Source of the DNA: an uncultured Prevotellaceae bacterium
GTDB lineage: Bacteria; Bacteroidota; Bacteroidia; Bacteroidales; Muribaculaceae
NCBI GenBank assembly: GCA_900322135.1
Contig: ONYP01000021.1
Location: 1-35,654, forward strand
DNA: 35,654 bases
Direction: 5' to 3'
Position 1 is the first letter of the stretch, and each line of letters starts with the position of its first letter. A program made the translations under genes and the position numbers. Shown in pieces: positions 1 to 35,654 of the stretch. The notes under the pieces were generated by a model. The model did not search any database. It was not told where the DNA came from and saw only the letters and a program-made list of their open reading frames with translations.

Positions 1-795
1 AAGCCCGGCACCATCCTCGAGAAGATCAACGGCGTGGCCATCGACGAGGAGAACGACTATACCGAACTGCTCAACGGCCAGGCTGGCAAGAAGACCCTGC
101 TCTCGCTCTACAACCCCAAGACCGGCAAGCGCTGGGAAGAGGTGACCAAGCCCATCAGCAAGGGCGACCTGGGCGACCTGATGTACAAGCGCTGGGTAAA
201 ACGCAACGCCCACATCGTGGACAGCCTGTCGGGCGGACGCCTGGGCTATGTGCACCTGGAGTCGATGAACGACGCCAGTTACCGCGACATCTACAGCGAT
301 GTGCTGGGTAAATACAACAAGTGCGCCGGCATCGTCATCGACACCCGCTTCAACGGTGGCGGTCGCCTGCACGAGGACATCGAGGTCCTGTTCAGCGGCC
401 AGAAGTACTTCACACAGGTCGTGCGCGGACGCGAGGCTTGCGACATGCCCAGCCGCCGCTGGAACAAGCCCAGCATCATGCTGCAGTGTGAGGCCAACTA
501 TAGCAACGCACACGGTACCCCCTGGGTGTACAGCCATGACAAGTTGGGCAAACTCGTCGGCATGCCCGTTCCCGGTACCATGACCAGTGTGTCGTGGGAG
601 CGCCTGCAGGACTCGTCGCTCATCTTCGGTATTCCCATCATCGGCTACCTGCTGCCCGAGGGCAACTACCTCGAGAACACCCAACTCGAGCCCGACATCA
701 AGATTGCCAACAATCCCGAGACCGTTATCAACGGCGAAGACCTGCAACTCAAGGCCGCTGTCGAGGAGCTCATGCGCGAGTGCGGACTGAAGTAA
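1..795 (+). CDS. S41 family peptidase, tricorn-like (C-terminal part, 5' truncated by window)
   Basis: Reading frame 1 is open from the first base, so this is the 3' end of a longer gene; the GTG at 34 is internal. The first ~35 residues look like the end of a PDZ domain (GTILEKINGVAI). The rest matches the S41 peptidase core of Bacteroidetes tricorn-like proteases: VIDTRFNGGG forms the substrate-binding loop, NYSNAHG carries the probable nucleophile Ser, and GKLVGMPVPGTMTSVSWE and LEPDI follow as usual. Many relatives have NYSDAH, so the Asn after the Ser is a small deviation. The family acts on peptides in the periplasm or outside the cell. The N-terminal beta-propeller and PDZ parts expected of a full-length member lie outside the window. 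No operon partner is visible downstream. Confidence 0.88.
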   Translation, partial: KPGTILEKINGVAIDEENDYTELLNGQAGKKTLLSLYNPKTGKRWEEVTKPISKGDLGDLMYKRWVKRNAHIVDSLSGGRLGYVHLESMNDASYRDIYSDVLGKYNKCAGIVIDTRFNGGGRLHEDIEVLFSGQKYFTQVVRGREACDMPSRRWNKPSIMLQCEANYSNAHGTPWVYSHDKLGKLVGMPVPGTMTSVSWERLQDSSLIFGIPIIGYLLPEGNYLENTQLEPDIKIANNPETVINGEDLQLKAAVEELMRECGLK

Positions 796-850
796 ATATT
801 AAAATAGGTTAAATTCAGAAAGGGCTAACCGCTATATAACCAAATAGTTG

Positions 851-1024
851 TACCTTCGCAGCCAAATTCAGAGCAAAGATGTTTGTCCGTTGTAAAATAT
901 CGCAAACTTTTATGCGTCAATCGCTGCTTTTCTCTGTGCCTTTTCTGTTCAAGAACTTCCATAACGCTAAGAAGAATATGTGACTATGTGGGACCCGGAA
1001 ATCGGGTCCCATTTTGTTTTTTAA
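851..1024 (+). ncRNA. candidate small RNA between the S41 gene and the SemiSWEET gene
   Basis: The interval holds no convincing ORF. A sequence close to the Bacteroidetes -7 box, TACCTTCG, lies at 851-858, and a strong intrinsic terminator lies at 990-1024, which would give a transcript of roughly 155 nt. No good -33 TTTG is present and I could not derive a convincing overall fold. It could equally be a 3' UTR of the protease gene, or a leader whose hairpin attenuates the transporter gene 23 bp downstream. Confidence 0.3.
990..1024 (+). terminator. rho-independent terminator
   Basis: Perfect 8-bp stem GGGACCCG (990-997) with CGGGTCCC (1003-1010), loop of 5 nt, followed by a T-rich run ATTTTGTTTTTT. 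It sits only 23 bp before the SemiSWEET start codon, so it either ends an upstream transcript or attenuates the transporter gene. Confidence 0.8.
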
Positions 1025-1046
1025 TTACTATAAATGTTTCTCTATC

Positions 1047-1343
1047 ATGTCTGATTTCATTACCAACAACTTGACCGACATCGTCGGTTACGCTGCGTCG
1101 ATCTGCATGGTGCTGGGCTACATGCCTCAGGCAATTTACACCATCCGCACCCATGACACCGAAGGGATAGCCCTGCCCACCTTCCTGATGATGGGAGTGG
1201 GTGGCCTCTTCTTTGCCATCCAGGGTTTCTTGCTCAAGAACTGGCCTCTGCTCATCACCAATGTCATCACCACCACCTCAAGTGCCATCGTCTTTGGCAT
1301 CAAGATGTATAACGACTATTGGAAGAAGGACAAGAAAGAGTGA
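1047..1343 (+). CDS. SemiSWEET-like PQ-loop sugar transporter
   Basis: A 98-residue membrane protein with three hydrophobic segments (about residues 8-28, 38-58 and 64-84). The PQ motif is in the first (VLGYMPQAIYTI) and is followed by THDTEGIALPTF, as in bacterial SemiSWEETs, which work as dimers and move sugars down their gradient through the inner membrane. Size and three-helix layout fit the family (about 85-100 residues). I chose ATG 1047; the alternative TTG at 1014 lies in the T-run of the upstream terminator and would add 11 unrelated residues. The tail is lysine-rich (WKKDKKE). The gene stands alone, with the S41 gene 5' and a new promoter 3'. The substrate cannot be read from the sequence. 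Confidence 0.88.
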   Translation: MSDFITNNLTDIVGYAASICMVLGYMPQAIYTIRTHDTEGIALPTFLMMGVGGLFFAIQGFLLKNWPLLITNVITTTSSAIVFGIKMYNDYWKKDKKE

Positions 1344-1409
1344 TTGCCGCCGGGGTGGTATAGCATCATCGGCACAATGTTGTCATGAGCACAAAAAGCG
1401 GTTTTTTTC

Positions 1410-1441
1410 TTTGGCAAATCAGAAAAAAACCTGTACTTTTG
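1410..1441 (+). promoter_or_regulatory. Bacteroidetes-type promoter of the TonB receptor operon
   Basis: TTTG at 1410-1413 and TACTTTTG at 1434-1441, separated by 20 bp, match the Bacteroidetes housekeeping consensus TTTG/TAnnTTTG. The start codon of the receptor is 115 bp further on, which leaves an AT-rich 5' leader of about 105 nt. Confidence 0.75.
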
Positions 1442-1556
1442 ACAAATCAATACCTGCCACAACGGCAGCGACGCATAACCTTATATTAAATTAACTTAAA
1501 ATAAGGGAGACTTTCTGTACAGCTAATGTAATTAACTTTAAATACTATTGTAATCT

Positions 1557-4322
1557 ATGAGACTTAAACTGTTTTTGCTATTAGCACTCTTTGCCACCTT
1601 GCCGATGCTGGCGCAGCGTCAGGGTGTGCAAGGCGCAGTGTTTGATGCCAAAAGCGGGTTGCCCGTTGTAGGGGCGACCGTAATCCTTGACCATCAAGGC
1701 AATGCAGCAACGACGGACTCGGAGGGTATTTTCGTCATCGATGATGCCGCCCCCGGTCCCGACCAACTGCTGATTCTCGCTTATGGCTACAATGATTGGT
1801 CACAAGACATCATCATTGCCAACGGCATCGTGGAGAACATGGGCGGCATCAGGATTGAACCTGTATCCTTTGAGAGCGCCCAGGCGCTTGAGTTCCGCAA
1901 TGCCATGGCCGACATGGCGCTGTCGGAGTCGCAACTTGAGGACGAAGAAGGGAATACCCAGGAGATTGCGCTGTTGAGCGGTGCGACCGACAACCCCTTC
2001 TATCAGGCCTCGAGTTACACCTTCAGCACTGCCCGTTTCCGCATCCGTGGTTACGAGAACCAGAAGACCGAGACCTACATCAACGGCATTCCGTTCAATG
2101 ATGCAATCCGCTTCTCGTTCAACTACTCGATGACCGGCGGTATGAACCAGGCCTTCAGGAACAAGACCATCGGTATGGGCCTGGAGGAGAATTCCTACGG
2201 TTTTGGTGGCATTGGCGGTGCCAACAACATCAAGACCTTTGCTGCCGACTATGCACCCGGCACTCGTTTGAGTCTTGCCTACACTAACGGTAACTACCGC
2301 TGGCGTGGCATGGTGACTCATGCCACCGGCCTGAACAAGCACGGCTGGGCAATGACCGTTTCGGCGGTGGCCCGCTATGCCGACGAGGGTGTGTATCCCG
2401 GTTCGTTCTACAACAGCTGGGGCTACTTCCTGGCGCTGCAGAAGGTTTTCAATCCGCAGCACTCGCTGACGCTGACGACCTTTGGAGCTCCGACCAAGCG
2501 CGCGGCCAATTCGGCCATCTATGAGGAATGTGGCCGACTGGTGGGCAGCAACATGTACAGTCCTGACTGGGGCTGGCAGGAGGGCAAGAAACGCAACTCC
2601 AAGGTGGTTGAATCCTTTGACCCCACCGCTATCCTGAACTGGCTGTGGAAACCCAACGACCATGTTTCGTTGAACACGGGTTTAGCCTATCACAAGTCGT
2701 TCTACAGCAAGGCTGCGCTCAACTGGCACAAGGCTGCCGACCCGCGTCCCGACTATTACCGCTACCTGCCGTCATATTATGATGTGAATTCCGAGGCGTT
2801 TGACCTCTATTACGACCGTTGGCACAGTGAGAGCGATTATACCCAGATTCGTTGGGACAACCTCTATCAGACTAACTATCTGAATAACCTTGAGGCCGAC
2901 GAGACGGGTGTGGAGAAGGGTTCGACCTACATCCTTGAGAAACGCCACAGCAACCAGTCGAGTTTCACGCTCTCGTCGGTACTCAACATGCGCTTCTCCA
3001 ACCAGTTGACCATGCAGACCGGCGCCAATGCCAACTACACCTTGTCGTCCTACTACAAGACCATCAAGGACCTGCTGGGCGGACGCTACTGGCTCGATAT
3101 CGACAACTTCAGCGAGCGCGACTTCCCCGAGAATCCCGACATGGCCCAGAACGATATGGACAACCCCAATGCCAAGGTGGGCAAGGGTGACCGTTTCGGT
3201 TACGACTACGATATCCTCACCCTCAAGGCGCAGTTGTGGCACCAGTGGGTGCTGAATCTGGCCAAGTGGGAAATGTTTGCCAGTGTCAAGGGTGAGTACT
3301 TCCAGTTCCAGCGCGATGGTAAGATGCGCAACGGCCGTGCTCCCGAGAACTCCTACGGCAAGGGTGACACCCACCGCTTCTTGACCTATGGCGCCAAGGC
3401 CGGTATCACCTTCAAACTGGATGGCCGCAACAGTTTCACGGGCCATGCCTTCTATGGCACCGAGGCCCCGCGCCCCTATGACGCCTACATCTCGTCGCGC
3501 ACCAAGGACGATGTCATCGACCTCAAGGTGGAGAAGACCTTCTCGGCCGACCTGAGCTATGCGATGAACTTCCGCAACTTCAAGAGCATCGTGACCGTAT
3601 TCTTTACCGACCAGCGTGACAACACCGAGCGCACGGCATTCTATGACGACCAGTACAGCACTTTCTGTAACTTCGCGCTCACGGGCGTCCACAAGCAGTA
3701 CAAGGGTGTCGAGGTGGGCTTGAGTTACAAGCTCTCGCCCTCGCTCACCATGAGTGCCGCTGCCAACATTGCCCGCTACCAGTACAAGAACCGTCCCATC
3801 GGCACCCGCAGTTACGAAAACGGTGTGCAGGAAGATGTCACCGAGATGGTTTATCTGAAGAACTTCTATGTGGCTGGCTCGCCCCAGGAGTGCTACATGC
3901 TGGCATTCAACTGGGCTGGCCCCAAGCAGTGGTTTGTTGAATTGAATGGCGCTTGGATGAACCGCTCCTATGTGAGCATCTCGCCTGTGCGCCATGTCGA
4001 GATGCCCACCCTGTACACGATGGCTAATAGCGAAGAGCACCTCCAGCAGATGATCAAGGACATCACCCAGCAGGAGAAGCTCAACGAGGCCCTGGTCATC
4101 AATGCCAGCATCGGCCATGTGATTTACATCAACCGCACGGCATCGTTCAACATCAACCTGAACTTGAACAACATTCTTGACAACAGGAACATCCAGACGG
4201 GTGGTTACCAGCAGGGTCGTATCGACACCAAGGATATCACCAACACCGCCAACAAGTTCCCCAACAAGTACTACTATGGACAGGGCTTCAAGATGTTCCT
4301 GAACTTGGGTCTGAAGTTCTAA
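1557..4322 (+). CDS. TonB-dependent outer membrane receptor
   Basis: A 921-residue protein with a signal peptide (MRLKLFLLLALFATLPMLAQ) and then a carboxypeptidase-regulatory-like beta-sandwich (about 22-105: GAVFDAKSGLPVVGATVIL ... DSEGIFVI). After it come a plug domain and a 22-strand barrel ending in an aromatic C-terminal strand (GQGFKMFLNLGLKF), as expected for Bam insertion. Such receptors import large or scarce ligands across the outer membrane with TonB/ExbBD energy. There is no SusD gene, so this is not a classical Sus pair. The next two genes (DUF5689 lipoprotein, EEP-family hydrolase) lie on the same strand with gaps of 57 and 92 bp, which suggests a common operon and a nucleotide or phosphodiester-derived ligand. 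The ligand is inferred from the neighbours only. Confidence 0.93.
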   Translation: MRLKLFLLLALFATLPMLAQRQGVQGAVFDAKSGLPVVGATVILDHQGNAATTDSEGIFVIDDAAPGPDQLLILAYGYNDWSQDIIIANGIVENMGGIRIEPVSFESAQALEFRNAMADMALSESQLEDEEGNTQEIALLSGATDNPFYQASSYTFSTARFRIRGYENQKTETYINGIPFNDAIRFSFNYSMTGGMNQAFRNKTIGMGLEENSYGFGGIGGANNIKTFAADYAPGTRLSLAYTNGNYRWRGMVTHATGLNKHGWAMTVSAVARYADEGVYPGSFYNSWGYFLALQKVFNPQHSLTLTTFGAPTKRAANSAIYEECGRLVGSNMYSPDWGWQEGKKRNSKVVESFDPTAILNWLWKPNDHVSLNTGLAYHKSFYSKAALNWHKAADPRPDYYRYLPSYYDVNSEAFDLYYDRWHSESDYTQIRWDNLYQTNYLNNLEADETGVEKGSTYILEKRHSNQSSFTLSSVLNMRFSNQLTMQTGANANYTLSSYYKTIKDLLGGRYWLDIDNFSERDFPENPDMAQNDMDNPNAKVGKGDRFGYDYDILTLKAQLWHQWVLNLAKWEMFASVKGEYFQFQRDGKMRNGRAPENSYGKGDTHRFLTYGAKAGITFKLDGRNSFTGHAFYGTEAPRPYDAYISSRTKDDVIDLKVEKTFSADLSYAMNFRNFKSIVTVFFTDQRDNTERTAFYDDQYSTFCNFALTGVHKQYKGVEVGLSYKLSPSLTMSAAANIARYQYKNRPIGTRSYENGVQEDVTEMVYLKNFYVAGSPQECYMLAFNWAGPKQWFVELNGAWMNRSYVSISPVRHVEMPTLYTMANSEEHLQQMIKDITQQEKLNEALVINASIGHVIYINRTASFNINLNLNNILDNRNIQTGGYQQGRIDTKDITNTANKFPNKYYYGQGFKMFLNLGLKF

Positions 4323-4379
4323 TCAATCATCAATTTCAACAATCAACCAGATATTAATAAAACAAACAATACAACCACT

Positions 4380-6629
4380 ATGAAACGTTTTAATTATTAT
4401 CTCAGCCTGATGCTTCTGTTGGTGTTCACCGCTGCTTGCAATGATGAGTTTGACCAGCCGCCCATGGTGATTCCCACCGCCGAGCACACCCCCAACATGA
4501 CCATCGCTGAATTCAAGGCCAAGTATTGGCAGGACGCTGTCAACTACATTGACACCGTCAAGGAAGACATCGTCATCCACGGTTGGGTGACCAGTAGTGA
4601 CGAGAGCGGCAACATCTACAAGTCGTTGTACATCATGGACGAGTCGGGCTCTGGCATCAACATCTCGATCAACCAGAACAGCCTGTACAACAACTACCGC
4701 CTCGGCCAGGAAATCGTAATCCCGATGAAGGATTACTTCGTGGGCAAGTACAATGGCCAGCAGCAGTTGGGTTATCCCGCATGGTATGCCAGCGGCAGCG
4801 TGTGGGAGGCAACCTTCCTGCCCCAGGCCATGTGGGAGTCGATGGTAGAACTCAACGGCCTTCCCAACCTGAGCAAGATTGATACCCTTGATGTCAGCAT
4901 TAGCGACTTCCAGGGCAAGACCGATGCCGAGACGCTGCTCAAGTATCAGGGCCGACTCGTGCGCATCAGCGGTGTACACTTCACCGAGGCCAATGGTAAA
5001 ACCACCTATGCCGAGGCCAGTGCAACGACCAACCGCACCATCGCCGACGAGGACGGCAACCAGCTCATCGTGCGCAACAGCAACTATGCCGACTTCCGTG
5101 CCGATACCCTCCCCGAGGGTGATGTTGATGTTGTGGGTCTGCTCAGTTTCTACGCTACCCGTCAGAACTCGTCGGGCACCTGGCAGTTCTACCTGCGCGA
5201 TGCCAACGATGTGATTGGTGGCGGCGGTAAGGGTACCCATAGCAATCCCTACACGACCCTCGAGGCTGTCGAGGCACAGAATAGCGGCGCCAAGGGTTGG
5301 GTATCCGGCTATATCGTGGGTGCTGTAGGTCCCGAGGTGACCACCGTCAGCGGCAATGCCGACATCGAGTGGAAGGCTCCCACCACGCTCGACAACACCA
5401 TCGTGATTGCCGATGATCCCAACTGCACCGATATCAACAAGTGCTTAATCATCCCGCTGCCCCAGGGGTCCAAGGCCAGGGAAGAACTCAGCCTCAAGGC
5501 TTATCCTGCATTGTACAAGAAACCGATTATGGTGAAAGGTCCGTTCGTTTCCTTCATGGGCAAGGCTGGCCTGAATCCGCTGGATGCTTATGAGCGTCCC
5601 GAGGTGCCCATCCTCATGCTGGAAGAGGGCTTTGACACCGCGCTGCCCGAGGCTTGGTACAATGTAACGGTTTCCGGTGACAAGTCATGGTACCAGACGG
5701 TATTCACACAGACTGGTAACGGTTACGCCGCCATGACGGGTTACAAGGGCACCAATCCTCCCTTTGATGCTTGGCTCATCACGCCCTATCTGGACATCCA
5801 GAATGCCGCAAGCAAGATCCTGACCTTCCGCACCCAGGTGGCCGGCTACGGCAGCACGACCAGCCACTTTGAGGTTTACATCCTCGATTCCCGCGACCCG
5901 AGTACGGCTTCTGTCAAGGTGAAACTGAATCCCGCTATCGCCACTCCCACTGGCGGCACGCCCGTCTACAGTGACTGGAAGGAGTCTGGCGAGGTTGACC
6001 TGAGCCAGTGGGCCGACGGTTGCTACTACATCGGCTTCCGCTTCTATGCTACCCAGGATGCCAACTATGCCACCTGGTGTGTTGACGATGTGACCTTCGG
6101 TCTCGCCCCCAAGCTGGACACCTCGTCCGACTTCGAGACGATGCCTGCCCGCACCACCACGCTGGGCACCTACACCTCGACCAAGGGTTGGGTAGCCAGC
6201 AACTGCACGCTGCTTGAGGGTGGCGCTACCGACGGCAACCCCGTGTTCGCATTCATCGGCTACGCCCTGGGCTCCAGCACCGAGTATGCCAAGGCTCCGA
6301 CCATGAATGGCGGCACCGCTACCGTGGGCACCATCAAGTCGCCCGTCCTGAAGGGTGGCATGACCAAGTTGCGCTTCAACTATGGCTGCGCTTACTCGGG
6401 CAAGGTGCTCAAATTCCGTGTCGATGTGAAGCAGAACGGCAATGTAGTGAAGACCTGGACAATCTCCAACGACAATGTGACCCAGAAGAACGCTTACGCA
6501 TTCGAGGAGAATGTTTCGGTCAACGGCGACTTCACCATCGAGTTCACCAATCTGTGTCCGTCCAACGCTACGGGCAACACGCGTGACCGCGTCTCGATCT
6601 GGAATGTTAATTGGGATGCTGCAGAATAA
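4380..6629 (+). CDS. surface lipoprotein with DUF5689, DUF6359-like and choice-of-anchor J domains
   Basis: A 749-residue lipoprotein. The signal peptide ends in TAAC with Cys20, and the acidic stretch after it (CNDEFDQ) resembles the Bacteroidetes lipoprotein export signal for the cell surface. Residues about 37-280 resemble DUF5689 (VIHGWVTSSDESGN ... LRDANDVIGG), a family with OB-fold-like features. Residues about 285-395 resemble DUF6359 (GAKGWVSGYIVGAVG). Residues about 405-575 look like a cleaved-adhesin/choice-of-anchor J jelly-roll (EEGFDTALPEAWYN ... WCVDDVTFG), and a second beta-sandwich closes the protein. I infer a surface ligand-capture role for the adjacent receptor, possibly binding nucleic acid through the OB-like domains. 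That binding is not shown by the sequence itself. Confidence 0.85.
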   Translation: MKRFNYYLSLMLLLVFTAACNDEFDQPPMVIPTAEHTPNMTIAEFKAKYWQDAVNYIDTVKEDIVIHGWVTSSDESGNIYKSLYIMDESGSGINISINQNSLYNNYRLGQEIVIPMKDYFVGKYNGQQQLGYPAWYASGSVWEATFLPQAMWESMVELNGLPNLSKIDTLDVSISDFQGKTDAETLLKYQGRLVRISGVHFTEANGKTTYAEASATTNRTIADEDGNQLIVRNSNYADFRADTLPEGDVDVVGLLSFYATRQNSSGTWQFYLRDANDVIGGGGKGTHSNPYTTLEAVEAQNSGAKGWVSGYIVGAVGPEVTTVSGNADIEWKAPTTLDNTIVIADDPNCTDINKCLIIPLPQGSKAREELSLKAYPALYKKPIMVKGPFVSFMGKAGLNPLDAYERPEVPILMLEEGFDTALPEAWYNVTVSGDKSWYQTVFTQTGNGYAAMTGYKGTNPPFDAWLITPYLDIQNAASKILTFRTQVAGYGSTTSHFEVYILDSRDPSTASVKVKLNPAIATPTGGTPVYSDWKESGEVDLSQWADGCYYIGFRFYATQDANYATWCVDDVTFGLAPKLDTSSDFETMPARTTTLGTYTSTKGWVASNCTLLEGGATDGNPVFAFIGYALGSSTEYAKAPTMNGGTATVGTIKSPVLKGGMTKLRFNYGCAYSGKVLKFRVDVKQNGNVVKTWTISNDNVTQKNAYAFEENVSVNGDFTIEFTNLCPSNATGNTRDRVSIWNVNWDAAE

Positions 6630-6721
6630 TCATTCATAGGATAATTGCTTTAAACTTTAGCCTTGACCGCTGGTCATAAGGTTGAAATTTTGAAGTACAA
6701 CATCTAAAAACGATACGAACT

Positions 6722-7798
6722 ATGAAAAAGTTATTATACATGGCCCTTGCACTGGTGGCGCTGTCGCCGGTGCTGGCCCAGGGCCAAGACCAGGATCAGG
6801 ACCGCCGGTACACGATGTATGGCGTGATGTTCTACAACCTGGAGAACCTGTTCGACACCATCAACAACAATGGTGTCTATGACCTTGAATTCTCACCCCA
6901 AGGTGCCCGTCAGTGGAATGGTACCAAGTACTGGCAGAAACAGCACAACATGGCCTATGCCATCGCTCAGATGGAGGTCAAGGGCTCGCCTGCCGTCGGT
7001 CCCGTGCTTATCGGTGTGAGTGAGATTGAGAACATCACCGTGTTGCAGGACCTCGTGCGCCAGCCCGAACTCAAGGACCGCCACTACCAGATTGTACATC
7101 ATGACGGTCCCGACCGCCGCGGTGTGGATGTGGGTCTGCTGTACAATCCCAGGTTCTTCAAGGTGTTGAATGTCACCAACCAGAGGATTAACAAGTACCT
7201 GCCCGACTATCCCGATTTCCGTTCCCGTGACCAGTTGTGTGTCACCGGTATGCTTGCCGGCGAGAAAGTGTCGGTGATTGTCAACCACTGGCCCTCGCGA
7301 CTGGGTGGCGAGGAGCAGTCAAGTTACCTGCGCGAGGCTGCCGGACGCATGGCCCGCGAGACGATGGACTCCCTGCTGCGTGACGATCCCAACCAGGGCA
7401 TCATCTTCATGGGTGACTTGAACGATGACCCGCAGAACAAGAGTTGTAGCGAGGCTCTCGGTGCCAAAAAGGAGATAAAGGACTGCCCGGGCGACGGCAC
7501 CTGCTTCAATCCGTGGTGGAACATCCTCAACAGGGGTATCGGTACCCTCGGATACAAGGGTAACTGGAACCTGTTTGACCAGATTATCTTCACCGACTAC
7601 TTCCTGCGCAACTACGATAGCAAGGACAAGCCCACCTTGACCTACTTGCGTGCCGAGGTGCTCAACCGCAAGTTCTTGCGCAGCAACGAGGGCGACCGTC
7701 AGGGTTATCCCCTGCGCACCTTCTCGGGTGGTGTCTTCCTGAACGGTTACAGCGACCACTTCCCCACCATGATTTACCTGGTCAAGGAAGTCAAGTGA
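6722..7798 (+). CDS. secreted endonuclease/exonuclease/phosphatase family protein
   Basis: A 358-residue EEP-superfamily (DNase I-like) hydrolase with a signal peptide (MKKLLYMALALVALSPVLAQ), so it acts in the periplasm or outside the cell. The catalytic set is complete: FYNLENLFD (Asn), GVSEIEN (metal-binding Glu), DRRGVDVGLLY, VNHWPSR, MGDLNDDP (Asp/Asn) and the final GYSDHFP (Asp-His pair). The family cleaves phosphodiester bonds in DNA, RNA or small phosphoesters in a metal-dependent way. It is third in line after a TonB receptor and a DUF5689 lipoprotein, and a terminator follows at 7823. Together the three genes look like a unit that degrades extracellular nucleic acid and imports the products. 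The exact substrate cannot be read from sequence. Confidence 0.92.
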   Translation: MKKLLYMALALVALSPVLAQGQDQDQDRRYTMYGVMFYNLENLFDTINNNGVYDLEFSPQGARQWNGTKYWQKQHNMAYAIAQMEVKGSPAVGPVLIGVSEIENITVLQDLVRQPELKDRHYQIVHHDGPDRRGVDVGLLYNPRFFKVLNVTNQRINKYLPDYPDFRSRDQLCVTGMLAGEKVSVIVNHWPSRLGGEEQSSYLREAAGRMARETMDSLLRDDPNQGIIFMGDLNDDPQNKSCSEALGAKKEIKDCPGDGTCFNPWWNILNRGIGTLGYKGNWNLFDQIIFTDYFLRNYDSKDKPTLTYLRAEVLNRKFLRSNEGDRQGYPLRTFSGGVFLNGYSDHFPTMIYLVKEVK

Positions 7799-7822
7799 AT
7801 CTGAAGACCTAAGATGATTTTA

Positions 7823-7860
7823 GGCGTTAGGATGGCACCCGCTACCTAACGCCTTTTTTA
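7823..7860 (+). terminator. rho-independent terminator of the receptor/nuclease operon
   Basis: Perfect 9-bp stem GGCGTTAGG (7823-7831) with CCTAACGCC (7845-7853), loop of 13 nt, then a run of T. It closes the three-gene operon 25 bp after the nuclease stop codon. Confidence 0.85.
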
Positions 7861-8131
7861 TGCCCAATATCCTCAGCCCTGACGATAAAAGCCCCTGATT
7901 GCCGGGTACTAGGGCACTAGTATAGGAGGCCATGATAAAGCCCGTGGCAGCACGAGGCCTGGTCTCCCGTGTCGTGGTTCTGCCGCGGCCATTTTAACAC
8001 CCTAAAGTGTGAAAAAGGATATAAATCGGGTGGATGATGCAACTTTTCACCCTCTGGTGTGTGTCTATAGGGAAAACGGTACGTTACTATTGCTACCGGT
8101 AAGATGATAACTCAATAAAACCTATAGACAA
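7861..8131 (+). promoter_or_regulatory. intergenic control region with two operator-like motifs before the broken OMP gene
   Basis: No gene is seen between 7799 and 8131. The region holds a large imperfect hairpin (CCGTGGCAG 7942-7950 with CTGCCGCGG 7980-7988, 8 of 9 paired). It also holds two related imperfect palindromes: 7992-8015 (TTTT, ACACCCT, AA, AGTGTG, AAAA) and 8044-8063 (TTTT, CACCCT, CTG, GTGTGTG). A weak -7-like TACTATTG lies at 8085-8092, so the second palindrome would cover the -33 area. This fits a dimeric regulator controlling the gene at 8132, but it is inference. Confidence 0.4.
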
Positions 8132-10368
8132 ATGAGAAGATACTTTTTGACACTAATGATGGCACTGCTGGTCGTGATGACCGTTGCAGCCGACACATTC
8201 ACGGGCCGTGTGGTTGATGAGGCCCAGGCGCCGGCACCGTTTGCCAATGTGGTGCTGCTCAATGCCAGCGACAGCGCTTTTGTCGCAGGAACAATGACTG
8301 ATGATGACGGCCGTTTTGTGCTCACGGGCATTGCCGCCCAACCCGTTATTAAAATCACTTACCTCGGCTACAAGCCACAGGTGCTGGTCGGCAAGAACGC
8401 CGATATGGGCACCATCGCTCTGGAGCCTGAAACGGCCATGCTGGGCGAGGTCGTTGTCAAGGGTGAACGCCCAGCCTTCAAGTTGACGACCGAGGGCCTC
8501 AAGACCGATGTGGAGAACACCTTGTTGAGCAAGGTGGGCACCGCCAAGGCCGTGCTCGAGAACCTGCCGGGTGTGCAGAAGAAAAAAGACGGCATCGAGG
8601 TCTTCGGCAAGGGCACTCCGCTCATCTATGTCAACGGCCGCAAACTCCAAAACCAGACCGAACTGGACCAGATCAGCAGCGAGGACATCCAGAGTGTGGA
8701 ACTGATTACCAACCCAGGGGCAAAATATGACGCCACGGTCGAGTCGGTCATCCTCATCAAGACCAAGCGGCCACAGGGCGAGGGCTTCAGTTTCAACGCC
8801 CAGGCCAGCCAATATGTGGGAGAGGGTCCCGACCTGGCGCTGGGCCTGAACTGGAACTACCGTCATCGGGGGCTGGACGTTTTCGGAAGCGTGTGGTATA
8901 ACGATGACAGGTACCTGGAGAATGATGACTTTGTCTTTGACGTACAAGCCGACACCACATGGCGCATGAATGAGCATTCCGACATCAAGACCCACGACAA
9001 CTCTATTTACACCTCGGCGGGCATGAACTATATCTTCAATGACAACCACTCGATGGGATTCCGCTACGACACCAAGGCCTTTTTCCTGAACCGTAGCCGC
9101 GGCACCTTCACCGCCGACGTCATGGCCAACGGCGACTTCTATGACCATTTGGAAAATGGTATGCACATGTCCAGCAAGTTCAATATGCCCCACACCCTCA
9201 ATGCCTACTATAACGGCAAGGTGGGCAAAACCTCGATTGACTTCAACACCGACTACGTCTTCCACAAGGAACGCAAGAGCCAGTTCAACGACGAGGTGAG
9301 CCAGGAGTGGGAAAGCCGCACGGTGACCAGCACCAGCGTGATTCGCAACCAACTGTGGGCCGCCAAACTCGTCCTCTCATGGTCCCTGTGGGGAGGCAAC
9401 CTGCAGGTGGGCACCGAGTATGACCACACGCACCGCAACGACGACTACATCAACCCCGAGCAGGTCGTGCCCACGTCCTTTACCGAGCAGAAGGAGCACA
9501 ACTACATCTTCTTTGCCGAGTACGGCCACACGCTGCCTTTCGGCCAGTTGAAGGTGGGCCTGCGCAACGAGAACGTCAACACCGATTACTACAGCCAGGG
9601 CGTACACATGGCCGAGCAGAGCCGCAATTACCACCACTTCTTCCCCAGCGTGGGCCTAGTGGCACGGGCGGGCAATGTGCAACTGATGCTGAACTATGCG
9701 ATGAAGATTAAACGTCCCGGCTATTGGCAACTACGAAACAGCGTCACCTATGCCAACCGTTTCACGTGGGACAGCGGCAACCCCCTGCTCAAGCCCACCA
9801 TCAACAACGAGGTGTCGCTCATGGCGATGTACAAGTGGGTCAACCTGATGCTGGCCTACAAGCACGACCGTGACGTGATTGTCAATGTGGCTCATGAGAT
9901 ACCCGGCAGTGAGGCCACCACCCTGATGACTAAAGAGAATGTGGACCACAAGGATGCCATGCGCGTGATGCTCACCTTCTCTCCCCGCTTCAGACTCTAC
10001 CAGCCGTCATTGACGCTGGGCATGATCAAGGAGTGGATCAAGATTCCGTCACCCATCGGTTTCATCTCCCCCAAGAATCCGCTCTACCTCGTGCAGTTCA
10101 GCAACAATTTCCAGATTCTGCACGCTATCATATCGACATCGGCGCCACCAAGACCTTCCTGAACGATCGCCTGTCCATACAGGTGACGGGGCACAACCTG
10201 CTCAACTCGCAGGAGCATTACAAGGTGCGCTACGGCTTGCGCAACATCTGCCAGACCCAGCGCCGTGATGTCCGCGAGGTGGAATTCACCGTCCGCTACA
10301 AGTTCAACGCCACTCCGAGCAAGTACAAGGGCACCGGTGCAGGCGCCAGCGAGAAGGAAAGACTCTAA
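8132..10368 (+). pseudogene. TonB-type outer membrane beta-barrel protein, frameshifted near the 3' end
   Basis: The first frame (8132-10162) encodes a signal peptide (MRRYFLTLMMALLVVMTVAA), a carboxypeptidase-regulatory-like domain (about 22-100: GRVVDEAQAPAPFANVVLL), a plug-like domain (about 110-205: NLPGVQKKKDGIEVFGKG ... VELITNPGAKYDA) and most of an OMP_b-brl_3 barrel. After FSNNFQIL, near 10120, it runs into unrelated residues and stops. The family's C-terminal barrel (RYHIDIGATKTFLNDRLSIQ ... EVEFTVRYKF) continues in another frame up to 10368. Homologues normally have about 20-30 residues between these two blocks, so a deletion of non-triplet length is likely, not a single-base slip. 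The product would lack its last strands and probably not assemble. A sequencing or assembly error is the alternative. Confidence 0.8.
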
Positions 10369-10395
10369 TAGATTACACCTGTTTCATTTTTCGAT

Positions 10396-10441
10396 AACTC
10401 ACGCCATGACGGGATTCCTCCTCCGTGGTGTGAGTTTTTTT
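10396..10441 (+). terminator. rho-independent terminator after the OMP gene
   Basis: Stem AACTCACGCCA (10396-10406) with TGGTGTGAGTT (10426-10436), one G-T wobble, loop of 19 nt, followed by a T-run to 10441. Confidence 0.75.
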
Positions 10442-10480
10442 GTGATTCGTCGAGACAAAGTCCTTTTTTTGTCGATAATA

Positions 10481-10512
10481 TTTGTGAAGTCGTGAATCGT
10501 TGATTATCTTTG
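10481..10512 (+). promoter_or_regulatory. promoter of the LytS/LytTR operon
   Basis: TTTG (10481-10484), 20 bp, TATCTTTG (10505-10512): an exact Bacteroidetes promoter. Because the -7 box covers 10505-10512, a TTG start at 10510 is excluded and the kinase must begin at ATG 10537, with a leader of about 18 nt. Confidence 0.85.
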
Positions 10513-10536
10513 CGATATGTAAAAAATGTTGAGGAC

Positions 10537-11622
10537 ATGAGTAACGGACTTGATACAAAAAAGACAGGATACCGCTATCTGGTTCTGCACCTGCTGTGCT
10601 GGGCGGTAGTTATCATTGCCCCCCTGTTTTTCCATAGCTCTGAAGATACATGGGCGATGGCATGGAACCGGTTTGTCAGGGGCCTGGCGGGACCATTGGC
10701 CTGTATGTTCATTTTCTATCTGAACTATGTGTGGGTAGTGCCCCGTTTCATGATCAAGAAGCGGGACTGGAAGAGTTTTCTTCTCGTCAATCTGCTTGCA
10801 TTGGTGCTGTGCCTGCTCTTCATCGATGTGTGGCACATGATGTGCCAGCAATGGCTGCCCGATCTGGCCAGAAAGGTTCCCAATTCGCCGGGTAAGGGCC
10901 CGTTGCGCATGGCGCGCTACTTCTATCTTGTCGTGTGGCTGGTGCTGTGTGTCGCTCTGGCGGTGGCTGTGCGCATGTATCGTCGCTGGCAACACATCGA
11001 GGAGGCCCGCAAGGAGGCCGAGGCTGCCCGTGCCGAGGCCGAGCTGAGCAACCTGCGCAACCAGTTGAATCCCCATTTCCTGCTCAACACGCTCAACAAC
11101 ATTTATGCCCTCATCGCCTTTGACCAGGAGAAGGCACAGACCGCCGTGGGCGAGTTGAGCAAGCTGCTGCGCCATGTGCTCTATGAGAACCAGCAGGACT
11201 TCGTGCCGCTGTGCAAGGAGGTAGACTTTATGCGCAACTACATCGAGTTGATGAAAATCCGCGTGACCGACAATGTAAAGATTGCCGCCAACCTGAATGT
11301 CGCGCCCAACGACTCCACCCCCGTGGCACCCCTCATCTTCATCTCGCTCATCGAGAATGCCTTCAAGCACGGCATCTCGCCACAGGGCTCCGGCGAAATC
11401 AAAATTGACCTGAATCAGGTGAACGGAGACATCACCTGCGAAATCACCAACACCTGCTATCCCAAGCGTGAGAACGACAAGAGCGGCTCGGGCATCGGCC
11501 TGGAGCAGGTGGGCCGCCGTCTGGAACTCATCTACCCCGACCGTTATACCTGGGAAAAGGGCAAGACCGAGGACGGAAAACAATATTATTCCAAAATCAT
11601 CATCAAGAAAGAAGAATCATGA
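10537..11622 (+). CDS. LytS-type sensor histidine kinase
   Basis: A 361-residue membrane kinase. Four hydrophobic segments occupy about residues 11-150, and then a short Ala/Glu-rich coiled coil (RKEAEAARAEAELSNLRNQ) leads into the His_kinase domain. The phosphorylation motif is LNPHFLLNTLNNIYALI, with His in PHFLLN. The N-box is SLIENAFKHGIS and the G-box GSGIGLEQVGRRLELIYP. There is no separate periplasmic sensor domain, so sensing probably takes place in or near the membrane. The stop overlaps the start of the response regulator by 4 bp (ATGA), which implies coupled translation and a cognate pair. The signal is unknown; the nearest upstream gene is a broken outer-membrane protein ended by its own terminator. 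Confidence 0.93.
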   Translation: MSNGLDTKKTGYRYLVLHLLCWAVVIIAPLFFHSSEDTWAMAWNRFVRGLAGPLACMFIFYLNYVWVVPRFMIKKRDWKSFLLVNLLALVLCLLFIDVWHMMCQQWLPDLARKVPNSPGKGPLRMARYFYLVVWLVLCVALAVAVRMYRRWQHIEEARKEAEAARAEAELSNLRNQLNPHFLLNTLNNIYALIAFDQEKAQTAVGELSKLLRHVLYENQQDFVPLCKEVDFMRNYIELMKIRVTDNVKIAANLNVAPNDSTPVAPLIFISLIENAFKHGISPQGSGEIKIDLNQVNGDITCEITNTCYPKRENDKSGSGIGLEQVGRRLELIYPDRYTWEKGKTEDGKQYYSKIIIKKEES

Positions 11623-12350
11623 TCATCAAGTGTGCCATAGTCGATGACGAGCCGCTGGCAGTGGAGTTGCTGGCGAGTTATGTGAACAAGATACCGTTTC
11701 TGGAACTGTGCGGCAAGTACAGCAACGCCACCGATGCCCTGCATGGCATTGTCGAGGAACCTGTCGACCTGCTGTTCCTCGATATCCAGATGCCCGAGTT
11801 GAACGGCCTGGAATTGAGCAAGATGGTGCCCGAGAACACGCGCATCGTGTTCACTACGGCCTTCGACCAGTATGCCGTTGACGGCTTCCGCGTCAATGCG
11901 CTGGACTACCTGTTGAAGCCCATCAGTTATGCTGACTTCCTCGAGGCGAGCAACAAGGCCCTGCAGTGGTTCCAACTCGTGCAGCAGAACGAGCAGCAGA
12001 CCCAGGCCGCCGCACCCGCCCCCGAGGAGGAACCGCGCAGCATCTTTGTCAAGAGCGAGTACAAACTGCTGCAGATTGACCTGGACGACATCCGCTACAT
12101 CGAGGGACTGAAGGACTATGTGAAAATCTATACCGAGCAGTCACCGCATCCCATCCTGTCGCTGATGAACATGAAGGCCATCGAGCAGATGCTGCCCGCC
12201 TCGCGCTTCATCAGGGTGCACCGCTCGTTTATCGTGCAGAAGAGCAAAATCCGCGAGATTGAACGCAACCGCATCGTCTTTGGCGATGTCTATATCCCCA
12301 TCGGCGACAGTTACAAGCAGGCCTTCCAGGACTTCATCAACGCCAAGTGA
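11619..12350 (+). CDS. LytTR-family response regulator
   Basis: A 243-residue regulator. The receiver domain (1-120) has the acidic pocket Asp9/Asp10, phospho-acceptor Asp55 in LLFLDIQMPELNG, TTAF for the switch Thr, and the conserved Lys in YLLKPI. An Ala/Pro/Glu-rich linker (QTQAAAPAPEEEPRS) joins it to a LytTR DNA-binding domain (about 140-240: FVKSEYKLLQIDLDDIRYIE ... FIRVHRSFIVQKSKI). It is translationally coupled to the LytS kinase by an ATGA overlap. LytTR regulators bind direct repeats upstream of their targets; no target can be assigned within the window. Confidence 0.95.
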   Translation: MIIKCAIVDDEPLAVELLASYVNKIPFLELCGKYSNATDALHGIVEEPVDLLFLDIQMPELNGLELSKMVPENTRIVFTTAFDQYAVDGFRVNALDYLLKPISYADFLEASNKALQWFQLVQQNEQQTQAAAPAPEEEPRSIFVKSEYKLLQIDLDDIRYIEGLKDYVKIYTEQSPHPILSLMNMKAIEQMLPASRFIRVHRSFIVQKSKIREIERNRIVFGDVYIPIGDSYKQAFQDFINAK

Positions 12351-12394
12351 CAAGAGCCTGGCGCGCCGGGCACTTCAAAAAAATGCCTGAAATA

Positions 12395-12426
12395 TTTGCG
12401 TAATCCAAAAATAATTATGTAATTTG
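12395..12426 (+). promoter_or_regulatory. probable promoter of the AAA ATPase gene
   Basis: TTTG at 12395-12398 is followed after 21 bp by TAATTTG at 12420-12426, one base short of the TAnnTTTG consensus. The spacing and the AT-rich leader to ATG 12466 fit a promoter. Confidence 0.45.
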
Positions 12427-12465
12427 CATTATTAAAATTTAATAATCGATTACTGATAACGATTT

Positions 12466-13611
12466 ATGGCAAAGAAGCAGGCAATAAAAATCAAGAATCC
12501 TTTTGTAAATCAGGGGTATGTAAGTCCTGAATACTTCTGCGACCGCCAGCAGGAGACTGAATTGATGCTCAACCACTTCGAGAACGGGCGTAATATTACC
12601 CTTGTTTCTCCGCGAAGAATAGGTAAAACGGGCCTTATTAAGAACCTTTTTTACCAGATTGAGCAACAGAACAAGCATGCCATATGCCTTTATCTGGACA
12701 TCTTTGCGACTAAGAATCTGCAGGATTTTACCGAGATGTTCGGTGCCGTGGTCTTCAATGGTTTTGCCAGGAAAGAAAAGTCGTTTCTCCAGAAGACCGC
12801 CAGTGTGTTGAGCAGTCTGCGTCCGGTCTTTACCAATGACCCCTTCACGGGCATGCCCAAGATGTCTATCACCGTGGAGCCCTCGCGCTCGCAGTTGACC
12901 ATCCAGCAGATTTTTGACCTCTTGTCAAGCAGCCGCCGTGAGATTTATATTGCCATCGACGAGTTCCAGCAGATAGCCAACTATCCCGAAACGGGTACCG
13001 AGGCCTTGCTGCGCTCCCACATCCAGTTTGCCACGGGTGTACATTTCATCTTTGCGGGCAGCAAGTTCCGCTTGATGGCCGAGATGTTTGGCTCGCCGCA
13101 GCGTCCTTTCTTCCAGAGCACCGAGATGATGGACCTCAGTCCGCTCGACAAGGAGGTCTACTACAACTTTGCCAATCGTTTCTTTGAGAAAAAGCGCGGC
13201 AGTCTGGACCATGACGCTTTCAGTGGGCTGTATGACTGTTTTGATGGCCACACCTGGTACATCCAGAGTGTGCTCAATCGCCTCTATGACAACTGCCTGC
13301 ATGTCAAGTCGATGAAGGATGTGAATCGCGAGATTGTCCATGTGGTCGATTCCAAGTCGCCCCAGTATGAGAGTCTGGCGCAGTTCCTGTCGTCCAACCA
13401 GTTCAACTTGCTCAAGGCTATCGCCAGCGATGGCATAGTCACCGAGCCGACGGGTGGTCGTTTCATCAGGGAGCACAATCTGCCCTCGGCCAGTGTCGTG
13501 CAGTCGGCATTGAGGGGCTTGACCGAGAAGGAAATCGTCTACCGCACGCCGCGCGGCTACATTGTCTATGACCGCTTCATGAGCATCTGGCTCAAGCGCA
13601 CATTTGGCTAG
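12466..13611 (+). CDS. AAA family ATPase (archaeal-type ATP-binding protein)
   Basis: A 381-residue P-loop protein of the family often annotated as AAA ATPase or ATP-binding protein in Bacteroidales. The N-terminus has the typical KNPFVNQGYVSPEYFCDR entry (the domain that names a target area and requires Asp-Arg). Walker A is SPRRIGKTGLI at about 46-56, and Walker B is IYIAIDEFQQI at about 159-169. A GSKFRLM sensor-like strand follows, and the C-terminus is a winged-helix (about 305-375). Members are related to STAND NTPases. Their biological role is largely unknown, and they occur in many copies per genome. It is a single gene with its own promoter. Confidence 0.85.
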   Translation: MAKKQAIKIKNPFVNQGYVSPEYFCDRQQETELMLNHFENGRNITLVSPRRIGKTGLIKNLFYQIEQQNKHAICLYLDIFATKNLQDFTEMFGAVVFNGFARKEKSFLQKTASVLSSLRPVFTNDPFTGMPKMSITVEPSRSQLTIQQIFDLLSSSRREIYIAIDEFQQIANYPETGTEALLRSHIQFATGVHFIFAGSKFRLMAEMFGSPQRPFFQSTEMMDLSPLDKEVYYNFANRFFEKKRGSLDHDAFSGLYDCFDGHTWYIQSVLNRLYDNCLHVKSMKDVNREIVHVVDSKSPQYESLAQFLSSNQFNLLKAIASDGIVTEPTGGRFIREHNLPSASVVQSALRGLTEKEIVYRTPRGYIVYDRFMSIWLKRTFG

Positions 13612-13706
13612 TCACCCGGTGGCGCGCAGTTGGTATGATTTTTGTATTGCTTTTATTCAGACGGATATCTTAATGTAACTGGTTAGTAATCAATAAAGCA
13701 TCGAAT

Positions 13707-14642
13707 ATGGAATTCTACTTGAATGTTGGCGGGCGACAGGATGGCCCGTTCACTGTCGAGGAATTGTCGCAGAAGGGGATTAACCCCGAGAGCGAAGTGT
13801 GGGCACAGGGCATGGAAGGATGGAAGCAGGCCGGTGATGTCCCCGAGTTGACGGCCGTGCTCCAGCGCGCCGAGTTTGAGGCCGCCCAGCAGGCTGCGCG
13901 CAATGCTGAGAATCAAGCGGTAACGGGGCAGCCCTATAACCCGCCCCAGCCCGCTCAGCAGCCCTATAGCCAGGCCTATCAGGCACCGCCCCAGGTGCCG
14001 GCTGCCAAGCCCGTTAAGAAACGCGGTTGCACCCCATGGCTCCTTGCAGGACTGATTTTAGCGGTACTGTTCGGTACGATGGTATTCACCTGTCCCGACC
14101 GCAAGGCCCATGAGGAGGCCATCCAGGAGGTGACCAAGCACTGGGTGGGCGACAAGGTGCAAGAGAACCTGAATTCAATCACCGGCTCCGAGGGCTTCGG
14201 CGGGGTGGTGGGTGATATCATCGGCAAGATTGTAGCCCAGATCACTGGCAACGGTACCGATATGGCCATCTCTCAGTACCTGGATGTGAACAACTACATG
14301 GTATGTTCGGTGGGTACCATCAGTGTCGGTGATGCCAAGGATAAGATGGTTTCCCTGGGTATCTTTGGTCATGTGTTCACCTTTGATGAGGAAGACCTCG
14401 AGGCTTTGTGGGCCAAGATGCTGGATGACTATGAGGCTAAAAACGCCATTATCCCTTCACCGGCCAGTCCGGGTGATGCCGACCAGGAGGAAGAGGCTGT
14501 AGCCCCCAATGTGTTGCCCGACAGCATCATGGGCGTCGAAGTACCTGATGAGATGGATACCTTGTTCAATGAGATGGCCGATGAGGCAGTACGCATGGCT
14601 AAAGAGTGGGCCAAGCGTCAAATCGACGAGTTGGGCAAGTAA
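13707..14642 (+). CDS. GYF_2 (DUF4339) domain membrane protein with DUF4359-like C-terminus
   Basis: A 311-residue protein. Residues 1-50 form a GYF_2 domain (YLNVGGRQDGPFTVEEL ... WAQGMEGWKQAGDVPEL), a presumed proline-peptide binding module. A Gln/Pro-rich linker (about 75-100, rich in QPYS and PPQ) could itself be a GYF ligand. One membrane segment follows (about 110-130: WLLAGLILAVLFGTMVF). The remainder resembles DUF4359: a region with SVGTISVGDAKDKMVSLGIFGHVFTF, then an acidic tail. Topology would place the GYF domain in the cytoplasm and the C-terminus outside. Function is unknown. A bidirectional terminator follows. Confidence 0.75.
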   Translation: MEFYLNVGGRQDGPFTVEELSQKGINPESEVWAQGMEGWKQAGDVPELTAVLQRAEFEAAQQAARNAENQAVTGQPYNPPQPAQQPYSQAYQAPPQVPAAKPVKKRGCTPWLLAGLILAVLFGTMVFTCPDRKAHEEAIQEVTKHWVGDKVQENLNSITGSEGFGGVVGDIIGKIVAQITGNGTDMAISQYLDVNNYMVCSVGTISVGDAKDKMVSLGIFGHVFTFDEEDLEALWAKMLDDYEAKNAIIPSPASPGDADQEEEAVAPNVLPDSIMGVEVPDEMDTLFNEMADEAVRMAKEWAKRQIDELGK

Positions 14643-14660
14643 ACAATACTTGATAAGGAC

Positions 14661-14696
14661 AAAAAAAGAAGGAGCATCATGGCTCCTTCTTTTTTG
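14661..14696. terminator. bidirectional terminator between convergent genes
   Basis: Stem AAAAAAGAAGGAGC (ending at 14675) with GCTCCTTCTTTTTT (from 14682), short loop of 6 nt. The A and T runs on both sides let it end the GYF_2 gene (plus) and the rubrerythrin gene (minus). Confidence 0.88.
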
Positions 14697-14716
14697 TCTT
14701 GTGCAGGTTGAGAATA

Positions 14717-15259
14717 TCAATAGTTCTCGGCCTTGATCTGGAAGTAGGCACGCGGGTGGTTGCACACGGGGCACATTTCGGGGGCCTTCTTGCCGATAAC
14801 CACATGGCCGCAGTTGCTGCACTGCCAGATGGTGTCGCCGTCGCGCGAGAACACGATGTCCTGCTTGATGTTGTTCAGCAGTTTCAGGTAGCGCTCCTCG
14901 TGCAGTTTCTCGATGGCGGCAACGCCCTCCATCTGCTCGGCGATTTCGATGAAACCTTCCTCGCGTGCTTCCTCGGCCATGCGCTTGTACATGTCGGTCC
15001 ACTCAAAGTTCTCGCCGGCTGCGGCGTCCTCCAGGTTCTCGATGGTACCCTTCACGGCACCGCCCTGCAGGTGCTTGAACCACAGTTTGGCATGCTCTTT
15101 CTCCTGGTTGGCGGTCTCTTCAAAGATGGCAGCGATCTGCACATAGCCGTCTTTCTTGGCCTTGGAGGCGTAGTAGGTGTACTTGTTGCGTGCCTGTGAC
15201 TCGCCGGCAAAGGCTTCCATCAGGTTCTTTTCGGTCTTGGTTCCTTTTAAGTCCTTCAT
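14717..15259 (-). CDS. rbr: rubrerythrin
   Basis: A 180-residue rubrerythrin. The ferritin-like di-iron domain shows Glu20 ([10 protein letters not shown]), Glu53 and His56 ([12 protein letters not shown]), and further Glu ligands in the second helix pair ([19 protein letters not shown] and EKLHEERY). A C-terminal rubredoxin-like Fe(SCys)4 site is formed by CSNCGH and CPVCNHP. The enzyme reduces hydrogen peroxide in the cytoplasm of anaerobes with NAD(P)H-linked electron donors. Length and both metal sites match the canonical family. The gene is monocistronic with its own promoter, downstream of but separate from pdxB. Confidence 0.97.
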
Positions 15260-15305
15260 TGTGATAGTTATTAGTTTGTGATTAATAAGATGTCATTATT
15301 ACCCG

Positions 15306-15313
15306 CAAAGATA
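15306..15313 (-). promoter_or_regulatory. -7 box of the rubrerythrin promoter
   Basis: The minus strand reads TATCTTTG here, an exact -7 box, 47 bp before the rbr start codon. The -33 element is weak (TTG about 23 bp upstream), which could mean the promoter needs an activator or is otherwise regulated. Confidence 0.6.
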
Positions 15314-15394
15314 GTGATTTTTTATAGCCCGTCACACAAGATGCATGACTTTTTCATGCTCATTTCACCCGATAGCGGTCTGATGCTTGAATTT

Positions 15395-16399
15395 TTACTG
15401 GTATTCGGGGCGGTGGGGGTAGTGGTTGCGCAGCGACTCAAAGGCGGCGGGGCCGGCCTTGAGGCGGGCGGTGTCGGCCATGATGTCGTAACTGGCGGCG
15501 ATGCCTGCAAGGGTGACATCTTGGGCACCGGTAGCGGGGGCGTCAATCATGGGGACGGGGATATCCCAGCCGTAGAGGTCGTTCAATGCCTCGAGCATCA
15601 TGGCGGTGCCGCGCTGTTTGCCCTGCAGGCTATAGCCCGCGATGTGAGGGGTTGCCACGATGGCTTTTTCCAGCAGGAGACGGGATATGTTGGGCTCGTT
15701 TTCCCAGCAGTCGAGGGCCACATCACCGTGCCAGCCGAGCAGGGCGGCATTGTCGGCGATGGCACCGCGGGCGGCATCGATAATCAGGCGGCAACGGGTC
15801 AGCCCGTCGAGAAACGCCCGGTCACACAGGTGCCATGTGGGCCACTGGCCGTCACGGGTGAGTGGGGTGTGGAAGGTGATGATGTCGCAACGGCACTGCA
15901 ACTCGTCAAGCGACAGGAATTGTTCGTTTGATGAGCCTTCGCTGTCTTGCCTGGGCGGGTCATTGAGCAGTACGGTGAAGCCGAGTTGGCGGCCCCAGCG
16001 TGCGACTATGGAGCCGATGTGCCCCACGCCGACGATGCCCAGGGTGAGCCCCTGGGTTGATGTGATGTGGCGTTGCTCCATCCATGCGTTGATGGCGGCA
16101 AATACCCATTGTGCCACAGCGGGAGCGTTGCAGCCCGGGGCGTTGCGCACGGTGATGCCGCGGCTGGCGCAGTAGTCCAGGTCGATGTGGTCGGTGCCGA
16201 TGGTCGCCGAGCCGATGAACTTGACGCGGCTGCTGTCGAGCAGGGTGGCGTCGCAGCGTGTGCGTGTGCGCACAATCAATGCATCGGCATCATTGACGGC
16301 ATCGCGGGTGATGTCGCCAGGTTCCAGGTACAGGACTTCGGCGCGTGGCTCGATGGTGCCCTGGATGTTGGGAATGTGGCTATCGACAATGATTTTCAT
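15395..16399 (-). CDS. pdxB: 4-phosphoerythronate dehydrogenase
   Basis: A 334-residue D-2-hydroxyacid dehydrogenase of the PdxB type, the second step of DXP-dependent pyridoxal phosphate synthesis. The N-terminus MKIIVDSHIP and IGSATIGTDHIDLDY are characteristic. The Rossmann motif is GIVGVGHIG, and the catalytic Arg (DAARGA), Glu (CWENEP) and His (TPHIAGYS) are all present. A short C-terminal domain specific to PdxB follows. I chose ATG 16399: it overlaps the stop of the upstream membrane-protein gene in an ATGA junction, whereas the longer start at 16435 would add 12 residues lying inside that gene. Translational coupling suggests one transcript with the membrane protein. Confidence 0.93.
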   Translation of the reverse strand: MKIIVDSHIPNIQGTIEPRAEVLYLEPGDITRDAVNDADALIVRTRTRCDATLLDSSRVKFIGSATIGTDHIDLDYCASRGITVRNAPGCNAPAVAQWVFAAINAWMEQRHITSTQGLTLGIVGVGHIGSIVARWGRQLGFTVLLNDPPRQDSEGSSNEQFLSLDELQCRCDIITFHTPLTRDGQWPTWHLCDRAFLDGLTRCRLIIDAARGAIADNAALLGWHGDVALDCWENEPNISRLLLEKAIVATPHIAGYSLQGKQRGTAMMLEALNDLYGWDIPVPMIDAPATGAQDVTLAGIAASYDIMADTARLKAGPAAFESLRNHYPHRPEYQ

Positions 16400-17385
16400 G
16401 GCAGCAACAGGTTGGTAACGCCAAATCCCGCGCATGCCGCGATAAAGAGCAGGAGCAGGACATAACGGTTGTGGAAAGTGGTCTTGACGGTGTGGGCGTG
16501 GGCAATCTGCACGGCGACAGTGAGGTTGAGCAGGGGCAGATAAACCACTACATCACGATAGTTGACACACAGGGCTATGACCGTGGTCACCAGTAAAACC
16601 ACAAAAAAGTAATTATAGACGCGTGTCTGCATCCTGTAGTTGATGATGGTGAACAGGTTGGACACGGCAAGGATGATGCCTGTCGTGGCTGTTGCCAGGG
16701 CCAGCAGGAGCAAGCGGTTGATTTGCGGCTGCCCGATGAGGTGCCATATGCCGGCGGCCTGGGGCGGGTTGAAGTCATCGAGTGACACGATACCCAGCCC
16801 GAGGACAATCCAGAACGGTGTCACCAGTCCAAAAAGCATTGCCAGCAACCCCTTGATGTTAAACACCCCCATATAGAGAAATCCCAGACAAAAGGCGGGA
16901 ATAAGAGCCAGGAAGGCATAGTGGAACATGCTGCCCGCGGCAATGATGGCGAAAATCAGGAATATGCTGCGCTGGGAGTGGCGGTCCTGATAAGAGGCAA
17001 ACAGCGGCAATATTGAGTTGGCGGTAACAAGGCACAGCAGTGTTCCCGCGTTGAAGGAAGCCAGCCCCAACGGGTTGGCAAGTTGCAGCAGGAAGAAGGC
17101 CGAGACAAGCAGGTGGGTAACCGAGCGCACAAAGCTATATACCTTGTTCACTGCCAGCATGATGCCGCCGGTGGCCAACAGGCTCAGCACATTGATGACT
17201 ACCGATAACGGTCCGCGCTCGATGAGTTCATCCTTGAGGGTGAAAAAGATACCCGGGCTTTGGCCAGTGGGCGGTTGGAGTCCCGACGACAGAGCGACAG
17301 CCGACATCGCCATGAGTGCCAAAGCACACAACAATGCGAAAGGCCGTCCGTTGAAGTACTCGTTGATATGTTCCCTTGTCGTCAT
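16396..17385 (-). CDS. polytopic inner membrane protein of unknown function
   Basis: A 329-residue protein with about nine to ten hydrophobic segments spread over its whole length (for example ALLCALALMAMSAVAL, SVVINVLSLLATGGIML, YVLLLLFIAACAGFGV). No catalytic or transport motif is recognisable. It could belong to the DUF6427-like membrane proteins of Bacteroidetes, but I cannot confirm that. Its stop codon overlaps the pdxB start (ATGA), so the two are probably co-translated. A functional link to vitamin B6 synthesis is not evident. Confidence 0.75.
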   Translation of the reverse strand: MTTREHINEYFNGRPFALLCALALMAMSAVALSSGLQPPTGQSPGIFFTLKDELIERGPLSVVINVLSLLATGGIMLAVNKVYSFVRSVTHLLVSAFFLLQLANPLGLASFNAGTLLCLVTANSILPLFASYQDRHSQRSIFLIFAIIAAGSMFHYAFLALIPAFCLGFLYMGVFNIKGLLAMLFGLVTPFWIVLGLGIVSLDDFNPPQAAGIWHLIGQPQINRLLLLALATATTGIILAVSNLFTIINYRMQTRVYNYFFVVLLVTTVIALCVNYRDVVVYLPLLNLTVAVQIAHAHTVKTTFHNRYVLLLLFIAACAGFGVTNLLLP

Positions 17386-17402
17386 TGCTCAGGATTCAGA
17401 AC

Positions 17403-17465
17403 ACAAGAAAGACAAAAAAGACAATCATCTTTTCCGCTGACGGGGATTATTCTTGTCTTTCTTGT
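17403..17465. repeat. 13-bp perfect inverted repeat between rlmL-like gene and membrane-protein gene
   Basis: ACAAGAAAGACAA (17403-17415) is exactly repeated in inverted form as TTGTCTTTCTTGT (17453-17465), with 37 bp between. It lies in the 90-bp gap between two minus-strand genes. It could fold in RNA as a terminator-like or processing hairpin, but the loop is long. Confidence 0.5.
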
Positions 17466-17475
17466 CTTATGTTTC

Positions 17476-19113
17476 TTAGTCTTGGTTATCCTTGGGTTCC
17501 TGGTTGGTGGGCTCGTCCAGGTCGCGGCGTTTCCAACTCTTGCGGCGGCCGTGGATGATGGGCACCTCCTTATCGGCACTCAGGGTGGGCTTGCGGTCGC
17601 GCAGGATGCGTTTGGCAAAGGTGGAGGTGTGGCGGAACTCCTGGTCGAAGTCATCGTCATAGCGGCCCTTGCGGTCGCGGTTGTCCACATCAGCCATCAT
17701 GCGGCGGTCGCGTGCAACGGCGGCACGGCGCTGGCGCTCCTCATCGCTGATGGGGCGCTCCTCGCGACGGTCATCGTCAAAGCGGCGACGGGGACGATCA
17801 TCATCATGTCGTCGGGGACGGTCATCATCATGTCGTCGAGGACGCTCATCGCGGTGACGGGGGCGCTGCTCGTCACGGGTCCCTGCGTCACGGCGTGAAT
17901 GGTAATTACCCTTGCTGCGCTCACTGGCGCGGAATTCCTCGTTGCGGATGTGCTCGCCACGCTCACGCATCTGGTCATATTTGCCGTCAAAGATGACATA
18001 TTGCAGCAGCTCGCAGTCCAGACCGCCGTTGTTCAGGGCATACTTCACCGAGGGCTTCAGCCCGATTTTGAAGTATTGTTCCTTATCGTAGCAGATGAGC
18101 CAAGCGTTATAGCCCTGGAAGGTGTGCTTGAGCTTGAATCCCAGGTTGCGGTAGAACTCGTCGATGTCCTCGACATTCAGGCGTTCGCCGTAGGGTGGGT
18201 TGGTGATGAGTGTGCCACCCTCGGGCACCAGCTCTATGTCGTTGAAGTCGCGGCGTTCCAGCTCGATGTATTTGTTGAGGCCGGCACTCTTGATGTTGGC
18301 ACGGGCGATGGCGATGGCTTTGCCCTCGATGTCGCTACCGTAAATCTTGTGGGTGAATTCGCGCTCGGCGCTGTCGTCGTTGTAGATTTTATCAAACAAC
18401 TCGGCGTCATAGTCGGGCCACTGCTGGAAAGCGTAGTTGTCGCGGTAGACACCGGGAGCGATATTGGCACCGATGAGTGCAGCCTCGATCAGGAATGTGC
18501 CCGAGCCGCACATGGGGTCAATCAGGTCGGTGTCACCTTTCCAGCCGCTCAGCAGGATGATGCCCGCAGCGAGCACCTCGTTGATGGGCGCGTCGGTCTG
18601 TGCCGTGCGCCAGCCGCGCTTGAACAACGGGTCACCGCTGCTGTCAAGCGACAGTGTGACCTCCTTGCCCGAGATATGGACATCAAAACGGATTTCAGGG
18701 TTGGTGAGACGGATGCTGGGGCGCTTGCCGTGTTTCTCGTTGAAGAAGTCGGCAATGGCATCCTTGACACGATAGGTGACAAAACGCGAATTGGTGAAGT
18801 CTTCGCTATAGACGGTGGCATCGATGGCAAATGTGGTGTTGACGGTCATCAGCTGCTCCCAGTCAAATGTTTTCAATTGCTCATACAGGTCATCGGCACT
18901 CGTGGAGCGCAGGGTAAGGAATGGCTTGAGCACACGCACGGCTGTGCGGCAGGCGAAATTGGCTCTATAGAGCATTTCCTTGTCTCCCTTGAAGTAAACC
19001 ACGCGGTTTCCTTCGGTTACATCTTCGGCACCCAGTGTGCGCAACTCATCGGCGAGGACACCTTCCAGTCCTAGGAAGGTCTTGGCCACCATGTCAAATC
19101 TGTCAGTCATCAT
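17476..19113 (-). CDS. rlmL: THUMP-domain 23S rRNA guanine-N2 methyltransferase (RlmL-like) with Arg/Asp-rich tail
   Basis: A 545-residue SAM-dependent RNA methyltransferase. The N-terminal ferredoxin-like/THUMP part (about 1-160: MVAKTFLGLEGVLADELRTLG) binds RNA. The methyltransferase part has the SAM loop DPMCGSGTFLIEAAL (about 205-220) and catalytic NPPYGERL, typical of guanine-N2 methylation (G2445 in E. coli RlmL). It lacks the second methyltransferase module of the E. coli RlmKL fusion, as usual in Bacteroidetes. Beyond about residue 390 there is a disordered tail of about 150 residues rich in Arg, Asp and His, with repeats of the form RPRRHDDD. DNA encoding two of them is a 24-bp tandem repeat (17792-17839). 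The tail probably adds RNA or ribosome affinity; that is inference. Confidence 0.9.
   Translation of the reverse strand: MMTDRFDMVAKTFLGLEGVLADELRTLGAEDVTEGNRVVYFKGDKEMLYRANFACRTAVRVLKPFLTLRSTSADDLYEQLKTFDWEQLMTVNTTFAIDATVYSEDFTNSRFVTYRVKDAIADFFNEKHGKRPSIRLTNPEIRFDVHISGKEVTLSLDSSGDPLFKRGWRTAQTDAPINEVLAAGIILLSGWKGDTDLIDPMCGSGTFLIEAALIGANIAPGVYRDNYAFQQWPDYDAELFDKIYNDDSAEREFTHKIYGSDIEGKAIAIARANIKSAGLNKYIELERRDFNDIELVPEGGTLITNPPYGERLNVEDIDEFYRNLGFKLKHTFQGYNAWLICYDKEQYFKIGLKPSVKYALNNGGLDCELLQYVIFDGKYDQMRERGEHIRNEEFRASERSKGNYHSRRDAGTRDEQRPRHRDERPRRHDDDRPRRHDDDRPRRRFDDDRREERPISDEERQRRAAVARDRRMMADVDNRDRKGRYDDDFDQEFRHTSTFAKRILRDRKPTLSADKEVPIIHGRRKSWKRRDLDEPTNQEPKDNQD
17792..17850. repeat. 24-bp tandem repeat inside the methyltransferase tail
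   Basis: Two full units (17792-17815 and 17816-17839) differ at only two positions, and a partial third unit follows. Each encodes eight residues (RPRRHDDD on the minus strand). As the unit is a multiple of three, copy-number change would lengthen or shorten the tail without breaking the frame. Confidence 0.85.
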
Positions 19114-19137
19114 GTTCTATAAATCTTATCGATGGCG

Positions 19138-19145
19138 CAAAGTTA
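19138..19145 (-). promoter_or_regulatory. -7 box of the rlmL-like gene
   Basis: The minus strand reads TAACTTTG, matching TAnnTTTG, 25 bp before the start codon. It is back-to-back with the plus-strand promoter at 19180. Confidence 0.55.
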
Positions 19146-19179
19146 CGCTAAAAACTCGACATATAACGAAATAATTTGT

Positions 19180-19187
19180 TATCTTTG
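19180..19187 (+). promoter_or_regulatory. -7 box of the SlyD-like gene
   Basis: TATCTTTG, an exact -7 box, 39 bp before ATG 19226. The -33 element is not recognisable. Confidence 0.6.
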
Positions 19188-19225
19188 CCGAAAATATTAA
19201 TCGACTAAATTTTTTAATTCAATCA

Positions 19226-19804
19226 ATGGAGAAAATTCAAGCCGGCAAATATGTCGAACTCGTGTATGAAATTTTTGTGGTCAACGATGAGGGCCAGGTA
19301 AGTGTTTTCAAGTTCAATAAGGAGCATCCCGATGCCTTTGTGTTCGGTATGGATCTCTCGCTCATCGAGGGCTTCCAGAACCACATCATGGGCCTGGAGC
19401 AAGGCGAGAAATTCGACTTCACCCTCAAGCCCGAGGAGGCCTTTGGCGTGAAAAACCCTGAACTGGTCTATGAACTCGAGAAAGAGATTTTCCACATCGA
19501 CGGCAAGTTTGACGAGGAGCATGTGCGCCCGGGTGCCCGCATCCCCATGATGACCCAGGAGGGTATGCGCATCGAGGGTCAGGTCATCAAGGTGACCGAC
19601 GAAAAGGTCTTCATGGACTTCAACCACCAGTTGGCGGGTGAAACCGTCCGCTACAGCGGATATGTGCAACTCGTGCGTGACGCCACCCCCGACGAGCTCA
19701 ATCCCAAGCACCATGGTTGCGGCTGCGGCTGTGAAGAGTGTGGCGGCGGTGACTGTGGCCACGAACACGGCGACGGCTGTGACTGCGGTTGTGGCGGCTG
19801 CTGA
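19226..19804 (+). CDS. slyD: FKBP-type peptidyl-prolyl isomerase, SlyD-like
   Basis: A 192-residue protein. The FKBP domain (about 5-70 and 125-150) is interrupted by the insert-in-flap chaperone domain (about 72-122), as in SlyD. Typical stretches are VYEIFVVNDEGQV, GMDLSLIEGFQNHIMGLEQGEKF and LKPEEAFG, with DFNHQLAGETVRYSGYV after the insert. The C-terminus is a Cys/His-rich metal-binding tail with alternating CGCGCEEC, CGHEHGDGC and CGCGGC, comparable to the nickel-binding tail of E. coli SlyD. Roles in proline isomerisation, chaperoning and nickel or zinc storage are known for the family. The metal handled here is not determined by sequence. Monocistronic, cytoplasmic (no signal peptide). 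Confidence 0.93.
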   Translation: MEKIQAGKYVELVYEIFVVNDEGQVSVFKFNKEHPDAFVFGMDLSLIEGFQNHIMGLEQGEKFDFTLKPEEAFGVKNPELVYELEKEIFHIDGKFDEEHVRPGARIPMMTQEGMRIEGQVIKVTDEKVFMDFNHQLAGETVRYSGYVQLVRDATPDELNPKHHGCGCGCEECGGGDCGHEHGDGCDCGCGGC

Positions 19805-19965
19805 TTCAACGGGCTGCCCGTCGGCCAGTTTTACTGATGTAAGTATCCGCAAAATCCGCTGGCAACCAATAGTTCCATCGACCGCGAAACTGCTAAAAAT
19901 AATTAATAAGGCAGCAATTAAGGAAATTTTTCTTTAATTAATGGTCTCCGTTATGATTTATTGTG

Positions 19966-19973
19966 TAATTTTG
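19966..19973 (+). promoter_or_regulatory. -7 box of the pckA promoter
   Basis: TAATTTTG matches TAnnTTTG and lies 54 bp before the pckA start. No clear -33 TTTG is seen at the right distance. Confidence 0.6.
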
Positions 19974-20027
19974 CGGCGCAAAACTCAAATAGGAAATTTC
20001 TAAAACATTTATAATTAAAGTTTTATT

Positions 20028-21644
20028 ATGGCTAAATTTGATAAGGCTATCTTAGCAGAGAAGTACGGTATCACTGGTGTTACCGAGGTACTTTACAACC
20101 CCAGTTATGAGGTGATGTTCAACGAGGAGATGAAACCCGGACTCGAGGGCTATGACAAGGGTCAGGAGACCGAACTGGGTGCCATCAATGTGATGACCGG
20201 CGTTTACACCGGCCGTTCGCCTAAGGACAAATTCATTGTTGACGATGCCAACAGCCACGACAAGGTGTGGTGGACCACCCCCGGCTATCCCAATGACAAC
20301 AAGCCCGTGACCGAGGCCACCTGGGCTGCCCTCAAGGATCTCGCTGTGAAGCAGTTGAGCGGCAAGCGCCTGTTTGTCGTTGACGGTTTCTGCGGTGCCA
20401 ACAAGGACACCCGCATGAAGGTGCGTTTCATCATGGAGGTAGCATGGCAGGCCCACTTCGTGACCAACATGTTCATCCGTCCCCAGAACGAGGAAGAGTT
20501 TGACCAGGAGCCCGACTTCACCGTATATTGCGCCAGCAAGGCCAAGGTGGACAACTACAAGGAGCTGGGTCTGAACAGCGACACTGCCGTTGTCTTCAAT
20601 GTGACCAGCAACGAGCAGGTTATCCTCAACACCTGGTACGGTGGTGAGATGAAGAAGGGTATGTTCTCGATGATGAACTACTTCCTGCCGTTGAAGGGCA
20701 TTGCTGCCATGCATTGCTCGGCCAACTGCGACATGAACGGCGAGAACACCGCCATTTTCTTCGGTCTGTCGGGTACCGGCAAGACCACCCTGAGCACCGA
20801 CCCCAAGCGCAAACTCATCGGCGACGACGAGCACGGCTGGGACGACAACGGTATCTTCAACTTCGAGGGTGGCTGCTATGCCAAGGTCATCAACCTGGAC
20901 AAGGACGCTGAGCCTGACATCTACAACGCCATCCACCGCGACGCGCTGCTCGAGAATGTCACCGTTGACGCCGAGGGCAAGATCGACTTCGCCGACAAGA
21001 GCGTGACCGAGAACACCCGCGTGAGCTATCCCATCTACCACATCAAGAACATCGTGCGCCCCATCAGCCACGCTCCCGCTGCCAAGCAGGTGATCTTCTT
21101 GAGTGCTGATGCATTTGGCGTGCTGCCTCCCGTATCGATTCTCAACTCGGAGCAGACCAAGTACTACTTCCTGAGCGGCTTCACCGCCAAGCTCGCTGGT
21201 ACCGAGCGCGGCATCACCGAGCCTACCCCCACCTTCAGCGCTTGCTTCGGCCAGGCATTCCTGGAGTTGCACCCGACGAAGTATGCCGAGGAACTCGTGA
21301 AGCGTATGGAAATGAGCGGCGCCAAGGCTTACTTGGTGAACACCGGTTGGAACGGTACCGGCAAGCGTATCTCGATTCGCGACACCCGCGGTATCATCGA
21401 CGCTATCCTCAACCACAGTATCGACAAGGCTCCCACCAAGACGATTCCTTACTTCAACCTGGTAGTGCCCACCGAACTCGAGGGCGTTGACACCGGTATC
21501 CTAGATCCCCGCGACACCTATGCCGATGCCGCACAGTGGGAAGAGAAGGCCAAGGATCTGGCAAGCCGCTTCATCAAGAACTTCGTGAAGTATGAGGACA
21601 ACGAGGCTGGCAAGGCTCTGGTAGCCGCCGGTCCCCAGCTCTAA
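20028..21644 (+). CDS. pckA: phosphoenolpyruvate carboxykinase (ATP)
   Basis: A 538-residue ATP-dependent PEP carboxykinase (family length about 530-540). Kinase-1a P-loop [16 protein letters not shown] lies near residue 246, followed by the metal site [12 protein letters not shown] and [11 protein letters not shown]-terminal [15 protein letters not shown] and C-terminal [17 protein letters not shown] are also characteristic. The enzyme interconverts oxaloacetate and PEP. In Bacteroidales it is chiefly used to fix CO2 on PEP on the way to succinate and to gain ATP. Single gene with its own promoter and terminator. The codon use is strongly biased to a few GC-rich codons, consistent with high expression. 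Confidence 0.98.
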
Positions 21645-21676
21645 GGCAGGTCTTAGAACCCATCAGCTAAAGATTT

Positions 21677-21716
21677 CGAGGGCATTCCCCGCATGGGGAT
21701 TGCCCTCGGTTTGTTG
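21677..21716 (+). terminator. rho-independent terminator of pckA
   Basis: CGAGGGCA (21677-21684) pairs with TGCCCTCG (21701-21708). An inner TCCCC/GGGGA stem and a 4-nt loop follow, then GTTTGTTGT. It lies 32 bp after the stop codon. Confidence 0.85.
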
Positions 21717-21937
21717 TGCATTCATCCTCGGTTTTTCATGCCGTAACTGTTCCGCCATTGTGCATATGGTACTGTCAGGGGTGGCGCTGTGCGGGTCTTC
21801 CCGCCGGCTTGCCCTAAACTGCTTCTCCACAGTAAATCTTGCCTGGCGCTGTTTCGGGCAGGCGGTTCAGCACCATGGCTTGAAATGCAAAAAAATAGTT
21901 AAAACCCATTGTACCAGCCAAAAAATGTGTACATTTG
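21717..21937 (+). promoter_or_regulatory. intergenic region with the promoter of the first BspA-like gene
   Basis: No gene is supported here; the ORF that could be drawn through it has no family features. The promoter TTG (21909-21911), 18 bp, TACATTTG (21930-21937) precedes the start at 21982 by 44 bp. A small inverted repeat GCCTG/CAGGC lies at about 21841-21863. Confidence 0.6.
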
Positions 21938-21981
21938 CAGGTTAAAACTAGAAATATCACCAACAACAAGACATAAGCAAG

Positions 21982-24093
21982 ATGCGTAAACTGTTTTTCC
22001 TGCTGCTCATTGCAGCTACAGCGCTGTCAAGCAAAGCGCTGACCGTCAATAACACTGCAGGCGGTCTGGCGACAGCCATTGATGGCAACACTGCGATAAC
22101 ATCGCTGGTGCTCAGGGGTACGATGGACGCTCGTGACTTCCTGTTTATCACTGATAATCTGGATGAACTCAAGACATTGGATTTGAGTCAGGCCACGATT
22201 CTTCCCTATAACGAGGGCCGGGCCCTCTATGGCACCGTGACTAACTATCAAGGCAATACGATTCCGCGCACGGCATTCTTTGGCAAGAAGTTGACATCAG
22301 TGACATTGCCTGCCAATCTGGAGACGGTCGGTTTTGCCGCTTTTGCCGGATGCTACCAGCTGCACAGCATCACATTTCCTGCAACAGTGAGCATGATTGA
22401 TGACTACGCTTTTGCCGGCTCGGGCCTGACCAGCGTAGAACTGCCCCAGACGGTGCTCTATATGGGTAAGGGCGTGTTTGCGCGTTGCGAGTCATTGCAG
22501 CAGGCATCAGTTAACTCGTTTACCTTGGGCGATTTTGCGTTTCTGGGTGACGAGAACTTGACCAATGTCGTGATTGGGTCGAGTGTGAACTTTATCCTGC
22601 GTGGCGCGTTTAACGGCTGCAAGGCCTTGACGACGGTTGATTTGTCTGCTGCCACCCGATTGGTGCGCATCGATGAGGAGGCCTTTATCAACTCGGGCCT
22701 GCAGAATCTTGACATCTCGACTCTGGGCATCGGCACTATCGGCGACTGGGCATTCGCCCAGACCCGTTTATCTGCTTTTAACCTGTCCGATGGCATGACC
22801 GTGCTGGGCGAGGGTGCGCTTGCCCACAATCCCCTGCTGGAGTCGGTCGTTCTTCCGGGACTGGATATCGACGAGAATCCCTCGGGTAATGGTGTTAATG
22901 ACCAGGGCCACCCCAAGAAGGCTGCTGCGCCGCGTCACACGCTGGAACGCATCAAGGACTATACCTTCGCTGGCGACAGCCTGCTCAATGCCGGCAACCT
23001 GCTGAAGGAGGATGTGGCTTACATCGGCAACTATGCCTTCTATAATGTGAGCGCAGCCATCGACACGATGCGCTTGCCCTCGTCATTGCTCTATTTGGGC
23101 GACTATGCTATGGCCGGAATGACGGGTATGCAGACCCTCAAGACCGCAGCTGCCGAGGTGCCTGAGCTGGGCGAGAATGTCTGGGCCGGCGTGAACCAGC
23201 AGTCGGTGCCCCTGCTCACCCCGAGTAGCGAGAGTGCCGACCTTTACAAGGCAGCCGACCAGTGGATGTACTTCTTCTTCCCGGTGGAGGATGACTTCAT
23301 CCCCGGTGATGTGAACGCTGACGGGTCGGTTGATATCAATGATGTGACTGCCCTCATCGGCTATGTTTTGAGTGGCAACGGTAACGGCCTCGATTTGCGG
23401 GCAGCTGATATGAATGGTGACGGGGAAATCGACATCAACGATGTGACCAGACTGATCAACATCGTGCTCACCGGTAATAGCGCTAAGTCATTGCACCGTA
23501 TCCGTGCTGAGTTCAGTATGCGTTTCGCTGCTACTGCCGACCATTTGGACATGCAGTCCATTCCCTTGCGTCCTGGTGAGACGCGCGTCGTGGATGTAGC
23601 GCTGATCAATGATGAGCATGCCTACACTGCCATGCAGCTGCAGGTGGTAATGCCTGAGGGTGTGAAGCTCCTGAGTGTCGGCGGTGCCGACCGTGGTGCA
23701 GGCCACACTTATTACATGCTCGCCAACGAGACCGAGCCCAACACCTATGATGTGATGGGTGTTTCGGCTTCACTGACACAGTTCGCTGGCAACGAGGGCA
23801 ATGTGATGCGTCTCACAATTGCTGCCGACGATGACTACAATGCTCAGAATGCCACCCTCAAACTGATGAATGTGTTGCTGGCAACTGACAAGAACGCTTA
23901 TCTCTCTAGCGATGTGATGGCACACATGGTCGACGGCTCGGGCGTTGAGCAAGTGATTGCCGGCAAGCAGGTGGTTGCCGTGCGTTATGTCAATGTAGCC
24001 GGTCAGGAGAGCGAGACCCCGTTCAGCGGTGTCAACATCGTGGTGACCACCTATGATGACGGCACCATGACGACGACCAAGGTGGTGAAGTGA
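21982..24093 (+). CDS. BspA-type LRR surface protein with dockerin pair, cohesin-like domain and T9SS tail
   Basis: A 703-residue secreted protein with a signal peptide (MRKLFFLLLIAATALSSKAL). Residues about 40-420 are LRR_5/BspA repeats (units like LTSVTLPANLETVGFAAFAGC). Residues about 434-495 hold two dockerin-type calcium loops (GDVNADGSVDINDVTALI and ADMNGDGEIDINDVTRLI) in the standard D-x-N-x-D-G spacing. Residues about 515-640 form a cohesin-like beta-sandwich (RPGETRVVDVALIND). The end (YVNVAGQESETPFSGVNIVV ... TKVVK) resembles a type IX secretion sorting domain. The protein is therefore probably surface-attached or released. BspA proteins bind host or bacterial surfaces. The next gene is a paralogue. 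Having dockerin and cohesin-like parts on one chain is notable. Confidence 0.9.
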   Translation: MRKLFFLLLIAATALSSKALTVNNTAGGLATAIDGNTAITSLVLRGTMDARDFLFITDNLDELKTLDLSQATILPYNEGRALYGTVTNYQGNTIPRTAFFGKKLTSVTLPANLETVGFAAFAGCYQLHSITFPATVSMIDDYAFAGSGLTSVELPQTVLYMGKGVFARCESLQQASVNSFTLGDFAFLGDENLTNVVIGSSVNFILRGAFNGCKALTTVDLSAATRLVRIDEEAFINSGLQNLDISTLGIGTIGDWAFAQTRLSAFNLSDGMTVLGEGALAHNPLLESVVLPGLDIDENPSGNGVNDQGHPKKAAAPRHTLERIKDYTFAGDSLLNAGNLLKEDVAYIGNYAFYNVSAAIDTMRLPSSLLYLGDYAMAGMTGMQTLKTAAAEVPELGENVWAGVNQQSVPLLTPSSESADLYKAADQWMYFFFPVEDDFIPGDVNADGSVDINDVTALIGYVLSGNGNGLDLRAADMNGDGEIDINDVTRLINIVLTGNSAKSLHRIRAEFSMRFAATADHLDMQSIPLRPGETRVVDVALINDEHAYTAMQLQVVMPEGVKLLSVGGADRGAGHTYYMLANETEPNTYDVMGVSASLTQFAGNEGNVMRLTIAADDDYNAQNATLKLMNVLLATDKNAYLSSDVMAHMVDGSGVEQVIAGKQVVAVRYVNVAGQESETPFSGVNIVVTTYDDGTMTTTKVVK

Positions 24094-24115
24094 CACCTCC
24101 TGTAAAGAGAAATCC

Positions 24116-24155
24116 AATAACGCCGTTGCCAGTGGGGCAGCGGCGTTATTGTTTC
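24116..24155 (+). terminator. rho-independent terminator after the first BspA-like gene
   Basis: AATAACGCCG (24116-24125) pairs perfectly with CGGCGTTATT (24141-24150), with extra TGCC/GGCA pairing inside, then GTTTCG. The downstream T-run is short. Confidence 0.75.
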
Positions 24156-24226
24156 GTCAGGGCCTTGTGCACGGTTGGTAAGGGGCAATTTTTGTTAAAT
24201 CCGTGCGTTATTTCTTGAAAATACAC

Positions 24227-24234
24227 TATATTTG
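24227..24234 (+). promoter_or_regulatory. -7 box of the second BspA-like gene
   Basis: TATATTTG, an exact -7 box 33 bp before ATG 24268; the -33 element is weak. The two paralogues therefore seem to be transcribed separately. Confidence 0.55.
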
Positions 24235-24267
24235 CACATTTAACACCTATCTGTAGAGGTTAGAACA

Positions 24268-26250
24268 ATGAAAAATATAATCATATTGGTTACTTTAGCT
24301 TCTTGGGCGCTATGCTCTCAAGCTATTGATGTGGAGAATCTTGCCGGCAGCTTGGCTGAGAAAGTCAATGACCAGTCGGTAGAATCGTTGACTGTGACTG
24401 GTACCATGAATGCCGAGGATTTCTATTTCATCAGCAGCAACTTGCACGAGTTGGTCACCCTGGACATCCAGGATGTGACGATTGAACCGTGCAGGACTGC
24501 CCAGTTTCATTACTGGCGAAACGACTTCCCTGCCAATGAAATTCCCACGGGCGCACTTGCCGACATGAAGTTGGCCAATGTGGCCCTGCCAGCCACCGCC
24601 AGTGTTATTCAGGAAGCCGCCTTCGCGGGTTGCGCAAGACTGGAGACGATACTCTTGCCCGCTGCGCTCGACAGCATCGGCAATTATGCCTTTGCGGGCT
24701 GTTCTGCACTGCAGGCGGTTACTTTGCCAGCCAGCGTGCGGGCCGTGGGCGATGGCGCTTTCATGCGGTGCTCGTCGCTTGAGCGCATCACTGTTGAGCC
24801 TTCAGGACGCTTGAGCACCATGGGTGAGGCTGCTCTCATGGACTGCCCGCTGTTGACCGATGTCACCCTGGGCGAAGCATTGCTGGCCACAGGCGAACGG
24901 CTTATGGCAGGTAGCGGTGTGAGCAACCTGGACTTGACTGCCAGCAAGCGCTTGGAAACCCTGGGCGACTGGATGATGGTCAAGACCCCCGTGACCACTG
25001 CTGCATTGCCCGCAGGATTGAGAAGCGTGGGCAAGGGTGCTTTCCTCTATGCTACCGACTTGACCACGCTCACTATGGGCGAGGCTTTGAGTATATTGGG
25101 TGACTACGCCATGGCGGGTTCGGGTCTCGATGGTGACATCGAGTTCACGGGTTTGTCACAGATGGGCGATTATGCGTTATATAATGTTACCGGCTTGTCA
25201 CAGGTGACATTGCCGGAATCCACTGCATGGCTGGGAGACTCGGCCATGGCTGGCATGACCGGGCTGGAGGCTTTAACTTGCCTTGCTGCCGAGGTGCCCG
25301 AGCTGGGCGAGAATGTGTGGGCTGGTGTCGATCAGCAGTCAGTGCCCTTGACGGTGCCCTCCTCGTCGGTGGACCTCTACAAGGCCGCCGAGCAATGGAA
25401 GGAGTTCCTCTACGGTGAAGAGTGGCTGCGGGGCGATGTGAATGGTGACGGCGAGGTGAATATCGCCGACATGAATGCCCTGCTCGGCATCATCTTGGGT
25501 GGCACTGCCGATGATGCGATGATGCGCCGTGCCGATGTCAACGAGGACGGCGAGATTGGCATTGCCGATATGAATGCCGTGCTGGATATCATCTTGTCAC
25601 CGAGCAGCATGTCGTCTGCTGTTGTTGACTGTGACGACCTGTTGCTCATGGATGACTTGGCTATCATGCCGGGCGAACAGCGCACCGTGACCGTCAAGTT
25701 GGACAATGCCGAGGCCTATAGCGCTCTGCAATGTGATGTGACCTTGCCTCAGGGCTTGACGATAAGCGGCAATGGAATGACAATCGCTTCTGACGCCCAA
25801 GACCATACGGTCCAAATGCGTGCCATGGATGCCTCCACCACCCGCACGGTGGTTTACTCGATGAGCAAGAGCCAATTCGAGGGCGAGGACAATGCTGTCA
25901 TTTCCTTCACTGTGACGGCCGATGCCACGCTGGCTGCCGAGGCTCAGATCCTGTTGTCCAACATCGTGCTTACCGGCGACGACAACAAGGCTTGTCATGT
26001 GCCGGATTATAGTGCACGGGTAACCAACAGCACCGGCATTGAGGATATGACGGTTGCCGCCGACCGTGTATGGACCGAGGGCCGCGCCCTGTGCATTGAT
26101 TCCCGCGATGGTGGTGAGGCCCGTCTGGCGACTGTCAACGGAGTGACCCGCTCTGTTTCCTTAGACATGGGCGTCAACCGTTATGTGCTGGATCCAGGGT
26201 TCTATGTGGTCACGGTGAACGGCAAGAGCTACAAGATAGTGATTAAGTAA
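24268..26250 (+). CDS. BspA-type LRR surface protein with dockerin pair, cohesin-like domain and T9SS tail (paralogue)
   Basis: A 660-residue paralogue of the preceding gene with the same order: signal peptide, BspA/LRR_5 repeats (about 40-375), a dockerin pair, a cohesin-like domain (about 465-585: [28 protein letters not shown], given in full over positions 25660-25750) and a T9SS-like tail ([18 protein letters not shown]). Both carry the near-identical block [18 protein letters not shown] before the dockerin. The dockerin loops differ in flavour: [19 protein letters not shown] and [19 protein letters not shown] carry IAD-MNA where the first protein has IND-VTA, at the positions that set partner specificity in known dockerins. 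The trmB start lies 13 bp beyond the stop. Confidence 0.88.
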
Positions 26251-26263
26251 ACAAGCAATAGAT

Positions 26264-27046
26264 ATGGGCAAGAACAAACTCAAGAAATTTGCCGACATGA
26301 AGCGCATGCAGTGCGTCTTCCAGTTCCCCTTTGCTGTCGTGCAGCAGGGTGGATGTCCCATGCGCGGCAAGTGGAATGAGCAGTATTTCAACAACGGCAA
26401 TCCCATCGTGCTCGAGTTGGGCTGCGGCAAGGGCGAGTATGCCGTGGGACTGGCGCAGCGCTTCCCCGGAAAGAACTACATCGGCGTGGACATTAAGGGT
26501 GCACGCATGTGGACCGGAGCCAAGATGGCGACCGAACAGGGACTGCCCAATGTGGCATTCCTGCGCACCAACATCGAGTTGATCGACCGCATGTTCGCTC
26601 CCGGCGAGGTGGCCGAGATCTGGATTACCTTCCCCGACCCGCAGATGAAGAAGGTCAACAAGCGCCTCACATCGACCCGCTTCCTGGACAACTACCGCAA
26701 CATCCTCAAGGACGGCGGGCTCGTGCACCTGAAGACCGACAGCCCCTTCCTGTACACCTACACCCACGCCCTCGTCGAGGAGAACCGTCTGCCCGTCGAG
26801 GCCGACACCGATGACCTGTATGCCAGCGGCATGGCCGACGACATCCTGGACATCAAGACGCACTATGAGATGCAGTGGCTGCAGCGCGGACTGACCATCA
26901 AGTACATCCGCTTTGCCCTGCCTCATGGCGTGGAACTCGTTGAACCCGACATCGACATCGAGCCCGACACCTACCGCAGCTACAACCGTGGTTATATCCA
27001 GATGCCGCAACTCATGCACGATGCTGAAAACGACAATAACCCTTAA
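26264..27046 (+). CDS. trmB: tRNA (guanine-N7-)-methyltransferase
   Basis: A 260-residue class I SAM methyltransferase making m7G46 in tRNA. The SAM loop is [16 protein letters not shown] (about 47-62). The family signature [16 protein letters not shown] and the substrate stretch [13 protein letters not shown] follow in order. Bacteroidetes TrmB proteins have a slightly longer N-terminus ([12 protein letters not shown] ...), as here. The gene starts 13 bp after the BspA paralogue's stop and 30 bp before mrp. Co-transcription with mrp is plausible; linkage with the surface protein is likely accidental. Confidence 0.95.
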
Positions 27047-27076
27047 CCTGTAACTTATAACCTATTAGACTAAAAT

Positions 27077-28180
27077 ATGACTATTTATCCGAATCTGGTA
27101 CTGGATGCCCTGCGCACCGTGCGCTATCCCGGAACGGGAAAGGACATCGTCGAGATGCAAATGGTGAATGACGACATTCGCATCGATGGTAATCGCGTGA
27201 GCTTCTCGCTCACCTTTGAAAAACCCACCGACCCGTTCATCAAGAGCGTGGTCAAGGCTGCCGAGGCAGCCATCCTGGCCCATGTGGGCGGTGATGTGGA
27301 CATCAAGGGGAACATCGGGGTGAAGACCCGTCAGGACAACCCCGTGCGCAAAATAGAGAACCCGCTGCCCGGCGTGAAGAACATCATCGCCGTTAGTTCC
27401 GGCAAGGGCGGCGTGGGCAAGTCGACCGTTGCCTGCAACCTGGCAGTGGCACTGGCCATGCAGGGCTACCGTGTGGGACTGCTGGATGCCGACATCTTCG
27501 GCCCCTCGATGCCCAAGATGTTCGGAGCCGAGCAGGAACAGCTCTACATGCACGAGGTCGACGGCAAGAACCTGATTATCCCCCTCGAGAAATATGGCGT
27601 GAAGATGCTCTCTATCGGCTTCCTCGTTGACAAGGAGAAGGCTGTGCTGTGGCGCGGCGCTATGGCGAGCAACGCCCTTAGGCAACTCATCACCGAGGCC
27701 GACTGGGGCGAGCTTGACTATTTCCTCATTGACATGCCGCCGGGCACCAGCGACATCCATCTGACCCTGGTGCAGACCCTCGCCATCACGGGGGCCATCG
27801 TGGTTACCACACCCCAGGAGGTCGCTCTGGCCGACGCCCGCAAGGGCATCAGCATGTTCATGGGCGAGCATGTGGGTGTGCCCGTGCTGGGCATCGTCGA
27901 GAACATGTCATGGTTCACGCCCGCTAGCCACCCCGATGAGCAGTACTTCATCTTCGGCAAGGACGGCGGCAAACTGCTTGCCGAGAAACTGGATGTGGAA
28001 CTGCTCGGACAGGTTCCGCTGGTGGCCGGCATCTGCAAGGGCAGCGACGACGGCCTGCCCGTCGTCAGGATGAACGATGTGAGCGGCGTGGCATTCAAGC
28101 AACTCGCCACCCGCGTTATCGAGGCGGTGGACAAGCGCAACAAGACGCTGCCGCCCACCGAGGTCGTGCAAACCCATTAA
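27077..28180 (+). CDS. apbC: Mrp/ApbC-type iron-sulfur carrier P-loop ATPase
   Basis: A 367-residue Mrp/NBP35 ATPase. An N-terminal MIP18/DUF59 domain (about 1-85) precedes the ParA/MinD-like ATPase with the deviant Walker A SSGKGGVGKSTVACNLA (about residue 108), Walker A' LLDADIFGPSMPKM, and Walker B-like FLIDMPPGTSDIHLTL. The family delivers Fe-S clusters to apoproteins in the cytoplasm. The CxxC pair that binds the bridging cluster in E. coli ApbC is not present: the segment reads ENMSWFTPASHPDEQYFIFG, and only two isolated Cys occur in the whole protein. Cluster binding must therefore differ, if it occurs. Follows trmB by 30 bp. Confidence 0.93.
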   Translation: MTIYPNLVLDALRTVRYPGTGKDIVEMQMVNDDIRIDGNRVSFSLTFEKPTDPFIKSVVKAAEAAILAHVGGDVDIKGNIGVKTRQDNPVRKIENPLPGVKNIIAVSSGKGGVGKSTVACNLAVALAMQGYRVGLLDADIFGPSMPKMFGAEQEQLYMHEVDGKNLIIPLEKYGVKMLSIGFLVDKEKAVLWRGAMASNALRQLITEADWGELDYFLIDMPPGTSDIHLTLVQTLAITGAIVVTTPQEVALADARKGISMFMGEHVGVPVLGIVENMSWFTPASHPDEQYFIFGKDGGKLLAEKLDVELLGQVPLVAGICKGSDDGLPVVRMNDVSGVAFKQLATRVIEAVDKRNKTLPPTEVVQTH

Positions 28181-28225
28181 TGAATAAGAATAATCCGTTA
28201 TTTGTATAACCAAAATCTACCGATT

Positions 28226-29023
28226 ATGAAAAAGATTATCGCAATGCTGGCTGTAGTGGCAATGTTGCTCACCAGCTGTGGCTCGGTTCCCATCACGGGT
28301 CGCAAACAATTGTTGATCGTCAGTGATCAGGAGGTGCTGGCTGCAAGTCTCCAACAGTATGCTAGTTTCATGCAGACCGCACAGATCTCGACCCAGAAGG
28401 CTAAGAGTGCCCAGGTAACGCGTGTGGGACAGCGCATCGCTGCCGCTACCGAGGCCTATCTCTCGGCTAATGGTATGCAGGATGAATTGCAGAACTACGC
28501 TTGGGAGTTCAATCTGGTCAAGAGTGATGAGGTGAATGCCTGGTGTATGCCTGGCGGCAAGATTGTAGTCTATGAGGGCATCATGAACCTCGTGAGCAGC
28601 GACGATGAGTTGGCTGTGGTGATTGGCCACGAGGTGGCCCATGCTGTTGCCAAGCATAGCAACGAGCGCATGAGCCAACAGGTACTGGCCGAGTATGGCG
28701 CTGCCGCTGTCGGCATCTTCACCAGCGGCAAGAGCGTTGCCACCCAGCAGATTGCACAGCAGGTTTACGGCCTGGGTGCACAGTATGGCGTGATGCAGCC
28801 GTTCTCGCGCAAGCATGAGAGCGAGGCCGACAGGATGGGCCTCGAACTGATGACAATTGCTGGTTATAACCCCGATGTTGCTATCACCTTCTGGCAGAAG
28901 ATGGCTGCCACCACAACCCAGGAGCCGCCCGAGTTCATGAGTTCGCACCCGAGCCATGCCACCCGCATCTCCGACATTGCGAAGTGGTTGCCACAGGTCA
29001 AGCAGAAGTACGGTGTCAAGTAA
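28226..29023 (+). CDS. M48 family zinc metallopeptidase lipoprotein
   Basis: A 265-residue lipoprotein: signal peptide MKKIIAMLAVVAMLLTSC with the lipobox ending at Cys18. The peptidase domain has the zinc motif HEVAH (about residues 139-143) and the third ligand in ESEADRMG. SSHPSHATRISDI near the end is typical of M48 (BepA/LoiP/YcaL-like) periplasmic proteases, which take part in outer-membrane protein quality control. I chose ATG 28226; the TTG at 28202 would put eight residues before an otherwise ideal signal peptide. The following DUF3256 gene starts directly after the stop codon (0 bp), so they form an operon with xseA. Confidence 0.93.
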   Translation: MKKIIAMLAVVAMLLTSCGSVPITGRKQLLIVSDQEVLAASLQQYASFMQTAQISTQKAKSAQVTRVGQRIAAATEAYLSANGMQDELQNYAWEFNLVKSDEVNAWCMPGGKIVVYEGIMNLVSSDDELAVVIGHEVAHAVAKHSNERMSQQVLAEYGAAAVGIFTSGKSVATQQIAQQVYGLGAQYGVMQPFSRKHESEADRMGLELMTIAGYNPDVAITFWQKMAATTTQEPPEFMSSHPSHATRISDIAKWLPQVKQKYGVK

Positions 29024-29665
29024 ATGAGACGCCTCTATAGCATCCTTGTTTTGTCGTTGGTGTTGATGCCATCGACATTGGCGGCTCGCACGATTGCTGA
29101 CTTTTTCGCCAGCGAACCGGGCAACATCTTCACCCTGTTGACGCAAACCCACCGCCTGGATATGGTCGACTACTACAACAGCGGCCAAGTGGTGGCTGTG
29201 CCCAATAATCTGGCAGGAGAGGCCCGGCTCATCGAGTTGGACAGCACCTACCTCAAGGTGCAGGCCAGTGGCAGCCGTGTGGTGGAGATGCTGATGAGAA
29301 AAGCGGGCAAGGACACGGTCATCACCGTCATCGAGACGGTGATGACTCCCGTGCCCGATAGCCGGCTCACCCAGTGGAATGTCCACTGGCAGCGGTACAT
29401 CAGCGACCGGCTGTTCCCCGCACCCGGTATCGATGATTTCATTGTCGGCAAGATGCCGCAGGACCTGAGGCAGGACCTGCAGGACGCGATGATTTTTCCG
29501 CTCATCCAACTCACTTTCAAGGGTGAGAATCGAGACATCATCGAGGCCACGCATGGCCTGGAGAAGTTCCTCGCGCCCAGCGAGTACAAGCGCTTTGCCC
29601 CTTACCTGAAGCCATCATTCAGTTATCGTTTCGATGGCCTGAAAATCAAGCCTGTCAAGAAGTAA
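29024..29665 (+). CDS. DUF3256 family protein, exported
   Basis: A 213-residue protein with a signal peptide (MRRLYSILVLSLVLMPSTLAA), resembling DUF3256, a Bacteroidales family. The family pattern is visible in TIADFFASEPGNIFTLLTQ, RLDMVDYYNSGQ and VITVIETVMTPVPDSRLTQW. Function is unknown. It probably sits in the periplasm. It starts immediately after the M48 stop codon and ends 2 bp before xseA, so it is firmly embedded in the operon, an arrangement seen in this order. Confidence 0.85.
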   Translation: MRRLYSILVLSLVLMPSTLAARTIADFFASEPGNIFTLLTQTHRLDMVDYYNSGQVVAVPNNLAGEARLIELDSTYLKVQASGSRVVEMLMRKAGKDTVITVIETVMTPVPDSRLTQWNVHWQRYISDRLFPAPGIDDFIVGKMPQDLRQDLQDAMIFPLIQLTFKGENRDIIEATHGLEKFLAPSEYKRFAPYLKPSFSYRFDGLKIKPVKK

Positions 29666-29667
29666 CC

Positions 29668-30990
29668 ATGCAAGAACAATCACTTTTCTCTAACTCGTCT
29701 CAGGGCATCACCCTGAGCCGGTTCAATGCGCTCATCACCCAGGCCATCAACTCAACACCTGGCCTGCAGAACCAGTGGGTCATCGCCGAGACGAGCGACC
29801 TGCGTGTCGTGCGTGGCCATTGCTATATGGAACTTGTCGAGAAAAACGATGTTGGGACAACTGTGGCCAAACTCAACGCTGTCATCTGGGGCAGCAATTA
29901 CCCCCAATTGATGGCCAAATTCATGGCTGCGACGGGTGCTGAACTCAAGACAGGCATGAAGGTGATGGTCAGGGTGTCGGCCAGCTACCATAGCCAGTAT
30001 GGCTTCAAGGCCGTTATCAACGACATCGACCCCAGTTACACCATGGGCGACATGGCGCGGCAGCGCCTCGAGATTCTCAAGCGCCTCAAGGCCGACGGCA
30101 TCATCGACATGAACAAGGAACTGCCCATCACCGCAGTGCCGCAGCGCATTGCCGTCATCTCGGCAGCAGGGGCAGCAGGCTACGGCGACTTCATGAACCA
30201 GTTGGAGCGCAACCCTTATCGCCTGAAGTTCTACACCTGCCTGTTCGGTGCATCGATGCAGGGAGCGCAGACCGTGCCCACCGTCTTGGCCGCCCTCGAC
30301 CGCATCAATGACCACCTTGATCTGTTCGATGCCGTGGTCATCATCCGTGGCGGTGGTGCGACATCAGAACTCAATTCGTTCGACAACTACGACCTGGCTG
30401 CCGCTGTGGCGCAGTTCCCGCTGCCGGTCATCGTCGGCATCGGACACGACCGCGACGAGACGGTATTGGACTTTGTGGCAGCCATCAGGGTCAAGACACC
30501 TACTGCAGCCGCCGAGTGGCTCATCAACCGGGGCACCAACGCCCTGGCACACCTCGACGAACTGCAGAAAACCGTCGTCACCGCTGTGCGCGACACCGTG
30601 GCGCATGCCCGGGAGCAACTGGCCTATTACACCAGCATGATTCCCGCCGCGTCGCGTCGCATCATTGATACCAACAAGCTGCGGCTCGACAACTTCACCA
30701 AAGCCATTCCGCTGGCAGCCAACAACCTGATTACCGCTCAGCGCACCCGTCTTGACCGCGCCCAAGAGCGCATGGGCGAGGCCATTGAGCACGCCCTCCA
30801 GCGTGAGCAGCAGCGACTGCAGGCCCTGGGCGACAAGGCGGCACTGCTCTCGCCCGAGAACACCCTGCAGCGCGGCTATGCCCTCGTGACCGCAGGCGGC
30901 AAGTGCGTCACCACAAGCAGCCAATTGCAGCGCGGCGACCACATCCATGTCCAGTTCGCCGAAGGCTCCACCGATGCTACCGTCAACTAA
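29668..30990 (+). CDS. xseA: exodeoxyribonuclease VII large subunit
   Basis: A 440-residue XseA. An N-terminal OB-fold (about 10-110: ITLSRFNALITQAINST ... SASYHSQYGFKAVINDID) is followed by the catalytic domain with RIAVISAAGAAGYGDFMNQL, IIRGGGATSELNSFDNYDLA and GIGHDRDETVLDFVA. A long coiled-coil C-terminal region (about 290-400) binds the small subunits. With XseB it degrades single-stranded DNA to oligonucleotides in mismatch repair and recombination. It starts 2 bp after DUF3256 and is followed by xseB after a 171-bp repeat-bearing gap. Confidence 0.96.
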   Translation: MQEQSLFSNSSQGITLSRFNALITQAINSTPGLQNQWVIAETSDLRVVRGHCYMELVEKNDVGTTVAKLNAVIWGSNYPQLMAKFMAATGAELKTGMKVMVRVSASYHSQYGFKAVINDIDPSYTMGDMARQRLEILKRLKADGIIDMNKELPITAVPQRIAVISAAGAAGYGDFMNQLERNPYRLKFYTCLFGASMQGAQTVPTVLAALDRINDHLDLFDAVVIIRGGGATSELNSFDNYDLAAAVAQFPLPVIVGIGHDRDETVLDFVAAIRVKTPTAAAEWLINRGTNALAHLDELQKTVVTAVRDTVAHAREQLAYYTSMIPAASRRIIDTNKLRLDNFTKAIPLAANNLITAQRTRLDRAQERMGEAIEHALQREQQRLQALGDKAALLSPENTLQRGYALVTAGGKCVTTSSQLQRGDHIHVQFAEGSTDATVN

Positions 30991-31150
30991 GAGTTAGGAG
31001 TTAGGAATTAGGAATTAGAAGTGTGGCAGCCCAAAAATTCGTTTAATTCGCCGACAATAAAGTAAGCAACGCGTTAGCCATTCGTGAAATTAGTTTTAAT
31101 GGAAGATGGTGCGCGGATGCCAACATTAGTATAATTCGTTAAATTAGTAG
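30991..31150 (+). repeat. short repeats in the xseA-xseB gap
   Basis: Directly after the xseA stop are four tandem 7-mers (GAGTTAG twice, then GAATTAG twice, 30991-31018). Further on are three related AT-rich motifs of the type AATTCGTTAAATTAG at 31036-31050, 31080-31100 and 31133-31150. They separate two genes that are normally adjacent and look like low-complexity intergenic expansion. I see no gene here. Confidence 0.7.
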
Positions 31151-31161
31151 TTTTTAAAAAT

Positions 31162-31365
31162 ATGGAAGAGAACAAAGAAATGACTTACACCGAGGCAGTT
31201 ACCGAACTCGAGCAGATTGTGCAGAAGATGCAGGACCCACAGTGCAGCATCGACAACCTGAGCGACTACACCAAGCGCAGCAAGGAACTCCTCGACATCT
31301 GCCGCAACAAACTCACCGCAGCCGACGAGCAACTCAAGCAGATCCTCGCCACCATCCAGCAATAA
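31162..31365 (+). CDS. xseB: exodeoxyribonuclease VII small subunit
   Basis: A 67-residue XseB with the family pattern TYTEAVTELEQIVQKMQD, followed by a second helix (SIDNLSDYTKRSKELLDICRNKL, positions 31246-31314). It forms a helical hairpin that binds the coiled coil of XseA. In many relatives the middle reads LEELVxxYExG; here NLSDYTKRS fills that place. Its partner gene xseA is 171 bp upstream. The only other annotation candidates in this stretch are unsupported frames. Confidence 0.92.
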   Translation: MEENKEMTYTEAVTELEQIVQKMQDPQCSIDNLSDYTKRSKELLDICRNKLTAADEQLKQILATIQQ

Positions 31366-31377
31366 TCAGGCAACACC

Positions 31378-31462
31378 GACAACAGATAGACAACTCAAAC
31401 AACGCTCTACACAGTGTTGTCCCCCTGTTGTCGCAACTCTTATCAGTTAACTCTTAACTGAT
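31378..31462. repeat. inverted repeats after xseB
   Basis: GACAACAG (31378-31385) is inverted at 31425-31432, and a tight hairpin ATCAGTTAA/TTAACTGAT with a 3-nt loop covers 31442-31462. The second may help end the xseB transcript, although no T-run follows. Several more TTAACTGA copies lie next to it. Confidence 0.45.
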
Positions 31463-31488
31463 TTAACTGATAACTGAAAAAAAAGTCC

Positions 31489-31496
31489 TATCTTTG
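31489..31496 (+). promoter_or_regulatory. -7 box of the tRNA-Leu promoter
   Basis: TATCTTTG, exact, 12 bp before the mature 5' end of the tRNA. Confidence 0.65.
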
Positions 31497-31508
31497 CACC
31501 CGAATTCC

Positions 31509-31590
31509 GCGCCTGTGGCGAAATTGGTAGACGCGCCAGACTTAGGATCTGGTAACTCAGGTTGTGTAGGTTCGAGTCCTATCAGGCGCA
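31509..31590 (+). tRNA. tRNA-Leu (anticodon UAG)
   Basis: Acceptor stem GCGCCTG (31509-31515) pairs with CAGGCGC (31583-31589), with discriminator A at 31590; CCA is not encoded. The anticodon arm CCAGA-CTTAGGA-TCTGG carries TAG at positions 34-36. There is a long variable arm, as in class II tRNAs, and the T-loop is TTCGAGT. The tRNA reads CUN leucine codons. The 3' end (31574-31591) is duplicated at 35089-35106, which marks this gene as a likely integration site. Confidence 0.96.
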
Positions 31591-31591
31591 C
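31574..31591 (+). repeat. att-like core: tRNA-Leu 3' end, left copy
   Basis: The 18 bases GAGTCCTATCAGGCGCAC cover the T-arm and acceptor 3' strand of the tRNA gene plus one base. They recur exactly at 35089-35106, 3515 bp away, in direct orientation. Integrated elements at tRNA genes leave such direct repeats. Confidence 0.7.
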
Positions 31592-31599
31592 GACGTCGA

Positions 31600-31636
31600 A
31601 TGTCAGGTGATTTTTATAGTCATCTGACATTTTTAT
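31600..31636 (+). terminator. rho-independent terminator after tRNA-Leu
   Basis: ATGTCAGGTGA (31600-31610) pairs with TCATCTGACAT (31620-31630), one G-T wobble, loop of 9 nt, followed by TTTTTAT. It would be carried by the islet if the insertion model is right. Confidence 0.8.
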
Positions 31637-31667
31637 ATGCAATTACATAATATTTTTTACAAAATGC

Positions 31668-31698
31668 TTTGAGGTAATGAAAAAATTACCTATCTTTG
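31668..31698 (+). promoter_or_regulatory. promoter with embedded palindromic operator for the DUF4160/DUF2442 pair
   Basis: TTTG (31668-31671), 19 bp, TATCTTTG (31691-31698) is a full-consensus promoter. The spacer holds a perfect palindrome, AGGTAAT (31672-31678), 6 bp, ATTACCT (31685-31691), that just touches the -7 box. A dimer bound there would block RNA polymerase. This is the usual layout of an autoregulated toxin-antitoxin or small regulator operon, and the second gene encodes an HTH-like C-terminus. Confidence 0.75.
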
Positions 31699-31725
31699 CA
31701 GTAGTGGAATCTAAAATTTAATATT

Positions 31726-31983
31726 ATGCCTGAGATTTTTAGAATGTTTGGAATGCGGTTTTTCTTCTATTCGAGGGAACATGAACCGATTCATGTGCAT
31801 GTGAAGAATGCCGATGGGAAGGCGAAGTTTGATATTTTGCCCGAGGGTATTGTTCTTGTTGAGAACAAGGGTATCAAGATTAAGGACATCAAAGCCGCCG
31901 AGATGGTTCTCGAGGAGAACAAGGAATTGGCTATTGAGAAGTGGAATGAGTATTTTGGTAAAAGCGTTAACGATGAAGATTAA
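31726..31983 (+). CDS. DUF4160 domain protein
   Basis: An 85-residue protein matching DUF4160 (MPEIFRMFGMRFFFYSREHE, then PIHVHVKN, then KIKDIKAAEMVLEENKEL and a Trp-Asn ending). Family members are small, carry the conserved H-x-P-x-H-x-H-like cluster (here HEPIHVHV), and are very often encoded next to a DUF2442 gene. The last 11 bp overlap the DUF2442 start, so the two are translationally coupled. They are suspected to form toxin-antitoxin-like pairs; the activity is not established. Base composition is AT-richer than in the genes before the tRNA. Confidence 0.85.
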   Translation: MPEIFRMFGMRFFFYSREHEPIHVHVKNADGKAKFDILPEGIVLVENKGIKIKDIKAAEMVLEENKELAIEKWNEYFGKSVNDED

Positions 31984-32380
31984 CAGGATTTGGTTTGCAG
32001 ATGACCGCATCTATGGCGAGACAGATGATGGCCGCACGTTGTGGCAGTCGCTGCTCTATTATCGTCGGTTGAGGAATGCAACCGACGAGGAGCGTAATGA
32101 CTACGAGATGGATGACGAGGGCATCCATTGGGATAAACTGGATGAGGATGTGTCATTCGAGAGCTTTGAATATGATGATCCGGAACCAGTCGGGGTTTCC
32201 AAGGTGTTCTTATCGCACCCCGAATTGAATGCCGCTGCTATCGGACGCAGACTTGGCATCAGCCAAAGCCTCATGGCTCAATACATTAACGGCATGAAAA
32301 AGCCCTCAAAAGAGCGCGAGGCTCTTATTCTGAAAGAAATCGCCACCCTCGCCGACGAATTGAAATCCATCTGTGTGTAA
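31973..32380 (+). CDS. DUF2442 domain protein with helix-turn-helix-like C-terminus
   Basis: A 135-residue protein. Residues 1-80 look like DUF2442 (MKINRIWFADDRIYGETDDG, then LWQSLLYYRRLRNATDEER and the acidic WDKLDEDVSFESFEYDDPE). Residues about 86-125 look like an XRE-type helix-turn-helix (NAAAIGRRLGISQSLMAQYI, followed by NGMKKPSKERE). I chose ATG 31973: it overlaps the DUF4160 stop by 11 bp and starts the DUF2442 homology, whereas the longer frame from 31808 lies entirely inside the DUF4160 gene. I infer that this is the DNA-binding partner acting on the palindrome at 31672-31691, as an antitoxin or repressor would. Confidence 0.85.
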   Translation: MKINRIWFADDRIYGETDDGRTLWQSLLYYRRLRNATDEERNDYEMDDEGIHWDKLDEDVSFESFEYDDPEPVGVSKVFLSHPELNAAAIGRRLGISQSLMAQYINGMKKPSKEREALILKEIATLADELKSICV

Positions 32381-32462
32381 ACACCAGTATTGATTCAGAC
32401 CACAGCAGTCGATAGAGTTAAGGCACATTGCCCCGTACCTCGTGGCGATTCCACAGCCTTCT

Positions 32463-32486
32463 GGGGGTGCGTGCGCTCCCCCTTTT
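32463..32486 (+). terminator. G-run/C-run hairpin terminator, first of three related copies
   Basis: GGGGG (32463-32467) and CCCCC (32478-32482) enclose TGCGTGCGCT, followed by TTTT. The same hairpin with nearly the same loop recurs at 34958-34981, and a variant at 33325-33353. It ends the DUF4160/DUF2442 block. The surrounding 32381-32554 holds no supported gene. Confidence 0.65.
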
Positions 32487-32554
32487 GTGAGAATATTGCC
32501 GATTTGGGCTGCCACATAAACGAAGAAATAAAGGACAGACCTTTTGATGTACAA

Positions 32555-32905
32555 TTAGAAGTCATCGTAGATAGTTTTCTTTTTAGACGGCACATAGTCA
32601 GGAGATAATCTTTCCATAATGATTCTATAGGCTTGGGTCATGTTCTTGCCTAATTCATCTTTTTTCCACACCTTCTTTTTCCAACTGCTCTCAGTGTTAA
32701 TACGCATTTTATCATCTTCATCAATAAATCTACCCCATATCTCAAGAGTCCATACTGTATCTGTCTCATTTACTTCACAACACAGAAATGGTGTCACAGA
32801 ATTCCAACGGTCAAACTCGATAGAAGACATACTTTTGTGTTCTGTCTTAGCCCCAAACGGAAACGCTGCACATAAAAGTAATATACTGATGAGGGTTCTT
32901 TTCAT
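32555..32905 (-). CDS. small secreted protein of unknown function
   Basis: A 116-residue ORF starting with a convincing signal peptide (MKRTLISILLLCAAFPFGAK) at ATG 32905; the longer start at 32917 would only add four residues in front of it. The mature part is hydrophilic with two Cys (FLCCEVNETDTVWTLEIWG), and its C-terminus (SWKKKVWKKDELGKNMTQAY) is basic. I recognise no family. The minus strand has a near -7 box (TATCTTAG) about 20 bp upstream. It is AT-rich like the other islet genes and is transcribed against them. The signal peptide and codon pattern make it more likely real than not. Confidence 0.55.
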   Translation of the reverse strand: MKRTLISILLLCAAFPFGAKTEHKSMSSIEFDRWNSVTPFLCCEVNETDTVWTLEIWGRFIDEDDKMRINTESSWKKKVWKKDELGKNMTQAYRIIMERLSPDYVPSKKKTIYDDF

Positions 32906-33005
32906 AATACTTTTCAATCAGATAGTTGCTAAGATAACCAATAATCTAGAATCTACAATAACAATACCTTTTTCTGCTGAGTAATTACTAAAGCGTTAAT
33001 TTATG

Positions 33006-33020
33006 TGGCATGGTTTTTGC
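33006..33020 (+). promoter_or_regulatory. sigma-54-like (-24/-12) promoter
   Basis: TGGCATGGTTTTTGC has GG and GC with exactly the -24/-12 spacing and fits TGGCAYRNNNNTTGC without mismatch. Transcription would start near 33032, 16 nt before ATG 33048. No TAnnTTTG box is seen in this gap. RpoN and its activators are not in this window, so use of the site is inference. Confidence 0.5.
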
Positions 33021-33047
33021 GGGAATGATTGAAAAACGGATACCAAT

Positions 33048-33290
33048 ATGGTTGATTTTTTCACTGGAATTTTCACGAACTTTGGGGTGGTGTTTGGCAG
33101 CGTGATTGCATTGATTTTAGCGTTGCTGATTTTTGCCATCTATGCACTGCTGGCTGTTTTGGGATTAATTCTGGCCTATGCGATTTTAAAAGCATTGTTG
33201 TTCTGGATTTGCCGTTTTTTTGCTTGGGTATTACCATCAGATTCAGACTCACACAGGTGGTTTGTAGAGCAGTATAAAAGATTAAGGTAA
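33048..33290 (+). CDS. small membrane protein, 80 residues
   Basis: An 80-residue protein with one or two long hydrophobic stretches (about 5-60, including VIALILALLIFAIYALLAVL). It ends in an aromatic and basic polar tail (SDSDSHRWFVEQYKRLR). It would be inserted in the inner membrane with the tail in the cytoplasm. No family is recognised. A sigma-54-like promoter directly precedes it. In size, layout and promoter type it is reminiscent of the sigma-54-dependent E. coli PspG, but there is no clear sequence match, so this is only an analogy. A membrane-acting toxin is another option. Confidence 0.6.
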   Translation: MVDFFTGIFTNFGVVFGSVIALILALLIFAIYALLAVLGLILAYAILKALLFWICRFFAWVLPSDSDSHRWFVEQYKRLR

Positions 33291-33324
33291 TCAAGGGTGG
33301 TGACCTTATGGTCTTATTTATTTC

Positions 33325-33466
33325 GGGGGGAGCGTGGGCACCCCCCCCTTTTTGCGCGGTTTAAAGCCTTTAGACGCCTTTAGACGCCTCATCGGCTTCC
33401 AGGAAAACGCTGTCAATCAGGCGTCGGGAGGTTTTTGAGGTTTTTGGAGGCGCGAACCTGAGTCCT
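33325..33466. repeat. structured 140-bp element, copy 1
   Basis: Begins with a G-run/C-run hairpin plus T-run (33325-33353). It continues with GCGCGGTTTAAAGCC and the tandem GCCTTTAGAC, an inner inverted repeat GACGCCT/AGGCGTC, and ends in GGCGCGAACCTGAGTCCT at 33449-33466. The last bases match the tRNA-Leu T-arm (GAGTCCT), after which similarity to the tRNA stops. Copy 2 lies at 34958-35095. The region 33291-33600 holds no gene. Confidence 0.75.
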
Positions 33467-33600
33467 GTTTTGCTGAGTGACCTCAAAAACTTATTTTATT
33501 GTATCTCAATGGAATAAATCTTCTATGCCCCAACATTTTGAGATTTCTACAGGATTTGGCTAAAAAGATACTGAGATTTGTCCGAAAAACTCGCTATTAA

Positions 33601-33631
33601 TTTGGTGATTTGGCTTTTTGTTGTATTTTTG
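33601..33631 (+). promoter_or_regulatory. promoter of the DUF4143 ATPase gene
   Basis: TTTG (33601-33604), 19 bp, TATTTTTG (33624-33631): full consensus. It lies downstream of copy 1 of the repeat, so the ATPase forms its own transcription unit. It also rules out a start at 33618. Confidence 0.8.
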
Positions 33632-33674
33632 TGGCACAAATTTGTGTACTGTTACAAAAATATTCCACAAAACC

Positions 33675-34928
33675 ATGTTTTTTGAACGCAAACCATATCT
33701 GGAACAGCTCATCTCATCCGAGGGGAACGGGATGATTAAGGTCATCACTGGGATTCGTCGTTGTGGCAAGTCATTTCTGCTGTTTAATATCTACAAGGAT
33801 ATTTTGTTGGAAAGGGGAATACAAGAGAATCACATTATTCAAGTAAACCTGGAAGATCGCCGGAATAAGAAACTTCGTGATCCTGATGCCTTGTTGGAAT
33901 ATATTGACAAGCAGATGACCGATAAAGATATGTACTATATCTTGTTGGACGAGATTCAATTTGTCCCCGAGTTTGAAGATGTGCTGAACTCATATTTGAA
34001 TGTCAAGAATGCTGAGGTATTTGTGACGGGATCAAATGCAAAATTTCTTTCAAAAGATGTCATCACTGAATTCAGAGGCCGAGGATGGGAAATTCGCGTT
34101 CATCCGTTGAGTTTTGCTGAATATTATGGAACGGTTGGCGGTGAAAGAGCAGTTGCGCTTGAAGAGTATTATCTGTATGGCGGACTCCCCCAGGTCGCAC
34201 AAATGAGTACTCCGGCTGAGAAGGAGAACTACCTGCGTGAAATCTTTGAAACGGTTTATTTGAAAGATGTAATTGAACGCAATCATTTGCATAACGCCGA
34301 TGGGATGCGTGAACTTGTGCGCATCTTGGCTTCGGCAATGGGTTCAAGCACAAATGTCAGGCGAATAGCAAATACCTTCAAATCGGTTGGAGGGGTTGAT
34401 ATTGGTCCAAATACTATTTCCCGTTACCTAGAACACCTGCAGGATGCTTTTATCATTAGTGAAGCATTGCGTTACAATGTGAAAGGACGCAAGTATATTG
34501 GTACTGAGACCAAATACTATTTTGAGGATGTAGGTGTCAGAAATGCGATTCTAGGTTTTCGCCAGATTGAATTTAACCACACGATGGAAAATGTTGTTTA
34601 TAATGAATTGCGTCGGCTTGGATATAGCGTGGATGTCGGCCTAGTGGAGACCGCCAAAAGAAACCTTTCAGGAAAAATAGAGCGTCGTAATCTTGAAATT
34701 GACTTCGTAGTGAATCGTCACGATGAACGCTTGTACATCCAATCTGCCTACGCTCTCCCTGACAAGCAAAAGATGGATCAAGAGCAGGCATCTTTGCTCA
34801 ATGTGCCCGACGGCTTCAAAAAAGTCATCATTGTTGGAGACCGATTTGGTTCAAACTATAATGAGGATGGCATCTTAATGATTGGTATCTATGATTTCCT
34901 GCTTAATCCAGAGGCTGTGAAGCGATAG
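33675..34928 (+). CDS. AAA ATPase with DUF4143 domain
   Basis: A 417-residue protein. The N-terminal AAA_14 ATPase has Walker A ITGIRRCGKSFLLF (about 24-37) and Walker B YYILLDEIQFV (about 92-102), followed by VFVTGSNAKFLS and RGRGWEIRVHPLSFAEYY, typical of the family. The C-terminal DUF4143 domain (about 200-350) carries the PD-(D/E)XK-like signature EIDFVVNRHDERLYIQSAY, where the usual Lys of IQxK is replaced by Ser. This family is widespread, present in many copies per Bacteroidales genome, and of unknown function. ATG 33675 follows the promoter at 33601-33631 by 43 bp; the longer frame from 33618 starts inside it. Base composition is AT-rich, and the gene lies between two copies of the 140-bp repeat. 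Confidence 0.92.
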   Translation: MFFERKPYLEQLISSEGNGMIKVITGIRRCGKSFLLFNIYKDILLERGIQENHIIQVNLEDRRNKKLRDPDALLEYIDKQMTDKDMYYILLDEIQFVPEFEDVLNSYLNVKNAEVFVTGSNAKFLSKDVITEFRGRGWEIRVHPLSFAEYYGTVGGERAVALEEYYLYGGLPQVAQMSTPAEKENYLREIFETVYLKDVIERNHLHNADGMRELVRILASAMGSSTNVRRIANTFKSVGGVDIGPNTISRYLEHLQDAFIISEALRYNVKGRKYIGTETKYYFEDVGVRNAILGFRQIEFNHTMENVVYNELRRLGYSVDVGLVETAKRNLSGKIERRNLEIDFVVNRHDERLYIQSAYALPDKQKMDQEQASLLNVPDGFKKVIIVGDRFGSNYNEDGILMIGIYDFLLNPEAVKR

Positions 34929-34957
34929 AAAGATATTAACCGGCAAGAGTTGTATAC

Positions 34958-35095
34958 GGGGGGCGTGCGCTCCCCCTTTTTGCGCCGTTCAACGCCTTTA
35001 GATGCCCTTAAACGCCTCATCGGCTTGCTGGAAAACGCTGTCAATCAGGCGTTGGGAGGTTTTTAAAGGTTTTGGCAGGCGCGAACTTGAGTCCT
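34958..35095. repeat. structured 140-bp element, copy 2
   Basis: Clearly similar to 33325-33466 along its full length: hairpin GGGGGG/CCCCC with T-run (34958-34981), GCGCCGTTCAACGCC, inner inverted repeat AACGCCT/AGGCGTT, the shared block GGAAAACGCTGTCAATCAGG, and the end GGCGCGAACTTGAGTCCT. Unlike copy 1 it runs on into the full tRNA-Leu 3' end (to 35106). Confidence 0.78.
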
Positions 35096-35106
35096 ATCAG
35101 GCGCAC
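35089..35106 (+). repeat. att-like core: tRNA-Leu 3' end, right copy
   Basis: Exact 18-bp direct repeat of 31574-31591. The heptamer CAGGCGC is also repeated just before it (35076-35082). No tRNA gene can be formed here, because the 5' half is missing. Confidence 0.7.
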
Positions 35107-35108
35107 AA

Positions 35109-35147
35109 GAAAACAAAACCCGCTGAACTCCAGCGGGTTTTGTTTTT
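35109..35147. terminator. strong bidirectional terminator
   Basis: AAACAAAACCCGCTG (35111-35125) pairs perfectly over 15 bp with CAGCGGGTTTTGTTT (35131-35145), loop of 5 nt, T-run after and A-run before. It lies directly behind the right tRNA fragment and also downstream of the minus-strand dockerin gene, so it can serve both directions. Confidence 0.9.
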
Positions 35148-35215
35148 TATAGGGAAGTTATCTTGAACTTGCGCTCACACTTCAACCTAACATACTCATT
35201 GAAGAATATCGAAGA

Positions 35216-35654
35216 TTAGTTCCCGGGCCAACTTCCTCCAAGCACGAAAGAAATCAGCGCGGTCACATCGTTGATGTCAATCTGGTTGTCGCTATTGACA
35301 CATGCACAGATAGGACAGAAATTATCAGTGTTGTTGCCCAGCACATAGGAAATCAGTGCGGTCACATCGTTGATGTCAACCCCATTGTCGTGGTTCACAT
35401 CGCCTTTCTGGAAACCATGGCCCTGATTCTCGAGCAGAGTAACAGTTTTTGCCTTGCTCCAGGGGCTCCAGGTGTCGTCGGTGTAATGGGCCTTCACGCG
35501 GAAGAAGAAGGTGCCGCCGGCTGTCAGGTTCTTAACTGTGTAGAACTTGTCGGGAGTAATACCGGTAATCAAGCGATAATCGGCATCTCCTTCCTCGTTG
35601 ACGGCTTTGAGTTTTGAAGGCTCGCTAGCATCACCTGCTAGGATTTGGATGTTT
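35216..35654 (-). CDS. fibronectin-III/dockerin secreted protein (C-terminal part, 5' end outside window)
   Basis: The minus-strand frame is open to the window edge, so at least 145 residues of the C-terminus are seen. A fibronectin-III-like module (about 35 to 90 residues in: TGITPDKFYTVKNLTAGGTF, then FFRVKAHYTDDTWSPWSKAK) is followed by two dockerin-type loops. These are GDVNHDNGVDINDVTALISY and VNSDNQIDINDVTALISF. The linker has an odd Cys cluster, FCPICACVNSD, and the last Cys takes the place of the first calcium-ligand Asp of loop 2. The protein ends right after the dockerin (GGSWPGN), so no T9SS tail is present on this end. Its loops are of the IND-VTA type, like those of the protein at 21982. 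Confidence 0.85.
   Translation of the reverse strand, partial: NIQILAGDASEPSKLKAVNEEGDADYRLITGITPDKFYTVKNLTAGGTFFFRVKAHYTDDTWSPWSKAKTVTLLENQGHGFQKGDVNHDNGVDINDVTALISYVLGNNTDNFCPICACVNSDNQIDINDVTALISFVLGGSWPGN

Follow-up and report, generated by a model that had tools for sequence, protein, structure and literature searches.

The window, the whole stretch of 35,654 nucleotides that was analysed, contains one tRNA-Leu gene with anticodon TAG (31509-31591, + strand; ARAGORN, and Rfam tRNA at E 5.4e-12), the only feature to reach an Rfam gathering score. The 3' end of this gene is the target of integration. Its last 18 nucleotides, GAGTCCTATCAGGCGCAC (31574-31591), recur exactly and on the same strand at 35089-35106, as the first-pass annotation had proposed. 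When 31592-35654 was resampled 300 times under a Markov-1 model, no resample matched the tRNA exactly over more than 13 nt, whereas the real sequence does so over 18 nt. The DNA between the copies is indeed AT-rich, with a GC content of 0.40-0.46 in 1-kb windows compared with 0.55-0.62 across 25001-31000. Beyond the distal copy, an inverted repeat with perfectly matched 16-bp arms and a T run (35110-35146, +) marks the beginning of the chromosomal flank; it had been suggested that this terminator would suit the tRNA transcript, and it does lie directly 3' of the tRNA in three relatives (L069-L071), as the tRNA's own terminator. In the window that position is occupied by another terminator-like hairpin, recognised by sequence inspection (31600-31634, +; 10 of 11 pairs Watson-Crick, then a T run). 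Hairpins 3' of the core are general among the relatives, as counted by perfect 9-bp stems, a count that does not include the window's own hairpin; perfect stems were adopted after a looser test had scored 74 of 90 controls as positive.

The 3.5 kb between the core copies, described earlier as a single islet, instead comprises two to three gene cassettes of a genus-wide family, lined up in a short tandem array. Cassette 1 opens with the hairpin at 31600-31634 and encodes a DUF4160 protein (31726-31983, +; Pfam PF13711, E 1.4e-17) and a DUF2442 protein (31973-32380, +; PF10387, E 2.8e-12); it ends in a 24-nt hairpin (32463-32486, +), the remnant of a further repeat of which the rest is gone. Cassette 2 holds a 120-aa ORF with no Pfam match (32555-32917, - strand) and an 80-aa ORF (33048-33290, +), and is closed by an attachment-site-like repeat (33327-33466, +) whose core has decayed beyond GAGTCCT. 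In cassette 3 a gene for an AAA_14/DUF4143 ATPase (33675-34928, +; Pfam E 3.1e-34 and 3.5e-17), which matches the PADLOC candidate defence family PDC-S01 at E 6.7e-122, precedes the closing repeat (34955-35106, +), composed of a GC hairpin, an imperfect palindrome of about 110 nt and an intact core, with which (35089-35106) the array meets the flank on its right. The first-pass annotation had missed the repeat of about 140 bp at 33327-33466 and the hairpin remnant, as well as the fact that the right 18-mer is the terminus of the long repeat 34955-35106. The two repeats, of about 140-150 bp, are 86-88% identical.

Folding of the repeat was assessed in several ways. As + strand RNA, all six first-type copies folded with z between -2.3 and -5.7, and as single-stranded DNA eight such copies gave z from -3.5 to +0.3; the consensus structures from RNAalifold lacked the long hairpin in both repeat types. 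When the window's hairpin was forced on 33 aligned rows, 87.0% of cells were paired, versus 33.8-50.2% when it was slid along the alignment and 86.2% with shuffled columns, of which one shuffle in 500 attained 87.0%. Changes on both sides of a pair numbered 10 cells against 4.5 in the shuffles (again reached by one of 500), with as many in the slid versions. Because the slid versions matched these double changes and 148 of 500 shuffles scored at least as high for covariation, structure conserved beyond the sequence is not established by these comparisons.

Further species of the genus, rumen or gut Bacteroidales, have similar arrays at the same tRNA-Leu. All genomes were treated as drafts, and those named here are metagenome-assembled. 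Some part of the repeat, core or terminator was matched in 60 of 101 genus genomes, and the strict pattern of hairpin, spacer and core in 27, the reversed control giving none. Most copies are about 80-90% alike, and a second lineage keeps the hairpin and the spacing, with the core in 9 of 11 aligned copies, and differs in the middle. Cassettes are about 1-4.5 kb long with one or a few genes each; among the genes carried are those for serpins, AAA/DUF4143 ATPases and pairs of DUF4160 and DUF2442 proteins, and cassette content and order at tRNA-Leu change from species to species. Outside the genus, a DNA search matched 26 of 297 family genomes, all within one of 30 genera, and among 393 genomes of the order the strict pattern was found only in the window's own; diverged sites or other cores can escape both searches. 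Carriage of the repeat by phages or plasmids was considered and rejected, the exact pattern being present in no viral contig and blastn against phages and plasmids giving no match.

The DUF4160 cassette adjoins the tRNA in the window and in L063 and a repeat in L044 and L048; against the latter two, homology with the window begins at 31577, and against L048 it ends at 32486. Likewise, one cassette start is shared by L058, where it is joined to the tRNA, and L047, L050 and L060, where it is joined to a repeat, and another by L039 (tRNA-joined) and L036 (repeat-joined). In base-level alignments of such pairs the switch falls in the core, of which the portion at 31577-31591, TCCTATCAGGCGCAC, is common to the tRNA and most repeats of the relatives. 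Empty sites, predicted by the first-pass annotation as a check, are present in L069, L070 and L071, where tRNA-Leu directly precedes the terminator and a flank shared with the DNA after the last repeat in the window, L035, L049 and L058 (the L071 contig stops about 350 bp behind the tRNA). The stretch 35089-35654 is 79.6% identical to the L070 site, in an alignment that begins within the L070 tRNA-Leu. The direct repeats of the tRNA 3' end, the boundaries in the core and the empty sites support tRNA-targeted integration.

The cassettes move between species, since some are about 94% identical while the neighbouring xseA is only 72-74% identical: the window's DUF4160/DUF2442 region shares 93.9% with G073 (xseA 74.3%), and its ATPase gene 93.8% with G064 (xseA 72.2%). 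Across the family, some cassettes are 94-98% identical between hosts with about 72-78% xseA identity. The cassette was the more similar of the two in only 48 of 154 comparable pairs, 43 of which showed a difference above 5 points. Part of the shuffling could reflect homologous recombination between repeats.

The absence of an integrase from the interval, also claimed earlier, holds for the four cassette proteins scanned with Pfam (the DUF4160 and DUF2442 proteins, the 120-aa ORF product and the ATPase), none of which has an integrase or transfer domain. Nor was PF00589 found within the arrays of eight array genomes, although in two it is on the array's contig, about 40 and 62 kb off. A few relatives do have integrase-bearing elements located at this core, with tyrosine integrases, recognised by Pfam domains, in the loci of just three genomes (L045/L219, L142 and L159). 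In L142 and L159 a core copy with one mismatch lies some 200-230 bp from int, and in L045/L219 (G018) int starts 46 bp from a repeat of the window's kind. A close integrase of the type of P0001, the G018 enzyme, is present in 1 of 101 genus genomes, and in the P0002/P0003 elements the arm adjoining the core is a different one. The L142, L159 and L219 integrases are candidate helpers in trans.

We consider it probable that the locus is an array of non-autonomous cassettes, inserted site-specifically at the tRNA-Leu 3' end by a tyrosine recombinase that would act in trans. A cassette would enter as a circle bearing one attachment site (GC hairpin, imperfect palindrome and core), and the recombinase, supplied by a rarer integrase-bearing element, would join the circle to the core of the tRNA or of an earlier cassette. 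Each insertion would restore an intact tRNA, usually with a new terminator, since cassettes usually open with a hairpin. The process may still be active.

Other explanations could account for parts of these data. The repeat might be a dispersed intergenic sequence that happens to lie beside the tRNA and is shuffled by homologous recombination only, the core match being incidental; most copies are alike enough to recombine, and some, as in L057 and L068, lie where no tRNA-Leu was detected. We regard this as unlikely, because the switch between tRNA and repeat is confined to the 15-18-bp core, the only stretch that both share, and the empty sites stop at the same core. The first-pass annotation had offered a trans-mobilised satellite or a remnant. 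A single ancient integrative element, now without its integrase and degenerating where it stands, would fit the decayed core and the hairpin-only repeat of the window, and is nevertheless quite improbable: the cassettes and their order differ between species, and closely similar cassettes occur in divergent hosts. For the family, a single-event remnant is not supported in view of this variety and cross-host identity, and the satellite-like reading, with mobilisation presumably in trans, is the best one.

The remaining suggestion, that the right 18-bp copy is a decayed second tRNA-Leu gene, could draw on its match to the tRNA 3' end and on near-complete second tRNA-Leu copies in G031 and G056. 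It is exceedingly improbable, because the sequence to the left of the distal core aligns to the long repeat and not to the tRNA.

In integrons, small cassettes follow one another behind a fixed first site, and every cassette carries a single attC site, an imperfect palindrome that folds into a hairpin with R'/R'' boxes, the core box being GTTRRRY. The present system resembles this arrangement in its array of small cassettes with palindromic sites behind a fixed first site, but here a tRNA 3' end takes the place of that first site, and inspection of the core by eye revealed no such boxes. The integron integrase model TIGR02249 gave no match above its cut-off in 101 genus genomes (98 scored below it), nor in any of 14 control genomes (13 below), so that the comparison had no positive control. 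Tycheposons, too, are tRNA-anchored cargo elements. They measure 4-200 kb in the part of PMC10872708 available, against about 1-4.5 kb here. According to the sections at hand of PMC3146451, the Dehalococcoides ssrA-specific islands stand in tandem downstream of a single RNA gene and are delimited by direct repeats that reproduce 20 bp from the 3' end of this gene, beside a conserved 15-bp motif; 16 of 31 carry an integration module of serine recombinases, and the 15 without one were suggested to be cis-mobilizable. The cassettes resemble these in tandem placement and 3'-end repeats, but differ in their length of about 1-4.5 kb with one or a few genes, their palindromic site of about 150 bp and the tyrosine integrases in the loci of three genomes. 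As expected of cis-mobilizable, tRNA-targeted islands, the 3' end of the RNA gene is directly repeated at the boundaries, relatives have an empty site, and the four scanned cassette proteins of the window include no integrase or transfer protein, relatives L045/L219, L142 and L159 being exceptions. A tRNA gene is also the target of cassettes in the additive flexible genomic islands of Alteromonas (PMC4119200, PMC5217437), the first of which describes integron intI, attI and attC as well, and in a Methylophilaceae island marked by repeated copies of the terminal 20 nt of tRNA-Lys (PMC10872708); the portions available of these accounts describe no long attachment repeat common to every cassette. 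Literature searches gave no match uniting gene cassette, tRNA, integrase, Bacteroidales and array, or Muribaculaceae, integrative and tRNA-Leu; no precedent closer than those cited was recognised, and the accessible part of a mobilizable-element review (PMC11389934) added none.

On the best reading, the system resembles integrons or tandem cis-mobilizable islands in the way it operates, and by the integrase test is not an integron. More tentatively, it might be a new kind of cassette-shuffling system apart from integrons, in which the tRNA-Leu 3' end is the fixed entry site, a strand-asymmetric palindrome of about 110 nt plus the tRNA core is the cassette site, the tRNA is restored and usually given a terminator, and an arm-binding tyrosine recombinase comes from elsewhere. 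If the cassettes move as proposed, uncultured rumen and gut Bacteroidales would exchange single genes genus-wide without an integron integrase, among them serpins, candidate defence ATPases and DUF4160/DUF2442 pairs. The arrays would offer a natural test case for the minimum size of non-autonomous cassette that an integrase can serve, and the repeat could be used as a marker to mine such cargo.

The first-pass annotation had described a single AT-rich islet behind tRNA-Leu (31509-31591), bounded by a copy of the tRNA 3' end and devoid of an integrase. The 18-bp duplication (31574-31591 and 35089-35106) is indeed exact and exceeds chance expectation in the window, the AT-richness of the interval is borne out, and a scan of four window cassette proteins turned up no integrase. 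The single islet, however, gives way to an array of three cassettes, subdivided by a repeat and a hairpin remnant. Cassette 1 (31592-~32486) carries DUF4160 and DUF2442 genes and terminates in the hairpin remnant; cassette 2 (~32487-33466) has two small ORFs and terminates in a repeat with a decayed core; and cassette 3 (33467-35106) encodes an AAA/DUF4143 ATPase, which matches the candidate defence family PDC-S01, and is closed by an intact repeat with its core. Chromosomal sequence picks up again at 35107 with the tRNA terminator, as had been proposed. Within the flanking gene lie two 63-nt repeats (35238-35399), which we take to encode dockerin-like repeats, and an isolated 32-nt copy of the repeat hairpin occurs elsewhere in the same genome (G000:C76:1970-2001).

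Alignment of 33 of the 34 non-redundant repeat copies, one shorter copy being omitted, gives the order GC hairpin with a T run, imperfect palindrome of ~110 nt and the tRNA 3' end (TCCTATCAGGCGCAC); a few rows, the copy at window 33327 among them, have a decayed or replaced core. As + strand RNA, the middle of all six first-type copies folded does better than shuffles (z -2.3 to -5.7), with mixed outcomes for three second-type copies, whose middle differs (z -0.9 to -3.6), for three minus strands (z -0.6 to -3.7) and for 12 copies folded as single-stranded DNA (z -3.5 to +0.3). Because covariation is weak, the middle is described as a palindrome, structure beyond that being unproven. In several copies (e.g. 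L049, L035:14288, L036:7151) GTCCTA is framed by GCCTGA and TCAGGC, which, judged from the alignment, may be core-type sites for an integrase in inverted orientation.

Script-based classification of core-like sites (up to four mismatches to the 18-mer) in the window and 40 loci from relatives yielded 76, of which 27 are in tRNAs, 40 in repeats and nine in neither. Cassette starts of the same family are found behind both tRNA and repeat, and in base-level rows the leftward similarity switches at the core. In L048 a cassette that is 91.7% identical to window 31577-32486 sits behind a repeat. The predicted empty site, with tRNA, core and terminator followed by the flank seen behind the last repeat of the window, L035, L049 and L058, was found in three loci (L069, L070, L071). 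A perfect 9-bp stem, a candidate terminator, begins no more than 40 nt past the core at 42/59 tRNA sites and 28/38 other sites with an exact 15-bp core, compared with 1/447 control windows placed 300-700 nt beyond. Having one G-T pair, the hairpin of cassette 1 in the window is left out of these counts. Duplications of a different kind at the same tRNA occur in two genomes, where a near-complete second tRNA-Leu copy bounds a larger insert, with V-type ATPase genes in G031 (L140, 2375-2457 and 14884-14966) and a LytTR protein in G056 (L141, 2299-2381 and 8347-8429).

A search of the named genome collection for the repeat pattern located 16 stretches, whose titles all give Muribaculaceae, Prevotellaceae, Bacteroidales or Bacteroidetes; three also mention goat or water-buffalo gut. 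Within the genus, some part was matched (E<=0.001) in 60/101 genomes, a count that takes in genomes matching only the tRNA end and terminator or only the hairpin; strict hairpin-spacer-core sites occur in 27/101 (reversed control, 0). Some arrays, L035 and L036 for example, have four repeat copies behind one tRNA. At three loci (L057, G055:C71; L068, G052:C51; L064, G095:C34) repeat copies share their neighbour genes (clusters c32 and c33), no tRNA-Leu being detected there; these are possibly a secondary insertion site.

Cassette genes of 12 chosen families were compared with xseA, a chromosomal neighbour serving as yardstick for host divergence. Once alignments covering less than 60% of the shorter gene were discarded, 273 between-genome pairs were left, and xseA of the same genomes could be compared for 154; the cassette exceeded xseA in similarity in 48, by more than 5 points in 43. 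The window DUF4160/DUF2442 region is 93.9% identical to that of G073, against 74.3% for xseA; for the window ATPase gene and G064 the values are 93.8% and, for xseA, 72.2%. These differences point to movement of the cassettes between species. In the remaining 106 pairs the cassette is no closer than xseA, a pattern compatible with old copies or paralogues.

Domains were scanned in 40 proteins, four of them from the window, representing 39 of 50 array-ORF clusters. The cluster with most copies (c3; 18 in 13 loci) is a serpin with a C-terminal TonB domain (TonB_C), e.g. L036:4054-5832 (-), and occurs twice in arrays L034, L036, L052 and L059. Other domains matched include AAA/DUF4143, ATPase_2, DUF4160, DUF2442, SIR2, Schlafen/AlbA, Mrr, glycosyltransferase, aspartyl protease with TPR, DKNYY and LPD13; several of all the matches fall under Pfam's cut-off, and 13/40 proteins had no match at E<=0.01. 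An AAA/DUF4143 cassette gene in G018 (L045, 4362-5549) is broken into two ORFs.

No PF00589 gene lies within the arrays of eight array genomes; two PF00589 places share an array contig, ~40 and ~62 kb off. The window genome, one of a set of fragmented drafts, is 82.6% complete, so that a missing integrase there means little. Our own integrase profile, not fully sensitive in that it missed the PF00589 gene of L178, matched L045/L219 (one gene, G018), L142 (G049), L159 (G006), L177, L220 and L221 among 86 loci, the last three included for their integrases. In L142 and L159, ~7.5-kb integrase elements at tRNA-Leu are bounded by a one-mismatch core copy ~200-230 bp from the integrase gene. In G018 the start of the integrase gene lies 46 bp away from a full repeat (in L045 the repeat runs to 6946, the integrase from 6992), the tRNA-Leu being on a different contig; behind this integrase gene (L219, 5495-8216) are genes with weak DndB and DUF5131 matches. 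Other matches to the G018 integrase (P0001) occur in 16/101 genomes at 35-45% identity, and the P0003 type has 59-61% identical matches in G053 and G049:C25, with no core in the 3.6 kb and 15 kb read, respectively. An integrase-bearing element is therefore a plausible, unproven helper for the cassettes.

By analogy, the arrays would work like an integron array or tandem cis-mobilizable islands. Integron cassettes are mostly one-way in orientation, whereas the 99 ORFs of at least 90 aa between array landmarks divide into 74 opposite the tRNA and 25 on its strand. By the integrase test (0/101 genomes over the cut-off) this is not an integron. Those features of tRNA-targeted cis-mobilizable islands that could be tested are present. 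Among the nearest printed precedents are the Dehalococcoides islands that lie in tandem at ssrA, 15/31 without integration genes (PMC3146451), and additive tRNA islands of Alteromonas (PMC4119200, PMC5217437) and Methylophilaceae (PMC10872708). Compared with those descriptions, the present arrays differ in the miniature size of the cassettes, the long palindromic site common to unrelated cassettes and the two site types within one genus.
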